A stretch of DNA of 64,000 bases from a virus. Both the position numbers and the translations under genes were made by a program. The stretch is taken from the IMG/VR virus record IMGVR_UViG_3300022926_000006, positions 18,084-82,083 of that record; one strand, written 5' to 3'. This document shows, one piece after another, positions 1-64,000 of this stretch (the stretch's first letter is position 1; each line of letters begins with the position of its first letter). The notes under the pieces were generated by a model that did not search any database, was not told the DNA's origin, and saw nothing but the letters and a program-made list of their open reading frames with translations.

Positions 1-54
1 TGTCGAGTAAACCCTTGTGTATTTGAAGTTAAGGAAGAATCCGATAAATCTATA

Positions 55-62
55 TATTTATA
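55..62 (-). promoter_or_regulatory. T4-type late promoter octamer
   Basis: The minus strand reads TATAAATA. It points out of the left edge of the window, so the gene it serves is not visible. Bases 1-134 otherwise hold no gene that I can support. Confidence 0.5.
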
Positions 63-134
63 TTGAAGTAGTAGACTACCTTTAATAGACTTTTTAGTAA
101 TTTTTGTTAATGGCACAGTACACCTCAATCATAA

Positions 135-671
135 TTAGTTCTGCGATCCTGAGTTAACTCCCATAGACAGTTCTTTTACAATTAAGAACCCCTCACGAAC
201 ATACAACTGCCAACCGTTATTATCCATACTTCTTCCTCTAACATCAACTACTTGTGCATTAGTATTTCCTGGCGTGTGGTTATGTACCCACCCCACACTT
301 TGCTTTGTGTCTCTAAATGAAGAGTGAAAAATATTAGAATAAACCCTATCATGCTCACCACCATGTTGAGTAAACGAATTACCTCCAGTTGGACCACCAC
401 CTAGTTGTGTGTGTTCATATTCTTCAATACCGTTGACAAACAAAGAAATAGCATATTGACTATCCGAACCTGTCTGGTCGTGTTCATATGATGCTGAGAA
501 CGTACACTCAAGAATTGAGTCCCCATACTGAGGTGTCATAGTGATTGCGCTTCCAACCACTTGATATGTTTGTGTATTAGATGTGATACTAGTGTCACTC
601 AAATCAGCATATTTAAACTGAACTAAGAGAGACCCATGTACGATATGTTTTGTTACTTTAGTTAGTGCCAT
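135..671 (-). CDS. tail-fibre/adhesin-like protein, paralog 1 of 4
   Basis: This 178-aa protein opens with MALTKVTKHIVHG and is the last of four tandem paralogs (to 2317). They share the N-terminal MAL(T/K)K(V/L/I) block, a conserved Y-x-D-x-(S/A)-D segment, TPQYxDSxLEC-type strands and an H-x-PG-x-(T/N)-N-x-Q-T pattern, suggesting a beta-sandwich knob. A Shine-Dalgarno AGAGAGG precedes the ATG. The place in the tail-fibre end of the structural operon makes a host-binding or fibre-decorating role likely. This is inference from context; I recognise no catalytic motif. Confidence 0.75.
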   Translation of the reverse strand: MALTKVTKHIVHGSLLVQFKYADLSDTSITSNTQTYQVVGSAITMTPQYGDSILECTFSASYEHDQTGSDSQYAISLFVNGIEEYEHTQLGGGPTGGNSFTQHGGEHDRVYSNIFHSSFRDTKQSVGWVHNHTPGNTNAQVVDVRGRSMDNNGWQLYVREGFLIVKELSMGVNSGSQN

Positions 672-684
672 TGTTTTACCTCTC

Positions 685-1212
685 TTATGTCAAATCGTGA
701 TGATTGCCGGCAATCTCAGAAATAGTTACATAACCATCTTGACATTGAATACTATATTGTCCAGCATCAGAACTCATCATAATCTCAACTGTTTGTGGAT
801 TCGTAGTTCCTGGAGCGTGAATATGGTTCGCATATACACCAGTTCCAAAATTTGAATGATGAAACTCTTGTCTGACATTATGTTGCGAAAATCTAGGATT
901 ATAGAAATGAAATGTACCAACATTAGTTGCGCCTCTACCCATCGTACCTTCTTGAACATACTCATCAGTTCCATTAACTCGAATTGCTAAGTTTCCATAT
1001 CTGTTGGTTCCGGAGAAGTTTGATCCGGTAAACATACTTCCAGTAAACACAATTTCCAAATGGGAATCGGCATATTGTGGAGTAAAGATTACCGCTTCAC
1101 CCCATCTAGTATAAGAACTACTACTACTAGTTAAATCTGATAAGTCTTTACCATAGTGTGCAATCAGTTGCGAACCGAACACAATATGTTTTGTTACTTT
1201 AGTTAATGCCAT
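685..1212 (-). CDS. tail-fibre/adhesin-like protein, paralog 2 of 4
   Basis: This 175-aa paralog of its neighbours starts MALTKVTKHIVFG. It shares with paralog 3 a block around YNPRFSQHNVRQ that paralogs 1 and 4 lack, so 2 and 3 look like the closest pair. A late promoter octamer lies 31 bases upstream, so transcription can restart inside the array. AAGGG stands before the ATG. A distal tail-fibre or knob function is inferred only. Confidence 0.75.
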   Translation of the reverse strand: MALTKVTKHIVFGSQLIAHYGKDLSDLTSSSSSYTRWGEAVIFTPQYADSHLEIVFTGSMFTGSNFSGTNRYGNLAIRVNGTDEYVQEGTMGRGATNVGTFHFYNPRFSQHNVRQEFHHSNFGTGVYANHIHAPGTTNPQTVEIMMSSDAGQYSIQCQDGYVTISEIAGNHHDLT

Positions 1213-1243
1213 TTTTATTACCCTTTAATGTCTTTTCTATACA

Positions 1244-1251
1244 TATTTATA
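1244..1251 (-). promoter_or_regulatory. T4-type late promoter octamer
   Basis: Minus-strand TATAAATA 31 bases before the ATG of the gene starting at 1212. Confidence 0.65.
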
Positions 1252-1262
1252 TATATCTTTCT

Positions 1263-1790
1263 TTAAGTGTTCGGTGTGAAAGCACTTACGTCAAGTTCGG
1301 TGATAGTCATATAACCGTCCTTAAATTGTAAATTGTGCTGATTATTATCAGCACTCACTTGAATTGCAACAGTAATTAAGTTATTGTGACCTGGCGCCAT
1401 AATGTGATTTAAATATAATCCGGTAGCAAAGTTTGACAGATTAAATTGCTGTCTAACATTATGTTGAGAAAATCTTGGATTGTAAAAGTATCTTTCTCCA
1501 CTTAATGTTCCTCTTCCACCAATTATACCATTCATCAAGTATTCTGAATTACCATCAATAACTAATTGCATATTACCACTTCTAAGAGTTTCAGTCGTGC
1601 TATTTTCTGCGTATACACTTCCAGTAAACACACACTCTAAATGGGAATCACGCTCAACTGGTTGAAAGGTTGTGTTATCCCATTCGGTCCATACTGAAGT
1701 ACCACAACTAACATCAGAAAAATCGCAACCATAATGTTGGACTAATGTTGTTCCAAATATGCTTTTATTACTAATTTTCTTTAACGCCAT
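1263..1790 (-). CDS. tail-fibre/adhesin-like protein, paralog 3 of 4
   Basis: This 175-aa protein starts MALKKISNKSIFG and is the most diverged at its N-terminus of the four tandem copies. It retains the YNPRFSQHNVRQ block shared with paralog 2 and the APGHNN version of the H/PG/N motif. The ribosome-binding site is weak (GGAA). It is probably a structural fibre-associated protein; no enzymatic signature is visible. Confidence 0.72.
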   Translation of the reverse strand: MALKKISNKSIFGTTLVQHYGCDFSDVSCGTSVWTEWDNTTFQPVERDSHLECVFTGSVYAENSTTETLRSGNMQLVIDGNSEYLMNGIIGGRGTLSGERYFYNPRFSQHNVRQQFNLSNFATGLYLNHIMAPGHNNLITVAIQVSADNNQHNLQFKDGYMTITELDVSAFTPNT

Positions 1791-1816
1791 TATATAAATT
1801 CCAATTTTAAAATCAT

Positions 1817-2317
1817 TTAGTTTACGAAATTATTACCAGGAGTTCCGGAGGTAACTCCAGCGGCAACTTCTTTTGCACAGAAAAATCCATCATAACAATA
1901 TGTAGTACCATTGTTTGTATTATTTTTAGACATTTGAATTTTCATAGTTTGTAAGTTTGTTGATCCTGGTAAATGTCTATGGAACATAGATACGGAATCA
2001 CCTTCTCGTTGTCCAAACTGAGTGAATGAGAATGAGTATGAACCAGGACCACTAACATTAACGATAGTATATTCATTAGTGCCGTTGATATCCAAATACA
2101 TTGTTGCTTCAGCGGAATCAGGATGTGTTGGTGTTGCAACAACACCACTAAAATGACACTCTAAGATACTATCAGCGTATTGTGGAGTTAGCGTAATACT
2201 GTCCCAGTCATTTTCAGTGCCGGTATTATTAAAGTTCATATCCGCAAAGTCTTTATATCGAACTTGAACAATAGTTGCTCCATGTACAATATGTTTAGTT
2301 AGTTTTGTTAATGCCAT
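1817..2317 (-). CDS. tail-fibre/adhesin-like protein, paralog 4 of 4
   Basis: This 166-aa protein (MALTKLTKHIVHG) is most like paralog 1 at its N-terminus and heads the tandem array, directly downstream of the 797-aa modular protein. AAGGGA precedes the ATG. A shared N-terminal stretch with variable distal parts suits a common attachment point with different binding surfaces. Function is inferred from position. Confidence 0.72.
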   Translation of the reverse strand: MALTKLTKHIVHGATIVQVRYKDFADMNFNNTGTENDWDSITLTPQYADSILECHFSGVVATPTHPDSAEATMYLDINGTNEYTIVNVSGPGSYSFSFTQFGQREGDSVSMFHRHLPGSTNLQTMKIQMSKNNTNNGTTYCYDGFFCAKEVAAGVTSGTPGNNFVN

Positions 2318-2329
2318 TTTGGTTCCCTT

Positions 2330-4723
2330 TTATATAAATCTAACAACTTCAATGGTATTTCCATCATTAGGAATTGCAGTCAAATATAATTTGTTACCTA
2401 TAATAACATATTCATGTTGACCTTTCAATTCACCATCTAAAAATACTAGAAGTTTTTGTTCGTTATATGTGTCTTGTACAGTTCCATAAGAATGCTTCTC
2501 GAAAACAAGTTCCCCCAAATCGAAAATTTGTCTAATACCATCACATACGATTGTTAATTTTTTGGTTTCTAAGTTAGTATCTGATGATACACCAGCATAA
2601 GTTGTAATATCGAATATACCAATAACTTCAACAAATGCATCACTTGTAGGTGCGGTGTTAAATGTTAGATTTGTTCCAGTCAATGCATATTCATTATCTC
2701 TATACATTCTACCATTCACATATACTAAAATACCAAAATCATCTGGAGTTGTCGTAGACGTAAATGGTAATGTATAATTGACACTACTACCATCACCTCT
2801 AAACATTGCTTTTCTTCTATTCGCCGCGGCAACTTCAGTACACTTCAAAACTTTCACATTAATTATAGAACCAAACTGAGGTGCTTCATCAAAGAAACAA
2901 ATCTTGTTATTATTTACAAAATATGCTTTGTCTTGCTGTAATACACCATCAATATAGATGATTACAGAGGATTCGCTGTCTGGATGTAATTCAATAGTTC
3001 CGGTTGCTCTATCGTATAGACGAATAAACTTATGGTCACCAACACCAGTTGCAGGATTTCCTGTCATATCAATTTGTAAAGCATCTTGACATGTGGAATC
3101 AAGTCCAGTGAAGAAAATTAGTTCAACAACAACTGGCGCGCCTGTAACAGCATCATCTGAATGACCGGCAGTCCCACCTATAGTTAAAGTATCTGTGGTT
3201 AATGCCCAACTATCTCTGTCCTGAATAATACCGTTGACAATCACCATAAACTTTTGTTCGTTTGCTAAGTTTGAGTTAAATGTCGCTTGGAAGTCTGAAG
3301 TTCTTGCAGTATAACCTGATGTTATGTCAAATGCCGCTGAGGCACCTGTTGTCGACCACACTATACGCTCTACACCAACAGAACCATTAATTGAAACGTC
3401 TAGGTCACTAATTAATCTTTCAATGTCCCTAATTTCAACAAAAGAAGCGTTTTCATCTTCGCCAACAAGTGAACCTATATTAACAGTAGTAATTGCTGAT
3501 CCAGATGGGTCTCCTGGTCCTCCTGCAGTATTGGTATATGTATTATATGGTTGAATAATACCATCTACTGATACTAGATATTCATGTTCATTATTCGTCA
3601 GTGTGTATGCTGTATCTGACAACCATGCATTATCTAATGAATCCCATCTGGTGTTATTAATATCAAAATACTGTTGTCCGTCATTATTGGTAACACTATC
3701 GATAATAACTGTAGCATCATTTGTACTACCTGCTTGATAAATATTCAATGCTTCTGATGTTTGAAATTCTCGCGAGAATTGATTTGCTGTGATGCTGGAA
3801 ATTGAAACGCCAGTTACAACGCCTCCCGCGGCAGTGATATTAACCCATAGTTCATTTCCAGAACCACCATATGCTCTAACATTATTGGCAGTTGTATATC
3901 CACTAGTGCCTGAAGCACCAACAGAAACAGTAGCAGGAACACCCTCAAAGTCTTTAGTCATAATAACTCGTCTACACAGATTTGTATACTGTGCAGGAGA
4001 ACCTTCTTGGAGATTTCTAAACTCAATTTCTGTGTTTTCGGTTAGAACATCATTGTGAACATATTTGTAACCACTTGTAATTAAATATTCGCGCTGGTTA
4101 GATACAATAGCATCGCCGTTATCCGAACTACCTCTACATACAATTACGTTATTTTCATTTTGCACATACTGATGCATAGGAATAATATTCTGATATCCAT
4201 CAGTCTTTTCTCTAGTGCGTCTAATTGCAAGATTGTTTGATGCTAAAGTTTGACCAGTAGGATCAATGATATCATAGATTCCTCTGATTTCTACTTCAGC
4301 ATTAAGAGATGGAACAGTATTAAGAATTACCTTACTACCAGAAAGCACATAATCTCTATCTTGTTGCACTTCACCATTAACGGTAACTAAAACTGAATAT
4401 TCGTTAGGAGGAATAAATCCACAATCAAAAATTCTCTGAATATTATCTGCAATGTGAAGTTTATGTCTGGTAGATTGAATATCTGTTGCCTTAGGCGCAA
4501 CAATGACTAGTTCAGTTCCATCACCTGGTGCGTCAGCAAGAACAACCTTATTAGGATGCTTGAATACCCAATCTTGGTCATTTAGAAACGTACCATCTAA
4601 ATAACACGCCAACTGATTATCAGAATTTGGCACAAAATCTAATGTGAAGATTTTCTGAGTACCATCTCCTAATATTCTTTGTTGTCTTACTTTTACGTCT
4701 GTTGTTCTTCCAATATAAGGCAT
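2330..4723 (-). CDS. modular tail-fibre structural protein (797 aa)
   Basis: The protein is built of repeated 60-90-residue beta modules. Each runs as a DG-x(1-3)-x-FxL strand, then a (V/Y)-(x)-(V/L)DG or VNG turn followed by D-x-(D/E)-(Y/W), then an L-x-x-xP strand. Clear copies lie near residues 15-75, 90-150, 640-710 and 720-797, with more irregular ones between. Such modules are common in fibres and adhesins of marine T4-like phages. GAGAGAG precedes the ATG. It is likely a long fibre or baseplate-attached adhesin; the exact fibre is not identifiable. Confidence 0.75.
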   Translation of the reverse strand: MPYIGRTTDVKVRQQRILGDGTQKIFTLDFVPNSDNQLACYLDGTFLNDQDWVFKHPNKVVLADAPGDGTELVIVAPKATDIQSTRHKLHIADNIQRIFDCGFIPPNEYSVLVTVNGEVQQDRDYVLSGSKVILNTVPSLNAEVEIRGIYDIIDPTGQTLASNNLAIRRTREKTDGYQNIIPMHQYVQNENNVIVCRGSSDNGDAIVSNQREYLITSGYKYVHNDVLTENTEIEFRNLQEGSPAQYTNLCRRVIMTKDFEGVPATVSVGASGTSGYTTANNVRAYGGSGNELWVNITAAGGVVTGVSISSITANQFSREFQTSEALNIYQAGSTNDATVIIDSVTNNDGQQYFDINNTRWDSLDNAWLSDTAYTLTNNEHEYLVSVDGIIQPYNTYTNTAGGPGDPSGSAITTVNIGSLVGEDENASFVEIRDIERLISDLDVSINGSVGVERIVWSTTGASAAFDITSGYTARTSDFQATFNSNLANEQKFMVIVNGIIQDRDSWALTTDTLTIGGTAGHSDDAVTGAPVVVELIFFTGLDSTCQDALQIDMTGNPATGVGDHKFIRLYDRATGTIELHPDSESSVIIYIDGVLQQDKAYFVNNNKICFFDEAPQFGSIINVKVLKCTEVAAANRRKAMFRGDGSSVNYTLPFTSTTTPDDFGILVYVNGRMYRDNEYALTGTNLTFNTAPTSDAFVEVIGIFDITTYAGVSSDTNLETKKLTIVCDGIRQIFDLGELVFEKHSYGTVQDTYNEQKLLVFLDGELKGQHEYVIIGNKLYLTAIPNDGNTIEVVRFI

Positions 4724-4737
4724 CTATTACTCTCTCT

Positions 4738-5067
4738 TTACGGTGTAAATTCTAGAACACTAGCGACCACATCCAGTGAATCCGCTCTTGAGGCAGTCAC
4801 TTTTAGTATTTCACCATCTTCTAAATTTATAGGTCTTTCCCAGACGGCGCCTAAGTTTGCCGCTACAGGATATAAGTATGCAATGTAAAACAAGTTACCT
4901 GCACCATCATCGATTGCGATGTTGCAATACAAATCTTCAAGATTATATCTGTTAGTCACATAAATTGCGTGAATTGTAGTATACTTACCTGAGGGAACTG
5001 TATATAATGAAGTTCCTGATGTGGAAGCACCACTTACTTTTGCATTTTTAAAATTACCAACTGCCAT
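4738..5067 (-). CDS. small virion structural protein (109 aa)
   Basis: MAVGNFKNAKVSG is followed by a SGTSLYTVPSGKYTTIHAIYVTN strand pattern. It resembles the 111-aa product at 7067-7402 (S/G-T-S-x-x-(L/M)Y-T-x-P-S near the N-terminus, V-T-S-D/R-x-A-S-x-L-x-x-(V/I)-A-S-(V/I)-L-E near the C-terminus), so the two are paralogs flanking the 649-aa fibre. This is probably a fibre-associated or decoration protein. Confidence 0.7.
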   Translation of the reverse strand: MAVGNFKNAKVSGASTSGTSLYTVPSGKYTTIHAIYVTNRYNLEDLYCNIAIDDGAGNLFYIAYLYPVAANLGAVWERPINLEDGEILKVTASRADSLDVVASVLEFTP

Positions 5068-5092
5068 TTTTAGTTATCCTATCTCTTTACTC

Positions 5093-5100
5093 TATTTATA
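5093..5100 (-). promoter_or_regulatory. T4-type late promoter octamer
   Basis: Minus-strand TATAAATA 25 bases before the ATG at 5067. Confidence 0.65.
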
Positions 5101-5115
5101 ATATTTTCTCTGCTA

Positions 5116-7065
5116 TTAACCCATAGCGATAGCAAAGAAACCTAAGTCTTCACTCAATGCCGCAGGTGCTACAATGCTTCTTGCAATTTTCTTCAAAGCA
5201 AATCCATCATCAGCATCAGCAACAATCAAATCATCACTACCTTGAATTGATGTAATTCTGGTAAGACCTGTAACAATGTTTGCTAAGTTTGGTGCAGTAA
5301 CAAGAGCGGTTGCATTAACGCTTGCCGCAGATAAGGTCGCACCAGTAATTGATATTGTAACATCTTGTAAATCTGTCATTGTTCCAGAACCATTAGCAGT
5401 AATATCTCCAGTGATATCTACTTCAATTGTTGGTGCATTAACATCAATTTGAAAATCAATAACATCACCAGCATCATTGTTTGTTACTACAATAGTGTTT
5501 CCTGCTCCAGTAAATGTACCAGTACCAGATGAAACGTATGTACCAACATAGTCTCTAATTTGCTCAATACCGGTAGCAGTTAAGTTGTCCATATCGGTAT
5601 TTGCTTTTAATGCTAGTGAATTGGATATAGTTGTAGCAAAGTTTGCATCATCGTTAATCGCCGCGGCAAGTTCATTAAGCGTATCTAGTGCGGCAGGTGA
5701 ACTATCAATCAAACCAGAAATAGCATTTCTTACATAGCGCATTGTCGCAACGCGAGAAGTATTCTGGTCTTGTCCATATGTTGCATATGTAAAGTTAACA
5801 TATGGTGGAATATGCATACACGGACCACCACCTTCAGACAATGTGATTGAACCACCACTCTCTGAAACAAATGAAGTTCTGAATCCATGAACTGTCATCA
5901 CATCACCTGTGATGTCCATAATACGAGTTAACTGATTGTTTGCGGCGTTTGTACACCCTTCAATCTTACACACATCACCTTCTGTGAATGCACTAAACTC
6001 TCCAGTTGAAGATGTTGTAATAGTACACGCTGTTTGCTCTGAGAAGTACTCAGGGTTCGCCAAAGGAGCAATTGTTAGCGTTGATACTCCATTAAGACGA
6101 ACCGCCTCAGGTAGTCTCTTATGAGCATACATGACTGTAGACTTCAACTCACCGTATGAGTTGTTTCTGTCAGTTGCTAATATAAGTTGGTCATCAGCAC
6201 CAACTACCATGTCACCGTCTAGTAGTTCTACAGTTCCTAAAATGTCACCATCACTATCTTCTAGATTTACTCTTGCTTGTGCCGCGCTATCAGCATTGTT
6301 TTCATCACGAATAGTAAATGTCGCGGCACCTGCTCCAGCGGCGGTATCTGAGAATGTGATTGTTCCGTCAATCTTAACATCACCAACAACGTGAAGTTTC
6401 TGTTCTGGTAACAGTGTTCCAATACCAACTCTTGAAGTTACTGTGTTTGCAAATAGAAGATTAGGATCAGTATCACCTTTTACATGAAAGTCAAGTGAAG
6501 TTTGACCATCATTAACAATAATTTGATCCGCTCCTAACATCAATACAGATTTGAGAGTTCCACCTGCCATAACATTAAAGTCAAACTCACCTTTTTCTGC
6601 TCCATCTGTAGGATCACCAATGTGCCCATACATTTCTGCGTAAATTGTACTCTCAGCGGCATCGTTTCTACCTTTAACACAGAATGTAGCAAGTTGGTCA
6701 CTTGCTACAGGAGATGCACTATCTCTGTCAAGTATAATTGTAGGTGCGCCTGCGGCGCCCGCATCATTATGGTAAATATTAACAACTTGACCTGATATAT
6801 CTACAGCATGTGCAGGCGCGGCAACATTGATACCAATTCTATCATTGTCAGTATCAATTGCTAAAGTATCGGTATTAAATGTGTGAATACCAGTTGTGGC
6901 AGTATTTACAATAATGCCAGTTTGTGTTTGCTGTGTATCTGTAATTGTTAAATTCGTTACGGTTGATGCACTATCATCAATTCCAGTTGAACTGAAAGTG
7001 GTAATTGTACCGCCATCTAATCTATTACCTGATACTCTCGGTTGTGCGCCTACATATTTCGCCAT
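5116..7065 (-). CDS. tail fibre protein (649 aa)
   Basis: This Thr/Ser/Asp/Ala-rich protein has long runs of repeated beta and coil segments, typical of a trimeric fibre shaft. Its middle holds a V-x-I-G-x-x-LPEQKLHVVGDVKIDGTI-like stretch, the pattern widely seen in phage fibres and chaperone-bearing endosialidase-type tails. The last ~200 residues contain NELAAAINDD and further beta repeats. I see no intramolecular chaperone catalytic residues. It is cotranscribed with the small structural paralogs on both sides. Confidence 0.75.
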   Translation of the reverse strand: MAKYVGAQPRVSGNRLDGGTITTFSSTGIDDSASTVTNLTITDTQQTQTGIIVNTATTGIHTFNTDTLAIDTDNDRIGINVAAPAHAVDISGQVVNIYHNDAGAAGAPTIILDRDSASPVASDQLATFCVKGRNDAAESTIYAEMYGHIGDPTDGAEKGEFDFNVMAGGTLKSVLMLGADQIIVNDGQTSLDFHVKGDTDPNLLFANTVTSRVGIGTLLPEQKLHVVGDVKIDGTITFSDTAAGAGAATFTIRDENNADSAAQARVNLEDSDGDILGTVELLDGDMVVGADDQLILATDRNNSYGELKSTVMYAHKRLPEAVRLNGVSTLTIAPLANPEYFSEQTACTITTSSTGEFSAFTEGDVCKIEGCTNAANNQLTRIMDITGDVMTVHGFRTSFVSESGGSITLSEGGGPCMHIPPYVNFTYATYGQDQNTSRVATMRYVRNAISGLIDSSPAALDTLNELAAAINDDANFATTISNSLALKANTDMDNLTATGIEQIRDYVGTYVSSGTGTFTGAGNTIVVTNNDAGDVIDFQIDVNAPTIEVDITGDITANGSGTMTDLQDVTISITGATLSAASVNATALVTAPNLANIVTGLTRITSIQGSDDLIVADADDGFALKKIARSIVAPAALSEDLGFFAIAMG

Positions 7066-7066
7066 A

Positions 7067-7402
7067 TTAGATGTCCTCTAAGATACTTGCAATTGCATTG
7101 AGTGATGATGCGGTATCACTTGTCACTGCTACTTTATCACTTTCATTCAGAACAATCTTCTGTCCACTAATAAATGAAAGCGTTGAGTTCGCAGGTATAG
7201 TTATACCATTTCCAAGCACTACATATGCAGAAGCGGAATCATCCCAGATTTCAACTGTAACGGCAATTGCACTAACAGTGGTATTAGCAAGTTCTAATCC
7301 AATAAGCATACTACGCTTACCTACTGCGGATGGTGTAGTATACATATCAACTCTTGATGTTCCTACCCCACTAGCAATTCTATTCTCAAAATCGTTTGCC
7401 AT
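7067..7402 (-). CDS. small virion structural protein (111 aa), paralog of 4738-5067
   Basis: MANDFENRIASGVGTSRVDMYTTPS shares its TS-x-x-(L/M)YT-x-PS and C-terminal ASILE signatures with the 109-aa product. The protein is all-beta in character. It ends one base before the fibre gene start, so coupled translation is likely. Function within the virion is unknown. Confidence 0.7.
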   Translation of the reverse strand: MANDFENRIASGVGTSRVDMYTTPSAVGKRSMLIGLELANTTVSAIAVTVEIWDDSASAYVVLGNGITIPANSTLSFISGQKIVLNESDKVAVTSDTASSLNAIASILEDI

Positions 7403-7427
7403 TTGTTTCCTCTATCCTTTATAGTAT

Positions 7428-7763
7428 TTATTCATAAAATCCATGTGCATCTAAATCAGTGTCAGTTCCAACAACATGAATAGGATGCATATCATATGCT
7501 AGAGGTTCTCCCTCTGAAATTCTCGCTCTTGTAATTCTATCACTCAATTCGTTCATAGTACCAACAACATCGCCAGTACTGATATCACCCGCAAGTAATG
7601 AAGTATCTCCAACTTTCGTTTCAATAACTCCAATGCCGTTGATAATATTATTTCCAAGAGATACATCTAATAAAGTTGTATCTCCAACATCATTAAACAT
7701 TGTATTAGTTCTAGTAAACCATTCCTTTAGAGATATTAATCTGTCGAATATAGTTACTGCCAT
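7428..7763 (-). CDS. fibre-associated structural protein (111 aa)
   Basis: The pattern L-x-x-W-F-x-RTNTMFNDVGD, then an N-E-L near residue 90, matches the neighbouring 93-aa product (L-x-QWRQKTNTVSTTLGD ... NEV). The two are short paralogs of a marine T4-like family usually found beside fibre genes. Alpha-helical and heptad-like; an adaptor or trimerising role is plausible but not shown. Confidence 0.65.
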   Translation of the reverse strand: MAVTIFDRLISLKEWFTRTNTMFNDVGDTTLLDVSLGNNIINGIGVIETKVGDTSLLAGDISTGDVVGTMNELSDRITRARISEGEPLAYDMHPIHVVGTDTDLDAHGFYE

Positions 7764-7772
7764 TTTTACTTC

Positions 7773-8054
7773 CTATGCAAATGCAATCAACTGTGGTCGC
7801 GTCAATGCAGTTGCGGTTGATAAATTATCAAAATTAGTTTTTACTTCATTAACGGCACTAACTATATTTGATTTATTTGCTGTTGATAAGTTATTCAAAT
7901 CCCCAACATTATTATTCAAAGAATTAACACCACCAACAACAGTTGTTACACCAGCAGGAAGAGAAGCAGGATCACCTAAAGTTGTAGATACTGTATTTGT
8001 TTTTTGACGCCACTGGTCTAAACTGTCCGTTGATAATACTTGCGTAACTGCCAT
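7773..8054 (-). CDS. fibre-associated structural protein (93 aa)
   Basis: MAVTQVLSTDSLDQWRQKTNT starts a helical protein with Asn/Leu heptads (NSLNNNVGDLNNL, residues ~50-62) ending in SAVNEVKTNFDNL. It is a paralog of the 111-aa protein downstream. The heptads suggest an oligomeric coiled coil. Confidence 0.65.
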   Translation of the reverse strand: MAVTQVLSTDSLDQWRQKTNTVSTTLGDPASLPAGVTTVVGGVNSLNNNVGDLNNLSTANKSNIVSAVNEVKTNFDNLSTATALTRPQLIAFA

Positions 8055-8055
8055 A

Positions 8056-8280
8056 TTATTTCTCCAAAATTTCTTTTAACAAATTCTTTATGTCTGTCAT
8101 CTCATCTTTTAAACTATTTAGTTCATCACATAGATGCTCTACTTTTTGTTTTTCTGCGGTTTTATTATTATACGCCTGCATAAATTGAATATATTCGTGT
8201 TTAGAAGTGTTAATTACTGCACCACTTGACACATCTCTAACTAAATTATCATGCCCTTCAATTCTAAGTCTAGAAGACAT
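8056..8280 (-). CDS. conserved marine T4-like phage protein (74 aa)
   Basis: I start the protein at MSSRLRIEGHDNLVRD rather than at an upstream ATG (8304) that lies inside the 3' end of the 2198-aa gene. The N-terminal RIEGHxxLVRDxxSGAxINT pattern is one I associate with small proteins of marine T4-like phages. The second half is a coiled coil (CDELNSLKDEMTDIKNLLKEI). Function is unknown. Confidence 0.7.
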   Translation of the reverse strand: MSSRLRIEGHDNLVRDVSSGAVINTSKHEYIQFMQAYNNKTAEKQKVEHLCDELNSLKDEMTDIKNLLKEILEK

Positions 8281-8281
8281 A

Positions 8282-11200
8282 TTACACCGCCAGTGCAAGT
8301 ACACGCAAGTTTTTAATTTGCGGAACGCTTGCTGGATTAGTAGATTTAAACACCAACTTCACGGCAATTGATGAGAATCCATTTAGATTTTCGACTAGAT
8401 GTGTTCTTTCTCTAAAGATGAATTGATTTTCATCTGGTGAATCCGGAATTTCTGTCGTAGTTTGTACATATGGAATGGTGTCAAATGTTGCTTCATCACC
8501 ATCAGGCAATACCTTATAATAAACATCAACTGTTGTTCCGGCAGGTCTGTTCATTTCATATAAAATCTTAATCGCGGTAGAAGAATTTTCTAATGTAAAT
8601 CTTCTAGTGACATAGTTTGCAAGATTGGTTGCGCCAACGGGTGCAATATCGTGAATGAACTTCTCTGCTTGGATAAGAGTGATAGCACTACTAGCACTTT
8701 CATCTACTCCAGGAGCAGGTGAAACTGTAATAGTCGATGTGGTACCATCATTTTTGTAATTTGTGATGATATAAGTTTTATCATTTGATGCGTTACCTGA
8801 ACCACTAGTTGTAATTTCTTTACCAATATCTAATGTATCAAACTCTTCTCTAAGAGTTGCGTCAGTGGTTGTAATAGTACTATTAGTTGCAGAGTATGCA
8901 ATATTTGTATTTGCAGTAGCAACAGTTCTATTATCAAAGTCGGCAACATTGACATCAGATGCAGTCAAGTTATCAATTCTATTAGCAACAGTACATAACG
9001 ATACTCTCTGACTATCAATTACAGGACTTACAAAAGAATTAGAACTAAACAATGTTGCTCTTAGTTGAGCAGAATATCCTGCCGTTGATTGATTATCATA
9101 TGACATTATAGATTTTCTATCTGTAAAATATGTAATATCATTTTCAGGAATATTTTGCAATCCAGTAAATACTCCGCTTGTATTGCCGATATTCAAGTCA
9201 TATGTTAATGATGTGTTTGCAAACTTTAGTTGTGTAACAGTAGGAGTAATAACGTCAACTGGTAGATTTCTAGTTGCGCGAACTCCAGCACCCCCAACAA
9301 AATCTGCAGAAAGAATATCTGCTTCAGTTCCAGGATACGCTCCACCATCCGCGATGTTTGCTTCAGTAACTTCAATGACATATGTGTCTGTAGTAACTGG
9401 AGCAACAACTGTATGTTGTCCATTCAACTCTGTGTGTGGAATACCAACGCTTGTTGAGTTTGCACCATAGAATCCACTAGGTACTCCAGCAATTGATACT
9501 TTGTTGCCAGCAACAAATCCATGATTTCTTTGATACACACGAACTTTATTCGAACCAGTTGTTGTTTCAAATGGGTCAGTTCTTAAAGTTGTGTAACCAT
9601 TTCTGGAGTTTTGAAAGTTAATTTGTCCAACTGCATCACTAAACTCGGCGCGATGTAAGGTAAACTTCAAATCTCTAGTTTGGAAAGGAGTCCATGTTCC
9701 ACCATTCTGCGATAAGAACATTGTTCCAGTTAACGGATTTTGAGATACAATTCGACCATCACCAATATTTGTTTTACCAACTTCAGAGAAGAATACTCTC
9801 ATTCCAGGTTCATCTGCTTTAAGAACAAGCGCATAAGTTGCGTCTTGTTGCATAAACACAGGACTATCAAAGGAAATAGTGGTTGATACAGTAGCATCAT
9901 CAGAAGTATTAATTGCTGATGCAGGAATTGTTTTCTGTGCTAGAATTTTACCTGATGGATTTCCATCTTTAGTATTAAGTAACTGTACAATTAATGGGCG
10001 AGTACCTCTAGCAGAGAAGAACAAATCAACTTTAGTAATCATTGCTCCATCAATAACATCTTGAACTACAAAAGTTTGTGCAAGTGGATCATGTCCAATT
10101 CTACGAGTTGGGGTAAATCTTGAAGATGTACCAATACTTCTTGTCACAACTCTATCTTGCTGTACGCGGTCACGAACAAACTCTGCTTGACGAACAGATA
10201 GAATTGTTTCTTCTCTCTCTTCATTTAGACCAGAAGCATGGAAAATTCTCTCTGCTTTGGTTGAGTGTGTTCCGTAATCTAGATTGTTCGATATATTGTC
10301 TATTAATCTAAATACTCTCTCACCAGTTCTAAACTGCGTTGATGCATTGTTTGGTACAACGAATACGCCATTAAATGAACCATCATCATCAGTAATCTTA
10401 TCACCACCAAACTTCTGAAGTTTCTTATAAACATCAGTTGATGTAGCATCTGTTACATCATTCACCGCTGTAATTGTACACTGGTTAATATTACCAGCAT
10501 TATTAAGAAGTGTTCCTGTTAAAACGTCACCAATTGCAAATCCATTTTGTCTGTTTGTAATATTAATATCAACAGGAGCGTTAGCGGCACCATTAGGATC
10601 ATCTGGTCTCTGATAAGAGACAACACCAGATGCTTGCAATCTTGTAGCAGTTCCACCGCTGGTATATGCGGTTAGTGCAGATACAGGTGAATTATTATAA
10701 TCAATTTGAATAATAGTAATTTGATTTGTTCCAGTGTTTACACTTTCTACAAAATATCTGTTATCATTAACACCATCATAGTTAAGTTCTATCGCACCAC
10801 CAATGTTGGCAAAGGTGACCATATGACCAACTGCAATACCATTCACGCTTGCAAGTGTGATAGTTGTTACATTACCAACTTGAGTTACGTTAGTTACAGT
10901 TGTTGGTGTGTGTACTTGGTTGCGAACCACATCACCAAATCCAAATGCGGCAAATGGTTGCTTTAACCATGACCCAGAATTTTGGTCAAATGAATCCCAA
11001 AATCTTGCACTATCTGTATCTGCCTGTGATCCAGGGTCTGCCATTGGGGTAAACTGAAAATCAGTACGATTTGTTGATGTTACTGTTAGTTTTTCATCTG
11101 GACGAACATATGCATTAACATTAACATTATCAAAGAATGCTTGTACTTTGGTGCGCGGTTTCATGTTTCCAACAGAAACGTGAATTGGAATTTCACGCAT

Positions 11201-14200
11201 GTAAGGAATTAAAGAAAGGTCTACAATCTTATCGCCAAGAGATTTGTTTACATAACTACTTTGAAGAGAAGTCGCAGTTCCAATGTTGATTTGTCCAACC
11301 TCTTGGGTAGTCGTTGTTACAGTATTAAATCCAATAAATCTGCCAGAACGGACAAGACCGCCAGTTGTGGTTGTTTGATTGGTAGCACCAAACCAATTAT
11401 CTTGCCAACCTTCCCAAACTGTACCTTCAACTCCAATTTCATCTGCTAAGAATTGAATTGCATCAAAGTTGTTATCATCTTGTACAATTAGGTCAGGTCT
11501 GCGAGTTGTATCTTTCCAGTCATCTGATGCTGGAGTAAGTATCATTTCACCAGTAAAGGCGGAAACTTTATATGCGTTGACATCCATTGTGTCTGATGCA
11601 TATGGATTATTAATATAAGAAACTTCTGAATATGGAAGAGTGATAATACCATCAACGTGTTTTTTGTATCCAGATGTTGCTCTCTCGGCGTCTGTAGATA
11701 CAGTTTCTACTAAAGAAACAATATCTGAGTGCGCCATTGGTCGCGCAACTTTTCTCTTCATATCTACAGCAATACGATAATCTTCATTTGATACGTTACC
11801 AATGCCATGTCCACTAAATGGATCAACAATAAATCCATTCTTTAATCTATCATTACCATTAACATCTTTAACTAGTAGGTCGGTTGTTGCTTTTTCAAGT
11901 AAGTTAAGACTACTAATCAATTCTAGATTATTAATTCTAGTTTCCAATTTACCAATGTCGCGCATTGTATATCGTTTGTTATTGATTTTTTTCGCAATTG
12001 CTTCTGTTGTATTAAGTACATATGGTTGATAACTTACAACAAATAACGTCATTGCCTTATCTAAGTCGGCAGGTGGTTTAGGATCATCTGCAGGAACACC
12101 CTTGACAACAAAGAATTCTCCGTCAAAGTTAGCAACAACTTTATCAATTCTAGGTAAGTAATATGAGAAGTCTGCTTCTACATTGGTTCCGATTACAGGT
12201 AGTTCACCTTTTGCTGAACCAGAACCTGTGAATGATACTCCAGCATCATCAATTCTAGGTCTAAAGTCTAAACTATCTCGCAAGTCATATGATGCACCAT
12301 CAGTTCCAGATGAGATATATGTAGGAATATCTTCATAATCAATAACGCCATCATAACTATCTACTGAGAAATAGTCTCCAGCACCATGAGTGAAGTAATC
12401 AAAAGTAATGAGCAATCTTCCAGATGGGGCAGGATTGCCAGATTTTAACTTAATGCTTGCTAAGTCGTAATATGCATCTTTTTGTCCCGTGTCGAAATCA
12501 TATCTACTAGTAATATCTAAATCGGATGCTGTTGCATTAGTACTAAAGTCAGCAGACATTTTAATAGATACCAATCGATATCCATCTGCTTTACCGAGTT
12601 TAATAACTGTGTTTTGTGCTTCTGCTTGCGTAGTAACTTGTTTTGTTTGATTAAGATTTAATGTTTTACTTTTTTCAACAGCATCATTGCCACGAACATC
12701 AACTGAAGCAATCAAATCTACTGTATCACCATCAGTTACAGGAGTATCAGTTAGATTGTGAAGTTCACTAATGTTTAGTGTGCGGTCAGAACCAGTAAGG
12801 GTTAAGTTTGACGTTGTAATTTTTAGAACATCACCAGCACTTCTTGCCGAACCGCCTGCAGGTGTATTAATAATAAGTGTAAAGTTAGAAATATTGCCAG
12901 TAGAAGCGAATGTCTCTTCGGTTCCAGCGGCAGTAAATGACACAGAACCATTGTTTGCGTTTGCTACTGTTCCTGTTGCAAATTTTCTACGAACAGTGTA
13001 GTTAGTAGATGCAACATTATCTGGTGTGGCAGAACTATCACCACGAACTTTTCTCATACGGAAGTAGTTTGTATCGAATACAAGAATTTTTCTATCTGGT
13101 CTGATAATCTCTGCGCTAAAACGCTTCACAGAACCAGAAGTAATCGCCGCTAGACCGTTAGCAGTAAGGTTTAGAGATAAGTTGTTAGTAATTGTAGCAA
13201 CTTCACCAACATCGGTGTCGTTGATGTATAGACGGTCTCCTACACTCACCTGTGAATTAAACAGTGTTCCTTGTCCAGTTACGGTTACTGCGCCTGTGCC
13301 TACTGTAGCACTACCTGTGAGTGTTACTAGTTTAGGCGAGATATCACATTTGAATGTTGCGCTTGCGGCAGTTGAATTATCTCCAAATGCTCTAGCATCT
13401 CTAGTAAAATCTTTACCTTGGTTCATAACAATATCAAAAATACCAAACTTAAATTCAGTCTCACCTGTGTGTGCATCATCATAGTCACCACTATGAAGCA
13501 TGAAACTTCTTACATTACAACTACCAATTGCTGTTGGTGTACCACTAACAAAGTCATCGTAAATATAAATTTCTTCATAATCATCAATCTCAGGCATACC
13601 AGTTACGTTTTGTACAATTACATAGTTGCCAATTGGTGTCTGAATTGGTGTATCTACTACACGATTAAATGTTCTTGGTTTCTCAACATTCAAAAAACGA
13701 GTTGCTTGTAACTCAACTTCATAACCTTGAATATATGCTTTACCAGGTTCGATGCCTAAAGCAAGATTTTCAGCAAGTCCACCCTCTAAGGTAGTAAAGA
13801 TACCTCTGTTATTACCAGAGATTAAACTTTCGCGAACATCGACTTTGAATGGTTTAACCTCATAGTCACCACTTTCGTCATATGTTCTTCTTGCAAACTC
13901 TTCAGCAAGAACATTATAGTCTGCTTTCTTGACAAATCTTTGAATAGTACCGTTTTTAACACGACCCAATTCGATAAAGTTTGTATCAGTAGTTGCATCT
14001 AATGCTCTTTTTTCAAGAGTGAGAGTAATTTTATATCTGTGGGCACCAGGAGCGGCAAAGTTTGATGCTCCTTGTGCATTATCTTTTAGTGTTTCATCTT
14101 CTTCTGGTGTTAGTGTGCTTTGTACAACTTTCCAACCAACACGATATGATGGAGCATTATGATATGGTTCCAACAATATGGTTTGGTTTTCGTTAGCAAC

Positions 14201-14878
14201 AAAGAACCCATTTACAAAATAGACACCAGCATTTACTCTTACCGCAGAACCAGTACCTACTGTGTCGTTTAGTCCTGCTTCTAATAACCCACCGGCATCT
14301 GTCTGTGCAACATTAATTACACTTCTAACAGTTCCAGTAGGTCTTATAGATGCAGAAATCTCAGTAGTTTGGTCTGCGGTAAGAAATTGATTTTTTAATT
14401 GAGTATTATCCGCATTGAGAGATGTTACAGTTTCACCAATAGAAAAGGTATTCGTTGTATTATTAGTACCACTATCTTCATACTTAATGTATAGCGTCAT
14501 TGGAGTGCTAGAGGTTGCCGCTACAGTTCCAATAACTCTCGCTTTAACGCCAGTTTCACTACCGGTAATAATTTTATTAACAAAGTCTGTTCTATAACTT
14601 TCAACATTCTGTGCATTAAATGTAGATTGAACCTTAATGAAATCATATTCCATATCAAATGCAACATCACCAGGAATCACCATCGATCCTTCTTCAAATA
14701 CATGACTACCAAATCTTTCAATTTGATTTTGAAGAATTGATTGTAACTGTGTTAACTCTCTCGCCTGAACAGGAAATCCAGGACGAAAGAGTACACGATG
14801 ATACTTCTTTGATTTGGCACCCGCGGCGCCTTCAAAGTCATCATAATAAGGGTCTACATTAAAGTCGATAACTGCCAT
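8282..14878 (-). CDS. giant tail/baseplate structural protein, DUF4815-type (2198 aa)
   Basis: The first ~120 residues carry the block YHRVLFRPGFPVQARELTQ followed by LQNQIERFGSHVFEEGSM, the hallmark of the DUF4815 family found in large tail proteins of marine T4-like phages. The rest is a chain of beta domains rich in Thr, Asp and Asn, with a helical patch near residues 1000-1030. It is the largest gene here. Its place next to gp8 suggests a peripheral baseplate or long-fibre protein replacing T4 gp9-gp12-type components. That replacement is inference. A weak octamer (TCTAAATA) lies 48 bases upstream. Confidence 0.8.
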   Translation of the reverse strand: MAVIDFNVDPYYDDFEGAAGAKSKKYHRVLFRPGFPVQARELTQLQSILQNQIERFGSHVFEEGSMVIPGDVAFDMEYDFIKVQSTFNAQNVESYRTDFVNKIITGSETGVKARVIGTVAATSSTPMTLYIKYEDSGTNNTTNTFSIGETVTSLNADNTQLKNQFLTADQTTEISASIRPTGTVRSVINVAQTDAGGLLEAGLNDTVGTGSAVRVNAGVYFVNGFFVANENQTILLEPYHNAPSYRVGWKVVQSTLTPEEDETLKDNAQGASNFAAPGAHRYKITLTLEKRALDATTDTNFIELGRVKNGTIQRFVKKADYNVLAEEFARRTYDESGDYEVKPFKVDVRESLISGNNRGIFTTLEGGLAENLALGIEPGKAYIQGYEVELQATRFLNVEKPRTFNRVVDTPIQTPIGNYVIVQNVTGMPEIDDYEEIYIYDDFVSGTPTAIGSCNVRSFMLHSGDYDDAHTGETEFKFGIFDIVMNQGKDFTRDARAFGDNSTAASATFKCDISPKLVTLTGSATVGTGAVTVTGQGTLFNSQVSVGDRLYINDTDVGEVATITNNLSLNLTANGLAAITSGSVKRFSAEIIRPDRKILVFDTNYFRMRKVRGDSSATPDNVASTNYTVRRKFATGTVANANNGSVSFTAAGTEETFASTGNISNFTLIINTPAGGSARSAGDVLKITTSNLTLTGSDRTLNISELHNLTDTPVTDGDTVDLIASVDVRGNDAVEKSKTLNLNQTKQVTTQAEAQNTVIKLGKADGYRLVSIKMSADFSTNATASDLDITSRYDFDTGQKDAYYDLASIKLKSGNPAPSGRLLITFDYFTHGAGDYFSVDSYDGVIDYEDIPTYISSGTDGASYDLRDSLDFRPRIDDAGVSFTGSGSAKGELPVIGTNVEADFSYYLPRIDKVVANFDGEFFVVKGVPADDPKPPADLDKAMTLFVVSYQPYVLNTTEAIAKKINNKRYTMRDIGKLETRINNLELISSLNLLEKATTDLLVKDVNGNDRLKNGFIVDPFSGHGIGNVSNEDYRIAVDMKRKVARPMAHSDIVSLVETVSTDAERATSGYKKHVDGIITLPYSEVSYINNPYASDTMDVNAYKVSAFTGEMILTPASDDWKDTTRRPDLIVQDDNNFDAIQFLADEIGVEGTVWEGWQDNWFGATNQTTTTGGLVRSGRFIGFNTVTTTTQEVGQINIGTATSLQSSYVNKSLGDKIVDLSLIPYMREIPIHVSVGNMKPRTKVQAFFDNVNVNAYVRPDEKLTVTSTNRTDFQFTPMADPGSQADTDSARFWDSFDQNSGSWLKQPFAAFGFGDVVRNQVHTPTTVTNVTQVGNVTTITLASVNGIAVGHMVTFANIGGAIELNYDGVNDNRYFVESVNTGTNQITIIQIDYNNSPVSALTAYTSGGTATRLQASGVVSYQRPDDPNGAANAPVDINITNRQNGFAIGDVLTGTLLNNAGNINQCTITAVNDVTDATSTDVYKKLQKFGGDKITDDDGSFNGVFVVPNNASTQFRTGERVFRLIDNISNNLDYGTHSTKAERIFHASGLNEEREETILSVRQAEFVRDRVQQDRVVTRSIGTSSRFTPTRRIGHDPLAQTFVVQDVIDGAMITKVDLFFSARGTRPLIVQLLNTKDGNPSGKILAQKTIPASAINTSDDATVSTTISFDSPVFMQQDATYALVLKADEPGMRVFFSEVGKTNIGDGRIVSQNPLTGTMFLSQNGGTWTPFQTRDLKFTLHRAEFSDAVGQINFQNSRNGYTTLRTDPFETTTGSNKVRVYQRNHGFVAGNKVSIAGVPSGFYGANSTSVGIPHTELNGQHTVVAPVTTDTYVIEVTEANIADGGAYPGTEADILSADFVGGAGVRATRNLPVDVITPTVTQLKFANTSLTYDLNIGNTSGVFTGLQNIPENDITYFTDRKSIMSYDNQSTAGYSAQLRATLFSSNSFVSPVIDSQRVSLCTVANRIDNLTASDVNVADFDNRTVATANTNIAYSATNSTITTTDATLREEFDTLDIGKEITTSGSGNASNDKTYIITNYKNDGTTSTITVSPAPGVDESASSAITLIQAEKFIHDIAPVGATNLANYVTRRFTLENSSTAIKILYEMNRPAGTTVDVYYKVLPDGDEATFDTIPYVQTTTEIPDSPDENQFIFRERTHLVENLNGFSSIAVKLVFKSTNPASVPQIKNLRVLALAV

Positions 14879-14933
14879 TTATTTCTCCAGTGCGGTTTTA
14901 TTCTAATCTAATCTTTTTGTACAAGTATTTAGA

Positions 14934-16292
14934 TTAGAATTCAACAACGAGTTTGATATCTTCAATCTGGTCAGATGCACGATTAATTGGGCGTCTGTGT
15001 TCGACATACATGATATCACCGCTGTCCGGTTCTACTTCAGGATTGTTCAGAGTATCTACTGTACCAGTTGCAGAAGAAGAACCACCCGTCACTGTTTCTG
15101 CCGCTTGAATTGCGATAAATCCAGTGTTAATGTCTTGGTAATAGCGTAAAATTCTAGTTGCGGAATCGTAATCAATTACCTTTGCAGATGCACCAGAGGT
15201 ACCACCTGTGATTGTTTCATCAGTTACAAATGTTCCACTTAAACCAGCGGCGGCAAGAGTAATTGATTTTGTTGCAGACATAGTTACTGCAGTTGAAACT
15301 ACACTAGTACCAAAGTTATAAGGATCACGAACAAGACCAATTCTACGATAGTCGTTAGAAACTGGGAAGTCTCCAGAACCGTCATTGTACTCAAGTCTTA
15401 CGTTGTTCATTACATAAAATCCACCAAGTTCATGTACTGGATTAGATGAGTGTCCACCTTTTGGTGAAATTACTGCAGTCATCGCACCACCAGAACCAGA
15501 ACCACCGGTAATAGAGATAGATGCTTGAGTATATCCTGTTCCTTCTGCGGTAATTGTTACTGCAGTGATAGAACCAGCGGAAACAGTTGCAGTTGCAGTT
15601 GCGCCTGTTCCATCACCTGTGATAGTGACGGTTGGAGCAGAACTATAACCAGAACCAGCGTTTGTAATGATGATATGACGAATTTCACCATCTACTGCCG
15701 CTTGCTGTGTATCCCATTGTTCTTTGTATGGTTGTCCAGCACCCGGATCGGAAGTGACATATTTAACTGGCATAAAGTCAGTTGATAAAAACTTCAGTGC
15801 ATCAGAAGCAGAGATTGTGTACATGTATTTCCACACATAACTATCTGCAGTTGTGATGTAACCAGTTGAAGTTCCAGTTGGTTTGGTTGTTGATGCAGTA
15901 TTTCCATTATTAGAAATACATTTGTAAACATTATAGTCATCAGTCAATACATAGAATGAAGCACTAAATAATGAAGATGCTCCACTGTTTGATTGATTTG
16001 ATGATGAGATATTATGTTCGTACTCATCATAAACTGTACCTGAAGTCCAGTTTCTGCGAACTACTGCGTGAGTGATGTCAGATGAGGTTACACGTTTCAT
16101 TGCAACCATATCGTCATATGCATTAAATGCTGTATCATCGTTGTCAGCAGGAGTAGGCGGTGCGGTATCATCGGTCCACGCCTGTGGTCTTCCGATGAAC
16201 AAATAAGTGTTAGTTGCGGCAGTCTCACTAAATGCTTCCATGTATTGTTCAGCATTGTGAATCCGAAACTTGTTCGTAATGATAGCGGCCAT
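14934..16292 (-). CDS. 8: baseplate wedge subunit gp8
   Basis: The N-terminus has the gp8 layout: (T/S)-x-KFR at residues 7-10, then TYLFIGRPQAW, then a Pro/Asp-rich loop and the V-x-RR-(N/D)-W motif (VVRRNW, near residue 80). At 452 aa it is longer than T4 gp8 (about 334 aa). The extra length is in Gly/Ser/Thr-rich repeats in the second half (T-I-T-G-x-G-T-G-A, S-I-T-G-G-S-G-S-G). It forms part of the wedge with gp6, gp7, gp25 and gp53. Start supported by GAGAGG upstream and a late octamer. Confidence 0.85.
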   Translation of the reverse strand: MAAIITNKFRIHNAEQYMEAFSETAATNTYLFIGRPQAWTDDTAPPTPADNDDTAFNAYDDMVAMKRVTSSDITHAVVRRNWTSGTVYDEYEHNISSSNQSNSGASSLFSASFYVLTDDYNVYKCISNNGNTASTTKPTGTSTGYITTADSYVWKYMYTISASDALKFLSTDFMPVKYVTSDPGAGQPYKEQWDTQQAAVDGEIRHIIITNAGSGYSSAPTVTITGDGTGATATATVSAGSITAVTITAEGTGYTQASISITGGSGSGGAMTAVISPKGGHSSNPVHELGGFYVMNNVRLEYNDGSGDFPVSNDYRRIGLVRDPYNFGTSVVSTAVTMSATKSITLAAAGLSGTFVTDETITGGTSGASAKVIDYDSATRILRYYQDINTGFIAIQAAETVTGGSSSATGTVDTLNNPEVEPDSGDIMYVEHRRPINRASDQIEDIKLVVEF

Positions 16293-16322
16293 TTTATTCC
16301 TCTCTAAGTTAATCTATTACTA

Positions 16323-16330
16323 TATTTATA
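16323..16330 (-). promoter_or_regulatory. T4-type late promoter octamer
   Basis: Minus-strand TATAAATA 30 bases before the gp8 ATG at 16292. Confidence 0.65.
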
Positions 16331-16337
16331 ACAGTTT

Positions 16338-19328
16338 TTAACTGTCTCTCAAGAAGATTTCACTATCAAACGTGAAATCCGTCTTACGCCCTGGATAATT
16401 TACCAAGTCATCTATAACTAAGTTACCTATGTTCTGAATTTGAGTATTCGCATAAGTATCCCAGTAGTTATTATTTGCTGTGTTCGTGCCAGTATAATTA
16501 CTGGTCATGATAGAACTATTATAGTTATCTCTATAAATTCTACCTCCACGGTCAACGCTTCTAAATCCTATTAATTCTGGAATAATCTTGTCTCCAGTTT
16601 CTAATAAAATATCTTCTCCATCTTCTTTTGTTACTCTTCTATCATCTGCATATGGTGGCATAAGGAACTTGAACCTATCAATTGAGTATCCTGTTGTTCC
16701 TAGTTTTGCGCTTCCAAAACTTTCGTGTAACATAGTATCTTCTAGTCCAAGTGATGCAATTAAATGCAACTTGGATGAAGTAACAACTTTTAAATCATCT
16801 ACACTTGTAATAGTTGGTAGATATAAAGTTACTACTTGTTGTGCCACACTTGCGATACGCGAAAGTTGCTTGTATATTTCAATCTGATGTTTAACACTCG
16901 TATTCATCGTTAAATCATTTACGAGTGCTTCAAATGTATGTATAAGCACAGTAATATCCGGAGTTTCGGAAGTCTTGTTATGCTGATTACCGCCCAAAGT
17001 AGGAATGTTAGGTGCAGTAGGTATCTCAGCAATCACTTCAAGTACTCCACCCCCTCTGATATACAATACGACCTGTTTCAGTAGATTTATTGTAGCATCT
17101 ATATTCGCCATTGGTGTTCTAAATCTTGGGAATATTAAAGTTGGACTTAATCCGAATCCAGGTTCTGTTCCGTGAATATACTCTTCACCTCGTAGATAAT
17201 TTTTACCTTTATTGGACAATGTTTCAAAACTATCTTCCGCCAAAAGATAAGTTCCATCTTCTTTCATTAATCTTGTAGGGAACAATGTTGCTTGCGCCAC
17301 CTCAAAGAATATTTCCAGTTCAAGTTTTTGAAGATGCGGCGTTGTTAATGTTTGTAACAAAATTTCATTCAACAACTTAATTTGTTTAAATCTAGGTGTT
17401 GCTGAGTTTAATCTAAAGTCACTTCCTCCAAATACTCTTGCTCGGACTGAAGTTGAAATTGAAACTTCACCAAATAAAGCAAGACCAACTGGATGAAGAA
17501 TTCTCTTAACCGCATCTCTCCATACGTTAATTGAGTTACCAACTTTGACAACATAAGAAAAGTCTTGATAATATAAACTATCTTGAATTTTTTTAGAACT
17601 TTCAGAGATACGCCCATCTGCTCCAAATAGAACACCTTCACTTCGCGAAACGGTTCCTGTTATTGGATGAATAATTGCTGGATCACAATCATGTATTATT
17701 GCTTCTGCTCCTGACACCGCACCAACAACTCGTATGCGTCCTCTATTCGATGCAAAATTATCAGTAGATGTGGTTGTTCTAATATTATATAAATTACGAG
17801 TATTATCAAAAGATACAATAGTACCAGAAGACAAAACATCATTTTCATCTAATAAACAACTTCCATCTTCCAATAAAATCTCATCACCATCTTCGGCGAG
17901 AATTCTACCGTGTCTTTCGTTTATTATTTCTCCTGGTTGGAATGTTCCAACAATATTCTTTAATATTGCAAGTTGTCTAGGTGTCACTAAAGGCGCAGAA
18001 AAATATCCACTACCTAAGTTTGTTCTCTGCACACCTGAAATTCTACCAATTTCCGTTGACGTTGCATAAATCTCAGCACCAGTACCATTTGTATCATCAA
18101 CTTCAACAGTTGGTAGTGCTTGATAGTTGGAACCAGTATTAACAATTCTAATATCTTGTACAACACCATCATGATCCGCATCTTCAGGTACAATGTGATT
18201 ACCATCTTCTAACAATACTTTATCAACACCACCCTCAGTGACAATTCTTCTAAAGTCCCCAACGAGAATTTTATCTCCGGTTTCAAGTAGAATAGCATCA
18301 CTTTCACCAGATTCCAATACCAATTGTCTTTCAATTCTATTGACATAGGCAACAGAAGAAGTTCCTAAACCTGTATTAGAATATACAATAGCATCTTGTA
18401 GTTGATAATCTTTACCGCCGTTTTCAATAATAAATCCATCAACGCCACCTTTACCTATAGTGGTAATATCAAATTGAGCACCGTTACCAATATCTTCACT
18501 TATAATATTATCACCAGTCTCGGTTAAAATATTATCTCCATCTACCTCTTTAACTATAAATGGAGTTAAGTTTTTTGTGACTAGTGGGTCACTAGGTACA
18601 TAATATGTACCATCATTCGTAATAGTAATGTCAGTAATAATCTCATCAACAATAGCAGTGACAACTTGTCCAGATACAGAATCCGTTACTGTAACAATCT
18701 CACCGGCAACAAACTGTCCACTCACAGAATTTTCAGTTAATACTAGTTGATAAATTTCATCATCACCTACAGCGAAAGCAATAAAGTTCTCAACAAGACC
18801 TGTTGCTAAGTTAACATTAGGTTGTAGTGGTTTGTTTGCTTGTACAATAGTTTGACCAATAAGTAATCCGCTATCACCAACAACATTTTTAATGTTTAGA
18901 ATTGTATCTGATGTAAAGTTACCAGCGGAAACTCGTAACATATCCTTTTTTGGATAATAGACTTCAACTTCTTCATTGAATAACATTCTGAATAATAGTA
19001 TAAGCGACTTATCCGTGCCTTTACTTTGATAAAAGTCTTTTACTCTTTTAAGAAATAATCTCTTATCATTAATAATATTATCTGGAATATCTACAAGATA
19101 ATTTTTCTTAAAGTAAGAAACAAAAGAATCCACAGTTTTATCAATGTCACTATACAAATGTGCGTTTCTAGTACGCTCAATTGCATTACCTTCCAGTTCT
19201 AACCACTCATAGTATGCTTCTATAAAAGCAACAAACGTAGTGTGGTCAGATTGTACAAATTCAGGTAGTTGCTCAGACAATACTGCCGAGACGGTACCCT
19301 TTACTTCATCTGAATTAATATTTAACAT
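16338..19328 (-). CDS. baseplate wedge protein, gp7 position (996 aa)
   Basis: The N-terminal ~130 residues (LPEFVQSDHTTFVAFIEAYYEWLE, then FLKRVKDFYQSKGTDKSLI) form a helical domain that I associate with large baseplate proteins of marine T4-like phages. The middle contains at least six short repeats of the type ETGDxI(I/L)xE or EDGxxIxxE (e.g. LETGDNIISE, LEDGNHIVPE, LEDGDEILLE), a striking acidic beta-repeat. The position between gp6 and gp8 matches T4 gene 7, and the length is near T4 gp7 (1032 aa), but I do not see enough similarity to assign gp7 from sequence alone. It overlaps gp6 by one base. Confidence 0.65.
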   Translation of the reverse strand: MLNINSDEVKGTVSAVLSEQLPEFVQSDHTTFVAFIEAYYEWLELEGNAIERTRNAHLYSDIDKTVDSFVSYFKKNYLVDIPDNIINDKRLFLKRVKDFYQSKGTDKSLILLFRMLFNEEVEVYYPKKDMLRVSAGNFTSDTILNIKNVVGDSGLLIGQTIVQANKPLQPNVNLATGLVENFIAFAVGDDEIYQLVLTENSVSGQFVAGEIVTVTDSVSGQVVTAIVDEIITDITITNDGTYYVPSDPLVTKNLTPFIVKEVDGDNILTETGDNIISEDIGNGAQFDITTIGKGGVDGFIIENGGKDYQLQDAIVYSNTGLGTSSVAYVNRIERQLVLESGESDAILLETGDKILVGDFRRIVTEGGVDKVLLEDGNHIVPEDADHDGVVQDIRIVNTGSNYQALPTVEVDDTNGTGAEIYATSTEIGRISGVQRTNLGSGYFSAPLVTPRQLAILKNIVGTFQPGEIINERHGRILAEDGDEILLEDGSCLLDENDVLSSGTIVSFDNTRNLYNIRTTTSTDNFASNRGRIRVVGAVSGAEAIIHDCDPAIIHPITGTVSRSEGVLFGADGRISESSKKIQDSLYYQDFSYVVKVGNSINVWRDAVKRILHPVGLALFGEVSISTSVRARVFGGSDFRLNSATPRFKQIKLLNEILLQTLTTPHLQKLELEIFFEVAQATLFPTRLMKEDGTYLLAEDSFETLSNKGKNYLRGEEYIHGTEPGFGLSPTLIFPRFRTPMANIDATINLLKQVVLYIRGGGVLEVIAEIPTAPNIPTLGGNQHNKTSETPDITVLIHTFEALVNDLTMNTSVKHQIEIYKQLSRIASVAQQVVTLYLPTITSVDDLKVVTSSKLHLIASLGLEDTMLHESFGSAKLGTTGYSIDRFKFLMPPYADDRRVTKEDGEDILLETGDKIIPELIGFRSVDRGGRIYRDNYNSSIMTSNYTGTNTANNNYWDTYANTQIQNIGNLVIDDLVNYPGRKTDFTFDSEIFLRDS

Positions 19329-21289
19329 TAGTAACTACTTCCACTACTTCCGCTACTTCCACTACTACTACTTACAACAGAGGATGCCGAACCAGAACCA
19401 GCAGAACCAACAACTCCAGTTCCACCAGTTTTACTTAATTCACTATTCGGTGTTGTGATATATTCAACACCAGCAGAGGATTCGCCAGTTGAGACTTTAT
19501 CTACAATTGTGTTAACTGTAATATCATCTTCACTAATAGACAAAAGAACATTTCTAACACTCACAATATCACTTGAGTTTAGAGTTATGTATATCTCAAC
19601 TGTATTTGCATCCAAAGTTGTATCAGAAATATTTAATTGGTCAATAATTAATTTACCAGTTGAATATTCTATTGTTCCTTGTTGACTGTTTACATAAACT
19701 CTTGTAGATGAACCTTCTTCAAGATAGTATGAACGAATATTTCCATTACCATCATCATCTAGATAAATTGTTTGTGTTCTACCAGATATATTAAATCCAG
19801 TTGACGATAAGTTAGTAGGTGAACCAGGTCCTTGAGTAAACAAAGGATTGTAGAAATTAATTGTGTATTTACTTTCTTGACCTATAATAGCATCAAAACT
19901 TCTCTGACACCTTACGGTTGTAATATTTGAAACAATACCAGGATCGGACCTATCAACAATATTACTAAATTTTGAAAATCTAAACACGCTATCAAACTTT
20001 TTAAGTTCGTTGTTTTGATAATCCATTACAGAAGTTCGAACTGCAGATGAAATATCAGTATAAGATGATGTTGTAGTATTAGGATTCCAGTAAACATTAA
20101 TAGTAGGAATAATATTAATATAAACAGGATCAATAATTTCAGGTGTAATTGAAACCATAGTCTTCGATGATAAAATAGTGTTCTTAATCGCATCTTTGGT
20201 TGATGTGGTTAAAGTTCTACCTGTCCTAGGTTTAATTGACATGAATACTTTTCCATAAACAGGAGGATCATTATCTTCTCCACCCCATACTTGCATAGTA
20301 TCTACGTTGTTATATAATTTAGGTAGAATGACTTTATAATCTTCTGCAGTAACCGCACGATTTTGTGCTGAGTAAAACTTAGGAGCATTGAATTTAATAC
20401 TATCAATTGTCTCTCTAGGTCCACCATTCTCTGCAGAGATAACAGTAGTAATTGTAGCATTTGTAGAACCACCAACTGAAGATGACAGAGTAAAGTTTGA
20501 TGCACCATTTGCTTCTGCTTCATTAGTCACAATATATTCTAGAATGATAATATTACCATCTTCTAATGCAGTACCCAAAACTCCATCACCGAATGTTATT
20601 TCGTATGTTCCATTTTCAACAGCATTTAAAAAATATACATTTGAAGTATTTTGTATATCTAAAATATTTTCTGCTTTAGTAAATGTTGTTACAGTTAAAT
20701 CATTTAAACTATTTTGTACACGAACGGAAAGTGTGGTGGAATCAAAACTCTCTTCAGGAATCAAAAATCTCTGTGTTTTGCTAGATGAACTCTTAGTATA
20801 TAATAGTTGAAGTAGAGTTCCCTCTTTAATATCAATATTTGTAAAAGTATAAACACCTTCGGTAGGTACAATAGTTACATCTGCGGTTGTTACAAACTGA
20901 TAGTTGATGTCCGATACACGACTTCTAAAAACTGTACCTTTTGACATTGTTAATTGTGGAGGCGAACCAACAGGATTATTAATTGTGACGTTAATTCTAG
21001 CAGTTGCCGCTTGTGATGATGATGGTGTATAACCAAGATGTTTAGCAAGAGAAACCACACTGTCTCGCTTAACTGCGCTATCTAAGAACATCTCATTCGA
21101 AACCATGTTGGCGTACACTGCGTTATAGTGAGTATTATATGATAATACATCTAGTAAAGTATTCATTGCTGAACCTTCAAAATTATAATCTTTGAAAGAT
21201 TCCTGAGATGATAGATATGTTTTAAGATTTGCTTTAATATCAGCAAAATCTAATTCGGTTACCCTAAGTCTTTTTGTTGTATTTGCCAT
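19328..21289 (-). CDS. 6: baseplate wedge subunit gp6
   Basis: At 653 aa it equals T4 gp6 (660 aa). The N-terminus has the gp6 signature: ELDFxxIKxNLKxYLxSQxxFxDYNFEGSAMNxLLDVLSYNTHYNAxYANM. The middle has the baseplate-J-like core (NRAVTAEDYKVILPKLY). The C-terminal ~25 residues are nearly all Ser and Gly, a low-complexity tail. gp6 dimers form the ring around the baseplate hub. The stop overlaps the start of the next wedge gene (TAATG), and gp25 ends 3 bases upstream. Confidence 0.93.
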   Translation of the reverse strand: MANTTKRLRVTELDFADIKANLKTYLSSQESFKDYNFEGSAMNTLLDVLSYNTHYNAVYANMVSNEMFLDSAVKRDSVVSLAKHLGYTPSSSQAATARINVTINNPVGSPPQLTMSKGTVFRSRVSDINYQFVTTADVTIVPTEGVYTFTNIDIKEGTLLQLLYTKSSSSKTQRFLIPEESFDSTTLSVRVQNSLNDLTVTTFTKAENILDIQNTSNVYFLNAVENGTYEITFGDGVLGTALEDGNIIILEYIVTNEAEANGASNFTLSSSVGGSTNATITTVISAENGGPRETIDSIKFNAPKFYSAQNRAVTAEDYKVILPKLYNNVDTMQVWGGEDNDPPVYGKVFMSIKPRTGRTLTTSTKDAIKNTILSSKTMVSITPEIIDPVYINIIPTINVYWNPNTTTSSYTDISSAVRTSVMDYQNNELKKFDSVFRFSKFSNIVDRSDPGIVSNITTVRCQRSFDAIIGQESKYTINFYNPLFTQGPGSPTNLSSTGFNISGRTQTIYLDDDGNGNIRSYYLEEGSSTRVYVNSQQGTIEYSTGKLIIDQLNISDTTLDANTVEIYITLNSSDIVSVRNVLLSISEDDITVNTIVDKVSTGESSAGVEYITTPNSELSKTGGTGVVGSAGSGSASSVVSSSSGSSGSSGSSY

Positions 21290-21292
21290 GGA

Positions 21293-21694
21293 TTATCGTG
21301 TCCTTGTGAGATATGTCTCAAATATTTGTTCTTGTGTATGGTTAACTACATAAAAATATATTCTCACTTGATATTCATTGTTATCAGAATTGTCAAATAC
21401 GTCAACCGCTGTCAATTTTACTCTAGGTTCGTGATTTTGAATAACCTCATATATTGTCTTTTCAATCATTCGGCGGGTCATTGGAGTATTGTTTTCAAAC
21501 AGTAGTTCCGCTATACCACATCCTAAATAAGGTTGAAATGGTCTTTCAAAATGCCGAGTGTTAATTAACGCTCTCATAGACTGCTTTACTGCTTCAACAT
21601 CAGATTTTTTCGCCACATCATTAGTACTACTCAACTTTGTAAAATTAAAGTCTAAGTCTGTAAAATCTGCAGTCTGCCTTGTTATCGTTGCCAT
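21293..21694 (-). CDS. 25: baseplate wedge subunit gp25
   Basis: This 133-aa protein has the gp25/GpW fold signature: ALINTRHFERPFQPYLGCGIAELLFE, then (T/R)RMIEKTIYEVIQNHEPRVKLTAVDV, matching the type VI TssE/gp25 family. It nucleates sheath assembly on the baseplate. The ATG is preceded by no Shine-Dalgarno; a late octamer ends 5 bases upstream, so a leaderless mRNA is likely. Confidence 0.93.
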   Translation of the reverse strand: MATITRQTADFTDLDFNFTKLSSTNDVAKKSDVEAVKQSMRALINTRHFERPFQPYLGCGIAELLFENNTPMTRRMIEKTIYEVIQNHEPRVKLTAVDVFDNSDNNEYQVRIYFYVVNHTQEQIFETYLTRTR

Positions 21695-21699
21695 AGAAC

Positions 21700-21707
21700 T
21701 ATTTATA
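21700..21707 (-). promoter_or_regulatory. late promoter octamer abutting gp25
   Basis: Minus-strand TATAAATA, then GTTCT, then ATG. The predicted transcription start falls on or beside the A of the gp25 ATG. Confidence 0.6.
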
Positions 21708-21712
21708 CCTCT

Positions 21713-22003
21713 TTATCCACCAGCAAATACATTAGATGATCCGGCGGCGACTGATGTACAACCACTCACACCATCACCTACTCTACCTGCACCTTTTCCA
21801 TTTACTTTAACAGTAGATGAACCAGATGCTATTGGTGCCGCGTGTGAGGGACATGGCGCACCAGGAAGTAAATGTCCTGTGTTTACATCTCCTTGGCGAG
21901 ACCACGGAATGTTATTCACAAACACATTAGGACTACCTACCGCTCTTGTCATACCTGAACAATGTGGTACGTCTGCATCACCTATTCTAGTTGCCGCTGG
22001 CAT
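21713..22003 (-). CDS. PAAR-repeat tail spike tip protein (gp5.4-like)
   Basis: This 96-aa protein has PAAR family features: MPAATRIGDADVPHCSGM, a GDxNTGHLLPGAPCPSHAAPI stretch with paired His/Cys, and V-G-D-x-V-S-G-C-T. These His and Cys (H14/C15 and the CxxH pair in the middle) can form the metal site of the sharpened tip that caps the central spike. It lies beside gp5 and gp25, as gp5.4 does in T4 relatives. Confidence 0.88.
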   Translation of the reverse strand: MPAATRIGDADVPHCSGMTRAVGSPNVFVNNIPWSRQGDVNTGHLLPGAPCPSHAAPIASGSSTVKVNGKGAGRVGDGVSGCTSVAAGSSNVFAGG

Positions 22004-22196
22004 TTCGTTCTCTCCCCATCAACTCTCTGAGTTTACTATTGTACTGTGCAATAATATGATGTTGTTCGTCTGTGTGAGGTTCTGGTGGATACTCAGGTTC
22101 AAATCTAATTAGATTATCAAAACCGAGCGGAATATCTTCATACTTATTATATGTGTGTACTACTCCATTAATAAGAACGCAAAATATTCCTGTCAT
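21987..22196 (-). CDS. small conserved protein between PAAR and gp5 (69 aa)
   Basis: MTGIFCVLINGVVHTYNKYEDIP, then RFEPEYPPEPHTDEQHHIIAQYNSKLRELMGRE: a short beta hairpin followed by a Pro/His-rich linker and an amphipathic helix. It overlaps the PAAR gene by 17 bases. The context suggests a baseplate-assembly or virion role, but nothing in the sequence states one. Confidence 0.7.
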   Translation of the reverse strand: MTGIFCVLINGVVHTYNKYEDIPLGFDNLIRFEPEYPPEPHTDEQHHIIAQYNSKLRELMGRERNASGN

Positions 22197-22349
22197 CTAT
22201 CTACCTTGTCCTCTGTATTTCTTAAAACTGCGCTTTTTATCTTTCTTCATAGAAGCAAATTTAACCATAGACATTCTACCACTTGTTGATGTTTTCTTTG
22301 GATTACTTTCGTGAACATATGTTCCAATGCTTGTTTTTACTTTTGCCAT
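22197..22349 (-). CDS. small basic protein (50 aa)
   Basis: An open reading frame from ATG at 22349 to TAG reads MAKVKTSIGTYVHESNPKKT and ends in KKDKKRSFKKYRGQGR. It abuts the 69-aa gene, with stop and next ATG adjacent. It is rich in Lys and Arg (about one third). The pattern IGTYVHxSNPKKTxxGRMSMV ... YRGQGR is one I associate with small proteins of marine T4-like phages. Function is unknown; the charge suggests nucleic-acid or assembly contact. Confidence 0.75.
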   Translation of the reverse strand: MAKVKTSIGTYVHESNPKKTSTSGRMSMVKFASMKKDKKRSFKKYRGQGR

Positions 22350-22364
22350 TTTATCTCTCCAGTA

Positions 22365-23327
22365 TTAGTTCAAGTCAATTCTAGGTGCATCTGCATCAAT
22401 GTTTGCACCAGCGTTTAAGTCCATTGTTTGACCACAGGTTTGTGTAATATTAGTTTTCGCTTCTACTTTAAAGTTTACGCATTTAATCTGTACATCTTTT
22501 TCAGACTGCATATCAATATTATCTTTTGCATATACAGTTGTCTTACCTTGTGTGAATATATTAACTGCACCTTTTGCTTCAATGTTAAAGTCTTCATCTA
22601 CTAATACTTCAGCATTCTTATATGAATGTATCTGAATAGTTCCATCGGGATGCAATTCAATGAATGTATCTTTACGATGAAATAATAAAATTCTCTCATT
22701 ATCAGGAGTATCATCAAATTCTAAAGCATGTCCACTCTCAGTTTGATAAACTTTATTATATGGATATCGTGCATTGAAAGGAACCGCAGAAGGAGTCCAT
22801 GTGTCAGTACTCCAAGCAATGTTCTTCTTTCCTATAGAAGGTTTACCGTTAGGTCCTTCTCCATCTACGCGATGCCCTTTATTAACACCATCATTTCTTG
22901 CTGTATAAAGTTTTGACTTTTTATCACCTCTCGACAATCGAGAAGTATCCGCCTCATTAATTTCGGTAGGATTTGTTCCGCTTGGATCACAGAATCCCAA
23001 ATCTGTATTGGGACGTTCTGTTGGGTGTCCATGAAAAGACCCCATAACAACTGGTTCTTGACATCCTTCACCATCTCTAAAGAACCCCACCACCCACGAA
23101 CCTTTAAGTAGTCCTGATGGGGAGTGACCAACCTGTGATATTGATGCGGATGTTGTTGGCATCATAACCATCGCCCATGGTAAATCTTCAATAGGAAGTG
23201 TTTCTTTATCTTCTGTGTGAATACCCAAGCAACGAACACGAACTCGCCCAATCTGCTCAGGATCATTATGGTCTTCAACTACACCCATGAACCAGATAAA
23301 ACCGTCCATGCCCATGAAATTTTTCAT
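22365..23327 (-). CDS. 5: baseplate hub/central spike gp5, without lysozyme domain
   Basis: The N-terminal OB fold is visible (FMGVVEDHNDPEQIGRVRVRCLGIHT, then DLPWAMVMMP), followed by SQVGHSPSGLLKGSWVVGFFRDGEGCQEPVVMGSFHG, the gp5/VgrG-type layout. The last ~110 residues are a beta-helix spike (repeated short strands ending DADAPRIDLN). At 320 aa it lacks the ~170-residue T4 lysozyme insert of T4 gp5 (575 aa). The trimeric spike would still puncture the outer membrane, with the PAAR protein as tip. Confidence 0.9.
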   Translation of the reverse strand: MKNFMGMDGFIWFMGVVEDHNDPEQIGRVRVRCLGIHTEDKETLPIEDLPWAMVMMPTTSASISQVGHSPSGLLKGSWVVGFFRDGEGCQEPVVMGSFHGHPTERPNTDLGFCDPSGTNPTEINEADTSRLSRGDKKSKLYTARNDGVNKGHRVDGEGPNGKPSIGKKNIAWSTDTWTPSAVPFNARYPYNKVYQTESGHALEFDDTPDNERILLFHRKDTFIELHPDGTIQIHSYKNAEVLVDEDFNIEAKGAVNIFTQGKTTVYAKDNIDMQSEKDVQIKCVNFKVEAKTNITQTCGQTMDLNAGANIDADAPRIDLN

Positions 23328-23337
23328 AATCTACCTC

Positions 23338-24060
23338 TTAATTCTGTTTGAGAATAATGTCGAATGCCGCTGTTACTCTTGCGTTGTTAGAACGAACTGA
23401 TGCACGAACATCAATGTCTGATTTCTCTGGTATTACAACTGGAACCGCAAACTCATATGAGTAAGGACCACCAACACCACCAACTTCAAATGTGTGTCCA
23501 ATACGAAATGCATCTTGTCCAAAATAACGAACAAACATATTACCTGTCGCATCAGCATTTGCTTGACAAGTCATTGTTCCTTTAGTAAGATATGCAGTAT
23601 ATCCTGCGGGAACTGTGTAGACTGCCATCAGAGTTTGACCTTTAGTAGCAGTAATTCTTGCTACTACTGTTGTCGATACTTTAATATCGATGTTTCCTAC
23701 ATTGTCAGCACCAGTTGAAACGAATGCTCTAAAAACTCTTAAAAAAGTTGTTCCGCCAGTTGTAGTATTACCAGTTGCGTTTGTGAGTGTGCAAGTATCT
23801 GTAACTTCTTCGTAGTTCTCATCAAGTCCAAGAATAGTGATGACTTTATTCGCATCACTTGCACTTGCTCTATCTACTGTAACTGTTGATGCTGAAGACC
23901 ATGCTGTCCAAGGATATGCTGTGTCGCTCACATCCCATACAGAACCAGATGTGTTTACTGCCATTGAAGGAACAGCACCAAACTTGTGAATAGAACTTAC
24001 ACCTTTGTAGAGTCCTCTGGCGATGTTAATTTTTTCATCGTTAAATAAATAGTTTCCCAT
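23338..24060 (-). CDS. virion structural protein (240 aa)
   Basis: A Thr/Val/Ala-rich all-beta protein starting MGNYLFNDEKINIARGLYKGVSSIHKFG. It has a LxxxTLxRV/FRAFV-type strand region in the middle and KGQTLMAVYTVPAGYTAYLTKG near residue 150, a pattern common in marine phage particle proteins. It sits between gp5 and the hub gene with its own late promoter 26 bases upstream. The precise location in the particle is unknown. Confidence 0.7.
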   Translation of the reverse strand: MGNYLFNDEKINIARGLYKGVSSIHKFGAVPSMAVNTSGSVWDVSDTAYPWTAWSSASTVTVDRASASDANKVITILGLDENYEEVTDTCTLTNATGNTTTGGTTFLRVFRAFVSTGADNVGNIDIKVSTTVVARITATKGQTLMAVYTVPAGYTAYLTKGTMTCQANADATGNMFVRYFGQDAFRIGHTFEVGGVGGPYSYEFAVPVVIPEKSDIDVRASVRSNNARVTAAFDIILKQN

Positions 24061-24085
24061 AGGTGTAATTTTCTCCCTTTAGTCT

Positions 24086-24093
24086 TATTTATA
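24086..24093 (-). promoter_or_regulatory. T4-type late promoter octamer
   Basis: Minus-strand TATAAATA 25 bases before the ATG at 24060. It lies in the last codons of the upstream gene. Confidence 0.65.
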
Positions 24094-24475
24094 CAGAAAG
24101 CGTTTGGTTACTTGTCGCAAAACCTTTTTTCCGCATAACAGTTTTTGCAACTAATTCGAACTCTTGTGAGTTTTTATCCCACTTGAGAACAAATGGCATA
24201 TTAATATCTGTCTGCATATCTTTGATTACCGCTTCAGCATCAGGACCCAACTGTGGAATTTTTTTACCATGCTTGTTATAAGTCTGCTTAAAAAGTCTCG
24301 TAAGTTCTGCAGTAGTAATCTGTTTCTTGTTACGTTCATCATTAACCCTATCTAAAAAATGTCGAGTGAACTCAACGTCAATTTTAACTTTTGCAAATAA
24401 TCTATCTGCAAACTTTTCGATACCATCTAAATCTCTTTGTGATATCTCTTCTCGTAATTCTGAAAATTTACGCAT
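24089..24475 (-). CDS. conserved phage protein near baseplate hub (128 aa)
   Basis: I take the start at MRKFSELREEISQRDLDGIE because AAGGA stands 8 bases upstream; an ATG three codons earlier has the AAAGG touching it. The core VEFTRHFLDRVNDERNKKQIT ... ELxRLFKQTYNKHG is compact and charged, followed by a beta segment (FVLKWDKNSQEFELVAKTVMR). It overlaps the hub gene by 8 bases. Function is unknown; the compact alpha-beta layout resembles small RNase-toxin-like folds, which I would not assign. Confidence 0.7.
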   Translation of the reverse strand: MRKFSELREEISQRDLDGIEKFADRLFAKVKIDVEFTRHFLDRVNDERNKKQITTAELTRLFKQTYNKHGKKIPQLGPDAEAVIKDMQTDINMPFVLKWDKNSQEFELVAKTVMRKKGFATSNQTLSV

Positions 24476-25883
24476 TAAATCCATCCTTTATAATTACAGT
24501 ATCGCACTTATATGATGCTGTTGAGTTACCAACAGGTTTAAAAATATGAATAGCATCTCTAACTAAATACATACCACTATACTTCGGTTGATAAACTTTA
24601 CTTGGTGTATCAACTTTTTTTACTGATGGAAAATTAAAGTATGCTAATCTACCCACTGTTATAACTGGATGTCCAGGAACTTGAAAAGAACTAAGGACCT
24701 CATCTTGCAATTGTTTTGCAATAACAGTTCTTCCTAAAAGATAATCATTTGCAAATAAATCTCTGTATCCAACTTCATCTTTCTTTTCAGCATGTATTCT
24801 ACTCGATTTAGGACTCATATAAACTTTAACATCAGGATTAATCTCTGATCCCCAATCTACATATTTTGAATTAGGGGATAATCTTTTCATTTTTGATGCA
24901 AACTTCTTTGATGATTTATCATATGAATTAAAATAGTTATATGTCTGAACTTGATAAGATTTATGAAAAGTATCATGTATGATGTGTTTGGATGATAAAT
25001 TTCCGTTTTGAATATCGGAAAGATAATTAGACTTCTCATCAATTCTAAAGTCATCAACATTCTGTGCGCTTTCAGATGCAACCATTCCACTTAGAGGTTT
25101 ACCATCTGCACCATATGTAGGAACACCAGGAACTTTATATAAATATCCATTCTTTATTGCGCCATTCTTTCTATCTACCGGAATTTCTTCCATCAAATCT
25201 GTTATAACCACATTTTTTGTATCGCTGAATAATGTTGATGTTGATAAAAATTTAAATCCATGCATAGATTGAAAGAAAAAGAATCCGGGCATGTCTGTAT
25301 CAGGATCAATTGCTTTTCCAGTTACCCATTGAATTGCTTTTGCTGGTCTCCATCTTGGAGAAACAAATTTTAAAGACCCTATAGACATATCAAAAAATAT
25401 ACCCTCTTTTGTATCACTAGAAAAGATGTAATTTTTAAATATATCGCGAACAATATCATGCGGCGCGCCAGTAAATGCTTGACTTATACTTGTATGAATG
25501 TTGTTATAACCTTCTTCGGTAATAAGACTTAAAGTAAAATATTGTTTTCTTTCTTGAATTATGGGTCCTTGAATATTAGCAACTCTAAACCACTTTGATA
25601 TCTTTGTATCTTCAACTCCACCTGATACATTGTAAACGATATTGACAATTTCACCACCTAGAATTGGATAGTCAGCAATCATATCATTGCTGTCTGTGAT
25701 ACTTAGTTCTGCAGTCTGAAATGGAGACTTGATACTTTCATAGATATTGAGAGCAGTATATACTGAGAGTAAATCCATAAACTGGTCAGAACTCTTCGCA
25801 GTTTTGATGTTCTTAACTCTATTGTGATATAGTTTCATGGAGGAAAATAGTACTTCTCCACCACCTTTTACAGGCGCCGCCAT
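24468..25883 (-). CDS. baseplate hub protein, gp27-like (471 aa)
   Basis: The N-terminal half has the tail-hub layout seen in gp27/gpD: a helical start (LLSVYTALNIYESIKSPFQTAELSITDS), then LGGEIVNIVYNV strands and a second barrel (KWFRVANIQG ... YFTLSLITEEGYNN). After an insert, the last ~90 residues contain LSSFQVPGHPVITVGRLAYFNFPSV and YSGMYLVRDAIHIF, the usual hub C-terminal barrel. It lies with gp5, gp53 and gp48. gp27 is assigned by layout and neighbourhood rather than strong sequence identity. Confidence 0.7.
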   Translation of the reverse strand: MAAPVKGGGEVLFSSMKLYHNRVKNIKTAKSSDQFMDLLSVYTALNIYESIKSPFQTAELSITDSNDMIADYPILGGEIVNIVYNVSGGVEDTKISKWFRVANIQGPIIQERKQYFTLSLITEEGYNNIHTSISQAFTGAPHDIVRDIFKNYIFSSDTKEGIFFDMSIGSLKFVSPRWRPAKAIQWVTGKAIDPDTDMPGFFFFQSMHGFKFLSTSTLFSDTKNVVITDLMEEIPVDRKNGAIKNGYLYKVPGVPTYGADGKPLSGMVASESAQNVDDFRIDEKSNYLSDIQNGNLSSKHIIHDTFHKSYQVQTYNYFNSYDKSSKKFASKMKRLSPNSKYVDWGSEINPDVKVYMSPKSSRIHAEKKDEVGYRDLFANDYLLGRTVIAKQLQDEVLSSFQVPGHPVITVGRLAYFNFPSVKKVDTPSKVYQPKYSGMYLVRDAIHIFKPVGNSTASYKCDTVIIKDGFNA

Positions 25884-25884
25884 G

Positions 25885-26703
25885 CTAGTCTCCTATCAAA
25901 TTAGTAAATTCTTCAATGAATTCTTGTACAAGAGTAGGTCGCAGAATTCGTATTCTTCTTTTCTTTTCGTTCTCTTGTTGTTCATAAACTGTGTTAGTAA
26001 TGGCAACTGAACTGAATTGTTGTACAACTCCAATTCCTGTGGTTTGTGTGTAGAATTGACTAGTGGTTCTTACCATCTTTGTTGGGTCACCTGAAGACTG
26101 TGGTCTTTCATAATGATGAATTCCATTAGGACCTGAATTAATAGTCCAGAGTTTATATGTATTACCATCATATGAAGATTGTGCATGACCTTGTCCATAG
26201 TTACCTGGCATATAAAATGTCTGATTAGGAAACTCAGCAAACGTATGAGTGTGTGCAATGCCTTCTCCATTTTGTTTATATCTGTTATAACTTTTCGCAT
26301 CCGCTTCGTTTAAAAATATAGGATACCAATAACCTTCACCAAGATGCATACCAGAAGTGCCTGTTCCATATAACGCATAAGGACCACTACCACCATACTT
26401 CTTAGCAATCATTTTTCGCAATTCATTTTCTGTGCGCGGCCAATCTTCTAACACATCATGTATCTCATTAGTCAATAAAATTATCCATGCAAGTTCGGAA
26501 TCATTAAAGAATTGATGTGCTAATATATCTGGTCGCTCACCCTCTTGAATGTCATACTCATCATATGAGAAAACATTTGTCGATAAGTTTTCTTTAAGTT
26601 TTACTCTTCGAATAATATCTTTTGCTATGAATAAATTATCAACCGTTGAATTTGGTTTTGTTAAATCATAAATTATTTCTGGATATTTTGAAAAATATGA
26701 CAT
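25885..26703 (-). CDS. 53: baseplate wedge subunit gp53
   Basis: The N-terminal ~120 residues carry the gp53 signature: a Y-D-(x)n start, (Y/F)-D-x-Y-(D/x)-I-x-x-GERPDILAHQFFNDSELAWIILLTNEI, equivalent to T4 'PEELANxIYxNPxLYWVLLMxN', then D(P/x)xxWPRTENELRKMI. The 272-aa length exceeds T4 gp53 (196 aa) because of a Gly/Tyr/His-rich middle. The ATG overlaps the end of gp48 by one base. Confidence 0.87.
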   Translation of the reverse strand: MSYFSKYPEIIYDLTKPNSTVDNLFIAKDIIRRVKLKENLSTNVFSYDEYDIQEGERPDILAHQFFNDSELAWIILLTNEIHDVLEDWPRTENELRKMIAKKYGGSGPYALYGTGTSGMHLGEGYWYPIFLNEADAKSYNRYKQNGEGIAHTHTFAEFPNQTFYMPGNYGQGHAQSSYDGNTYKLWTINSGPNGIHHYERPQSSGDPTKMVRTTSQFYTQTTGIGVVQQFSSVAITNTVYEQQENEKKRRIRILRPTLVQEFIEEFTNLIGD

Positions 26704-27812
26704 TAATAACCCTCTGCAATTCTTTGTTTATGTAAAGGTTCAATTTCTTTGAACGCCATTGTAATTTGTATCTCAGTAGGTTGTCCATCGCGGTTTGTCG
26801 AAAAGACACCAGAAGATGTATAGTTAGTTGTAAAGTCTGTCAGAACACAAGTAGATATCTTATGCATGTATGGGTTGTCATTTTCTTTGAACATAACACT
26901 AATATCGAATAAAGACGGATATTGAAAATATAATCCACTCTCAATTAATTCTGGATGCATGTGAAATCTAAATGTTTTAATAATATTATCAATTGCCTGC
27001 GCTTCTGCTTGAGACCTTGCCGCAAATTCATACACAAACTGAAATGTTCTAAAGTTCATGCTATCAAATCTTTGTTCAACGTGAGGATTTGAAACTCTTC
27101 TTGTAGATACTTCTAATATGTTTTGTAAGTTCATACCAAATGCATCAGGTAACTTAGCGGCAGTTTCTAATGCAAGTCTTGCGACTTCACCACCAACTTG
27201 TGTTAAATCTCCAGCAGATGATGCTTGTGCTTTCTCTTTAATTCCACTGATACCACCTTCCATCAATCTTGCTATACCACCACCCATTGCGCCAATCTTA
27301 GCATCTGCCCATTGTGCGCTAGATGTAGAAACAAAAGTGTTAGGAACAGCAAGAGCAATAGAACTATTTAACTTCTTCATGTTTCTTGCGCCAGCAAACA
27401 CTGCGCCTGTAAAATTACTTGTGGATTCAACAACAGCACCAGCAACTTTTCCAGCGGTACCACCACCTAATAGTCCAACACCCTTATTCAAAGCACCCTT
27501 AATATCATTCCCTGTATTTGTCAAACCATTTCTAATTTTCTGAGAAGCAATTGCAGTATGACCTTGAAATGCTCTAGGTTCACCTTCGGTTGTTTGTTTT
27601 TTCATTGCGAATGATGTGGTATCATCAATGTATATATCAAAGATAACGTGATTGTCCAACTCCGCAGGTGCGTCAATACCCATATCAATAGGATAAGTCA
27701 GTCCACGGGTTCCGTAAGTTCTACCTGTTTTGCGTGGTTCTTGTCTGCTAGACACTAAACCGTGTCCACCTACTATATCCCCCACTAGTTTTGAAAGTGT
27801 ATTTAGTGCCAT
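26703..27812 (-). CDS. 48: baseplate tail-tube cap gp48
   Basis: This 369-aa protein matches T4 gp48 in length (364 aa). The C-terminal ~130 residues hold the tube-fold signature FDSMNFRTFQFVYEFAARS, then AxxIxxIIKTFRFHMHPEL and the FDISVMF and T-x-F-x-T-N-Y strands that link hub to tail tube. The middle is Gly/Ala-rich and probably helical. It starts 32 bases from a late octamer that forms a divergent pair with the promoter of gp4. Confidence 0.87.
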   Translation of the reverse strand: MALNTLSKLVGDIVGGHGLVSSRQEPRKTGRTYGTRGLTYPIDMGIDAPAELDNHVIFDIYIDDTTSFAMKKQTTEGEPRAFQGHTAIASQKIRNGLTNTGNDIKGALNKGVGLLGGGTAGKVAGAVVESTSNFTGAVFAGARNMKKLNSSIALAVPNTFVSTSSAQWADAKIGAMGGGIARLMEGGISGIKEKAQASSAGDLTQVGGEVARLALETAAKLPDAFGMNLQNILEVSTRRVSNPHVEQRFDSMNFRTFQFVYEFAARSQAEAQAIDNIIKTFRFHMHPELIESGLYFQYPSLFDISVMFKENDNPYMHKISTCVLTDFTTNYTSSGVFSTNRDGQPTEIQITMAFKEIEPLHKQRIAEGY

Positions 27813-27822
27813 TGCGTCCCTC

Positions 27823-27830
27823 TATAAATA
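27823..27830 (+). promoter_or_regulatory. T4-type late promoter octamer (rightward, gp4 operon)
   Basis: Plus-strand TATAAATA 33 bases before the gp4 ATG. Together with the leftward octamer at 27844-27851 it forms an overlapping divergent late promoter pair. Confidence 0.7.
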
Positions 27831-27843
27831 GTTATTGCAGTAT

Positions 27844-27851
27844 TATTTATA
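27844..27851 (-). promoter_or_regulatory. T4-type late promoter octamer (leftward, gp48 operon)
   Basis: Minus-strand TATAAATA 31 bases before the gp48 ATG at 27812. Confidence 0.7.
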
Positions 27852-27863
27852 TGAGTTATACAG

Positions 27864-28298
27864 ATGGCATACAAAGGAAGATATTCTCCACTAAATCCTA
27901 AGAAATATCAAGGTAATCCAACCAATATTATTTATCGTTCTCTTTGGGAAAGAAAATTTATGGTATGGTGTGATATGAACAGTGATGTTATAAAATGGGG
28001 AAGTGAAGAAACTGTTATACCTTACATATCTCCTTTAGATAATAAAAGACACAGATACTTTGTTGACTTCTATATACAGGTTCGAACTAAAGAGGGCATA
28101 CTCAAATCATATCTTGTAGAAGTTAAACCTAAAAAGTATACAAAACCACCAGAAAAATCCCCAACTAGAAAATCTAAATCGTGGTTCGGTGAAGTTAAGG
28201 CATGGGGTATAAACTCTGCAAAATGGAAAGCGGCATCTGAGTATGCTAAAGATAGACACTGGGAATTTATAATTCTTACAGAGGACCATTTAAAGTAG
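27864..28298 (+). CDS. 4: head completion protein gp4
   Basis: This 144-aa protein begins MAYKGRYSPLNPKKYQGNPTN and carries the gp4/TnsA-like nuclease fold: IYRSLWERKFMVWCDMN, then WGSEETVIPYISPLDNKRHRYFVDFYI and VEVKPKKY. This gives a PD-(D/E)XK-like E...D...E-x-K arrangement (E29, D71, E91-V-K93 by approximate count). It closes the filled head before tail joining. Length agrees with T4 gp4 (150 aa). Confidence 0.92.
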   Translation: MAYKGRYSPLNPKKYQGNPTNIIYRSLWERKFMVWCDMNSDVIKWGSEETVIPYISPLDNKRHRYFVDFYIQVRTKEGILKSYLVEVKPKKYTKPPEKSPTRKSKSWFGEVKAWGINSAKWKAASEYAKDRHWEFIILTEDHLK

Positions 28299-28306
28299 CA
28301 TAAATA
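28299..28306 (+). promoter_or_regulatory. late promoter-like octamer abutting the next ATG
   Basis: CATAAATA, then CTATT, then ATG: the same 5-base gap as at gp25, with no Shine-Dalgarno. A leaderless transcript of the 196-aa gene would result. Confidence 0.5.
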
Positions 28307-28311
28307 CTATT

Positions 28312-28902
28312 ATGGCAGAAGAAACTAGAATATTAGAACAAATTCGAAACGCACGTGGAGATGCATCGAAATCCTTTACATGGTATCAACAACAAGTTAG
28401 AGACTTGGTTGGTACTCAGTATCCTGGACCTAGATTTCAACGTGAATATGCAGAAAACATGACTAATCGCATGTTACCTGGAAGAATGTATTTAATCAAC
28501 TATTCAAATCCAGCAGGTAGAGATACTTTACCATACTACGATATGTTTCCACTAATATTACCATTCAACATTGAGAGTAATTTAGTGACAGCATTGAATT
28601 TTCATTATTTACATCCAGTACAAAGATTAATTCTTTTAGAAAAACTAATGCCATTTAAAATTGGCGATACAGATATAGCAACGAGAATCCGAGCAAACTG
28701 GAATGTTCTAAGTAATTTTGCTAGATTTAGAGAAGTTAGACCGGCAGTTAAAAGATATAGAAGAGGATTAATTAAAGGGAGACTTCTTTTCATTCAACCA
28801 GATGATTGGGTAACTGCCGCAGTATTACCAACCGAACAATTTAAAAAGGCATCTAAGCAAAAGGTTTACTTAGACAGCAATAGAAAAATGAGGCAACGAT
28901 AA
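28312..28902 (+). CDS. conserved T4-like phage protein between gp4 and gp54-like (196 aa)
   Basis: Residues ~55-115 carry MLPGRMYLINYSNPAGRDTLPYYD, then FPLILPFNIESNLVTALNFHYLHPVQRLILLEKLM, a pattern I associate with marine T4-like phages. The C-terminal part is basic (KRYRRGLIKGRLLFIQPDDWVTAAVLPTEQF). The basic character and place between head-completion and tail-tube genes suit a head-tail or DNA-end protein, but I cannot assign gp2 or any other T4 gene. It overlaps the next start (AATG). Confidence 0.75.
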   Translation: MAEETRILEQIRNARGDASKSFTWYQQQVRDLVGTQYPGPRFQREYAENMTNRMLPGRMYLINYSNPAGRDTLPYYDMFPLILPFNIESNLVTALNFHYLHPVQRLILLEKLMPFKIGDTDIATRIRANWNVLSNFARFREVRPAVKRYRRGLIKGRLLFIQPDDWVTAAVLPTEQFKKASKQKVYLDSNRKMRQR

Positions 28903-29693
28903 TGTCATTAACAGAATTCATAGCGAATGCTAAAATTAGAAATTTCGCAAGAGCAAATAAATATCTTGTCATTATTGACATGCCCAGAGGACCATCAGCA
29001 AACAATTATGGTAGACCTGATCCATTTGGGTCTCTGTTTAGAACTGGAGGTAGAGGTGCAAACGATGCGTTTGGTGGTTTAATAAACAACTTTGTTAAGG
29101 CAGACGGTCAGTATCTAGCATCTTTGTTTTGTGAATCCACGGCACTACCAGGATTGAATATCGATAGTAAGATAAACAAGCAGTATGGTCCAGGGAGAGA
29201 AATTCCTTACGGTCGCAGTTATGCTCCTGTTAATATGTCTTTCTATATGGATGCTGGTTATCAGATTAAAGATTTCTTTGAAATTTGGCAAGGAATGATT
29301 TTTAATGAGGACTCATCTCATTTAAATTATTATAATGAATATGTGACGAATGTACACATTCTAGGATTAGATATGCGCGAAGGACGTTTTGGCACTTTTG
29401 GAGTTCTTCCTGATATAGGAACATTACAAAATAGTATCATCGTATCTAGATATCAGTGTACACTACAAGAATGTTACCCAAAAAGTGTAGCGGAAATTCA
29501 AATGTCCGCTGGTAGCGGTGAAGTACCTAGACTTCAAGTTCAGTTTCAATATAGAAAATGGACAAACACAAGCACACTGATGGGAGTTGGCAATGTAACA
29601 TCAACAACACCGGAATCGGATATTGTTAAGTACAATCCTGCAACAGGAACACTAGCACCAGCACCAGCACCATCATATCCACCAGGACCATAA
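28902..29693 (+). CDS. tail tube initiator, gp54-like (263 aa)
   Basis: The tail-tube fold is visible: F-(A)-R-A-N-K-Y-L-V-I-I-D-M-P near residue 20, FCESTALPGLNI near 85, then YGRSYAPVNMSFYMDAGYQIKDFFEIWQGMIFN. This is the pattern shared by gp19, gp54 and Hcp. At 263 aa it is longer than gp19 (163) and nearer gp54 (320), and it is grouped with gp26. The C-terminus is a Pro/Ala tail (LAPAPAPSYPPGP). gp54 is the better choice; a long gp19 variant is the alternative. Confidence 0.7.
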   Translation: MSLTEFIANAKIRNFARANKYLVIIDMPRGPSANNYGRPDPFGSLFRTGGRGANDAFGGLINNFVKADGQYLASLFCESTALPGLNIDSKINKQYGPGREIPYGRSYAPVNMSFYMDAGYQIKDFFEIWQGMIFNEDSSHLNYYNEYVTNVHILGLDMREGRFGTFGVLPDIGTLQNSIIVSRYQCTLQECYPKSVAEIQMSAGSGEVPRLQVQFQYRKWTNTSTLMGVGNVTSTTPESDIVKYNPATGTLAPAPAPSYPPGP

Positions 29694-29719
29694 TAACCAT
29701 ATAATGAGGAGAAAATAAT

Positions 29720-30427
29720 ATGGCACTACCAATAATTGATACTCCAACCTATGATTTGAAATTAGTATCATCAGGCGAGACTATTAAATACAGACCATTT
29801 TTGGTCAAAGAGCAAAAGATTTTGTTAATGTCTGCAGAAGATGGAACACCAGATGCAGTTATGAATGGAATCACTCAAATCTTACAGAACTGTACGTTTG
29901 GTTCTGTTGATATATCTAAACTTCCTGTATTTGAAGTTGAAAACATTTTCTTACGTCTAAGAGAAAAGTCAGTAGGAGAGATTGCTGAATTTTCTGTGGC
30001 ATGTACTAGTGATGAATGTAAAGGAACTACCCAAACAAAAATTGACTTGAGACATTTAAAAATTGATGAAACAAAAATCAAGTCTAAGACTATTGAGTTA
30101 ACATCTAGTTTATATGTTAATATGAGATATCCAACTCTAGTTGACTTAGGGGTTTTAAAAGACCTGAACAGTCTTGATGATAACTTCAAGTTTCTTGCAA
30201 GTTGTATTGAAAGTATTGAATATAACGGAGAACTCATTGACATGAGTACAACATCAAGAAGTGAGTTACAAGAGTTTATTGAAAATTTAACACAACAACA
30301 ATTTGAACTCATTAAAGAATTCTTTGCAGATATGCCAAGAATGTCTGGAAAATTAGAGTATGAATGTTCTGCTTGTGGAACGCACTGTGAAAGAGAATTA
30401 AGTGGACTTCAAAATTTTTTAGCATAG
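29720..30427 (+). CDS. 26: baseplate hub assembly protein gp26 (0-frame product, 235 aa)
   Basis: The T4 baseplate/gp26 family is recognisable: YRPFLVKEQKILLMSAEDG, then a helical region, IFLRLREKSVGE, and a probable zinc site from C95, C100, C216 and C219 (CTSDEC; YECSACGTHC), with C223 close by. T4 gp26 is 208 aa. The frame ends ...CAA AAT TTT TTA GCA TAG, and the run TTTTTTA at 30415-30421 is a classical -1 slippery heptamer in the right register. GAGGAG precedes the ATG. Confidence 0.85.
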   Translation: MALPIIDTPTYDLKLVSSGETIKYRPFLVKEQKILLMSAEDGTPDAVMNGITQILQNCTFGSVDISKLPVFEVENIFLRLREKSVGEIAEFSVACTSDECKGTTQTKIDLRHLKIDETKIKSKTIELTSSLYVNMRYPTLVDLGVLKDLNSLDDNFKFLASCIESIEYNGELIDMSTTSRSELQEFIENLTQQQFELIKEFFADMPRMSGKLEYECSACGTHCERELSGLQNFLA

Positions 30428-30597
30428 TCCTCTCGCATGAAGATTTGTTTGGTTTATTAAAAACTAACTTTGCTCTTATGCAACATCATAAATACTCTTT
30501 AACAGAGTTAGAAAATATGATGCCATGGGAGAGGGAAATTTACGTCACTCTTCTAATGCAATACATTGAAGAGGAAAAAGAACGACAAAAGGGATAA
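29720..30597 (+). CDS. gp26 frameshift extension product (about 292 aa)
   Basis: A -1 shift at TTTTTTA joins residue 234 of gp26 to 58 more residues: S-I-V-L-S-H-E-D-L-F-G-L-L-K, then FALMQHHKYSLTELENMMP and W-E-R-E-I-Y-V-x-L-L-M-Q-Y-I-E-E-E, to TAA at 30597. That tail has no good start of its own. It resembles the C-terminal half of tail assembly chaperones, which are typically made by frameshifting just upstream of the tape measure gene. The shift is predicted, not observed. Confidence 0.65.
30415..30421 (+). promoter_or_regulatory. -1 ribosomal frameshift heptamer T TTT TTA
   Basis: In gp26 register the bases read (aa)T TTT TTA, the X XXY YYZ form. Both slipped codons re-pair perfectly in the -1 frame. 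The 0-frame stop lies one codon further on. Confidence 0.65.
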
Positions 30598-30600
30598 AAA

Positions 30601-30930
30601 ATGGGAGAAGATATTAAAGAAGCAGGTTTCCATCCAGCAGACACCAATGGTGATGGGGTAGTAACCACAGATGAGCAAAAAATGTATCTTGAGTTCAAAC
30701 GTAAAGAACTTGAAGATGCGGATGCGAGAAGAGATGCAATGAGATATATGACATGGTTCGCTTTGTTGGGTATATTCAACTATCCAGGGGCGATTTTGAT
30801 TACAGCAATGTTAGGTTATGATACAGCGGCGAATATTATCGGAGATATTGCTCCGACTTACTTCGTTGCCACTTCAGCAATTGTTGCCGCTTACTTTGGC
30901 GCGAATGCTTACGCAGACAAGAAGAAATAG
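30601..30930 (+). CDS. EF-hand membrane protein (109 aa)
   Basis: Residues ~14-25 are a textbook EF-hand loop, DTNGDGVVTTDE, with Asp1, Asn3, Asp5, Gly6 and Glu12 in place. A charged helix (KRKELEDADARRD) follows, then two membrane segments (TWFALLGIFNYPGAILITAML near 50-70 and TYFVATSAIVAAYFGANAY near 85-104). It sits between the gp26 frameshift and the tape-measure candidate. A membrane-inserted virion or holin-like role is possible; neither is proven. AAAGGG precedes the ATG. Confidence 0.75.
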   Translation: MGEDIKEAGFHPADTNGDGVVTTDEQKMYLEFKRKELEDADARRDAMRYMTWFALLGIFNYPGAILITAMLGYDTAANIIGDIAPTYFVATSAIVAAYFGANAYADKKK

Positions 30931-30942
30931 GGAAACACTTAA

Positions 30943-32808
30943 ATGGCAGATATAGCATCACTAGCGGAAGCAATTGAACATCTAAAAATAGAAGTTCAGT
31001 CTACGGGCGGGCAACAGATTGTTTTCCTAGATAGTTTATCTGTTAATATGGAAGATTTGGTGTCAACATCTTCTCTAATGCTTGCGGAGTTAATTGCAAT
31101 TAAAGATGCACTTGCTCCTGCCAATGCATTTGAGAGAGTGCAACAAAAAGAACGTGAGCGAGAAGCAGACATTAGTGGACAGAATGTAACACCAGACCAA
31201 CAAGCAATTAAACCTGTGAAGAGTGGTATGTCAGGCAAAGGAATGCTCTTGGGTGCCGCTCTTGTTGGTGGTATTGGCGCATTACTTGCAACATTCTCAG
31301 GATTGCTTGACTTTGATGCAGAAGCACTAAAACAAAAAGTAAAGACACTTCTCTCACTTAAAGATGAAGTGGCAGATGGTAGTATGCTAAAACTTCTTGC
31401 TGAAGGTGGAACACTTGCACTAGTTCTTGGTGGTATAGGTCTTGCTCTTGGAGCATTTGGTATTGGTGCCGCTGTTGCTGGAGGTGGTATGGCACTTGCA
31501 GATTGGTCAGGAGGAGGAAACTGGTCTCAAGCAATCGTAGACCACGTTATAACTCTACTCTCTATTAAAGACCAACTTGGTGGCAATCTTGAAATGCTAA
31601 AAGATGGGTTTGCATTTACACTCGCAATGACAGGTGTTGGATTAGGTCTTGCCGCGTTTGGTGCTGGTGCCTTTGTTGGTGGTGCAGGATTAGGTTTTTC
31701 CGATTGGGCAGGTGGAGACAACTGGTCACAAAAAATTAAAGACCATGTAGTTACATTACTATCAATCAAAGATGAACTTGGTGGTAACTGGGATATGTTA
31801 AAAGCATCAGGTGCCTTTGCTCTTGCAATGGGAGGTGTTGGTGCTGGTCTTGCCGCTATCGGTATTGGTATGGCAGTTGCGGGTGCTACTTTAACATTAG
31901 CAGACTGGATGGCAGGTGATTGGTCACAAAAAATTAAAGACCATGTTATAGTTCTTCTTTCTATATCTGATGCTCTAGGTGGTGCTAAAGCATTTATTGG
32001 TGAAGCGGCAGTATTCGCTCTTGCGATGGGGGGCATTGGATTCGGTCTTGCCGCGTTTGGTGCTGGGCAAGCGGCGACGGCAGTTGCACAGTTTATATCG
32101 TCTGACGATTGGACACAACGCATCAAAGATAATGTTAAGAACTTATTATCTATTACTGCTGAAGGATACGACCAGAAAAAAGCAGATGAATTCTCTTCTG
32201 TTATGGGTACTATCTCTGCAGGACTACTAAAGTTCTCCGGTAGTACCTTTGTTTCTTCTCTCGCAGGTGCGGCAAGTGGTATTCTGAACTTCTTGTCTGG
32301 TAAAGAGAGTCCTATTGAAGAGATGATGAATATTGCGAATAAAGCAGATAAGTTAGAAAAAGGTGCTAATGCACTTGATAGAATTGCTGGCGCACTAAGT
32401 AAAATCTCAGGTCTAAACTTTCAAGGTACTAAATTAGGTATCTCAGAAATGGCAGAAGATTTATTGAAATCTATTCCTGCAATTGAGACTGCTATCAACG
32501 GCGGTACTGTTGGGGAAGGATGGATATCATCTGGAACACAAATTAAAGGTCTTGCATCTAGCGATATTAAGTTTGATGAAGCGGCAAAGAACATCACATT
32601 ACTGAGAGAATCCTTAGGACTAGCACCAGTAGTTCAAGCGGCACCAACTGCAGACGTATCTAGTGCAGTAGTGCCGCCAGCGCAACAACCAGTAATTAAT
32701 ACTGTTACAACCGTGGCGGCACCAACAACAATGAACTCAAGCAGTAATACAAATATTTCACCTAGAAATCAACAACAGAAAGCATGGCAGGAAGACTTAG
32801 TATATTAA
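30943..32808 (+). CDS. tape measure protein candidate (621 aa)
   Basis: A Met/Glu/Lys-rich helical N-terminus (~1-95) is followed by a hydrophobic region with four ~65-residue repeats (from about residue 157), then an amphipathic C-terminal half and a Ser/Thr/Pro/Asn-rich end. Each repeat pairs a Gly/Ala-rich membrane-like helix (LALxxGGxGxGLAAFGxGxAVxG) with W(S/T)Q-x-IKDHVxxLLSIxDxLGG. Length is close to T4 gp29 (590 aa), and the place after a frameshifting tail chaperone is where tape measures lie. The assignment is inference from architecture and order. Confidence 0.55.
   Translation: MADIASLAEAIEHLKIEVQSTGGQQIVFLDSLSVNMEDLVSTSSLMLAELIAIKDALAPANAFERVQQKEREREADISGQNVTPDQQAIKPVKSGMSGKGMLLGAALVGGIGALLATFSGLLDFDAEALKQKVKTLLSLKDEVADGSMLKLLAEGGTLALVLGGIGLALGAFGIGAAVAGGGMALADWSGGGNWSQAIVDHVITLLSIKDQLGGNLEMLKDGFAFTLAMTGVGLGLAAFGAGAFVGGAGLGFSDWAGGDNWSQKIKDHVVTLLSIKDELGGNWDMLKASGAFALAMGGVGAGLAAIGIGMAVAGATLTLADWMAGDWSQKIKDHVIVLLSISDALGGAKAFIGEAAVFALAMGGIGFGLAAFGAGQAATAVAQFISSDDWTQRIKDNVKNLLSITAEGYDQKKADEFSSVMGTISAGLLKFSGSTFVSSLAGAASGILNFLSGKESPIEEMMNIANKADKLEKGANALDRIAGALSKISGLNFQGTKLGISEMAEDLLKSIPAIETAINGGTVGEGWISSGTQIKGLASSDIKFDEAAKNITLLRESLGLAPVVQAAPTADVSSAVVPPAQQPVINTVTTVAAPTTMNSSSNTNISPRNQQQKAWQEDLVY
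31411..32160 (+). repeat. four tandem coding repeats of about 195 bases
   Basis: The repeats encode glycine-rich transmembrane-like helices, each followed by DW-(x)-W(S/T)Q-(K/R)IKDHV-x-LLSI. The last copy is the most diverged (SSDDWTQRIKDNVKNLLSI). Confidence 0.8.
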
Positions 32809-33326
32809 TTCGCCAAAGGATTATCTAAAGCACGTTGTACCATCTTTTTCAATCTTTCTTCTAGTTCATTCAATTGCCTATCTACATCACTAGAGACTTT
32901 ATCACGTTTGTTATCAAACCTCTGGTCGGCAAGGTCTACGAGTTCTCGCACTTCTTTAGTCTGGTCTGTCAACTGTATGCGAACTTCGTATTCGCTGTCT
33001 TTCACTCTTTGTTCAGTCTTGTCAACTATCTGTTCGATACGTTCAATATCACTCTTTAAATCTATCTTTATATCTCTAGTGTAATCTCTTGCTTCGGTGA
33101 CACTCTCTTGTAGTTTAATCATATTAGCATCAAGCACAGATAATTGTTCTTGTAGACCTGATAAGTCAGGTGCAACATATTCTTGTATTTGCTCTTTCAT
33201 ATTCATGTAGTCTTTGTAGAATTCAAATCCTGCCCATAGACCACCACCCAATGCACTAAGCAATGGTAGTATGAGTAACATCTTACCACCAGATATTTTT
33301 GCTCCTGCAACTTCTATTTCTGCCAT
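32805..33326 (-). CDS. membrane-anchored coiled-coil protein (173 aa)
   Basis: One membrane segment (MLLILPLLSALGGGLWAGFEF, residues ~16-36) is followed by ~120 residues of charged heptads (LQEQLSVLDANMIKLQESV ... RLKKMVQRAL), predicted as a long coiled coil. The layout (N-in anchor, periplasmic rod) resembles an inner-membrane spanin component or an envelope tether. It converges on the tape-measure candidate, overlapping by 4 bases. GGAGAGAG-type SD precedes the ATG. Confidence 0.75.
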   Translation of the reverse strand: MAEIEVAGAKISGGKMLLILPLLSALGGGLWAGFEFYKDYMNMKEQIQEYVAPDLSGLQEQLSVLDANMIKLQESVTEARDYTRDIKIDLKSDIERIEQIVDKTEQRVKDSEYEVRIQLTDQTKEVRELVDLADQRFDNKRDKVSSDVDRQLNELEERLKKMVQRALDNPLAN

Positions 33327-33337
33327 TTCTCTCTCCT

Positions 33338-34990
33338 TTATTGATACTGCATATCGACCATCTTGTCGTGCAGAATTTGTTGTGCGAGTCCATTGCGTAA
33401 TCCTCGCTGATTTTCTTTCGGTGATTTAGTATACTCATTAGGCAACGCACTTTCAAGTCTAACACCGTCAGGCATCGATGCTTGATATGCACCAAATCCT
33501 TGATTGAAGTTCATTAGTGCTATAGCAAGTCCTTGCGCCGCTTGCTGTTCTTCAAGTGATACTGCATTCGCAATCTTCAACGCATTATCTGCCGCTTTCT
33601 TTGCAATGATTTTGCGTAGTTTCTTTTTCTTACTTTCTTTTTTATCTTCTTTCTTTTCTTCTTGTGCAACTTCTTCTTCAGGTTCATCTTCAGTTGCTTC
33701 TGGTTCTGTATCTGCTACTTGCTCTTCTTCAGCAGGTTCTGTATCTTCTGCAACCTCATCTGTAGTCTCTTCTTCTGGTTGCTCATCAGTTGACGCAACT
33801 TCCTCTTCTCGCTCTTCTTGCTCAGGCATCTCTTCAATAGTTTCAGCAACTTCTTCAACAACCTCTTCAGATACTTCAAGACTTTCTTCAAATGACTGTA
33901 CCTCTGCAATCTCTATCTCCTGACTAGTTGGTTCTTCTATAACAAATTCTACTTCTGGTATCGCAGGTTCAAAAATATCGATAACAGAGAATCCACCAAA
34001 TTCAGTAGTGTTCAACTCATTGCTTATTAAGTTATCAATGATAGCATCACCAGTAGTAGAAACTTCATCAAACTCAATTACATTTTCAACAACAGGTTGC
34101 TCCTCAAATTGTGCCAATTCTTCTTGCTGAGGTTCTACAAAAGTTTCGTAGTAAAGTTGTTCGTAACCAGGACATGATGGGTCATATAAAGCGTCTACGG
34201 CGCAGTTCTGTGCAAATACTATCTCTGCTAGTGCTTCAGCATAACCAGTACACAGACTGCTATAAAGAGGATTAGCGGCGCACATAGCATCTAGATTGAA
34301 AGTGTATATTACTTCACCCTTGCTATTGTATCCGTTAGGTTCAAATTTAAACTGCTCTATCTCATTGTTAGTAGTGTCACCAAATATACCTACAGTAACA
34401 GCATGATTGACAATGTTAATATCAAAGTGATGTATCTCAATAGCACCGCTGTCAAAGTTCATCTCTACACCAAATGTATTGAGATTGTTTGCATCATGAA
34501 ACTCTGCGATATAACGCCAATAATAACGTAGTGTATCGATATCACCATCATTGTCTGTATCAAGTTCTTTAGTGAAGAATCCACTATCAGGTATACCATC
34601 ACCAGTCACATCTACATTCAAGTCAATCAAGTCTGTCCATAATGCCGCGATAGTATAGTTAAAGAATGGTTGTCCAGGAAGAGTTCCATTCGCCGCCATT
34701 GATGCAACGTCTTGTCCATTACAACAAAAATGCTGAAAAGGTGCATTCGTGTTAATGTTAGGACCGTACATGACAATAGCACCATTAGACATGAATGCGC
34801 TATTAGTGAATACTTGACCATTCATAGTGAACGGAACAGGTAAATCTACAAGAGCATTGCTATCATCAAATATCTGATACTGAGTTGTACCCTCAGAACC
34901 AGGTTCGATGAACTCCTCTGCTATACTAGAGTAAGAGTAGAAGCAATAGAACAGAACCAGCGCCCATAGCGGCACCTTTAATTGTATCAT
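33338..34990 (-). CDS. exported acidic protein with NIDO-like and calcium-loop region (550 aa)
   Basis: A signal peptide (WALVLFYCFYSYSSIAEE) precedes a NIDO-like domain (VPFTMNGQVFTNSAFMSNG, then IAALWTDLID). Two calcium-type loops follow: DVTGDGIPDSGF (127-138) and DTDNDGDIDT (144-153). Cys pairs lie in the middle. Residues ~330-480 are extremely Glu-rich (EEV/PEEE repeats), then a short Lys-rich stretch (KKEDKKESKKKKLRK) and a helical end. Secretion to periplasm or outer surface is likely. It overlaps the next exported gene by 65 bases. I cannot tell adhesin from envelope-modifying role. Confidence 0.7.
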   Translation of the reverse strand: MIQLKVPLWALVLFYCFYSYSSIAEEFIEPGSEGTTQYQIFDDSNALVDLPVPFTMNGQVFTNSAFMSNGAIVMYGPNINTNAPFQHFCCNGQDVASMAANGTLPGQPFFNYTIAALWTDLIDLNVDVTGDGIPDSGFFTKELDTDNDGDIDTLRYYWRYIAEFHDANNLNTFGVEMNFDSGAIEIHHFDINIVNHAVTVGIFGDTTNNEIEQFKFEPNGYNSKGEVIYTFNLDAMCAANPLYSSLCTGYAEALAEIVFAQNCAVDALYDPSCPGYEQLYYETFVEPQQEELAQFEEQPVVENVIEFDEVSTTGDAIIDNLISNELNTTEFGGFSVIDIFEPAIPEVEFVIEEPTSQEIEIAEVQSFEESLEVSEEVVEEVAETIEEMPEQEEREEEVASTDEQPEEETTDEVAEDTEPAEEEQVADTEPEATEDEPEEEVAQEEKKEDKKESKKKKLRKIIAKKAADNALKIANAVSLEEQQAAQGLAIALMNFNQGFGAYQASMPDGVRLESALPNEYTKSPKENQRGLRNGLAQQILHDKMVDMQYQ

Positions 34991-35480
34991 TGCGTTGTTC
35001 CTCTTTTTTTACGCTTTCAGGTCTCAACTCAGGATATGTTTCCCATAGTTGTTTTGCTTCATCGCCGATTTTACCCATAAACGGACAAGGTGTACCTGCC
35101 ATCTCCATAGCATCAAAGACACGCTCATCTTGACACATGTTAGAGACTGCCGCTACTTTCATACCCATATCATAGAGGACTTTTGATAGTTTAAGACGTT
35201 CACAGTTCATATCTCTGACTGCTGAACCGCCTGAGAAACCTAATACTTGTGTTTGTACTGCTCCGCTAAAAGCAATTGTACATACATCACTATTAGAGTT
35301 ATTAATTGAAGGCGAAATAGCACTAGGTGGTGGAGATTTCACAGTGGTCTTTGAATTGCTATTGCTATTCACATCACTTCTAGACGTACTATCAGTGACA
35401 ATAGGATCAGCACTGAAAGACATAGAACTAAACGAAATCATAACAAATGCAATAACAACAGATGTTATTATTCTTTGCAT
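34926..35480 (-). CDS. exported protein with C-terminal membrane anchor (184 aa)
   Basis: A signal peptide (MQRIITSVVIAFVMISFSSMSFSA) is followed by a Ser/Asn/Pro-rich linker, a ~75-residue domain with four Cys (DVCTIAFSG, DMNCERL, SNMCQDE, GTPCPFMG) that may pair, and a C-terminal anchor (GAAMGAGSVLLLLLLL). It is the first gene of a leftward late operon with the 550-aa protein. A role in the periplasm late in infection (lysis or exclusion) is inferred. Confidence 0.72.
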   Translation of the reverse strand: MQRIITSVVIAFVMISFSSMSFSADPIVTDSTSRSDVNSNSNSKTTVKSPPPSAISPSINNSNSDVCTIAFSGAVQTQVLGFSGGSAVRDMNCERLKLSKVLYDMGMKVAAVSNMCQDERVFDAMEMAGTPCPFMGKIGDEAKQLWETYPELRPESVKKEEQRNDTIKGAAMGAGSVLLLLLLL

Positions 35481-35516
35481 TGTTTGTTTCCTTTATTGGT
35501 TGAGGTCTTACTCAGT

Positions 35517-35524
35517 TATTTATA
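35517..35524 (-). promoter_or_regulatory. T4-type late promoter octamer
   Basis: Minus-strand TATAAATA 36 bases before the ATG at 35480. It diverges from the rightward octamer at 35569. Confidence 0.7.
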
Positions 35525-35568
35525 ATTTGGGTGTCAACATCTTGACATTAAAATCAAATTAGTTTTAA

Positions 35569-35576
35569 CATAAATA
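35569..35576 (+). promoter_or_regulatory. late promoter-like octamer
   Basis: Plus-strand CATAAATA 46 bases before the small-gene operon that starts at 35623. Confidence 0.5.
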
Positions 35577-35622
35577 CTTAAAGCAAATATTATGCACATG
35601 TGACAGAGAGAAAGCAAAAGAA

Positions 35623-35805
35623 ATGTTACATGTATTCATGCTAGTCGTAATGCTTCAAGGAAGCGAACAAAGAACGCAACCTATGTACTTCTACGATATA
35701 GACAGATGTTTATATTTTGCAAATCGCATGAATAGACAGCGTGATTATAGTGCAATATGTAAGATAGTGACTGTTGATCCTAGCAAAGTGACGGTATACA
35801 AATGA
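35623..35805 (+). CDS. small protein with hydrophobic N-terminus (60 aa)
   Basis: MLHVFMLVVMLQGSEQRTQPMYFYDIDRCLYFANRMNRQ: a short hydrophobic start, then (Y/F)-x-D-(x)-x-R-C-x-Y-(x)-A-N and a second Cys. The layout is shared with the 65-aa product two genes on (short hydrophobic lead, then a C-x(n)-C domain), so these may be related exported peptides. It overlaps the next gene by ATGA. Confidence 0.65.
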   Translation: MLHVFMLVVMLQGSEQRTQPMYFYDIDRCLYFANRMNRQRDYSAICKIVTVDPSKVTVYK

Positions 35806-35987
35806 GCATAGATAATAGAGATAAAGTCGTTCATGACATTAAGATGAGAATTCATAATTTTAAAATGAAGAATAAATGGTTATATGACAGAGAAAGAAAA
35901 GAAAATGACAGCAATGAACAATCAACAAGTGAAGACAGAGAGCAAGAAAGAGATAACAGAATTGCATCAAAATTGCGGAACTTCTGA
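35802..35987 (+). CDS. small charged protein (61 aa)
   Basis: Its ATG overlaps the upstream stop (ATGA). Highly charged and helical (MSIDNRDKVVHDIKMRIHNF ... REQERDNRIASKLRNF). Its second half shares DNA with another reading frame, the 53-aa Cys protein, so at least one of the pair is real and both may be. Confidence 0.5.
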   Translation: MSIDNRDKVVHDIKMRIHNFKMKNKWLYDRERKENDSNEQSTSEDREQERDNRIASKLRNF

Positions 35988-36045
35988 CTGTTGCGGACAA
36001 TGTGAGACTGCAGTTAAACCAATAGTGAAAGAAGAAAAGCAATGA
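35884..36045 (+). CDS. small Cys-cluster protein in overlapping frame (53 aa)
   Basis: The frame starts MTEKEKKMTAMNNQQVKTES and contains NCGTSDCCGQCE near residue 31, a C-x5-CC-x2-C cluster that could hold a metal. It ends with ATGA overlapping the next start at 36042, the coupling usual in this operon. It shares about 104 bases with the 61-aa frame. Confidence 0.5.
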   Translation: MTEKEKKMTAMNNQQVKTESKKEITELHQNCGTSDCCGQCETAVKPIVKEEKQ

Positions 36046-36239
36046 ATACAATATGGCACATAATGCTCACTGCATGTCTAGACACACAAATGATGCAATG
36101 CGTATCACAAGACGTACAATGGTTTGATACACAGAAACAATGCGAAATTGCATTAAATGAGTATACTGAGATTCCACCTGATGGACCTTTCCAGACAGTA
36201 GAATGGCAATGTAAACCAATAGGATCATCATCAACATGA
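36042..36239 (+). CDS. small Cys-containing protein (65 aa)
   Basis: MNTIWHIMLTACLDTQMMQCVSQDVQWFDTQKQCEIALNEY: a weak hydrophobic start, then three further Cys spaced over ~45 residues (QCV, QCE, WQCK). This Cys pattern suggests a disulfide-bonded exported peptide. It is translationally coupled on both sides by ATGA overlaps. Confidence 0.65.
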   Translation: MNTIWHIMLTACLDTQMMQCVSQDVQWFDTQKQCEIALNEYTEIPPDGPFQTVEWQCKPIGSSST

Positions 36240-36475
36240 GACAAACAGCAAGTTACGCAGAAGAGCAAGACGTATGGTACACAGAACTCAAAAATCTAGC
36301 AGAGATGTGGGCAACATCAGAGACTAAACTATCTACAGAGTTAGAAGAATTAGAGAAGAGAAGAATAGTCGATGCGATGGCGATTTCGAACAATAACAAA
36401 TCACACGCGGCAAAACGTCTAGGTATCGGTCGTACTCTATTGATACACAAGTTAAAGAAGTACTCAATTGAATAG
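36236..36475 (+). CDS. Fis-type helix-turn-helix DNA-binding protein (79 aa)
   Basis: Residues 42-78 (RRIVDAMAISNNNKSHAAKRL then GIGRTLLIHKLKKYSI) match the Fis/NtrC C-terminal HTH: alanine and glycine at turn positions, N-(K)-S-x-AA-K-x-LGI-x-R-x-x-L-x-x-KLK. The N-terminal ~40 residues are acidic and helical and may dimerise. Host Fis-type proteins bend DNA and tune promoters, so this is a candidate regulator of host or phage transcription. It is the last ATGA-coupled gene of the operon. Confidence 0.82.
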   Translation: MRQTASYAEEQDVWYTELKNLAEMWATSETKLSTELEELEKRRIVDAMAISNNNKSHAAKRLGIGRTLLIHKLKKYSIE

Positions 36476-36479
36476 AACA

Positions 36480-36572
36480 ATGCTTATCATAGTTGCTACG
36501 CAATTCCTACTCGCAGTAGCAATCTTACCATTCGCATTACGCATGAATGTCGTATCGGTAATGTGTGGTTGA
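36480..36572 (+). CDS. possible 30-aa membrane peptide
   Basis: An ATG 4 bases after the Fis-type gene opens a 30-codon frame, MLIIVATQFLLAVAILPFAL then RMNVVSVMCG, with one clear membrane helix. It converges exactly on the end of the leftward gene at 36573. No strong Shine-Dalgarno is seen. Confidence 0.4.
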   Translation: MLIIVATQFLLAVAILPFALRMNVVSVMCG

Positions 36573-37028
36573 TTAACCGTACTTAGGTAGATACGCAAAG
36601 GTATAGAACAACCACACTAGAAGCGAACATACTGCCGTACCTGCGGTTAATGCCGCGGTAAGTTGAATCCACTCCATTATATTTTCATGTCTTTCTATTG
36701 CCGCTTTTCTTGCGGCGATTTCCGCTTCGCGTCTTTTCTCTGCCGCTTGCTTTTGAAATTGTAACCAGTCTTGCCACATGCCAGCACGACCTGTATAAAT
36801 CATCATCTCTCGGAGTTCATCTTCTTGTGCCTTGAGTTTTTCAAGTGCCATAAACTCTTCTAAGTCAGATTTGTTTCCGCCTGCGTTATTTACTTTTTTC
36901 TGTAAAGAATTTTTTGCATCAAAATAACCGACCAGTTGCTCACCACAATCGTACAGTTCTTTTCCGTTGCTTATGAATTCTTTTACAGTATTGAACGCCG
37001 CAGATGCTAATGCTAATTCTGCTAACAT
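36573..37028 (-). CDS. conserved membrane-tail protein (151 aa)
   Basis: I start at MLAELALASAAFNTVKEFISNGKELYDCG, 11 codons inside the longest frame, because GAGGGG lies before it and nothing before the outer start. A charged coiled-coil middle (KLKAQEDELREMMIYTGRAGMWQDW ... KRREAEIAARKAAIERHE) leads to one C-terminal membrane segment (LTAALTAGTAVCSLLVWLFYTFAYL). The start pattern is one I associate with marine T4-like phages. Function is unknown; its own late promoter lies 77 bases upstream. Confidence 0.72.
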   Translation of the reverse strand: MLAELALASAAFNTVKEFISNGKELYDCGEQLVGYFDAKNSLQKKVNNAGGNKSDLEEFMALEKLKAQEDELREMMIYTGRAGMWQDWLQFQKQAAEKRREAEIAARKAAIERHENIMEWIQLTAALTAGTAVCSLLVWLFYTFAYLPKYG

Positions 37029-37104
37029 AATGATGATACCCCTCTTTCGGTGTTGTATCATATATCATGTTGTAAGGGAAAGTTTCAACTCAAGTTGTTA
37101 TGAC

Positions 37105-37112
37105 TATTTATA
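37105..37112 (-). promoter_or_regulatory. T4-type late promoter octamer
   Basis: Minus-strand TATAAATA directly past the gp32 terminator, driving the 151-aa membrane-tail gene. Confidence 0.65.
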
Positions 37113-37142
37113 AAAAAAAGAGGACACAAGGTCCTCTTTTTA
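37113..37142 (-). terminator. intrinsic terminator after gene 32
   Basis: An 11-bp perfect stem (37115-37125 with 37131-37141, core AGAGGAC/GTCCTCT) with a 5-base loop and T-runs on both sides. On the minus strand it ends the gp32 transcript. Confidence 0.85.
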
Positions 37143-37151
37143 AGTTTACAT

Positions 37152-37159
37152 TATTTATA
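37152..37159 (-). promoter_or_regulatory. late promoter-like octamer upstream of the terminator
   Basis: Minus-strand TATAAATA between gp32 and its terminator. Any transcript would meet the terminator within ~15 bases, so its use is doubtful. Confidence 0.3.
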
Positions 37160-37265
37160 TACTGTTATTTTTCTGTGTGATACCTACAGCAAGCGCATGT
37201 AGACCAAACTAGTATAAGGCGCATATCACACAAAGGAATAACTTCCACCTTCTCCTATAGTTTTC

Positions 37266-38195
37266 TTAGTCATCAGCGGCAAGTTTGGAGAAGTATGACA
37301 TTGCTTCATCATCTTCATCTTCTTGTACTGGTGCTGACATTGCTGGCGTTGGTGTAGTAGATTTCTCTTCTGCTACCCAAGGCACTGTCTCCTCTGCGGT
37401 CTGTTGTCTAACAGGTGCAGAAGGAGTATAACTTGGTACATCTGCATTAGCATTCAATACCAAATCAAGTTTTGCCTTCAGTTCTTCATATGACTTGAAG
37501 TTAGAAGGTGCAAGAAAGTCTTGCAGTTTATATTGTGTTTTCCACAATGCTTCGATTTTAGCATCGTCACCCTCAAAGAGTGGTGATACACTATCGAATT
37601 CAGATTTATCGTAGTTGGTAAAACCTTCTACTTTACGAATTTTCAGTTTGAAGTTAGTTCCTGCCCAAGGATCAAATGGGTTAATAGGACTCTCATCTTC
37701 GAACTGAGGTTTCATCACATCCATAATCTTATCAAAGATTTTCTTACCAAACTTAAACAGTTTGACTTGACCTTCATTCTCAGGATGCTTCGGATCAGAA
37801 ACAATGAGAACATTGGCAATGTAAGAAAGTCTACGCTTTTGCTTTCGTGCGATATCTTTGTTTGCTTCTGTACCAGAGTTCCATAGAACAGAGTTGTACT
37901 CTGCAACAGGGTCTTTTTCATTAAGCGTTGTCAAAGAGTTCTCAATATACCACTTACCAGTAGGACCTTGAAACCCATGATTAAAGATACGAACCCAAGG
38001 AAGTTCTTCACCTTCGCTCTCTGGAAGAAAACGAATAACAGCAAAACCATTACCAGACTTATCTAACTCTGGACGCCAGAAGCGGTCATCGTTGTTGCTG
38101 TTGTTGGATTGTTGTGGGGTGTTTACTTTTTCTACTTCGTTAAGTAGGCGTGAAAGATTGTCGTTAGACTTTTTAAGTTGTGCAAAATTTGTCAT
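37266..38195 (-). CDS. 32: single-stranded DNA-binding protein gp32
   Basis: The core matches T4 gp32: FAVIRFLPES, WVRIFNHGFQGPTGKWYIENS, then RRLSYIANVLIVSDPKHPENEG, FKFGKKIFDKI, NPFDPWAGTNFKLKI and GFTNYDKSEFDS. The region that carries T4's Cys/His zinc ligands (after GKWYIE) has no Cys here, so the zinc site is absent. The C-terminus is acidic (EDEDDEAMSYFSKLAADD) for contacts with replication partners such as gp59. At 309 aa it matches T4 (301 aa). GAGGT precedes the ATG; both a sigma70 and a late promoter lie upstream. Confidence 0.95.
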   Translation of the reverse strand: MTNFAQLKKSNDNLSRLLNEVEKVNTPQQSNNSNNDDRFWRPELDKSGNGFAVIRFLPESEGEELPWVRIFNHGFQGPTGKWYIENSLTTLNEKDPVAEYNSVLWNSGTEANKDIARKQKRRLSYIANVLIVSDPKHPENEGQVKLFKFGKKIFDKIMDVMKPQFEDESPINPFDPWAGTNFKLKIRKVEGFTNYDKSEFDSVSPLFEGDDAKIEALWKTQYKLQDFLAPSNFKSYEELKAKLDLVLNANADVPSYTPSAPVRQQTAEETVPWVAEEKSTTPTPAMSAPVQEDEDDEAMSYFSKLAADD

Positions 38196-38273
38196 TTGTA
38201 TTTACCTCGTATGTACGTTATATTGCGTTGTATAAGTTTATCTTATCCACATATGTTTCATAATGTATAAGAC

Positions 38274-38281
38274 TATTTATA
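38274..38281 (-). promoter_or_regulatory. T4-type late promoter octamer upstream of gene 32
   Basis: Minus-strand TATAAATA 78 bases before the gp32 ATG, just downstream of the sigma70-type promoter at 38319-38347. Confidence 0.6.
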
Positions 38282-38285
38282 TGAC

Positions 38286-38927
38286 TTACACGTTAGTTTC
38301 GTCATATTTCTGTGTTCTACTATACATTATTACCTTGTATTTGTCAACATCAAAATCAAGAAAAGGTCGGTATTTAATTAACTTTCGCCGTTCTTCTTTC
38401 CAAAAGAAATCATCTTTCAGTGTCTTGTCCCAATATGACAGATAGTTGTTAATAGCGTCTAGTATTAACATCGTTTCGATTTTTACATCTCCACGACTGT
38501 ACATTTGTAGCAACAATGGATGTTGTTCATCCTTTACTACAAAGCATTTGTCAAACTTGTTTACTTCTTCATAAGCAAGTTCTGAGCAAATCTGTTCCAG
38601 GTCATCTCTAAAATTTTGTGTTAAACTCTGTAGACGACCTTTCCATTTATTATAAACCTGAAGTGCCTCTTCATATATGAATGCTCCACCCCATCTATTA
38701 CCATCAACATGATTAGCAATTAAAAACTTAGGTAACTCATCTTCACTAAACTCCTTTGCCAATTTAGTAAAGTTGAATTGGTCGCTTCTTTTATAGAAGG
38801 TCTCATTCTTTGTTTTGACTGCACCTCTAGTCTTAGTGATATCATATCTATCTGTTGTGAAATGTAACTTGAAAGCAAGATACACATTAAAAGCATCGAA
38901 TTCATTCATACGAAAAGTTTGCCTCAC
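38286..38927 (-). CDS. 59: helicase loader gp59
   Basis: The 213-aa product equals T4 gp59 in length (217 aa). It aligns over the N-terminal HMG-like half: FNVYLAFKLHFTTDRYDITKTRG, YKRSDQFNFTKLAKEF, then LPKFLIANHVDGNRWGG and YNKWKGRLQSLTQNFRDDL, against T4's VYKLYLMIKQHMNGKYDVIKY ... RRDKYFFQKLSEKY ... ISNLVANQDAWIGD. It loads the gp41 helicase onto gp32-covered forked DNA. The 59-32 order is as in T4. Confidence 0.85.
   Translation of the reverse strand: MRQTFRMNEFDAFNVYLAFKLHFTTDRYDITKTRGAVKTKNETFYKRSDQFNFTKLAKEFSEDELPKFLIANHVDGNRWGGAFIYEEALQVYNKWKGRLQSLTQNFRDDLEQICSELAYEEVNKFDKCFVVKDEQHPLLLQMYSRGDVKIETMLILDAINNYLSYWDKTLKDDFFWKEERRKLIKYRPFLDFDVDKYKVIMYSRTQKYDETNV
38319..38347 (-). promoter_or_regulatory. 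sigma70-type promoter for gene 32
   Basis: TTGACA, 17-base spacer, TATAGT on the minus strand, inside the 3' end of gene 59. Confidence 0.75.
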
Positions 38928-39454
38928 AATTCTACTCTATTCATGTTAAATGGTAGTGTAACACGTTCAACTTCTTCATTGTGAGGATACATCTCATGCA
39001 TCAACCAACCAGGAAATAATATACACTTTCCCTTCTCAGATTTAATCTCTTGTGCAACATCATTATATATTTGAACTCTAGGGTCATAAAAATCTGTCCC
39101 ACCTATATTGTCATAATATAAAATGCCGCACATCATATTATCATCACCATGTCTATGCATACTATGAACATTATTCTTAGGAACATAGTTCACCCAAGAT
39201 GAATTGATTGTCCATTTTTGTTTTGTGTGCTTTGTTATCTGCCACTCTACAAGAGATAATAATTCACTAGTTGCATCGCCGGCATCTAAGATTGTCGGAT
39301 TATTAAAAGTGGTATAATATAATGCTGGACTTTGTTTATTCTTAGAATTTTTATTTCTATATGCATCAAGTTCAAGTCTGGATGCGTCAATCTGGTCCTC
39401 CGAAAAGTAAAACTCATACAGTCGAGTTGACCATAAATCAATTTCTGTCATCAT
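38924..39454 (-). CDS. 2OG-Fe(II) oxygenase-like protein (176 aa)
   Basis: The double-stranded beta-helix signature is present: SMHRHGDDNMMCGILYYDN with H102-G-D104 (H100 also close), GGTDFYDP, then GKCILFPGWLMHEMYPH with distal H153 and R164 in ERVTLPFNMN. These could bind Fe(II) and 2-oxoglutarate. Related phage proteins are mostly of unknown substrate. It overlaps gp59 and gp33 by 4 bases on each side, so it is co-translated with replication and late-transcription genes. Confidence 0.75.
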   Translation of the reverse strand: MMTEIDLWSTRLYEFYFSEDQIDASRLELDAYRNKNSKNKQSPALYYTTFNNPTILDAGDATSELLSLVEWQITKHTKQKWTINSSWVNYVPKNNVHSMHRHGDDNMMCGILYYDNIGGTDFYDPRVQIYNDVAQEIKSEKGKCILFPGWLMHEMYPHNEEVERVTLPFNMNRVEL

Positions 39455-39684
39455 ACCGGCAATTCTGCAGTTGTCTTAGGAAGATAATGCAAGTCTTGTG
39501 CATTTAATGCTACTTTTTCTTTAAGTGTTTTACTTACAAACTTACGAATGTCTTCAGGTTCAAGTTCATGTTTCTCACAATAAATAAGAATTGCATCCAT
39601 ATAATTAACTTGCTTTTCTCTTACTATACCTTCTACTATATTAGAAAATCTTCTTGGAGTCATCGGTTCTGGATTTGTAGTCAT
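39451..39684 (-). CDS. 33: late transcription coactivator gp33
   Basis: This 77-aa protein has the gp33 pattern: TPRRFSNIVEGIVREKQVNYMDAILIYCEKHELEPEDIRKFVS, then LKEKVALNAQDLHYLPK. In T4, gp33 bridges RNA polymerase beta flap, the gp55 sigma and the sliding clamp at TATAAATA promoters. Its presence agrees with the many such octamers in this window. T4 gp33 is 112 aa, while marine relatives are shorter. Confidence 0.85.
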   Translation of the reverse strand: MTTNPEPMTPRRFSNIVEGIVREKQVNYMDAILIYCEKHELEPEDIRKFVSKTLKEKVALNAQDLHYLPKTTAELPV

Positions 39685-39690
39685 ATTATT

Positions 39691-40221
39691 TTAATCCCAT
39701 CTATAAAAAATGTGGTCACCTATTTGAGCAATATATGTTTTCGTCTTTGCCCAATAAGGATTTACATAAGTTGCATGATAATGTGTAGACCCCTCAATCA
39801 TACCATCATAACGACCATCTAATACTTTTGTCGCTAAAAGATATAGTCCTGAGTATGCGTACACATCGTTAATTTCGTCAGACTTGCCATCACAGAACCA
39901 ACTAAACTGACACTTATTTCTAATTGGAACATCTTTGTCGTGTTCTTCTTTCCACCACTTAGATGTTGGTCCTTGATGCACCACTTCACATATAGTGTTA
40001 GGAAATCTTGAATCCTTAACGCGGTTCATAACAACTAGTGATACTGCAATCTGACCTGCTTTGGGTTGTCCCTTTGCTTCAAAGTACATATTTTTTGCGA
40101 GACAAGTTGTTTCTGCATCAATAGTAAATGTTTCGGTTGCAACCTCTGCACTTGATCCGCTTGACTTATAAGCGATTGCAGAAGCAACTAATGCTGTTAA
40201 CACAATTGTTTTTTTCATCAT
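39691..40221 (-). CDS. SleB-type cell wall hydrolase with signal peptide
   Basis: An N-terminal signal (MMKKTIVLTALVASAIAY) precedes a Hydrolase_2/SleB domain: CLAKNMYFEAKGQPKAGQIAVSLVVMNRV (Glu in NMYFEA is the likely catalytic residue), PNTICEVVHQG, CQFSWFCDGKSDE and GSTHYHATYVNPYW. It should cut peptidoglycan after export, as a lysis enzyme. I place the start at an ATG (40221) exactly 6 bases after a sigma70 -10 box, which makes the mRNA leaderless. An upstream GTG is possible. Confidence 0.85.
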   Translation of the reverse strand: MMKKTIVLTALVASAIAYKSSGSSAEVATETFTIDAETTCLAKNMYFEAKGQPKAGQIAVSLVVMNRVKDSRFPNTICEVVHQGPTSKWWKEEHDKDVPIRNKCQFSWFCDGKSDEINDVYAYSGLYLLATKVLDGRYDGMIEGSTHYHATYVNPYWAKTKTYIAQIGDHIFYRWD

Positions 40222-40227
40222 GTACAC

Positions 40228-40256
40228 AGTATACTATAAAAGAAGAAAGAAGTCAA
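40228..40256 (-). promoter_or_regulatory. sigma70-type promoter abutting the SleB gene
   Basis: TTGACT, 17 bases, TATACT, then GTGTAC and ATG. The predicted start base is the A of the ATG. The -35 box lies inside the stem of the terminator at 40248-40277. Confidence 0.7.
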
Positions 40257-40277
40257 GCAGAAAACCACTTGACTTCT
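40248..40277 (-). terminator. intrinsic terminator after the 72-aa gene
   Basis: A 10-bp stem (40248-40257 with 40268-40277, core GAAGTCAAG/CTTGACTTC), loop of 10, then a T-rich tail on the minus strand. Confidence 0.7.
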
Positions 40278-40290
40278 CATTATTACCACC

Positions 40291-40509
40291 TTAGCGTTGT
40301 GAAACGAAAGAATTCATCTCATTTGCTAGTTTGCTGATATCTTCGAATGTTGGAAATGCAGGAAGTTCAGGAAAAGAAACATCTAATCCCGCTTCTCTAT
40401 CTGCAAAGTATTTCTCTTTAATATTGCTGATATCAGTGTGATATTGCTCTGTGAGCAGTTGTTTAGCACTCTCAATCATAGAGAAGCGCAAATCGAATGG
40501 ATTACTCAT
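40291..40509 (-). CDS. conserved marine T4-like phage protein (72 aa)
   Basis: MSNPFDLRFSMIESAKQLLTEQYHTDIS opens a helical protein with a Pro-rich middle (FPELPAFPTFEDI). The N-terminal NPFDLRF pattern is one I associate with marine T4-like phages. AAGGAG precedes the ATG. It is the first open frame after the tmRNA coding piece and may share its transcript. Function unknown. Confidence 0.75.
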   Translation of the reverse strand: MSNPFDLRFSMIESAKQLLTEQYHTDISNIKEKYFADREAGLDVSFPELPAFPTFEDISKLANEMNSFVSQR

Positions 40510-40539
40510 ACTATTTCTCCTTGTGTGTATGTGTGTAAA

Positions 40540-40909
40540 ATGTAGGGTGAAGCAATTGCTTCTTCTGTTTCCAGGCGTCCCTACGACACCCAGAAGATTA
40601 TGCCGCTAGGCGAATATCTTCATATGCAATGTTATCGTTTGCATTTACTTTGTTTTGACTTATTAGGCGGTCATCCCACAGTTCTACTCTTTCCTGTTTA
40701 CGTCAGTCGATCCTATTTCGCCCCCATCATAATTACTCGATTTACCAACACCAGATAGATATCTTATTGGTGTCTTTTCTTGTATCTTAAACAGTTTTAT
40801 AAAAAACTCTGTTAGTCTATCAAACATATTGTCCTCAAGTAATTATGGTGGAGGCGGTGGGTATCGCACCCACGTCCTGCCCGTCATTCAGATTGTATCA
40901 ACAAACTGT
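40540..40909 (-). ncRNA. ssrA: circularly permuted (two-piece) tmRNA
   Basis: Read on the minus strand, the acceptor piece comes first (40909-40846). It has a T-arm GUGGG-UGCGAUA-CCCAC, 3' strand CGCCUCC, A73 and encoded CCA at 40846-40848. A 120-base intervening segment (40845-40726) follows. Then comes the coding piece from 40725, starting GGGGGCG, which pairs with CGCCUCC over 7 bp with G3-U70, the alanyl-tRNA synthetase identity pair, and continuing AAAUAGGAUCGACU as in tmRNA 5' ends. The tag frame (40642-40598) reads ANDNIAYEDIRLAA then TAA. A GUAGGG/CCCUAC stem enclosing GAAGC/GCUUC hairpin follows. This permuted form is the alphaproteobacterial type. Exact ends are estimated. Confidence 0.92.
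40684..40827 (-). CDS. possible 47-aa frame in the tmRNA intervening segment
   Basis: TTGAGGA stands 5 bases before an ATG in the tmRNA intervening segment. The frame starts MFDRLTEFFIKLFKIQEKTP and runs on into the tmRNA 5' body, ending at TAG. The first ~35 codons are in the part expected to be removed on maturation. It may be chance, a remnant, or a translated leader of the precursor. Confidence 0.3.
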   Translation of the reverse strand: MFDRLTEFFIKLFKIQEKTPIRYLSGVGKSSNYDGGEIGSTDVNRKE

Positions 40910-40915
40910 ACATTA

Positions 40916-40944
40916 TATATAACATGCTTTGATGTAAATGTCAA
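40916..40944 (-). promoter_or_regulatory. sigma70-type promoter for the tmRNA
   Basis: TTGACA, 17 bases, TATATA on the minus strand, with the start expected near 40909, just before the acceptor piece. The -35 overlaps the end of the 121-aa gene. Confidence 0.75.
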
Positions 40945-41306
40945 GTAGTAATTCCATTATTACCAAAAATACTGTTATACTCTAATTCACCTCCATCTGA
41001 TATAACGCAAGTTACATTTGCTGATGGAAGAAATTCTAATATTGTGACTGTACCTTTGTCTTTGTTAACTAGAACTTCGACAATACTAGGTAGTGTAGTT
41101 TTGTATCTAATCATTCCAACTTCGCCGTACTCATTCGCGAATTCTGCTTTTACTTCGTTGTATGGTTTCTTAGTACAGACAACAGGTTTTTGTCCTTGTC
41201 TATATTCATGTTCTGAATTATCTTGAGCAAATGTGATGCTGGATAAAAATGTTAGACACCATACCAATACAATAACATCAAATACCCATGACTTTCTGAT
41301 ATTCAT
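40941..41306 (-). CDS. exported protein (121 aa)
   Basis: A signal peptide (VFDVIVLVWCLTFLSSITFAQ) with an AQD cleavage site precedes an ~95-residue beta-rich domain with two Cys (VVCTKKP and NVTCVISD), which could form one disulfide. It overlaps the nuclease gene by 29 bases and the tmRNA promoter by 4. AGAGAGG precedes the ATG. The role is unknown; a periplasmic product among replication genes is unusual. Confidence 0.72.
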   Translation of the reverse strand: MNIRKSWVFDVIVLVWCLTFLSSITFAQDNSEHEYRQGQKPVVCTKKPYNEVKAEFANEYGEVGMIRYKTTLPSIVEVLVNKDKGTVTILEFLPSANVTCVISDGGELEYNSIFGNNGITT

Positions 41307-41934
41307 TTCGAACCTCTCTATAGGACTCTATATAATTGTCCCTCTTCTCTATGAAGAGTTGTGGTTCGTTACCTTCTACTGCCATTATAATAACAACAGT
41401 ATCAATTGGTATACCTGTTCTCTCTTCATACATTACTGCATATGCACTACCTTGTTGAAAGTAGTTGGTAATGTACTCTGCTTGTTTAGGTCTGCTAGAG
41501 GTCTTAAAATCAATAATTGAAAGTCGACCATCAAACTCTGCAATACAGTCTACACGACCGGCAGTCTTCAAGAAGTCTGAATATAGTGATGCTTCTTGAA
41601 CATGTATATTATTTATCCTGTTTAGATAATCTTGAACTGAAGTAAACATAGACTTCTCTGCAGGATTAGCAAAAGTAACATCTTTGTTGTTGATGTAGTC
41701 TTCTACTTGATAGTGAAACTTAGTTCCTCGTGTAGATGCTTGCCGACTAATCTTGTTCGCCGCTTCTTCACCTACTCGTTTGCGCCACTCTAGAATGCCT
41801 GCTTTAGACTTCCATCCTAGTACTGTTGTTACTGATGGATATTTTAATCCATCAGGTGTCACATACAAACGCATGTTGTCTTCATTGATTGTTTGTAGTT
41901 CATCGATTTCTTTTGGTTCAAGATGTGTAAACAT
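41278..41934 (-). CDS. PD-(D/E)XK exonuclease, Cas4/RecB-like (218 aa)
   Basis: After YPSVTTVLGWKSKAGILEWRKRVGEEAAN, the nuclease motifs follow: A-S-x-RGTKFHYQVEDYI (motif with H and E), then GRVDCIAEFDGRLSIIDFKTSSRPK, giving the D ... D-x-K core (Asp in RVDCI, DFKT), and a Q-(G)-SAYAVMYEERTG motif IV. This is the family of single-strand or dsDNA exonucleases common in marine T4-like phages, likely acting in recombination or host DNA degradation. Confidence 0.85.
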   Translation of the reverse strand: MFTHLEPKEIDELQTINEDNMRLYVTPDGLKYPSVTTVLGWKSKAGILEWRKRVGEEAANKISRQASTRGTKFHYQVEDYINNKDVTFANPAEKSMFTSVQDYLNRINNIHVQEASLYSDFLKTAGRVDCIAEFDGRLSIIDFKTSSRPKQAEYITNYFQQGSAYAVMYEERTGIPIDTVVIIMAVEGNEPQLFIEKRDNYIESYREVRNEYQKVMGI

Positions 41935-42616
41935 GTTCTATCCAGTTGTGGTTGTTTTTGCGAAAGTCTTCATAAAATCTTTTGGGATATATGTTTATAC
42001 CTATGGTTACTCTAGGGGTATCTCCATCATAAGTATTTGTTTGATGTGGAAGATACATAGGAAAGTAGGTCATATCTCCAACATTATTTTTCATATCCAA
42101 TTCTTCATCTCTATTAATAATTATATATTTTGTCACAGAAGTATCGCAAGCACCACCAACAAAAAGATTACCACTGATATATGAATATGTTCCATAGTCA
42201 TGTACATGTTCACTTATGCTTTGTCCTGCTTCTAAAACATTATACCAACAATGAACCATTATAGGTTCAATCTCAGTATTAGATATTATACAATAATTTT
42301 TATAAGAAGTCAAGATGTTTTTTTCAAGTTCTTGAATTAATTTGTTGTCTTTGTACTTTGTTAGAAGATTATATCTATCCCATCTTGTAGAAAGACTTTG
42401 GGCATCAAGTCCTGTAGTTTCTTTGTGACCCTCTAGTTTCATAAGAGTTGATACTTCACTCAAAAGAAACTTATACAATTCATCACAATACGACACGTTC
42501 AACTTAGTTATGTCTATAAGACAACGTGGATACTTCAGAGATAGATTATTTTTAACATCTATACTCTTAAATCTAAATGAATGTCTTGTTTCAATGTTTT
42601 TACTATCAAAAATCAT
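41918..42616 (-). CDS. 2OG-Fe(II) oxygenase-like protein (232 aa)
   Basis: The C-terminal half holds a double-stranded beta-helix: IMVHCWYNVLEAGQSISEHVHD, with H137 and H139-D140, SYISGNLFVGG, then VGDMTYFPMYLPHQTNT with H191 and R202 in PRVTIGINIY. It overlaps its neighbours on both sides by 17 and 4 bases. Iron and 2-oxoglutarate binding is inferred from residue pattern; substrate unknown. Confidence 0.68.
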   Translation of the reverse strand: MIFDSKNIETRHSFRFKSIDVKNNLSLKYPRCLIDITKLNVSYCDELYKFLLSEVSTLMKLEGHKETTGLDAQSLSTRWDRYNLLTKYKDNKLIQELEKNILTSYKNYCIISNTEIEPIMVHCWYNVLEAGQSISEHVHDYGTYSYISGNLFVGGACDTSVTKYIIINRDEELDMKNNVGDMTYFPMYLPHQTNTYDGDTPRVTIGINIYPKRFYEDFRKNNHNWIEHVYTS

Positions 42617-43251
42617 CTTGGAACAATAGGACCAATCAAACCATCTAATCGTTCATCATTACCACAAGTGTTCTGAAAAATAAAGTCTTGTACTTTTGAT
42701 AAGTGATAACACTGAAATACTAGCGCAACTCGCAAATCATCTTTAGATGTTGTTGATAATCCTCTGTGATAAATGTCGGCATTGAAATCAACGAACCAAT
42801 CTTGTTGATAAGGTGCTTCTTCTTCCGCACCATCATCAAATCTAAACTGAGTTCCTCTATGTCTACGATGAACTTCTTTTACAGGATAATATACAATTGT
42901 TCTACAGTCATCATCTTCGGTATTGTCTTGATGCCAAGGACCATCCATTTGCGCTGTTTGTCCAAGAAGGTAACATCTACCAACTTGGGTCTTAACATTT
43001 ATGTCTAACTTCTGTGCTATCTTTATCCAAATATTTTTAACATATGGATTGCATTTGATATAGTTTAAATTATTATCATAGTCAGAAACAAAATAATTTC
43101 TATGTGCAAATGCTCCATCCGCACCAGCACCAAACATCCAATAGAAGGACCTTTGGAAGTAATCTGAGTATAATCGTTTGTCTTCCTCGCTACTTCCAAG
43201 TTCCATATATCTTACTGGTTCTAAATCTTCGCGTTTAGCATTATCAGTCAT
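42613..43251 (-). CDS. 2OG-Fe(II) oxygenase (212 aa)
   Basis: The classical triad is visible: GPWHQDN gives H107-x-D109, VDFNADIYHRGL gives H162, and the 2-oxoglutarate-binding Arg is R174 in DDLRVALVFQ. The 55-residue HxD-to-H spacing and GTQFRFDD strand fit the phage prolyl/tail-hydroxylase-like type. Coupled by ATGA to the next oxygenase-like gene, which suggests joint action. The substrate is not known. Confidence 0.82.
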   Translation of the reverse strand: MTDNAKREDLEPVRYMELGSSEEDKRLYSDYFQRSFYWMFGAGADGAFAHRNYFVSDYDNNLNYIKCNPYVKNIWIKIAQKLDINVKTQVGRCYLLGQTAQMDGPWHQDNTEDDDCRTIVYYPVKEVHRRHRGTQFRFDDGAEEEAPYQQDWFVDFNADIYHRGLSTTSKDDLRVALVFQCYHLSKVQDFIFQNTCGNDERLDGLIGPIVPR

Positions 43252-43263
43252 AATAAATTTTCA

Positions 43264-43773
43264 CTAAATTAAACTTAGTGCCTTCTCTGTTGTTTCTTCT
43301 ACACGGCGAGTCCAACCTTTTCCAAATGTATCAAAGGTACTCAAGGATTCATAGTAACTCTGCCTCGCAGATTGATACTCTCTGATAGCACCTTCAATGC
43401 CATTCTCATCAACGTAGTTTGCAACTGCTTTAAGTGTGTTAGGACCAATTCCACCATCCGCTACAGTACCAATCATTCGCTGTAGATATTTGGCGGCACG
43501 TCCTGTACCAGCATTCACACCAAAGTCAAATACGCAGAGGTCTAAACCACTAGGTAGTTCATCTCCTTTAACGCGACCCCAATAATTTTTTTCATAAATT
43601 GGAGCAACATCATCAACCGTAAGGTCTTTCATATCTTTTGTTCCACCCCATTCTTCATAAACACGTTTGGTGACACCAAGATTAGTTTCACCTCCTGGGT
43701 CTTTAGGATGATTTACATAACCACCCTCATGGTGAAGGATGGTTTTTAAACACTCTGCGTAATTGTCTTTCAT
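43264..43773 (-). CDS. GH108 endolysin (N-acetylmuramidase, 169 aa)
   Basis: The GH108 motif HHEGGYVNHPKDPGGETNLGVTKRVY (catalytic Glu near residue 16) is complete, followed by APIYEKNYWG, and then the peptidoglycan-binding-3 half: DLCVFDFGVNAGTGRAAKYLQR, DGGIGPNTL and the C-terminal R-x-x-YYESL. It cuts the glycan backbone of peptidoglycan. It has no signal peptide, so it would need a holin or similar to reach the wall. Confidence 0.92.
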   Translation of the reverse strand: MKDNYAECLKTILHHEGGYVNHPKDPGGETNLGVTKRVYEEWGGTKDMKDLTVDDVAPIYEKNYWGRVKGDELPSGLDLCVFDFGVNAGTGRAAKYLQRMIGTVADGGIGPNTLKAVANYVDENGIEGAIREYQSARQSYYESLSTFDTFGKGWTRRVEETTEKALSLI

Positions 43774-43782
43774 ATTTTTTCC

Positions 43783-44520
43783 TTATGCAATTTTTAGTTT
43801 TTTGTCTATACTCTCGTAAAGACCAGCGTACTGTTTTCTGTTCTTCGCTATGATATACTCTTTAACAAGTCCACTTCTTACAATGTCTTCTTCTTTGAAG
43901 TCAATCATATCAAAAGATTTCATATTCTTTACAATGTCCATAAAGTCAATGATACCTCTCTGTTCATTCTGTCTAGTCAAATCAGTTTGCATGAAGTCAC
44001 CAGAAAAAATAATTTTAGAGTTTTCACCAACTCTTGTTATGATTGTGTCCAGTTCATGAAAGTTTAAGTTCTGACACTCATCTACAATCACAATACTATC
44101 AATCAAGGTTATACCTCGTATGTATGATGTAGGAAGAAACTCTAATATATCTTGATATTTAGCAAGTTCATATGGGTTCTCCACACCAGGAAATAGTTCG
44201 TTCATTAATGCGACATACGGTTCATTATATACTGCAGATTTTTCCTCTTGTGATCCAGGAAGAAAACCTATATCTCTGATAGGTAACATAGACCTAACTA
44301 ATACAACTTTTCTTTGGTCAACTTTACGCGATAGGATTGCGTTCATTGCAAGATATAATGCAATAAAAGTTTTCCCTGTTCCAGCACATCCATGAAGGAT
44401 TAAATTCTTGTCGTTATTAAATGCGTCAAAAGTTTTTTCCTGATTGGTTGTAATCGGATTAACTTTTTTAATTAACGTATCTGATAATGCTTTAACGGTA
44501 ATTACTTTAGATTTGGTCAT
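43783..44520 (-). CDS. phoH: PhoH-like ATPase (245 aa)
   Basis: Walker A GCAGTGKT (44-51) and Walker B VIVDECQN (144-151) are intact, with the family signatures RSMLPIRDIGFLPGS and IIFSGDFMQTDLTRQNEQRG. PhoH is very common in marine phages; links to phosphate stress and to RNA metabolism have both been proposed. At 245 aa it is a stand-alone ATPase domain. Confidence 0.93.
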   Translation of the reverse strand: MTKSKVITVKALSDTLIKKVNPITTNQEKTFDAFNNDKNLILHGCAGTGKTFIALYLAMNAILSRKVDQRKVVLVRSMLPIRDIGFLPGSQEEKSAVYNEPYVALMNELFPGVENPYELAKYQDILEFLPTSYIRGITLIDSIVIVDECQNLNFHELDTIITRVGENSKIIFSGDFMQTDLTRQNEQRGIIDFMDIVKNMKSFDMIDFKEEDIVRSGLVKEYIIAKNRKQYAGLYESIDKKLKIA

Positions 44521-44571
44521 GTGTTCTCCTCTGTTATGACTGATATCATATTCTGAACATCAATAACATAA

Positions 44572-45624
44572 TCAATGATTAAATGGACACCCACCTCCTT
44601 TTCCTTTATTAAATATCTTACCCATCAAACGATAAGGTTTTGAAGAACCCCAATTTGTGTTTAATAGGTTCATTTTTTCTCGCTCTGCCTGTTCGTCTTC
44701 TTTTGTCATAGTCCGAACTTCAAAAGGTAAATCTGTGCGCTTAATCATGATGTACCTGCAGAGTGGTTGCTGAAAAGGAATAAGAAACTTACATCCTCTT
44801 GTTTTAAAGTGCATAAACATATTAAATGTTCTGTAGTAATCTGTATTAATGATTCCAGGAAGAACAGAGAATAATTGTTGTGTATCAAAATGATAATCTA
44901 AATTTGTAATCATAGTAGAATAACCAGGAGGTGTCATAATTCTCCAAGGTGAGTTCAGTTTTAGAACTACTTTTGCCCACTCGTCAGGCCACTCGTTTAT
45001 CATTGTTGAGTATTGATATTGCGGGTGTGCGCCAAAGTCCCATGAAGATGAATGTGTTTTTTGATTTTTAGTCCAATCCCCAATCTCTTCTTCGGTGAAT
45101 CCATGTCCACGCATATATGCTATCATCTCTTGCCAAGCAGTGATATCACTATCTCTTGTCATAACGTCAAGATTAACAAAGTCAGCATTGTTTCCTGTTG
45201 ACTTTCCATCTGCGCCATCAGGATAGTATTGTGCAAGTGCCGATGAAGTTACTGCCACAGCACTATTACCGTTAGCAGAAATTTCAAGCATTGCAGAACC
45301 CCAAAATGGAACAATAAATCCATTTGTTAAGTAATCTTGTATGCCAGGACATGTTTTTATTGTTTGACCGGCAGTTCTCCATTCTGGAGGATTGCCAGTA
45401 GGAAGAAAAGTTTTAGTAGCATCGGACATACCTCTAATTTCTTCGTAAGTGTGAACTTTTTGTGCAGGTAATTGTTTATACCAGTTAGGAATATATTTTG
45501 ATGCTGGTACAATAGGTGCCCACTTTTCTATTCCCTCAACTGAAGAATAAAACTCAATCTTAGGTTGCTCTACTTTTCCTCGTTTGGATAACCATTTCGC
45601 AAAATCATTAATAACATCTATCAT
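44572..45624 (-). CDS. conserved marine phage protein, cupin-like (350 aa)
   Basis: The start IEFYSSVEGIEKWAPIVPASKYIPNWYKQLP, a C-P-G-I-x-D-Y-L-x-x-G-F-I-V-P-x-W patch and the central LNSPWRIMTPPGYS, followed by a His/Asp region (ITNLDYHFDTQQLFSVLPGIINTDYYRTFNMFMHF), form a pattern I recognise from marine phages. It suggests a beta-barrel of the cupin class, perhaps DUF6065-like. The C-terminus ends in GGGCPFNH. Function is not known. Confidence 0.65.
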   Translation of the reverse strand: MIDVINDFAKWLSKRGKVEQPKIEFYSSVEGIEKWAPIVPASKYIPNWYKQLPAQKVHTYEEIRGMSDATKTFLPTGNPPEWRTAGQTIKTCPGIQDYLTNGFIVPFWGSAMLEISANGNSAVAVTSSALAQYYPDGADGKSTGNNADFVNLDVMTRDSDITAWQEMIAYMRGHGFTEEEIGDWTKNQKTHSSSWDFGAHPQYQYSTMINEWPDEWAKVVLKLNSPWRIMTPPGYSTMITNLDYHFDTQQLFSVLPGIINTDYYRTFNMFMHFKTRGCKFLIPFQQPLCRYIMIKRTDLPFEVRTMTKEDEQAEREKMNLLNTNWGSSKPYRLMGKIFNKGKGGGCPFNH

Positions 45625-45920
45625 TTATTTTTCGCCCTATGCTTTGCTAAAATTTGTTCAGTCTGACTTCTCTTAATAGACTTACGATTGTATTGTTGAT
45701 CCACTGCCGATCCAGGAGCATTCTCTCCAATTCGTGACATTACTTCTTTGAATCCGTCTGTGGTTTTATCAGATAGTGATACGCCGCCAACAATTGAAGG
45801 GGCGGTAATGACTGGTTCAATATTGGGATGTGTTTTAAGGAAGTCTTCTCGGTCTTTCCATGACATGAATTCGTCAAATACTTCTCCAGTTTGATTATTA
45901 ATAAACGTGTATGTAGGCAT
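45621..45920 (-). CDS. FmdB-like small protein lacking zinc cysteines (99 aa)
   Basis: MPTYTFINNQTGEVFDEFMSWKDREDFLKTHPNI follows the FmdB-type zinc-ribbon start (MPxYxFxxxxxGxxF), but the Cys pairs are replaced, so no zinc would bind. The remainder is a Gly/Ser linker and a basic helix (RKSIKRSQTEQILAKHRAKNK). It overlaps its neighbours by 4 and 23 bases. I see no basis for the regulator label often given to FmdB. Confidence 0.6.
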   Translation of the reverse strand: MPTYTFINNQTGEVFDEFMSWKDREDFLKTHPNIEPVITAPSIVGGVSLSDKTTDGFKEVMSRIGENAPGSAVDQQYNRKSIKRSQTEQILAKHRAKNK

Positions 45921-46497
45921 TATCTATATCTCTATTTAGTGATTGGTTATTGTACCATTGAGGTACATCTCTCTTTTTCCAGTTAGCAAAAGTCTTTTTT
46001 GCCTCACGATAAAAGTTGCGATAAGCACTGATGCTATCACCTTCTACCATGCATTGTGGAAACTGCTTCATTGCTTGAGGCGGTTCTACAAAATCTTTAT
46101 TAGGAATATTTGTTGGTGCAGTTTTTAAAAGTTCTGACAGAAGCGTATAACTAGCATGAGGTTTTTCGTATCTATAGATGAACTCTTTATGCAACTCACA
46201 CCAGAGGTCGTACAACCACTTATAATGAGAGACAGACTGACGAACCCAAATAGCAGACGGGTGATTGACATGACACGCTTTATATACGATTTGCTCTGCA
46301 TTGTCGTTCTGTAAACGCCATCGTTTTACTTTTCTGTTGTTCTTGCTATAATCAGTGTACTCATCGCCGTCAAGCACCCTGTGGGCGGTTGACATGAGTT
46401 GTGCATACTCGACAAGCATCTTACTCACATGTTTGTCTACATGCCACTCAGCGCACGTTTTAGGGTCATTATGTAGATAGAATATATTCATCATCAC
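45898..46497 (-). CDS. conserved phage protein (199 aa, NIFYLHNDP family)
   Basis: MNIFYLHNDPKTCAEWHVDKHVSKMLVEYAQLMSTAHRVLDG is the hallmark of a family spread through marine phages; conserved H, D, K and E residues in the first helix pair suggest an active site. W(V)RQSVSHYKWLYDLWCELHKEF and a QFPQCM motif follow. A pyrimidine-dimer glycosylase label is sometimes attached to such proteins; I do not see DenV similarity. GAGGTG precedes the ATG pair. Confidence 0.72.
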   Translation of the reverse strand: MMMNIFYLHNDPKTCAEWHVDKHVSKMLVEYAQLMSTAHRVLDGDEYTDYSKNNRKVKRWRLQNDNAEQIVYKACHVNHPSAIWVRQSVSHYKWLYDLWCELHKEFIYRYEKPHASYTLLSELLKTAPTNIPNKDFVEPPQAMKQFPQCMVEGDSISAYRNFYREAKKTFANWKKRDVPQWYNNQSLNRDIDNAYIHVY

Positions 46498-46520
46498 CTC
46501 GTTGTATCATTAACTATATT

Positions 46521-46549
46521 AATGTATCATAAGTCAGTCATTATGTCAA
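46521..46549 (-). promoter_or_regulatory. sigma70-type promoter
   Basis: TTGACA, 17 bases, TACATT on the minus strand, with a short leader to the ATG at 46497. Confidence 0.65.
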
Positions 46550-46815
46550 GAATTTTCTTCAAGTTTCTTCTGTAGTTTTCTCCAACGCTTAACTGCTTCT
46601 TTTTTCTTACGTTGTTTTGCTTCTGCTGGTTTCTCATAGTACTGTTTTGCTTTTAGTTCTTTGAGTATTCCAGATTTTTGTACTTTCTTCTTAAACAGAC
46701 GCAATGCTTTTTCAACATCGCCGTTGCGTACTGTTACTTCTAGACCCCCATCGCGTGGTCTATCATCGTTTTTAACGTATCGTCTATTACTGTTGTAGTT
46801 ATTTTTATAAGTCAT
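46546..46815 (-). CDS. rpsU: ribosomal protein bS21 (89 aa)
   Basis: The bS21 core is complete: GGLEVTVRNGDVEKALRLFK, KKVQKSGILKELKAKQYYEKP then AEAKQRKKKEAVKRWRKLQKK. It has ~24 extra N-terminal residues (MTYKNNYNSNRRYVKNDDRPRD) compared with host S21. bS21 sits near the anti-Shine-Dalgarno on the 30S platform, so a phage copy could bias initiation towards phage mRNAs. The ATG at 46815 lies exactly where a sigma70 promoter would start transcription; an ATG 31 codons upstream is inside the neighbouring gene. Confidence 0.93.
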   Translation of the reverse strand: MTYKNNYNSNRRYVKNDDRPRDGGLEVTVRNGDVEKALRLFKKKVQKSGILKELKAKQYYEKPAEAKQRKKKEAVKRWRKLQKKLEENS

Positions 46816-46821
46816 AAATTT

Positions 46822-46850
46822 AATATAACACTCTTCGTATAGTTTGTCAA
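46822..46850 (-). promoter_or_regulatory. sigma70-type promoter abutting rpsU
   Basis: TTGACA, 17 bases, TATATT, then AAATTT and ATG. The predicted start is the A of the ATG, giving a leaderless mRNA. Confidence 0.72.
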
Positions 46851-47473
46851 GTCTTTTTTTGGCAAATGTTGGCAATTCTATCAGTTTCTTTATCAAAATT
46901 GAAAGCAACTGTCAATCTTCGCTGTTTATATGTAATAGGTTGTCTAGTCTTATAAGGAACCTGATGCATTATATATCCAGGAAATAATATTAGTTTTCCT
47001 GGTTTAGGAAATGAACTGTAATATTTTTGAGTAACAGGACTGTTTCCAGTTCTAGGATACTTCGCATGAAATGTATAGTCGTTTGGATTTAAAAATTCTG
47101 TTGCAACTATATCAGGTGTGGCGTAATATATTGCACATATGTCATGTATACCGTGATGATGTGATTCCTGCCAATGAACATTCTCATAAAAATTAAACCA
47201 AAAGTCACCTGCATACAAAGGCGCATCAGTATGCCATCCAACTTCTTTTATGAATTCTCTACCGTGATATTGAACCTGCTCTAATAGTTCAATATTGACA
47301 CTCATAATATCGTCATTTAATTCTCTATGAGTGTAAGTTGAAAATACTTCACAATCCCAAGGATTGTTTGAGTAATCTCTAATAGTGGTTTCTACTGTTT
47401 GTAATAGTTTGTCATTATCGATATCTAGTTGCACCTCCGCAATTGGATGCGGAAAAATATAATCAATGTTCAC
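46847..47473 (-). CDS. 2OG-Fe(II) oxygenase-like protein (208 aa)
   Basis: The barrel region runs from WFNFYENVHWQESHHHGIHDICAIYYA (H105-H107, H110, D111) to GKLILFPGYIMHQVPY (H170), with R185/R186 in RRLTVAFNF. It resembles the family with HxH or HxD in the first motif, found repeatedly in this window. Its end lies 32 bases before the rpsU start, so the rpsU promoter is in its 3' end. Confidence 0.75.
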   Translation of the reverse strand: MNIDYIFPHPIAEVQLDIDNDKLLQTVETTIRDYSNNPWDCEVFSTYTHRELNDDIMSVNIELLEQVQYHGREFIKEVGWHTDAPLYAGDFWFNFYENVHWQESHHHGIHDICAIYYATPDIVATEFLNPNDYTFHAKYPRTGNSPVTQKYYSSFPKPGKLILFPGYIMHQVPYKTRQPITYKQRRLTVAFNFDKETDRIANICQKKT

Positions 47474-48076
47474 TTACTCATCATCCTCTCTAACAATTCT
47501 TTTACTTCTTTCCAAACCATGAAATATATAGTCGGTCGCTTCTAATGCACCACATCGCTTAACTAGAGCATATTGGTCACCATTAAACACCCACTTAGTT
47601 GAGTTGTGTTTACCATCAATAAAGTGACATGAAATAGTCCAGGATGAAGTCGAACGAATTCTATATACAAGCGCCCGTTGTCCAAAATGTTGATCCGCCG
47701 GATCAATAATTTCTATAACATCACCAGGTTGTACAGGCGCATCTGCGCTTAACGTATATTTGCGGGCATAACTTCCTTGTAACACACTACCATCATCATT
47801 TTTGTTACCCACATACTTAGTTCCCTCAGGAAGTTTAAATGTACCGTCTCTAAGACGCTCTCTGATAAGTATATCATCAAGAGATACCATCACTTTTTTA
47901 TTTTCAGTAGCATAGACTTCAACTGGATTTAGTTTACCAATTTTGGATACTTCACCAATTTGTCGGTTAGTTGTTACTCTTGATGAACCACTAGCATATT
48001 GAATGCCTTCTTTTGTCACTCGGCGCTGAGTTGTATCATATGTCTCATGTTCATAAGCATCATTTTCTTCAGACAT
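47474..48076 (-). CDS. hypothetical protein (200 aa)
   Basis: The charged N-terminus (MSEENDAYEHETYDTTQRRVTKEGIQYA) leads to beta-rich segments with KKVMVSLDDILIRERLRDG and ADAPVQPGDVIEIIDPADQHFG, the latter like an SH3/OB-type strand-turn. It ends EATDYIFHGLERSKRIVREDDE. I do not recognise the family. It heads the leftward operon from the divergent late promoter at 48118 and abuts the oxygenase-like gene. Confidence 0.65.
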   Translation of the reverse strand: MSEENDAYEHETYDTTQRRVTKEGIQYASGSSRVTTNRQIGEVSKIGKLNPVEVYATENKKVMVSLDDILIRERLRDGTFKLPEGTKYVGNKNDDGSVLQGSYARKYTLSADAPVQPGDVIEIIDPADQHFGQRALVYRIRSTSSWTISCHFIDGKHNSTKWVFNGDQYALVKRCGALEATDYIFHGLERSKRIVREDDE

Positions 48077-48099
48077 TATAATCCTCTCTATAGTAAAAA

Positions 48100-48107
48100 T
48101 ATAAATA
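48100..48107 (+). promoter_or_regulatory. T4-type late promoter octamer (rightward)
   Basis: Plus-strand TATAAATA 30 bases before the kinase ATG at 48138, overlapping a divergent pair with 48118-48125. Confidence 0.7.
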
Positions 48108-48117
48108 CTCTTAGATA

Positions 48118-48125
48118 TATTTATA
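48118..48125 (-). promoter_or_regulatory. T4-type late promoter octamer (leftward)
   Basis: Minus-strand TATAAATA 41 bases before the ATG at 48076. Confidence 0.65.
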
Positions 48126-48137
48126 CGGAGTAATAAG

Positions 48138-48845
48138 ATGGGTAAAAGATTTCAAGATATTAAAGATGCAATTGTAGTAGAACAAATTGCAGATTTAAAT
48201 GAGGGCGTTTATGATCCTAGCATCTTCAAAGCATTCTTCTTAGCAGGAGGTCCTGGTTCAGGTAAGTCTTATGTTCAAAAACAAACGACTGGTGGTATGG
48301 GTCTTAAAGTAGTTAACTCAGATGACATTTATGAGAAGATGTTAAAAGATGCTGGTATGGATACAACACCAGAAGATATCTACTCAGACAAAGGTCAAGA
48401 AATTCGCGGACAAGCAAAGCGAGTGACAAAGGCAAGACAATCAAATTTTTTAATGGGTCGTCTTGGTGTTGTTATTGATGGTACTGGTAAAGACTTTGAC
48501 AAAATTCAAAGACAAGCGGCATCGCTAAAGCAACTCGGTTATGATACTTATATGATTTTCGTTAATACTTCAGAAGAAGTTGCACAAGAAAGAAATCAAG
48601 CAAGAAAAAGAACACTACCAAGAGAAGAAGTCAAATCAATGTGGATGGATGTTCAAAAGAACATTGGTGCATTTCAGCGTTTCTTTGGTAGCAAGAACTT
48701 TATCATTCTCGACAACAATGGTCCTAATGATGATGTTCTACAAATGGTCTTTAAGAGAGTTCGTAACATGGTCAAAACTCCAGTTAAGAACTACATTGCA
48801 AAGCAGTGGATTGCTAACGAACTAGAAAAGAAAAGAAGGAGATAA
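48138..48845 (+). CDS. P-loop kinase, zeta-toxin/AAA_33-like (235 aa)
   Basis: FLAGGPGSGKSYV is a complete Walker A (near residue 36-43), followed by VVNSDDIYEKML and, later, GVVIDGTGKDFDKI (Walker B-type with D-G-T-G) and the YMIFVNTSEEVAQERNQARKR lid with an R-rich stretch. This layout is that of the zeta-toxin/polynucleotide-kinase group widespread in marine T4-like phages. Substrate (nucleic-acid ends, nucleotide or sugar) cannot be told. GGAG precedes the ATG. Confidence 0.8.
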   Translation: MGKRFQDIKDAIVVEQIADLNEGVYDPSIFKAFFLAGGPGSGKSYVQKQTTGGMGLKVVNSDDIYEKMLKDAGMDTTPEDIYSDKGQEIRGQAKRVTKARQSNFLMGRLGVVIDGTGKDFDKIQRQAASLKQLGYDTYMIFVNTSEEVAQERNQARKRTLPREEVKSMWMDVQKNIGAFQRFFGSKNFIILDNNGPNDDVLQMVFKRVRNMVKTPVKNYIAKQWIANELEKKRRR

Positions 48846-48857
48846 TTCTCCTTCTAC

Positions 48858-49055
48858 TTAGTTGTCACCCAACATTATTCTTTTTGCCTCTTCATAGTAA
48901 CCCATTTGTGATAATGCATGTGCCGCTCTTGCACGTCCTGCAGTCTCACTAATTGAAATTACAAATACTAAACCCGCAATAAATGCAGTTCTAATCACCT
49001 CACATGCTTTGCATGTGTATTCATAACTGTTGTGTAATGCTATGCCAATCGACAT
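48858..49055 (-). CDS. small conserved membrane-associated protein (65 aa)
   Basis: MSIGIALHNSYEYTCKACEVIRTAFIAGLVFVISISETAGRARAA has a C-x-x-C pair and one moderately hydrophobic helix (FIAGLVFVISI), then a charged helix (LSQMGYYEEAKRIML). AGGAGAT-type SD. It forms a short leftward operon with the next small gene. Function unknown. Confidence 0.65.
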   Translation of the reverse strand: MSIGIALHNSYEYTCKACEVIRTAFIAGLVFVISISETAGRARAAHALSQMGYYEEAKRIMLGDN

Positions 49056-49061
49056 TTATTT

Positions 49062-49223
49062 CTATCTCCTGTATTTTATATAATTGTTATAGTACGCAAG
49101 CGCATCATCGTCTTGTAGATGTTTCGTATCATTAGAAAATTCAGTTCTAATAAAACGAATAATGTCCGAGTTTGGATTTGATCCTACTAATGTATTGAAT
49201 AAATTTTTGAACAAGTTCTTCAT
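49062..49223 (-). CDS. small hypothetical protein (53 aa)
   Basis: I start at MKNLFKNLFNTLVGSNPNSD (AAGG upstream) rather than at an outer start lying in the leader between two promoters. The rest (IIRFIRTEFSNDTKHLQDDDALAYYNNYIKYRR) is charged and helical. Its leader of ~100 bases includes a TGACTTG/CAAGTCA hairpin. Confidence 0.62.
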   Translation of the reverse strand: MKNLFKNLFNTLVGSNPNSDIIRFIRTEFSNDTKHLQDDDALAYYNNYIKYRR

Positions 49224-49257
49224 GCTATTAACCTTAAACGCCCGCACCACTTTTGAC

Positions 49258-49286
49258 TTGACCCCTTGGCACAAGTCATATATACT
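49258..49286 (+). promoter_or_regulatory. sigma70-type promoter for the thyX operon
   Basis: TTGACC, 17 bases, TATACT on the plus strand, about 135 bases before thyX. It faces the leftward promoter at 49334-49362. Confidence 0.7.
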
Positions 49287-49331
49287 AGTGTATAGTGTGA
49301 TGATGTTGTACAGTATTGCACTGCACAAATC

Positions 49332-49362
49332 TATTTATACAAGAGACTATAAAAAAGGTCAA
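49332..49362 (-). promoter_or_regulatory. overlapping sigma70-type and late promoter
   Basis: On the minus strand, TTGACC, 17 bases, TATAAA (49334-49339), and the same bases extended read TATAAATA (49332-49339). One site could therefore serve both early and late polymerase forms. Confidence 0.6.
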
Positions 49363-49429
49363 TAGTATTGATGTTTTTTTAGAATAACACATGTGACAAA
49401 AACGCACAAGTAACATAATGGAGCATATA

Positions 49430-50089
49430 ATGAAAGTAAAGTTGATTTCATATTCACAACCACCACTCGGTGACATTGAAGGTTTAGATGATGTACAAGA
49501 CTTAATCGCTTATTGCGCGAGAGTATCAAACCCTAGCGGACAGATGAACTCCGCAACATCTAAAAAACTTCTATCATATCTAGCAAAGCATAGTCATTGG
49601 TCACCTTTTGAGATGGTGTCTGCTTGTTTAGAAATTGAGACTACAAGAGATATCGCAAGACAAATTCTAAGACATCGTTCATTCAGTTTTCAAGAGTTTA
49701 GTCAACGGTATGCTAATCCAACAGAAGATTTAGAGTTTGTAATTAGAGAAGCGAGATTGCAAGATGAAAAAAATAGACAAAACAGCATCGCCACAGAGGA
49801 TGAAATTCTACAAGAAGCATGGGCGGCAAGACAAAGAGGTGTTATTGATGAAGCAAATAGTGCTTATCAATGGGCAATCGAAAACGGTATTGCTAAAGAG
49901 CAAGCAAGAGCAGTCTTACCAGAAGGTAATACTATGTCACGTTTGTACATGAATGGTACACTTCGTTCTTGGATGCATTACATTGAACTTCGTGCCGCTA
50001 ACGGAACACAGTTAGAGCATATTGAAATTGCGAAAGCATGTGCGGAAGTGATTGCAGGCATATTTCCACTTGCAGAGGACCTTGTATGA
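49430..50089 (+). CDS. thyX: FAD-dependent thymidylate synthase ThyX
   Basis: The ThyX motif RHRSFSFQEFSQRYA (81-95) is present; Gln in place of the usual Asn is a common variant. It is supported by the upstream HSPF-like HSHWSPFEM, and by the C-terminal NGTLRSWMHYIELRAANGTQLEH. ThyX makes dTMP from dUMP using methylene-THF and FAD, supplying T for an AT-rich genome. I start at MKVKLISYSQ because GGAG lies 7 bases upstream. Confidence 0.95.
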   Translation: MKVKLISYSQPPLGDIEGLDDVQDLIAYCARVSNPSGQMNSATSKKLLSYLAKHSHWSPFEMVSACLEIETTRDIARQILRHRSFSFQEFSQRYANPTEDLEFVIREARLQDEKNRQNSIATEDEILQEAWAARQRGVIDEANSAYQWAIENGIAKEQARAVLPEGNTMSRLYMNGTLRSWMHYIELRAANGTQLEHIEIAKACAEVIAGIFPLAEDLV

Positions 50090-50694
50090 TATATGATTTG
50101 TTTCCAACACCTATTGGTGTATATGATGTGTCCGCAGAATTGGACTTTAAAGACTTATATCACCGAATAAAAAATCTTAAAGTATATCAACATGACTTGA
50201 TTGAGGGTCCCGGTGGTAGTAGTTATGGATCAGGTTTCCGACTAGGTGAAGTGGATTCGCCAGAGTTATTTGATTTACCAAACTTCAATGATGTTAATGA
50301 AGTCTGCATGAAAACTATTAGAAAATATTGTAGACACACTGGACTTAGGTCGAACTTAGAATACACATTCAGTTGGTTTAACATTAATGAAAAAGGAACA
50401 CCAACAAATCCACACAGACACAATATGTCTGCACTTAGCGGTGCGTTATATGTAAAAGCAGATGATACTGCACAACCGATTATGTTTAACAATCCAACTA
50501 ATATCTATCGTCAATATGAAATGACTGAAAACAATAGCACACTTCAAGGTTACTGGCATCAGGATGCGGCAGTACAATCTAGAACTGGACTGCTTGTTAT
50601 CTTCCCTTCATGGTTGGAACATCTCGTACCTAAAGGTTCAGAGACAGATAATGAGCGGATAGTTATAAGTTTCAATACAAAATATCCACATTAA
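50086..50694 (+). CDS. 2OG-Fe(II) oxygenase-like protein (202 aa)
   Basis: MIYDLFPTPIGVYDV begins at an ATG overlapping the thyX stop (ATGA). The family layout (TIGR02466-like) is clear: SWFNINEKGTPTNPHRHNMSALSGALYV with H110 and H112, FNNPTNIY, then GLLVIFPSWLEHLVP with H179 and R191 in ERIVISFN. The first motif is HxH rather than HxD. Coupling to ThyX is notable, as nucleobase or amino-acid hydroxylation could be linked to it; this is only a possibility. Confidence 0.78.
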   Translation: MIYDLFPTPIGVYDVSAELDFKDLYHRIKNLKVYQHDLIEGPGGSSYGSGFRLGEVDSPELFDLPNFNDVNEVCMKTIRKYCRHTGLRSNLEYTFSWFNINEKGTPTNPHRHNMSALSGALYVKADDTAQPIMFNNPTNIYRQYEMTENNSTLQGYWHQDAAVQSRTGLLVIFPSWLEHLVPKGSETDNERIVISFNTKYPH

Positions 50695-50715
50695 ATTAAA
50701 AAAAAATTACAAGTC

Positions 50716-50740
50716 GTTGTTTTAACACAACATTTATTTT
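50716..50740 (+). terminator. weak hairpin before early promoter
   Basis: A GTTGT/ACAAC stem with 6-base loop and an ATTTATTTT tail follows the oxygenase gene. A 17-base stretch just before it recurs upstream of the terminator at 56733. Confidence 0.4.
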
Positions 50741-50760
50741 CACTTTTATGAGGATTTCTC

Positions 50761-50789
50761 TTGACATTGTGGCAAACATCTGTTATATT
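50761..50789 (+). promoter_or_regulatory. sigma70-type early promoter, cassette copy 1
   Basis: TTGACA, 17 bases, TATATT. It is preceded by GAGGATTTCTC and followed by GTAAGATGAG, both shared with the promoters at 52321 and 56774. Confidence 0.85.
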
Positions 50790-50831
50790 GTATATGTAAG
50801 ATGAGATTGAAACTTAAACGGAGAAAACATT

Positions 50832-51263
50832 ATGGCGTATATTTCACAAGAGACTAAGAAAGAACTTGCTCCTGCTATTAAAGCGGTTGCTAAGAAGTAC
50901 GGTGTCAAAGTTACTATCGGTGTTAACCATCACTCTTCTTTAGTTGTTCGCATCAAAGAAGGTGTGCTTGATTTTATCGGTGCCGCTAATGCTCATAACA
51001 AAGTTGTTGCACAGCGCCGTGGTTATGGTGACCAAGAATTTAGTGTGAGTGACAACTTCAGCATTAATCCTTACCATGATGAGCGTCATTGGACAGATGT
51101 TGGTTTTGAAACTGAAGCAAAGTTTGTTGCTGAAATGGTTGCGGCAATGAAAGGTAACAAGTGGTACGACAACAGTGATGCAATGACTGACTACTTCGAC
51201 ACTGCTTATTACCTTGACCTGAATGTTGGTCGTTGGGATACACCTTACGTTTATACTGCTTAA
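50832..51263 (+). CDS. LPD29-like small protein (143 aa)
   Basis: Pattern: KELAPAIKAVAKKYGVKVTIGVNHHSSLVVRIKEGVLDFI, then NPYHDERHW and AMKGNKWYDNSDAMTDYFDTAYYLDLNVGRWDTPY. It matches the 'large polyvalent protein-associated domain 29' type seen in phage early regions, whose role is unknown. It is the first gene of the transcript from 50761 with CGGAG before the ATG. Confidence 0.68.
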   Translation: MAYISQETKKELAPAIKAVAKKYGVKVTIGVNHHSSLVVRIKEGVLDFIGAANAHNKVVAQRRGYGDQEFSVSDNFSINPYHDERHWTDVGFETEAKFVAEMVAAMKGNKWYDNSDAMTDYFDTAYYLDLNVGRWDTPYVYTA

Positions 51264-51281
51264 TTGAGGAGACTATATATT

Positions 51282-51569
51282 ATGAATGCAAAATTAACCG
51301 AGGTGCTTAAAGCACTTTCATCAATCGATAACCAGGAAGACTTGAACGTGATTGCTCAAGCATGGAAAAATCAAATGAACATCATTGCGAAATCTCGCAA
51401 GCGTACCGTTGCTAAAGGTATGACCATTGAATGGACCAATCGTGGGTTCACTCAAAAAGGAACAGTTCAAAAAGTTAACCGTACTACTGTTGATGTTATT
51501 GCTACGGGCGCAACTCCGTTCGGTAAGACTGTCACTCGCGTTCCAATGTCGATGATAACTGCAGTTTAG
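51282..51569 (+). CDS. small conserved protein, SH3-like (95 aa)
   Basis: I start at MNAKLTEVLKALSSI, with GAGGAG 10 bases upstream. A helical N-terminus (to ~45) is followed by KGMTIEWTNRGFTQKGTVQKVNRTTVDVIATG, then VTRVPMSMIT, a small beta barrel of SH3/KOW type that often binds nucleic acid. Function unknown. Confidence 0.68.
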   Translation: MNAKLTEVLKALSSIDNQEDLNVIAQAWKNQMNIIAKSRKRTVAKGMTIEWTNRGFTQKGTVQKVNRTTVDVIATGATPFGKTVTRVPMSMITAV

Positions 51570-51717
51570 GAGGAGGTTTTAATGTTACCTGATTAAAAGG
51601 TTTTATTTGTTTCTGAAAAGGGGACACCCTATATAGCATTCAGATAATGCATAACCGTTGCCACTTCGGTAATAATAGTGGCGAAAGTAAAAAAAAGTTA
51701 TTTACCATAAAAAGTAC
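51570..51717 (+). other. gene-free stretch with hairpins and a minigene
   Basis: A very strong AGGAGGAGG (51569-51577) precedes a four-codon frame ATG TTA CCT GAT TAA (51582-51596). TTTTAAT/ATTAAAA stem around it is followed by T-rich sequence and could be a weak terminator. Further hairpins: GCATT/AATGC (51636-51650) and GCCACT/AGTGGC (51660-51682). No longer gene is visible. Confidence 0.45.
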
Positions 51718-51746
51718 TTGACTTACACAACAACATATAGTATAGT
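51718..51746 (+). promoter_or_regulatory. sigma70-type promoter
   Basis: TTGACT, 17 bases, TATAGT on the plus strand, with a ~33-base leader to the gene at 51785. It lacks the conserved flanks of the 50761-type cassettes. Confidence 0.7.
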
Positions 51747-51784
51747 AACAATTCAATTCGCAGATTTTATAGATGAAGGAGAAA

Positions 51785-52015
51785 ATGATGCGGTACCTGA
51801 AGAAGAACGAAATGAAAATGGATTATCTTCCATCGTACAACTTCAAGGGGTTCATTTATGCACCCACAACTTATGCTGGTCGCGTTTATCACACGGTATA
51901 TAAGAACTACCGATATGTGACAGACCTATCAGGTCCCAATAACGGAGTATTTTCAAAGAAGGAATTTATCGATGCAATCACAAAAGCATTCTTTAGTCGA
52001 TACAACTCACGATAG
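51785..52015 (+). CDS. hypothetical early protein (76 aa)
   Basis: MMRYLKKNEMKMDYLPSYNFKGF is basic and aromatic-rich (14 Tyr/Phe in 76). AAGGAG lies just before the ATGATG, so either Met is possible; an ATG at 51773 contains the SD itself. No family recognised. It overlaps the next gene by 44 bases. Confidence 0.6.
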   Translation: MMRYLKKNEMKMDYLPSYNFKGFIYAPTTYAGRVYHTVYKNYRYVTDLSGPNNGVFSKKEFIDAITKAFFSRYNSR

Positions 52016-52292
52016 TTGGACGTTAACTTGCTCGGAAGAAGAAGCGGAAGATGGTTCTCTCGTTTTTCATTTTGATGGATCGGATTCGGAGATGAGTGAG
52101 ATTGTTAGAGTTGGTATGCTATCTGCAATTAAACAGGACAAACTAGAAGTCGCTGACTATCTTGCTCCTAACTTCGATGACCTATCAGAAGAAGAACGAA
52201 TTCAGAATTATTTCTTTGCATTCACTGTAAAGGAAGGTCTGACAAATCTTCTTAAAGACACTGCCGATGAGCAACAGATGAAATTATTTTAA
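51972..52292 (+). CDS. hypothetical acidic protein (106 aa)
   Basis: MQSQKHSLVDTTHDSWTLTCSEEEAEDGSLVFHFDG is acidic throughout (over 25% Asp/Glu) and ends QQMKLF. In the middle a helix-rich block (FDDLSEEERIQNYFFAFTVKEGLTNLL) is seen. Small acidic phage proteins often bind host enzymes or mimic DNA, but nothing specific is shown here. Confidence 0.62.
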   Translation: MQSQKHSLVDTTHDSWTLTCSEEEAEDGSLVFHFDGSDSEMSEIVRVGMLSAIKQDKLEVADYLAPNFDDLSEEERIQNYFFAFTVKEGLTNLLKDTADEQQMKLF

Positions 52293-52320
52293 CTTTTGCC
52301 AAAAAATATGTGGATTTCCC

Positions 52321-52349
52321 TTGACATTTATCTAATAGTTCGTTATAAT
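52321..52349 (+). promoter_or_regulatory. consensus sigma70 early promoter, cassette copy 2
   Basis: TTGACA, 17 bases, TATAAT: full consensus. It is preceded by GTGGATTTCCC and followed by ACAAGATGAG. Confidence 0.88.
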
Positions 52350-52384
52350 GTATATACAAGATGAGAAATGAGAGAGATTATATT

Positions 52385-52723
52385 ATGAAACAAGTTACTG
52401 AAACACACATTACCGATTACATTGACTTCATCATGGATGACTATGTTGACTGGTGCGGTCAAGCAAAAATCGGTTCTACCCAAATGAAAGAAACCGAATT
52501 CTTTGCAGAAGAAGGTCGCAACTACATTAAGATTGTTCACTCTAAAATGGGTGGTCAACGTAGCGTTCATTCTTTCATTGTAAAGAAAGCGACTAAGAAG
52601 TTCGTTGAAGGTGATGTACTCATGGCAAAGTCATGGAATGCACCAGCGACAAACTTTGCAAGAGCGACAGTCTTTGATAAAGAAAGTTTCGTTGGTCGTA
52701 TTCGTTGGTCTGGCATCTGTTAA
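52385..52723 (+). CDS. hypothetical early protein (112 aa)
   Basis: I start at MKQVTETHITDYIDFIMDDYVDWCG with GAGAGAG upstream. A helical first third gives way to beta strands (NYIKIVHSKMGGQRSVHSFIV and EGDVLMAKSWNAPATNFARATVF), and the end RIRWSG. This is a small alpha-beta protein of a marine phage early region; not recognised further. Confidence 0.65.
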   Translation: MKQVTETHITDYIDFIMDDYVDWCGQAKIGSTQMKETEFFAEEGRNYIKIVHSKMGGQRSVHSFIVKKATKKFVEGDVLMAKSWNAPATNFARATVFDKESFVGRIRWSGIC

Positions 52724-52745
52724 GTTAACTATTGGAGATTATATT

Positions 52746-53045
52746 ATGAAAAAAGTTGCAGTTATTCACACCGCATTTGAAAAGACACCTCGCACAGTTG
52801 CATTTGTTGAGGTTGAAGATAACGTAACAGTTGATGATGCACTTGAGTATGCATATCGTTGGACACAGAACATCATGGATAGTTGGTCTAAGAAAGGTCC
52901 CTGTGACGGCAATGAATTTGTTACCGTTGTTGGCGATATGTCTGATGGTTATGGTCTACGTTCTACTTCAGTTGGTGACCAAATATTAGTTGGTACTAAG
53001 AAGTACACCGTAGCACCTTTTGGGTTTGAGGAAATGGTAACATGA
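52746..53045 (+). CDS. hypothetical early protein (99 aa)
   Basis: MKKVAVIHTAFEKTPRTVAFVEVEDNVTVDDALEYAYRWTQN starts after GGAG. A conserved-looking WTQNIMDSWSKKGP helix and a GDMSDGYGLRSTSVGDQI(L)V turn follow. It is coupled by ATGA to the next gene. Function unknown. Confidence 0.68.
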   Translation: MKKVAVIHTAFEKTPRTVAFVEVEDNVTVDDALEYAYRWTQNIMDSWSKKGPCDGNEFVTVVGDMSDGYGLRSTSVGDQILVGTKKYTVAPFGFEEMVT

Positions 53046-53245
53046 TGACCCTTGATGAACTAGATGAATTTTTGCTTGAACTTGAAACTGATGTTGAAAA
53101 GAAAATTGAATGGACACTAACTAATCATGTATCACTTGCAGAAGCAAAGAAATACACCGGTGGTATTCAACTATCAATCAATGGTCTGAAAGAAAAAGTA
53201 CGAGAACTAAAACTGATTGAGGCGTTTAATGATGAGACTGTTTAA
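53042..53245 (+). CDS. small helical protein (67 aa)
   Basis: MMTLDELDEFLLELETDVEKKIEWTLTNHVS is acidic and helical, followed by AEAKKYTGGIQLSINGLKEKVRELKLIEAF. Coupled by overlap on both sides. Not recognised. Confidence 0.62.
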   Translation: MMTLDELDEFLLELETDVEKKIEWTLTNHVSLAEAKKYTGGIQLSINGLKEKVRELKLIEAFNDETV

Positions 53246-53429
53246 TGACAAAGCATTCACTTATTTACTGCTTCTCTGTGTGTCATATACTCTTGTAGCA
53301 TGTACTGGTGCAGAACTTGCAATCAATATGTATCAAGACTGTGCGTACAGAAACAATCGCGATGGTCTTTGTATTCCTGGTGTAACACATGTGGCGGAGT
53401 GGTTAGATGCCGGTCAGCAAAAAAACTAA
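53229..53429 (+). CDS. small lipoprotein (66 aa)
   Basis: MMRLFNDKAFTYLLLLCVSYTLVACTGAEL is a lipoprotein signal with lipobox L-V-A-C, so the Cys would be lipid-modified after signal peptidase II cleavage. The mature part (~38 aa) has two further Cys (QDCAYRNNRDGLCIPG), likely a disulfide. GAGG precedes the ATG. Two more exported genes follow. Confidence 0.72.
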   Translation: MMRLFNDKAFTYLLLLCVSYTLVACTGAELAINMYQDCAYRNNRDGLCIPGVTHVAEWLDAGQQKN

Positions 53430-54027
53430 AGCAATCGTTTTGATGCTTTCAACACCTACATCTGCATATGCTAATTGTGTGTATCAGAATGATGTAGAGA
53501 GCAACTGGACTAAAAGCATTCAAAGTGTTTCTAATGTTGACCGTAAGGTGTTTCCTTATGTTGATGATACTCGTAAGTGTGTTATGAAGATGCAAGTCGT
53601 TATAGATGGAGTACCTTATCCTGCAATTGCTGATTATGTATTTGGTCCTGATATGACAGAAAACGCGGCATGTGATAAAGCAACCATCAAAGCAAAGAAA
53701 GAATTGATTGGTAAAGTGTCGCCTGAGATTTTGACTGCAAAGACAAATCAAAAATGTAAAGTTGTTACAAGTGAAACACCTGTTACAACATCTCAACCAA
53801 CAGTACAGCATTTGCCAGTAGGCACTAAGACTGTTGTGAGTAGTAGAGTTATCGATGTACAACCAGTTCTTCGCTCAGGCGACTATGGTGATGGAAGAAA
53901 GTATGTCGTTATCAAAGAGGGTGCGCCAGTATACAAATATGAAGACACTGGTCCTCAGTGGGTAGAGAAGTCTGAACCTACAATCCCGTTTGGTGCTTCT
54001 TTCTTTCTAAACTTTTTATTGAGGTAG
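53407..54027 (+). CDS. exported protein (206 aa)
   Basis: A signal peptide (KKTKAIVLMLSTPTSAYANC) is followed by a Cys-containing domain (residues ~24-120; Cys in ANCVY, RKCVMKM, AACDKA, QKCKVV), a Thr/Pro/Val linker and a beta-rich end with YVVIKEGAPVYKYEDTGPQWVEKS. It overlaps the lipoprotein gene by 23 bases. It probably lies in the periplasm or outer membrane. Function unknown. Confidence 0.7.
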   Translation: MPVSKKTKAIVLMLSTPTSAYANCVYQNDVESNWTKSIQSVSNVDRKVFPYVDDTRKCVMKMQVVIDGVPYPAIADYVFGPDMTENAACDKATIKAKKELIGKVSPEILTAKTNQKCKVVTSETPVTTSQPTVQHLPVGTKTVVSSRVIDVQPVLRSGDYGDGRKYVVIKEGAPVYKYEDTGPQWVEKSEPTIPFGASFFLNFLLR

Positions 54028-54030
54028 ATA

Positions 54031-54174
54031 ATGAAATATGTGATTGGATTTTTAATTGGTGCTGTTGTAATTTACAACTATCCAGACTTGATTACAAACA
54101 TAGACCCTATGGGTTGGTTTGTAGATAGTGGTCTTCGTGACCGCGCTGTTGATGTACTAGAAGGAGTGAAATAG
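54031..54174 (+). CDS. small membrane protein (47 aa)
   Basis: An ATG after GAGGTAGATA opens MKYVIGFLIGAVVIYNYPDL, with one membrane segment and a short periplasmic or cytoplasmic tail (LRDRAVDVLEGVK). The stop TAG overlaps the GTG start of the LPP20-like gene, so the two are coupled. Confidence 0.7.
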   Translation: MKYVIGFLIGAVVIYNYPDLITNIDPMGWFVDSGLRDRAVDVLEGVK

Positions 54175-54836
54175 TGAAACAGTATAATATGATGATTATG
54201 GGTGCGGTATGTCTTTCGATGGCGGCGTGTAGTTCAACTAACGTAGCGACAAAGAACATTGCACCTCCAGGTACAGTTGACGTTGCGTCATACGAATATA
54301 AAGCAAGTGCAGTGAAAGACAATGTTGAAGTAATTCCTAAATGGTTTACTGAGTTACCATCAAACGATAAAGCAATCTATGCTGTCGGTACATCAGTAAC
54401 ACCTGACTTGCAATTGTCTGTAGACATGGCAGTACTGAATGCAAAGACAACTCTTGCTGACCGTATCAATGGGCGTGTTCGTAGTCAGACAAAGAACTTT
54501 ATCTCAAAGATTGGTTCTGATGAAACTGATACTGCAATCTTGTCTGAACTTGAAAAGACAACTTCTAATCTTGTAGCAGATGTAGACGTTGCTGGATACA
54601 AAGTATCAGAAAGTAAGATTGTATCAAGCGGCACACAGTATCGTGCATTCGTTCTACTAGAGTATTCTGATTTGCAAGCAAGTAAAATTCTGATGAACCG
54701 TCTGCGTAAAGACCGTATGTTGTTGTCAAAGATTTCTTCAACGAATGCGTTTAAAGAACTTGATGATAAAGTCAATGAAGCAAATGCACAAGTGACTGCA
54801 GAGAATGAAGCAGTAGTAAAGGTACTTACACAATGA
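54174..54836 (+). CDS. LPP20-type lipoprotein (220 aa)
   Basis: A GTG start gives MKQYNMMIMGAVCLSMAACS, with the lipobox S-M-A-A-C. The LPP20 domain follows: WFTELPSNDKAIYAVGTSVTPDLQLSVDMAVLNAKTTLADRI, then a V-A-G-Y-K-V-S-E-S-K and YRAFVLLEYSD strand. A charged helix closes the protein. LPP20 proteins are outer-membrane lipoproteins of bacteria, so a phage copy suggests envelope change during infection, perhaps superinfection exclusion. Start choice rests on TAGTG coupling. Confidence 0.75.
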   Translation: MKQYNMMIMGAVCLSMAACSSTNVATKNIAPPGTVDVASYEYKASAVKDNVEVIPKWFTELPSNDKAIYAVGTSVTPDLQLSVDMAVLNAKTTLADRINGRVRSQTKNFISKIGSDETDTAILSELEKTTSNLVADVDVAGYKVSESKIVSSGTQYRAFVLLEYSDLQASKILMNRLRKDRMLLSKISSTNAFKELDDKVNEANAQVTAENEAVVKVLTQ

Positions 54837-55054
54837 GCAATCAACGACTAGCAAAGTTGCAACGCAAAGCAACATTCAATGATAGTGGTTCTATGTTGCG
54901 TCAAGTTATCAACTTTGCCAAAGAAGCAGAAGAACTGCTAGAGAAGCAAGGTGAAGAAGATGCCGCATTCTACTTTGGTCAATTGAAAGATTGGTTGATT
55001 GACCATCCGACTAAAGCGTTCAGCGAGAAGACCCACAAAATTCTAGGGTTGTAA
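54833..55054 (+). CDS. hypothetical protein (73 aa)
   Basis: MSNQRLAKLQRKATFNDSGS leads to helices (MLRQVINFAKEAEELLEKQGEEDAAFYFGQLKDWLIDHP). Coupled by ATGA to the lipoprotein gene. It ends 5 bases before tRNA-Leu. Not recognised. Confidence 0.65.
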   Translation: MSNQRLAKLQRKATFNDSGSMLRQVINFAKEAEELLEKQGEEDAAFYFGQLKDWLIDHPTKAFSEKTHKILGL

Positions 55055-55058
55055 GTTT

Positions 55059-55145
55059 GCGCCCGTGGCGGAATAGGTAGACGCAACGGACTTAAAATCC
55101 GTTATCGATTACGGTGTGTGGGTTCGAGTCCCTCCGGGCGCACCA
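55059..55145 (+). tRNA. tRNA-Leu(UAA)
   Basis: Acceptor GCGCCCG/CGGGCGC, A73, encoded CCA; anticodon stem ACGGA/UCCGU with loop CUUAAAA; a long class II variable arm (AUCGAUUACGGUGU); T-loop UUCGAGU. It reads UUA and UUG codons, frequent in AT-rich genes. Confidence 0.95.
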
Positions 55146-55170
55146 AATATATATTACAAGGAGATGATAA

Positions 55171-55386
55171 ATGTTACACAAGATATCTGATTTATGTGAT
55201 AGGATTGATGCCATAAAGTTTCAAGCAGATAGGTTGCGAGAAGCAAAATATGGTCCAGACAAAAAAAGCGCCGCAGAAATACAAGCACTCATTGATGATA
55301 TTCAATCAATGTGTTATACTGTTGCAAATGACAAATCGAAATACCAGAAGGTGTCTTACTTAGAGGGTGGACAGTTTCAAGAGTAA
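55171..55386 (+). CDS. hypothetical protein between tRNAs (71 aa)
   Basis: MLHKISDLCDRIDAIKFQADRLREAKYG ... AAEIQALIDDIQSMCYTVANDKSKY is a helical hairpin rich in charge, with two Cys. AAGGAGA precedes the ATG. It lies between tRNA-Leu and tRNA-Arg on one transcript. Confidence 0.65.
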   Translation: MLHKISDLCDRIDAIKFQADRLREAKYGPDKKSAAEIQALIDDIQSMCYTVANDKSKYQKVSYLEGGQFQE

Positions 55387-55392
55387 AAGTAT

Positions 55393-55469
55393 CTGCCCGT
55401 AGTTCAGTTGGATAGAACAACGGATTTCTAATCCGTAGGCCGTGGGTTCGAATCCTACCGGGCAGGCCA
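55393..55469 (+). tRNA. tRNA-Arg(UCU)
   Basis: Acceptor CUGCCCG/CGGGCAG, G73, encoded CCA; anticodon stem ACGGA/UCCGU with loop UUUCUAA; T-arm GUGGG/CCUAC with UUCGAAU. It reads AGA and AGG. Confidence 0.95.
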
Positions 55470-55473
55470 ATTT

Positions 55474-55547
55474 AGGGGAATGGTGTACTGGTATCACGGT
55501 AGTCTCCAAAACTACAGAATGAGGTTCGATTCCTTGTTCCCCTGCCA
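55474..55547 (+). tRNA. tRNA-Trp(CCA)
   Basis: Acceptor AGGGGAA/UUCCCCU, G73, encoded CCA; anticodon stem GUAGU/ACUAC with loop CUCCAAA; short D-arm GGUGUACUGGUAUCAC. Only 4 bases separate it from tRNA-Arg. Confidence 0.93.
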
Positions 55548-55565
55548 AATAGATGAGGACGTAAC

Positions 55566-55883
55566 ATGAGTAATGCATACGGAAAAACAAGGTTCGATTT
55601 AGAACATGCGTTGAATGATATTCGCACAACGGCAACAGACATTCAGACTGTTGCGGATATGATGTACGACAGTACTCTTATCTACAATGAAGACCGAACC
55701 CATACTGTTCTTAGTGGTCTAGCAGAAGTGTTAGAAGCAAAGTGTGAGAAAGCAGATATGATATTCAAAATGCTTTTTGAACTAGATGAATACAATCATC
55801 AGTATTACAAAGATGCTGACGGAACTTTGCGTTGGCGAGATACAGAGCAACCATTAGAGTCCCAACTGTGGGATAAAGTTTAA
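55566..55883 (+). CDS. hypothetical protein between tRNAs (105 aa)
   Basis: MSNAYGKTRFDLEHALNDIRTTATDIQTVADMMYDS runs into further helices and ends WRDTEQPLESQLWDKV. Three tightly packed amphipathic helices are likely. The stop touches the first base of tRNA-Pro. Not recognised. Confidence 0.68.
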   Translation: MSNAYGKTRFDLEHALNDIRTTATDIQTVADMMYDSTLIYNEDRTHTVLSGLAEVLEAKCEKADMIFKMLFELDEYNHQYYKDADGTLRWRDTEQPLESQLWDKV

Positions 55884-55960
55884 CGGAGATTAGCGCAGTC
55901 TGGTAGCGCATCTGCTTTGGGAGCAGAGGGTCGTTGGTTCGAATCCAGCATCTCCGACCA
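55884..55960 (+). tRNA. tRNA-Pro(UGG)
   Basis: Acceptor CGGAGAU/AUCUCCG, A73, encoded CCA; anticodon stem UCUGC/GCAGA with loop UUUGGGA; T-arm GUUGG/CCAGC with UUCGAAU. It reads CCN, chiefly CCA. Confidence 0.95.
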
Positions 55961-55979
55961 ATATTAAAAAGGAATTATT

Positions 55980-56117
55980 ATGTCACAATGGCATGGTGGT
56001 AAAGGTTCAGGTCGTAGAAAACAAACAGATGACAAATCATATTCTGAAAACTACGACCGTATATTCGGAAAGAAAAAGAAACCTGAACCCAATGATAAAA
56101 AGAAAGTGAAGGAGTGA
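55980..56117 (+). CDS. small basic protein with HGGKGSGRR start (45 aa)
   Basis: MSQWHGGKGSGRRKQTDDKSY begins after AAGGAAT; FGKKKKPEPNDKKKVKE ends it. The start W-H-G-G-K-G-(S/D)-x-x-R and a Y-(D)-R-I-F-G motif recur, to my knowledge, in small proteins of marine podo- and myophages. Function unknown. Confidence 0.72.
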   Translation: MSQWHGGKGSGRRKQTDDKSYSENYDRIFGKKKKPEPNDKKKVKE

Positions 56118-56118
56118 T

Positions 56119-56697
56119 ATGAAAGAAGTAAACATACAACATGCGTTTGCAGACTTCTTCGTGCATGAAGAAATTTTTATTAACAATGATGATATCTGTA
56201 AATTCATCTACAAGCAAAAAGAAAAGAGTGAAGGTCCTAGTATCTGGTTTGATGGAACAGAACCTGAACTGGCACAGTTCTATGGTGTTGTGCAAACATA
56301 TCTAGATGCAATGCATACTAAGTTATCTTTGTATCCTAAACTAAAGCAAAGAATATTTCAAGCATGGGCAAACATCAATATGAATGAATTTATTTCTGTT
56401 CCTCATAGTCACAGTGAAAGAGCATATGCAGTTATCTCTGGAGTATATTATCCAAAGGCAGATGAGAACTGTCATCCAATTGAGTTTGCATCTAACAATC
56501 GTTCAGTTGAGCATGTGATTTTTCCTGAGGTTATAGACAAAGAGAATGAATTCAATAGTACTCATAAGCGCATCGTACCTACGACAGGAACTCTTTTGTT
56601 ATTTCCTTCTTGGTTAATACACTATGTTGTGCCGGCGGGTACTGCAACAGAAGATAGAATTTCATTAGCATTCAATGCTGACATGGTACCTTTATGA
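56119..56697 (+). CDS. 2OG-Fe(II) oxygenase-like protein (192 aa)
   Basis: Family layout as at 50086: AWANINMNEFISVPHSHSERAYAVISGVYYPKAD with H96 and H98, then GTLLLFPSWLIHYVVPAGTATEDRISLAFN with H168 and R180. The 40% of shared pattern positions (H-x-H, SG-x-YY/LYV, LLxFPSWLxHxVPxG, E/D-R-I-x-(I/L)-x-FN) suggests the two came by duplication. It ends the tRNA operon with a strong terminator behind it. Confidence 0.78.
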   Translation: MKEVNIQHAFADFFVHEEIFINNDDICKFIYKQKEKSEGPSIWFDGTEPELAQFYGVVQTYLDAMHTKLSLYPKLKQRIFQAWANINMNEFISVPHSHSERAYAVISGVYYPKADENCHPIEFASNNRSVEHVIFPEVIDKENEFNSTHKRIVPTTGTLLLFPSWLIHYVVPAGTATEDRISLAFNADMVPL

Positions 56698-56732
56698 ATT
56701 CAAAAATAATTAAAAAAAATTACAAGTCATTG

Positions 56733-56762
56733 AAATGCAACAATAAAAAGTTGCATTTTTTT
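56733..56762 (+). terminator. intrinsic terminator
   Basis: A perfect AAATGCAAC/GTTGCATTT stem with 8-base loop, followed by TTTT, 36 bases after the oxygenase gene. Confidence 0.85.
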
Positions 56763-56773
56763 GTGGATTTCTC

Positions 56774-56802
56774 TTGACATTAGTGTAAAAGTAGGGTATA
56801 TT
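56774..56802 (+). promoter_or_regulatory. sigma70-type early promoter, cassette copy 3
   Basis: TTGACA, 17 bases, TATATT, preceded by GTGGATTTCTC and followed by GTAAGATGAG, as at 50761 and 52321. Confidence 0.86.
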
Positions 56803-56839
56803 ATATAAGTAAGATGAGTTGAAAGAGAGAGAAAAAAAA

Positions 56840-57100
56840 ATGATGTTTATTGATGCTGTTGAAAACAAAATGATTGCTGTTTACAAAGACGTTGGTGAGT
56901 GTGTCGGTCACGCTAAGACCGCTAAGATGCTGAAATACATTCTTCAAACTCACAAGATTGAGAACGAGACTTTCTACTACGGAAGCACTATGGACTTCGC
57001 TGATGAAGTAGGGTTCGCCCACTACGATGATGCTAAGAAGATTGTTGATGAGTGTTTCGATATGATTAAATGTGAAATGGTTGCTGAGGAGTTAGCATAA
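56840..57100 (+). CDS. hypothetical early protein (86 aa)
   Basis: I start at MMFIDAVENKMIAVYKDVGECVGHAK, after a GAGAGAG site; one Met later is also possible. A helical end with AHYDDAKKIVDECFDMIKCEMVAEEL. It is the first gene of a run of six that overlap by 1-26 bases. Not recognised. Confidence 0.65.
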   Translation: MMFIDAVENKMIAVYKDVGECVGHAKTAKMLKYILQTHKIENETFYYGSTMDFADEVGFAHYDDAKKIVDECFDMIKCEMVAEELA

Positions 57101-57318
57101 TGAATATTGTTGAGATGAAAGAAATTGTTGTTGAAGAAGTTGATACTATGTTTCGTGATATGATTGAGACTGGTCAAGGCATCGGTAGCAGTGACATTAG
57201 TGCTTGTATGAATGCTTGTGTTCCTGCTGTGAATGGTCGCTTCGATATTGACATTACTGTAATGCGTGATATGATCCATGAAGCGATTTGTGAATTAGAA
57301 GAAGAGGTAATGGCATAA
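57100..57318 (+). CDS. hypothetical early protein (72 aa)
   Basis: MNIVEMKEIVVEEVDTMFRDMIETGQGIG is acidic and helical, with two Cys in SACMNACVPAV. Start and stop overlap both neighbours by one base (TAATG). It shares the helix-rich, acidic character of the genes beside it; no family recognised. Confidence 0.65.
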   Translation: MNIVEMKEIVVEEVDTMFRDMIETGQGIGSSDISACMNACVPAVNGRFDIDITVMRDMIHEAICELEEEVMA

Positions 57319-57527
57319 TGATTGATTGTTTTGTAAATGGCAGTGTGAAGTTGTCGAAAGGAACTACCTTGAAAGAATTCATGGAGTTCATGTGGGACTT
57401 GAAAAGTTTTGATGGTCTTAATGTTGTTGACAAGTGGGTAGGGTTTGGCGCACTGCCAGATATCAAACTTGTTCTAGAGAATGGTCATCAGATTAGTTGT
57501 AAGCGATTATGGCAAGAGAGAGTGTAA
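57318..57527 (+). CDS. hypothetical early protein (69 aa)
   Basis: MIDCFVNGSVKLSKGTTLKEFMEFMWDLKSFDGLN ... DIKLVLENGHQISCKRLWQERV has a beta-alpha-beta-beta pattern. TAATG overlaps on both sides. Not recognised. Confidence 0.65.
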   Translation: MIDCFVNGSVKLSKGTTLKEFMEFMWDLKSFDGLNVVDKWVGFGALPDIKLVLENGHQISCKRLWQERV

Positions 57528-57772
57528 TGAATCCTATGAGAGATTTTGTTGTTGGTGAGTGGGTAGTACTGAAAGGTATTTCTCGCCATGGTAAGCAACG
57601 CATTGACCAACACGGTAAAGAGTGGGAAGTTCGTGATGTAGGAACATTCAACGGCATTCGCTGTATCAGTGTTCTAAGTGAAAGTAAGACTTTCAAACTG
57701 GCGCCTGGACATAAAATACGCGACATGCGTTGGATACATATTAAAGATGATCCAAACTTTGAGGTGATTTAA
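57527..57772 (+). CDS. small SH3-like protein (81 aa)
   Basis: MNPMRDFVVGEWVVLKGISRHGKQRIDQHGKEWEVRDVG, then IRCISVLSESKTFKLAPGHKIRDMRWIHIKDDPNF. The strand spacing and (V)GEWVVLK start resemble KOW/SH3 barrels such as phage early proteins that contact RNA or polymerase. The start is placed at the TAATG overlap rather than 6 codons upstream. Confidence 0.66.
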   Translation: MNPMRDFVVGEWVVLKGISRHGKQRIDQHGKEWEVRDVGTFNGIRCISVLSESKTFKLAPGHKIRDMRWIHIKDDPNFEVI

Positions 57773-57773
57773 A

Positions 57774-58076
57774 ATGATTAGTTATACAAAAGAATTTAAT
57801 GATATAAAGTTCACACCATTCTTAGATGGTGTGCAAGCACTTATTGACTATGGTGCATATGAACTATCTGTTGTTAGGCATTCTAGTTCATATGGTAGTG
57901 ACAAAGGACTCTACGAGATTGGTGTCTTTGATAAACTAGCAGGTATGGTTTCTCTTCCTGGTATCACTCTTGCCGGGGATACCATCAAAGGATACTTGAC
58001 AGAAGAAGATGTTTCTGTTATAATGAAGAAAATGGAGACACTATCAACTAATGAAGGAGTCCAAATTGCAATCTAA
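57774..58076 (+). CDS. hypothetical early protein (100 aa)
   Basis: MISYTKEFNDIKFTPFLDGVQALIDYGAYELSVVRHSSSYGSDKGLYEIGVFD is followed by a loop and a second helix (TEEDVSVIMKKMETL). The H-S-S-S-Y-G-S-D-x-G-L-Y-E-I-G-V motif is a likely conserved beta turn. Not recognised further. Confidence 0.65.
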   Translation: MISYTKEFNDIKFTPFLDGVQALIDYGAYELSVVRHSSSYGSDKGLYEIGVFDKLAGMVSLPGITLAGDTIKGYLTEEDVSVIMKKMETLSTNEGVQIAI

Positions 58077-58320
58077 ATATGTTTTGATGATTGACCCAAC
58101 CAATTGCGGATGGGTATATGGGTTTCCTAAAGCACTACCGAAACATGCTGTATCCGGTTCAGGAACAGACTTGTTCATATTGTCAAGTTTTGATTTAACT
58201 AAGTGGGTAGTAGAGCAAGGTTATCCAGAAGAACAGTTTAAATATTATCGATTGTTTGTACAAGAAGTTGATGATATTGACGAGCAGTACCAAGCAACCG
58301 GAAACTTTTTATCAGACTAG
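58051..58320 (+). CDS. hypothetical early protein (89 aa)
   Basis: MKESKLQSKYVLMIDPTNCGWVYGFPKALPKHAVSG overlaps its neighbour by 26 bases; AAGGAG lies inside the ATG region (ATGAAGGAG), so an ATG 12 codons on (MIDPT) is an alternative. The protein is beta-rich then helical (DIDEQYQATGNFLSD). Not recognised. Confidence 0.6.
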   Translation: MKESKLQSKYVLMIDPTNCGWVYGFPKALPKHAVSGSGTDLFILSSFDLTKWVVEQGYPEEQFKYYRLFVQEVDDIDEQYQATGNFLSD

Positions 58321-58336
58321 CAATAGGAGTCCTCAA

Positions 58337-58489
58337 ATGGATATCAGTCAATTTAGTCTAGTAGTAGAACAGATGCAAACTTGTGCATCACAGAACATCG
58401 ATGGGTTCGATTGCTTTCGTCTTCTACTAGATATGATAGAACAAATGTCACAGAAAGAGATGCCAACAACGGAGTTAATTGAAACATGA
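58337..58489 (+). CDS. small helical protein (50 aa)
   Basis: After AGGAG the frame reads MDISQFSLVVEQMQTCASQN then FRLLLDMIEQMSQKEMPTTE. It is an amphipathic helical pair with two Cys. ATGA couples it to the next gene. Confidence 0.62.
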   Translation: MDISQFSLVVEQMQTCASQNIDGFDCFRLLLDMIEQMSQKEMPTTELIET

Positions 58490-58761
58490 AGTCGCCTTGG
58501 ATAAAAAAATACTATAATGATAAGCGTGACTTCATCGTACAAGAACACGAGGTATATGTTCCTGAGAAAAAGTTTGAGTTTACTCCACCTGAGTATGACT
58601 TAAATAAAAAATATGAGGTATCTCTATGTCAAGACACAAACGAACTGACAGGACAAATATCATATCTCTGGATGGAAGAAAGTAAACAGAAGATTATTTC
58701 TCCTAGATTTAATACAATTGAACAAGCACAGTATTGGATGAAAGTACATGATAAGCAATAG
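58486..58761 (+). CDS. hypothetical protein (91 aa)
   Basis: MKSPWIKKYYNDKRDFIVQEHEVYVPEKKFEFTPPEYDLNKKYEVSLCQDTNELTG, then an LWMEESKQKIISPRFNTIEQAQYWMKVHD end. It resembles the W/Y-rich strand-helix ends of the product at 61117 (TEARAWYSDMMKD), so the two may share a small fold. Overlaps the next gene by 14 bases. Confidence 0.62.
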   Translation: MKSPWIKKYYNDKRDFIVQEHEVYVPEKKFEFTPPEYDLNKKYEVSLCQDTNELTGQISYLWMEESKQKIISPRFNTIEQAQYWMKVHDKQ

Positions 58762-59008
58762 ACCGCGAGGAATTCCTTCTTCAGCAACACAACATATGAA
58801 TAACGCATTTGCAGAGATAGAGAAATATACCGTTAACTATGTAGATACGCAAGACTTAGTATCTCAATTAATTATTCGTATGGGTGACTGGTTTGAAGAT
58901 CCCGATCCATCTTATGATGAATTCTTTCAAAAGTCAAATCAAGAAAGTCTAGAGATGGTGTTTAATGCACTGCGTAGATGTAACATGGACCAAGCAAAGG
59001 AAAAGTAA
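58748..59008 (+). CDS. hypothetical protein (86 aa)
   Basis: MISNRPRGIPSSATQHMNNAFAEIEKYTVNYVDTQDLVSQLIIRMGDWFEDPDPSYDEFFQ ends in a helical segment (LEMVFNALRRCN). The ATG lies inside the end of the upstream gene. No family recognised. Confidence 0.6.
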   Translation: MISNRPRGIPSSATQHMNNAFAEIEKYTVNYVDTQDLVSQLIIRMGDWFEDPDPSYDEFFQKSNQESLEMVFNALRRCNMDQAKEK

Positions 59009-59341
59009 ATGATTAAACTTATATCTGAAACAGACGATGAGCATAAAGCATACACTGCAGTAGACCGAATTGAGATGACTGTATCTTCAGACGCATCAGT
59101 CGATGAAATGTTAGATGTGTATAAACAATTTCTCAATGCGTGTGGATATCATATAGATGGTTATCTTGAACATGTAAAAGATGATGAAGTAGAAGAGAAT
59201 GACTTTTGTCCTGTCGTGCTTGACTTCACAAAGAAAGAACAAGAAGTATCATGGGAAGTCCCTGCGGATCAGACCGCACATGAAAGTCATGAAGAATTCA
59301 TGAAACGTAAACTGAGAGAGAGTGAAACAAATGACAACTAA
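59009..59341 (+). CDS. acidic protein (110 aa)
   Basis: MIKLISETDDEHKAYTAVDRIEMTVSSDASVDEMLDVYKQFLNACGYHIDG then an acidic tail (EHVKDDEVEENDFCPVVLDF). The V-D-x-M-L-x-x-Y-x-x-F-L-x-A-x-G-Y pattern suggests a compact helical module used widely in phage early proteins. It starts at the base after the upstream stop. Confidence 0.64.
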   Translation: MIKLISETDDEHKAYTAVDRIEMTVSSDASVDEMLDVYKQFLNACGYHIDGYLEHVKDDEVEENDFCPVVLDFTKKEQEVSWEVPADQTAHESHEEFMKRKLRESETNDN

Positions 59342-59558
59342 GAAATTAGAATTGAAGTTTGCCGATACATTCTTTAATAGTCTAGATGAAAGTAATATGA
59401 CTGAAGAAGAACAGCAAGAACTCATCAACGAGATTGGTCTCATGTTCGAAAGCGGTGAACTCATGTCTAGCGCACATGAACTTGAAGAAGATGAAGTTCC
59501 TGATGAAGTTCGTGACGCATATGAAGAGTATGTACAAAACAATAAAAGTTGGCACTAG
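59331..59558 (+). CDS. acidic helical protein (75 aa)
   Basis: MTTKKLELKFADTFFNSLDESNMTEEEQQELINEIGLMFESGELMSSAHELEEDEVPDEVRDAYEEYVQ is over 30% Asp/Glu. I start at the ATG (59331) rather than at a GTG three codons earlier. DNA mimicry or binding to a basic partner is possible, not shown. Confidence 0.62.
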   Translation: MTTKKLELKFADTFFNSLDESNMTEEEQQELINEIGLMFESGELMSSAHELEEDEVPDEVRDAYEEYVQNNKSWH

Positions 59559-59566
59559 TATAAATA
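59559..59566 (+). promoter_or_regulatory. T4-type late promoter octamer
   Basis: Plus-strand TATAAATA 35 bases before the gene at 59602, which stands apart as a single late unit closed by a terminator. Confidence 0.68.
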
Positions 59567-59601
59567 CTAGGACACAAATATTTTAACAAGGAGAATATAA
59601 A

Positions 59602-60009
59602 ATGCCAGAAGTACCTGTAGGCGAAAGCGATATTCAAGAATGGGATGGTGTTGGAGAAGACCCAAGTGGATTCAGTGAAGAAGAGCAACCACTAGTATGT
59701 CCAGAATGGTTAATGCCACAAGCATCGTATGCGGCACTTGAAGTCGATTTTCAAAACGAATATACTGACTTTATCGTAAGAGCAATATCAGCAGAACATC
59801 CTGAGATTACTGAGGGTAATGTAACAGTAGCAAAAGTAGAAGAGTGTATGCAAGCAGGTCGTCTAGCACATGACGATGTTATTGCATTCTTCAAAGATGA
59901 AGTTGCTATTGACGATACTCTGACTGTGGATCATTCAAATGCCGCCGCTGACTTCGCGGCAGAGAATATCGATTGGCAAGTTAGAATTACTGCCGCTTTG
60001 GCAGAATAA
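59602..60009 (+). CDS. acidic late protein (135 aa)
   Basis: MPEVPVGESDIQEWDGVGEDPSGFSEEEQPLVCPEWLMPQ gives a strongly acidic N-terminus, followed by helices and NAAADFAAENIDWQVRITAALAE. A near-perfect AAGGAGA site, its own late promoter and a terminator suggest a highly made product, perhaps a virion or packaging-associated protein. Not recognised. Confidence 0.7.
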   Translation: MPEVPVGESDIQEWDGVGEDPSGFSEEEQPLVCPEWLMPQASYAALEVDFQNEYTDFIVRAISAEHPEITEGNVTVAKVEECMQAGRLAHDDVIAFFKDEVAIDDTLTVDHSNAAADFAAENIDWQVRITAALAE

Positions 60010-60015
60010 AACTAT

Positions 60016-60046
60016 GAGAGAGGAATTAACTTTCCTCTCTTCTCTA
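60016..60046 (+). terminator. intrinsic terminator
   Basis: AGAGAGGAA/TTCCTCTCT stem (60017-60025 with 60032-60040), 6-base loop, then a TTCTCT tail. Confidence 0.72.
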
Positions 60047-60078
60047 TCAAATTTTAATTATGTTGAAGTGGATACATT

Positions 60079-60771
60079 ATGCTAGTTGCAGTAGATGCAG
60101 AACAAATTCATAACATTCTAGGCGATACCTTCTCACAGAACTTTGTTCGTGAACTCAAATCATATACTGAAGTGTTCACAAGAAAGAATAGAGAACCACA
60201 ACTTGCAAAAGAAACATGGGAATACATCATAGCAGATAGTATTCCGGATGCCACATGGTGCGGCGCCGGAAATAACTTTGCAGACATTGAGACAGAAACT
60301 AGTCTCATAGACGTAAAAGGACTTAGCACACATTCATTTGAGAGAATGTCTAATGAAGCAAGTCTTCTACAAATTACATCTTCAGTTGCAGATGATGTTA
60401 TCACATCAATCACAGAAGCAACAACAATCACAGACGAAATCACAAAGAAGATTAATCAAACATTCATTGAGAAGATGAATAATAAACTATGGGTGAATGA
60501 AGCAAATCAACCACACAATAAGAAGTACTATTCATTGTGTGTATGTAGAGAACAAACAGTAGAGAATTCTTATGCAGTCGCATTGTTTCATCACACTAAG
60601 CACACAAACATCATAACATCTTTTCAGACTAGTCGTAATCCTGAACTGACGCTTATCGAAAGCAGTCACGGTAAAGTAAGTCTCAACATTTCAAAGCGCA
60701 GACTAGAACTGCGTGTCAATATATCTAATCTACTTAAAGATAATAAAGCAGTACGAGTTTCATATGAGTAG
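60079..60771 (+). CDS. possible PD-(D/E)XK-type endonuclease (230 aa)
   Basis: The stretch WCGAGNNFADIETETSLIDVKGLS has the order D ... (I)D-V-K expected of a PD-(D/E)XK active site (Asp in FAD, Asp and Lys in DVK), after a helical N-terminus with FVRELKSYTEVF. The end (SHGKVSLNISKRRLELRVNISNLL) is beta-rich. The family is not known to me. A restriction-type nuclease against host DNA is a reasonable guess only. Confidence 0.6.
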   Translation: MLVAVDAEQIHNILGDTFSQNFVRELKSYTEVFTRKNREPQLAKETWEYIIADSIPDATWCGAGNNFADIETETSLIDVKGLSTHSFERMSNEASLLQITSSVADDVITSITEATTITDEITKKINQTFIEKMNNKLWVNEANQPHNKKYYSLCVCREQTVENSYAVALFHHTKHTNIITSFQTSRNPELTLIESSHGKVSLNISKRRLELRVNISNLLKDNKAVRVSYE

Positions 60772-61120
60772 TAGCACTGCACTTGTATTAAGAGACAAAT
60801 CGAATATCGTTTCATACAGTCGAAAGTTTGTTCTTGTAGATGAAGAAACTCGCTTTGACACAAGAGAAGAAGTAAAGAAACATTTGCCAGAAATCTGCGG
60901 GCGTGTTCTAGCAAGAGCATGGATAGACAAAGAATTCTTTTCTTGTCTTGAGAAAGATGCGCTTCAGACTTTTAATGACTTGAATGTATACTTGCCAGAG
61001 AACATGAGTATTGAATTCAAGCAAGGTCGCACAAGAGCATCAATCATAATCTACGAACAGACAGGCAAACTCAAACTACGCACATGTTCACTAGAACTTA
61101 CAATGATGGCAAGACGATGA
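60764..61120 (+). CDS. hypothetical protein (118 aa)
   Basis: MSSSTALVLRDKSNIVSYSRKFVLVDEETRFDTREEVKKHLPEICGRVLARAWIDKEF begins at an ATG overlapping the previous stop by 8 bases. A long outer frame exists but lies in the nuclease-like gene. A helix-strand-helix layout with Arg-rich end (ELTMMARR). Not recognised. Confidence 0.64.
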   Translation: MSSSTALVLRDKSNIVSYSRKFVLVDEETRFDTREEVKKHLPEICGRVLARAWIDKEFFSCLEKDALQTFNDLNVYLPENMSIEFKQGRTRASIIIYEQTGKLKLRTCSLELTMMARR

Positions 61121-61290
61121 GTAAAAGCACAGAAAACTATATCGCTCTGATGAGACATGTAGATGAGAACGGACAGATAGAATTCTTCTATGCTAATCAA
61201 GACTTCTTTCAGTTATCGCCAATGTTCAAAACGCAGACAGAAGCAAGAGCATGGTACTCTGACATGATGAAAGATAATCCGTATGTATAG
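61117..61290 (+). CDS. small protein (57 aa)
   Basis: The start MSKSTENYIALMRHVDENGQ overlaps the stop upstream by ATGA. It then runs IEFFYANQDFFQLSPMFKTQTEARAWYSDMMKD, a compact alpha-beta pattern with W-Y-x-D-M-M-K. Not recognised. Confidence 0.64.
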   Translation: MSKSTENYIALMRHVDENGQIEFFYANQDFFQLSPMFKTQTEARAWYSDMMKDNPYV

Positions 61291-61519
61291 ACAATTCATC
61301 ACAGACAGTCTATCGCTCAAATACACTGGTCTTGCAAAAGTAAAGATGTGTGCTATAGCAAAGAGATTTACATACAACAGAACATATGCTTTCACAGTGT
61401 ATCATATTGTATGTAATGAATGTTCATCGTTTTATGATACTGCACATATAGAAGATGTAATGCAGTGTAAGCATTGCGAGAACACAGTAAACAAAAAAGA
61501 TATTCATATAGTGAATTAA
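61283..61519 (+). CDS. zinc-ribbon protein (78 aa)
   Basis: Two CxxC knuckles (VCNECSS near residue 44 and QCKHCEN near 62) give a four-Cys zinc ribbon. The N-terminal half is basic and hydrophobic (SLKYTGLAKVKMCAIAKRFTYNRTYAFTVYH). Likely a nucleic-acid or protein-binding factor. It overlaps the previous gene by 8 bases. Confidence 0.68.
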   Translation: MYRQFITDSLSLKYTGLAKVKMCAIAKRFTYNRTYAFTVYHIVCNECSSFYDTAHIEDVMQCKHCENTVNKKDIHIVN

Positions 61520-61544
61520 CAACGACAGTGAGAAGAGGTTTATA

Positions 61545-61751
61545 TTGAAAAGAAAAGAACCTACTGCTGAACAGATAGCAGAAGCAAATCGTAAGCATGA
61601 TGCACAGTTCAATTCAAATGATAGAGTGTACAGTAAAGCAGTGAATAACAGTGTATACTCTACTGCAGATACACCAGCAGAAGCAGGTCGTCCTATGAGA
61701 GCGCATCTAGGAATGACAACAAAACCTACAGGTAAAGACAGACTGTTTTAG
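61545..61751 (+). CDS. small hydrophilic protein (68 aa, TTG start)
   Basis: A TTG codon with AGAGG before it begins MKRKEPTAEQIAEANRKHDA; the rest is polar and Ala/Pro/Gly-rich (YSTADTPAEAGRPMRAHLGM). It is the last rightward gene; what follows is gene-free on this strand. Not recognised. Confidence 0.58.
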   Translation: MKRKEPTAEQIAEANRKHDAQFNSNDRVYSKAVNNSVYSTADTPAEAGRPMRAHLGMTTKPTGKDRLF

Positions 61752-61828
61752 TGCCGACTTGAGAAACGTGAATTTTTTGTCCGGAAAAATTTTTGGATTC
61801 CTTAAACCCCCTATAGTGCTTTCAGTTT

Positions 61829-61918
61829 TTAGACAGTGGACTTCAGTGGACGTTTGCCGTACTCAGAAAACACGAAATTGAACTCCGCGCTTAATGCCGC
61901 ACTAAAGGGGTCGGACAT
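61829..61918 (-). CDS. possible 29-aa protein
   Basis: Downstream of two tandem leftward promoters, ATG at 61918 opens MSDPFSAALSAEFNFVFSEY and closes with GKRPLKSTV before TAA. No Shine-Dalgarno is evident, so translation is unsure. Its strand is opposite to the genes on the left. It is the only frame of any size in the gene-free 61752-62153 stretch (402 bases), which otherwise holds two promoters and a terminator. Confidence 0.35.
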   Translation of the reverse strand: MSDPFSAALSAEFNFVFSEYGKRPLKSTV

Positions 61919-61955
61919 CACAAAAATATTACATAGGGTGGGGGGTCTAGTCTAT

Positions 61956-61984
61956 AGTATAGCACAGTGAGTAACAGTTGTCAA
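61956..61984 (-). promoter_or_regulatory. sigma70-type promoter, tandem copy A
   Basis: TTGACA, 17 bases, TATACT on the minus strand. It shares GTGC before the -10 with copy B. Confidence 0.78.
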
Positions 61985-62018
61985 CAGTTATTTTTCAGTG
62001 GCGTGCAGTTAAAGTTTC

Positions 62019-62047
62019 AGTATAGCACATATGGCAACTGTTGTCAA
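62019..62047 (-). promoter_or_regulatory. sigma70-type promoter, tandem copy B
   Basis: TTGACA, 17 bases, TATACT on the minus strand, 63 bases from copy A. Its -35 box begins just past the T-run of the terminator upstream. Confidence 0.78.
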
Positions 62048-62051
62048 GTAA

Positions 62052-62103
62052 AAAATAAAAAAAAGCGACACCCTACAACCCTTTGTCAGTAAGGGTTACA
62101 GGG
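62052..62103 (-). terminator. intrinsic terminator (minus strand)
   Basis: A 13-bp stem (62071-62083 with 62091-62103, loop of 7) that pairs fully only as minus-strand RNA (two G-U pairs are A/C mismatches on the other strand), followed by a long T-run. It ends the small-gene operon 62154-62721. Confidence 0.85.
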
Positions 62104-62153
62104 CATCGCCGAGACAACGTAGGGAGAAAGGGAGAGAAAAACCCTACTAGTCT

Positions 62154-62402
62154 CTAACTTGCAGTCGCGTCTACTCGTTCTACGCCACACAGTTTGTAAC
62201 CGGTGACCTTGCGACCGTCTTTGAGTGGGATCACACCATAGGGTGTCTTTGTTTTAATTTCCCACATATACGTTGAGATGCGGTACATGTTCACGCCTGC
62301 TATCTCACACTGTTGTTTGAACTCATCTATAGTAGCAGTATAGTTATCTGCTTCTTTCAGTACGTTCAGTACTTTTTCATATTGACCCATTGCTTTTGCC
62401 AT
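62154..62402 (-). CDS. hypothetical protein (82 aa)
   Basis: MAKAMGQYEKVLNVLKEADNYTATIDEFKQQCEIAGVNMYRISTYMWEIKTKT ... KDGRKVTGYKLCG has helix-helix-helix then a beta wing, a winged-helix-like layout. That could make it a small DNA-binding protein. AAGGAGT precedes the ATG. The last gene before the terminator. Confidence 0.66.
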   Translation of the reverse strand: MAKAMGQYEKVLNVLKEADNYTATIDEFKQQCEIAGVNMYRISTYMWEIKTKTPYGVIPLKDGRKVTGYKLCGVERVDATAS

Positions 62403-62405
62403 TAT

Positions 62406-62588
62406 CTACTCCTTATCATATGTAACGAATGCTACACCAATCATTGCGAAACCTGCTAATGCGAACAGTAGTACTTCAGTGATTGACAGTGCGTTCTCCA
62501 TACACTTGCCATCACAGTCGCTACCTACAGCGCCTAGTACTAATAGAAGTCCGGTGATGCCTAATGCACCCGCGATTATATTACGCAT
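62406..62588 (-). CDS. small two-span membrane protein (60 aa)
   Basis: Two membrane helices (IIAGALGITGLLLVLGAV and EVLLFALAGFAMIGVAFV) flank a loop with D-C-D-G-K-C-M. Its ATG overlaps the previous stop by 8 bases. Early-promoter context and small size suggest an inner-membrane modifier; not a typical late holin. Confidence 0.7.
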   Translation of the reverse strand: MRNIIAGALGITGLLLVLGAVGSDCDGKCMENALSITEVLLFALAGFAMIGVAFVTYDKE

Positions 62589-62721
62589 ACTGACGTACCT
62601 CTACTAAGTTGATTGCGTTAACACCAAATGTGCCGTCTGCGAGAATAGCATCACACTGCTCTTCTGTCAGCGCGGTAACTATCTGCGTTTCACCATTCAA
62701 TTTAAATTCAATCTCAAACAT
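62581..62721 (-). CDS. small protein (46 aa)
   Basis: ATG at 62721 opens MFEIEFKLNGETQIVTALTE, then EQCDAILADGTFGVNAINLV. It is a beta-beta-alpha-beta mini-fold and the first gene after the promoter at 62753. It overlaps the membrane gene by 8 bases. Confidence 0.66.
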   Translation of the reverse strand: MFEIEFKLNGETQIVTALTEEQCDAILADGTFGVNAINLVEVRQYA

Positions 62722-62752
62722 ATTCACTCACTTTCATTATCATTATATACAC

Positions 62753-62781
62753 AGTATATCACAGTCTTATACAGATGTCAA
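62753..62781 (-). promoter_or_regulatory. sigma70-type promoter
   Basis: TTGACA, 17 bases, TATACT on the minus strand, about 32 bases before the ATG at 62721. Confidence 0.8.
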
Positions 62782-62789
62782 GCACTATT

Positions 62790-62999
62790 TTACACTTTTG
62801 CCGCCCAATACTCATTAAAGCATTCAGTAGCAACATCATTGATAATCTTACCATCGATGTATTCAGGTAACATTTCATCAAGTTTTTCAACTAGTTCAGT
62901 GACATGCTCACACTCAGCAACAAGCGCATCAGTAATAACATCGAATACGTCTTGCTCCATAGCGAGAGTTCTGATTGGTTTAGTCATATCGTAATTCAT
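62790..62999 (-). CDS. small acidic protein (69 aa)
   Basis: MNYDMTKPIRTLAMEQDVFDVITDALVAECEHVTELVEKLDEML is acidic and helical, ending FNEYWAAKV. AAGGA lies 8 bases before the ATG. Its ~115-base leader folds into the structured element at 63023-63104, which suggests post-transcriptional control. Confidence 0.66.
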   Translation of the reverse strand: MNYDMTKPIRTLAMEQDVFDVITDALVAECEHVTELVEKLDEMLPEYIDGKIINDVATECFNEYWAAKV

Positions 63000-63022
63000 A
63001 ATATATTCCTTTTAAAGTTCAT

Positions 63023-63104
63023 AGAGACTTGCAGTTCAATCTAGTATCGCGCCAGTTCTCCCTTAGGGACATGCAGTTAATCTAGCGATACGCCAGTAGT
63101 CTCT
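63023..63104 (-). ncRNA. structured 5' leader RNA, candidate cis-regulator
   Basis: As minus-strand RNA it starts AGAGACU and ends AGUCUCU, which close a 7-bp outer stem. Inside, two near-repeats (ACUGGCG ... CUAGAUU-(G)-AACUGCA) flank a UCCC-UAA-GGGA hairpin, and GUAUCGC of the first pairs with GCGAUAC of the second. The promoter start lies ~11 bases before, and the 69-aa gene's SD ~10 bases after. No known riboswitch class recognised. Confidence 0.6.
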
Positions 63105-63121
63105 ATCTCGACTATGTTTAT

Positions 63122-63150
63122 AGTATAGCAAAGACAATGGCAATTGTCAA
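63122..63150 (-). promoter_or_regulatory. sigma70-type promoter
   Basis: TTGACA, 17 bases, TATACT on the minus strand, start expected near 63115. Confidence 0.82.
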
Positions 63151-63431
63151 GCATTATTTTCACTTTTTTTCACTTTTTTTTAAAATAGTTGGTAACTGTT
63201 GCATTTTTGCAACACACACAGAGAAAGTACTTGACGGCGGTCCGCTTGTATGCTAGAGCAACTTTTCACCCAACAATATTTTAATTATAATTTATTATCG
63301 TTTATTCGCCCTTTTCGATAGTCACTGTATACATAAACATACACAAAACTACACGAAACTTACCGATATTCACATGATATTTCACAAACATTCATACTAT
63401 TCTATTCTATGTGAACTGTTGTGTATTCGTA
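63151..63431. other. gene-free AT-rich stretch
   Basis: It holds two copies of a T-run plus CAC, a GTTGCA/TGCAAC hairpin (63198-63213) that could end the leftward oxygenase transcript, and a TTGACG without a properly spaced -10. From 63240 to 63431 I see nothing but low-complexity AT-rich sequence with repeated CA-ACA words. Confidence 0.4.
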
Positions 63432-63935
63432 TTATACCTTCTCTTTTGTAAGGATATTCACTGTTACTCTTCTATCTGTGTATGGTGAACTTGCTGAATG
63501 AAGCATTGCGCTATTGAATACTATACAACTATTCTCTACTGGTTCGACTTTACCATTCGGCATGAAATTTGTAGCACCTGTTGTCGTATGAGGATAATAT
63601 AGAATGCTTATAAAATTTGTTTCATGTACATCATCTCTATGTAACGGATGTTCTTTGTGTGGTGGCAGAAGACAATTGACTTTCATATGACAGATTTCTT
63701 TCAACTGCTTATTTTCTGCTTCGTATATATCATTCACTAGTTTTTCGAATACAGAATAAAGATACTCGTTCAATATACCATGCTGAGGATGATATATGTG
63801 ATGTTCGAACTGTTGTGGATGTGTTCCGTCTGCGTTACCTGCTTGATAATGCCATGTGAATTTATCACTTAGAATATAGTCTCTCACTTGCTCATGATTG
63901 TCTATTACATTATCATATTGTGTTACATTTATCAT
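63432..63935 (-). CDS. 2OG-Fe(II) oxygenase (167 aa)
   Basis: The triad is visible: HPLHRDDVHETNFISILYYPH gives H99-R-D101, NSCIVFNSAMLHSAS gives H146, and R155/R156 in TDRRVTVNI binds 2-oxoglutarate. The G-A-T-N-F strand lies between them. It resembles prolyl-4-hydroxylase-like small enzymes. It has the HxD form, unlike the HxH copies at 50086 and 56119. GAAGAG precedes the ATG. Confidence 0.82.
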   Translation of the reverse strand: MINVTQYDNVIDNHEQVRDYILSDKFTWHYQAGNADGTHPQQFEHHIYHPQHGILNEYLYSVFEKLVNDIYEAENKQLKEICHMKVNCLLPPHKEHPLHRDDVHETNFISILYYPHTTTGATNFMPNGKVEPVENSCIVFNSAMLHSASSPYTDRRVTVNILTKEKV

Positions 63936-64000
63936 GCTATTCTCTTCTATTTAACTAGTTAAACAGTATGTGAATAAGACCGATATAAGGCAATGTTACG

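Follow-up and report, generated by a model that had tools for sequence, protein, structure and literature searches.

Introduction

Phages have so far yielded few structured RNAs, and many of them are common to the hosts. The put RNAs of phage HK022 bind RNA polymerase directly at the 5′ end of early transcripts and antiterminate, and they can work without a phage protein, while the guanidine-II riboswitch has paired or tandem aptamers. We know of no small cis-acting RNA in which one module occurs singly, as a symmetric double and in nested series. The manA, wcaG and PhotoRC-II RNAs occur in marine T4-like phages, for the most part in putative 5′ UTRs (PMC2864571). Type III toxin-antitoxin RNAs and abiF RNA (PMC9964418) consist of small units that recur in front of a gene for a small protein in phages. 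In PMC7029224, two phage groups were searched with a riboswitch tool, which found none in either.

Here we describe a leader RNA in a 64,000-nt stretch of virus DNA (the window; positions 18,084 to 82,083 of the 82,083-base record IMGVR_UViG_3300022926_000006), the record of which bears T4-like baseplate, SSB and helicase-loader genes. Judged by sequence comparison, the leader is a real folded RNA in which one small module occurs twice in mirror placement. That module also precedes genes unrelated to each other in uncultured phages of several kinds, and so it looks like a family of phage RNA that is undescribed and has a predicted regulatory role. Like manA, wcaG and PhotoRC-II, it is a structured RNA of marine T4-like phages and lies mostly in what are putative 5′ UTRs, but those RNAs lie beside carbohydrate, photosynthesis and stress genes, whereas the present class lies beside unrelated small genes and has no Rfam match. 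With the type III and abiF RNAs it shares repeated small RNA units before a small protein gene in phages, but it precedes several unrelated gene families, matches no Rfam family and is mostly single copy; type III antitoxins are recognized by tandem pseudoknot repeats with an endoribonuclease gene, and no such family or fold was found among the scanned proteins. Like HK022 put, it is a phage RNA that probably stands at the 5′ end of transcripts made early. Guanidine-II likewise has two copies of one motif with pseudo-symmetry, but the motif is another one, and the present class is without metabolic genes or an Rfam match.

Results and Discussion

Architecture of the leader in the window

A prior reading made from the letters alone (the sequence-only reading) had proposed a strong promoter, a structured leader and the ribosome-binding site of a 69-aa gene. 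Promoter, ribosome site and ORF were as it described, by sequence and by an ORF and promoter check; the outer stem is present and extends to a 9-bp helix (P1), the element measuring 86 nt (Table 1). The inner GUAUCGC/GCGAUAC pairing and the repeats it had pointed out are exact: two copies of ACUGGC-7 nt-UAGAUU(G)AACUGCA are spaced 41 nt apart with UCCC-UAA-GGGA between them, and the first has the 7-nt centre GUAUCGC, the second its exact reverse complement GCGAUAC. When the RNA is drawn, ACUGGC lies opposite UAGAUU.AACUGCA on either side of the central helix (P2), giving near two-fold symmetry. The apical stem had been missed, as had the fact that both repeats are one internal-loop motif, two-fold symmetric about the central helix; the single-module forms and the P3-bearing form described below occur in other loci and were not visible to that reading. 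Its proposal of a symmetric fold or two ligand or protein sites stands in modified form, as two module copies sharing one helix, close to the arrangement in homologs, with the sites returning below as a prediction. It had recognized no described class, and the window element matched no Rfam family; its interpretation as a whole is partly supported.

Table 1. Positions of the promoter, the parts of the leader RNA and the downstream gene within the window.
Feature	Position	Strand	Basis or remark
Sigma-70-like promoter TTGACA-17-TATACT	63122–63150	-	11/12 consensus bases, TG before -10
Whole double-module leader RNA element, 86 nt	63021–63106	-	R1 and R3 matches
P1, 5′ strand AUAGAGACU	63098–63106	-	sequence; pairs counted in covariation test
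Module A conserved strand ACUGGC	63092–63097	-	sequence; CUGG invariant in alignment A3
Shared central helix P2, first strand GUAUCGC	63085–63091	-	covaries with 63044–63050
Module B conserved strand UAGAUUAACUGCA	63072–63084	-	sequence and alignments
Apical stem-loop UCCC-UAA-GGGA (module B P1)	63059–63069	-	sequence; covariation
Module B conserved strand ACUGGC	63051–63056	-	sequence and alignment A3
Shared central helix P2, second strand GCGAUAC	63044–63050	-	covariation
Module A conserved strand UAGAUUGAACUGCA	63030–63043	-	sequence and alignment A3
P1, 3′ strand AGUCUCUAU	63021–63029	-	covariation
Shine-Dalgarno-like AAAAGGA	63007–63013	-	sequence
69-aa ORF	62790–62999	-	predicted all-helical, mean pLDDT 79

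The 64-kb window holds one such element. The covariance model R1, built from double forms, scores it at 100.8 bits, the window itself being in the R1 alignment. Four promoters scoring TTGACA-17-TATACT lie within 1.2 kb (61956–63150, minus strand), and the element is found behind only the one at 63150.

Thermodynamics by itself lends the fold no support, since the MFE z-scores of the leader (-0.58 and -0.85) were not significant. The drawn nested structure has a computed energy of -18.5 kcal/mol against -23.6 for the MFE structure, and P2 a computed probability of 0.09. Because MFE folding prefers local CUGG/CUAG hairpins to the shared helix, P2 of the double form may be a loop-loop contact instead of one helix. 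Doubles may be kissing hairpins, in which CUGG/CUAG hairpins pair through their loops, but in single modules P2 is an ordinary helix.

Compensatory changes in the double forms

A protein search with the window gene returned near-identical contigs and nothing more diverged. Word scans of IMG/VR yielded three diverged double forms (L133/L157, L165, and L162 with L167, the element rows of the last two being identical); L163, L164 and L166, among nine stretches in that scan, had one word only and were dropped. In these forms the centres of P2 vary yet stay complementary (UAUCG/CGAUA in the window, CAUCG/CGAUG in L157, AAACG/CGUUU in L165 and UGUUG/CAACA in L162). Alignment A3 consists of four distinct rows, chosen by words and a second copy, and 93.8% of its cells pair. 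Nine pairs were changed on both sides as compared with a shuffled mean of 2.8, a count that includes the nearly invariant CUGG/CUAG pairs, which are uninformative either way; none of 500 shuffles was as high, and slid controls gave at most two double-sided pair changes. Such changes occurred in four of the five counted pairs of P2 and in three of the six pairs of the apical stem (helix 4).

Two copies 41 bp apart behind a promoter could also be direct repeats bound by a repressor, that is, an operator at the DNA level. However, the compensatory changes track RNA pairing, the P2 centre changes freely without losing complementarity, and single copies retain their stems, so we strongly disfavour an operator and find it scarcely credible.

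Single modules, a third helix and nesting

R1 also matched a single module in another contig (L013; 24.7 bits, E 0.015), which reads AGCCGCU-ACUGGC-GCCC-AUAC-GGGC-UAGAUUAACUGAA-AGCGGCU and is followed by a ribosome site. The final viral word scan gave 65 matches, six of them with a P2 of at least 4 bp (L013, L210, L218, L224, L235 and L258, of which L224 and L258 are the same element). A promoter score of at least 9 was seen in all six as opposed to 10 of the 59 others, and none of the six lay inside an open frame of at least 100 codons as opposed to 54 of the 59. A relaxed descriptor run on 264 sequences gave seven distinct matches, compared with 0, 0, 0, 1 and 0 in five dinucleotide shuffles; two of the seven were known earlier from words, and the other five lie in L218, L224 and L235, loci that had been fetched for another module. 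In these five, the AUUNA turn is replaced by a small hairpin, P3 (e.g., CCCA-UUG-UGGG in L218b). Because P3 can stand in for AUUNA, the unit is best described as a three-way junction. By eye, P3 is seen in L235b, L218b, L218c, L218d, L224b and unit 1 of L162 (which also has UCUGG instead of ACUGG); the window has AUUA and AUUGA and no P3. From these alignments we take the general module to be an RNA junction of the form P1-ACUGGM-P2-UAR-[AUUNA or small hairpin P3]-ACUGMA-P1′, the strands ACUGGM, UAR and ACUGMA being present in both window modules.

Modules can also be stacked: in L218 (~2994–3125), read by eye, three are nested, one module's P2 serving as the P1 of the following one, and the 6.6-kb contig carries three further modules besides. 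In the region 2880–3230 of this contig, a leader of ~300 nt holds the nested trio followed by a fourth module, and a 78-aa gene of the TQ..ENYG family comes next. Such a stack, like the double in the window, is what one might expect of a decoy whose modules mop up a host RNA-binding factor or defence signal, with the gene incidental. Most elements, however, occur as single copies that closely precede a start codon, and there was no Rfam match to abiF or another type III-like antitoxin RNA; we regard titration by a decoy as highly unlikely.

Loci kept from the viral scans were L133, L162, L165, L167, L213 (doubtful), L218, L224, L235, L258 and L210 along with the known contigs; others were dropped as being without a second copy or without stems. 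With a looser pattern (ACTGGCG-N4-10-CTAGATT), the loci among the matches listed were chance matches, mostly coding, except for near-identical contigs and L013.

An independent model

A second covariance model, R3, was built from nine single modules, hand-padded with N, and includes neither a double form nor the window. Covariation in the singles amounted to 39 double-change cells against 14.1, a figure that is inflated because several modules were chosen partly by their stems, and we thus do not rest the main case on it. R3 recovered the two window modules (23.6 and 22.8 bits; E 4.8e-4 and 8.0e-4), both in the records of L003 and L157 and one in that of L165, and was weak on L162 (14.8 bits) and L167 (13.6 bits). 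At E ≤ 0.5, it matched 13 of 16 records, G002 (L159), G003 and C48C1 being unmatched.

The proposal of a structured RNA is therefore backed by comparison, both by the compensatory changes and by the recovery of both modules with R3. The sequence-only reading had named two outcomes that would tell against it, a lack of compensatory changes in homologs and a purely coding explanation. Double-sided pair changes were found, and we reject the coding explanation because the copies, 41 nt apart and differing by single-base indels, are frameshifted and contain in-frame stops.

Distribution

Scanning against Rfam 15 at the gathering threshold (cmscan) gave tRNA and tmRNA only, with no family on the element, and nothing convincing was seen on it at E ≤ 10 and E ≤ 5, homolog loci included. 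No description of the element appears in the open-access literature searched, an absence that is not proof. R3 matched none of 385 alphaproteobacterial and none of 369 gammaproteobacterial genomes (0/754; labels rest on each set's centre genome), which is weak evidence of absence because the filters were strict and there was no positive control. A word scan of genome contigs gave six matches, all dropped. Among the named phages HMO-2011, MEP401, MEP402, CRP-345, CRP-603, CRP-9 and C48C1, four of seven matched at E ≤ 1, which we took as chance; the one locus examined, that of the best match (CRP-345, 17.9 bits), had no clear element.

A compact junction with ~14 conserved unpaired nucleotides and variable stems, occurring in tandem and double copies, recalls a riboswitch, in which each junction would bind a small molecule and doubles would serve cooperative sensing. 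However, the downstream genes encode unrelated small proteins without metabolic families, none of the 754 bacterial genomes was matched, and no expression platform is obvious, which makes a riboswitch quite unlikely. In the 30 nt downstream of the element, the mean unpaired probability was 0.40–0.79.

Placement and downstream genes

Fourteen elements were compared for their anatomy, including the doubtful L213 and leaving out the nested stack of L218. A promoter score of at least 9 was found for 10 of the 14 (that of L162 was 8), with 9–25 nt from the end of the -10 box to the start of P1, and in 12 of the 14 an ORF of 40 aa or more had its start codon 14–23 nt 3′ of the element. From the promoter positions in these 10, we infer that the elements lie at the 5′ end of early transcripts. 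Among the remainder, the contig of L165 ends before a start codon could be scored, and L218b lies behind the nested stack within a long leader. Two elements, L218c and the doubtful L213, are at gene ends with no promoter ahead; the former, after a stop codon, directly precedes a U-run and the latter an intrinsic terminator, each the only such case.

Such placement bears on two further explanations. An element that occupies the greater part of the leader, running from close to the start site as far as the ribosome site, could be a passive 5′ stabilizer or insulator that protects short early mRNAs against 5′-end-dependent decay with no partner. A passive stem would, however, have no need of CUGG, UAR and ACUGMA held invariant across stems and phages, and we think this very unlikely. 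The second is antitermination by an RNA that would bind directly to RNA polymerase from its place at the 5′ end of an early transcript, as HK022 put does: the elements stand directly behind sigma-70-like promoters and are so far found in phages only, unrelated phages need a common host partner, of which RNA polymerase is one, and the U-run of L218c and the terminator of L213 follow their elements at once. Nevertheless, many elements head short transcription units and not long terminator-bearing operons, and so we consider antitermination unlikely.

The downstream genes belong to several families, and none of the scanned proteins had a convincing Pfam or PHROGs match or a hit in structure searches. 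One is the 69-aa family, found behind the element at the window, L157 and L165; the homolog in L157/L133 is 42% identical. In L159, the syntenic gene (35% over 65 aa) and the promoter are kept and the element is absent, so the 69-aa gene does not need the element. Between the window (62154–62999) and L157, the leader and the 69-aa gene have diverged (42% protein identity) and their neighbours are near-identical, as if the cassette of leader and gene had been swapped or were under diversifying selection. A second family has TQxxENYG near its start (L162, L167, L013, L218 and L267) and is behind the element at four loci (L162, L167, L013 and L218b); it had no convincing Pfam or PHROG match, and the C48C1 record, which has a homolog, showed no element by R3 at E ≤ 0.5.

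Proposed function

What the alignments establish, as far as sequence can, is the set of conserved junction strands, the compensatory changes in P1, P2 and the apical stem, the variety of genes downstream and the placement between promoter and ribosome site. A leader that binds a factor fits best with freely varying stems around conserved junction strands, one or more copies and a 5′ position near ribosome sites. We thus give about an even chance to a phage-borne, cis-acting 5′-UTR RNA of an undescribed class, the modules of which are candidate factor-binding sites acting on early mRNAs. Each module would offer one site to a trans-acting factor, most probably a protein encoded by the infected host or the phage, and the double form would bind two copies of it. 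Occupancy at the 5′ end of the transcript, 14–23 nt before the start codon, might then set translation initiation or the lifetime of early mRNAs. No RNA-binding protein family was common to all of the element-bearing contigs, which are partial; PhoH-like genes were present in four of six groupings of these contigs and are generic. Because the phages look unrelated and no such family is shared, a host partner is plausible, and were it RNA polymerase, the element would be put-like.

A further, somewhat unlikely reading is a polymerizable junction (single, symmetric pair or nested series), common to unrelated marine phages, which would recruit or titrate a conserved host machine and so favour early mRNAs without a phage protein; candidates are RNA polymerase, the ribosome, a decay enzyme or a defence factor. 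The element appears phage-specific so far and recurs before different early genes in T4-like and other phages. Should it act via a host machine, it would give phages a compact and portable mark for their early mRNAs and would offer a way to host factors in marine bacteria that are difficult to approach by genetics.

Two other features of the window were noted. A 167-aa gene (63432–63935, minus strand; PHROG 274, weak 2OG-Fe(II) oxygenase) is missing in two contigs that are 99.7–99.9% identical on its left flank, the alignment jumping from 63420 to 63932 or 63947. At 40507–40948 (minus strand) lies a permuted (two-piece) alpha-type tmRNA gene (RF04321, 108 bits; RF01849, 104 bits) with the tag ANDNIAYEDIRLAA.
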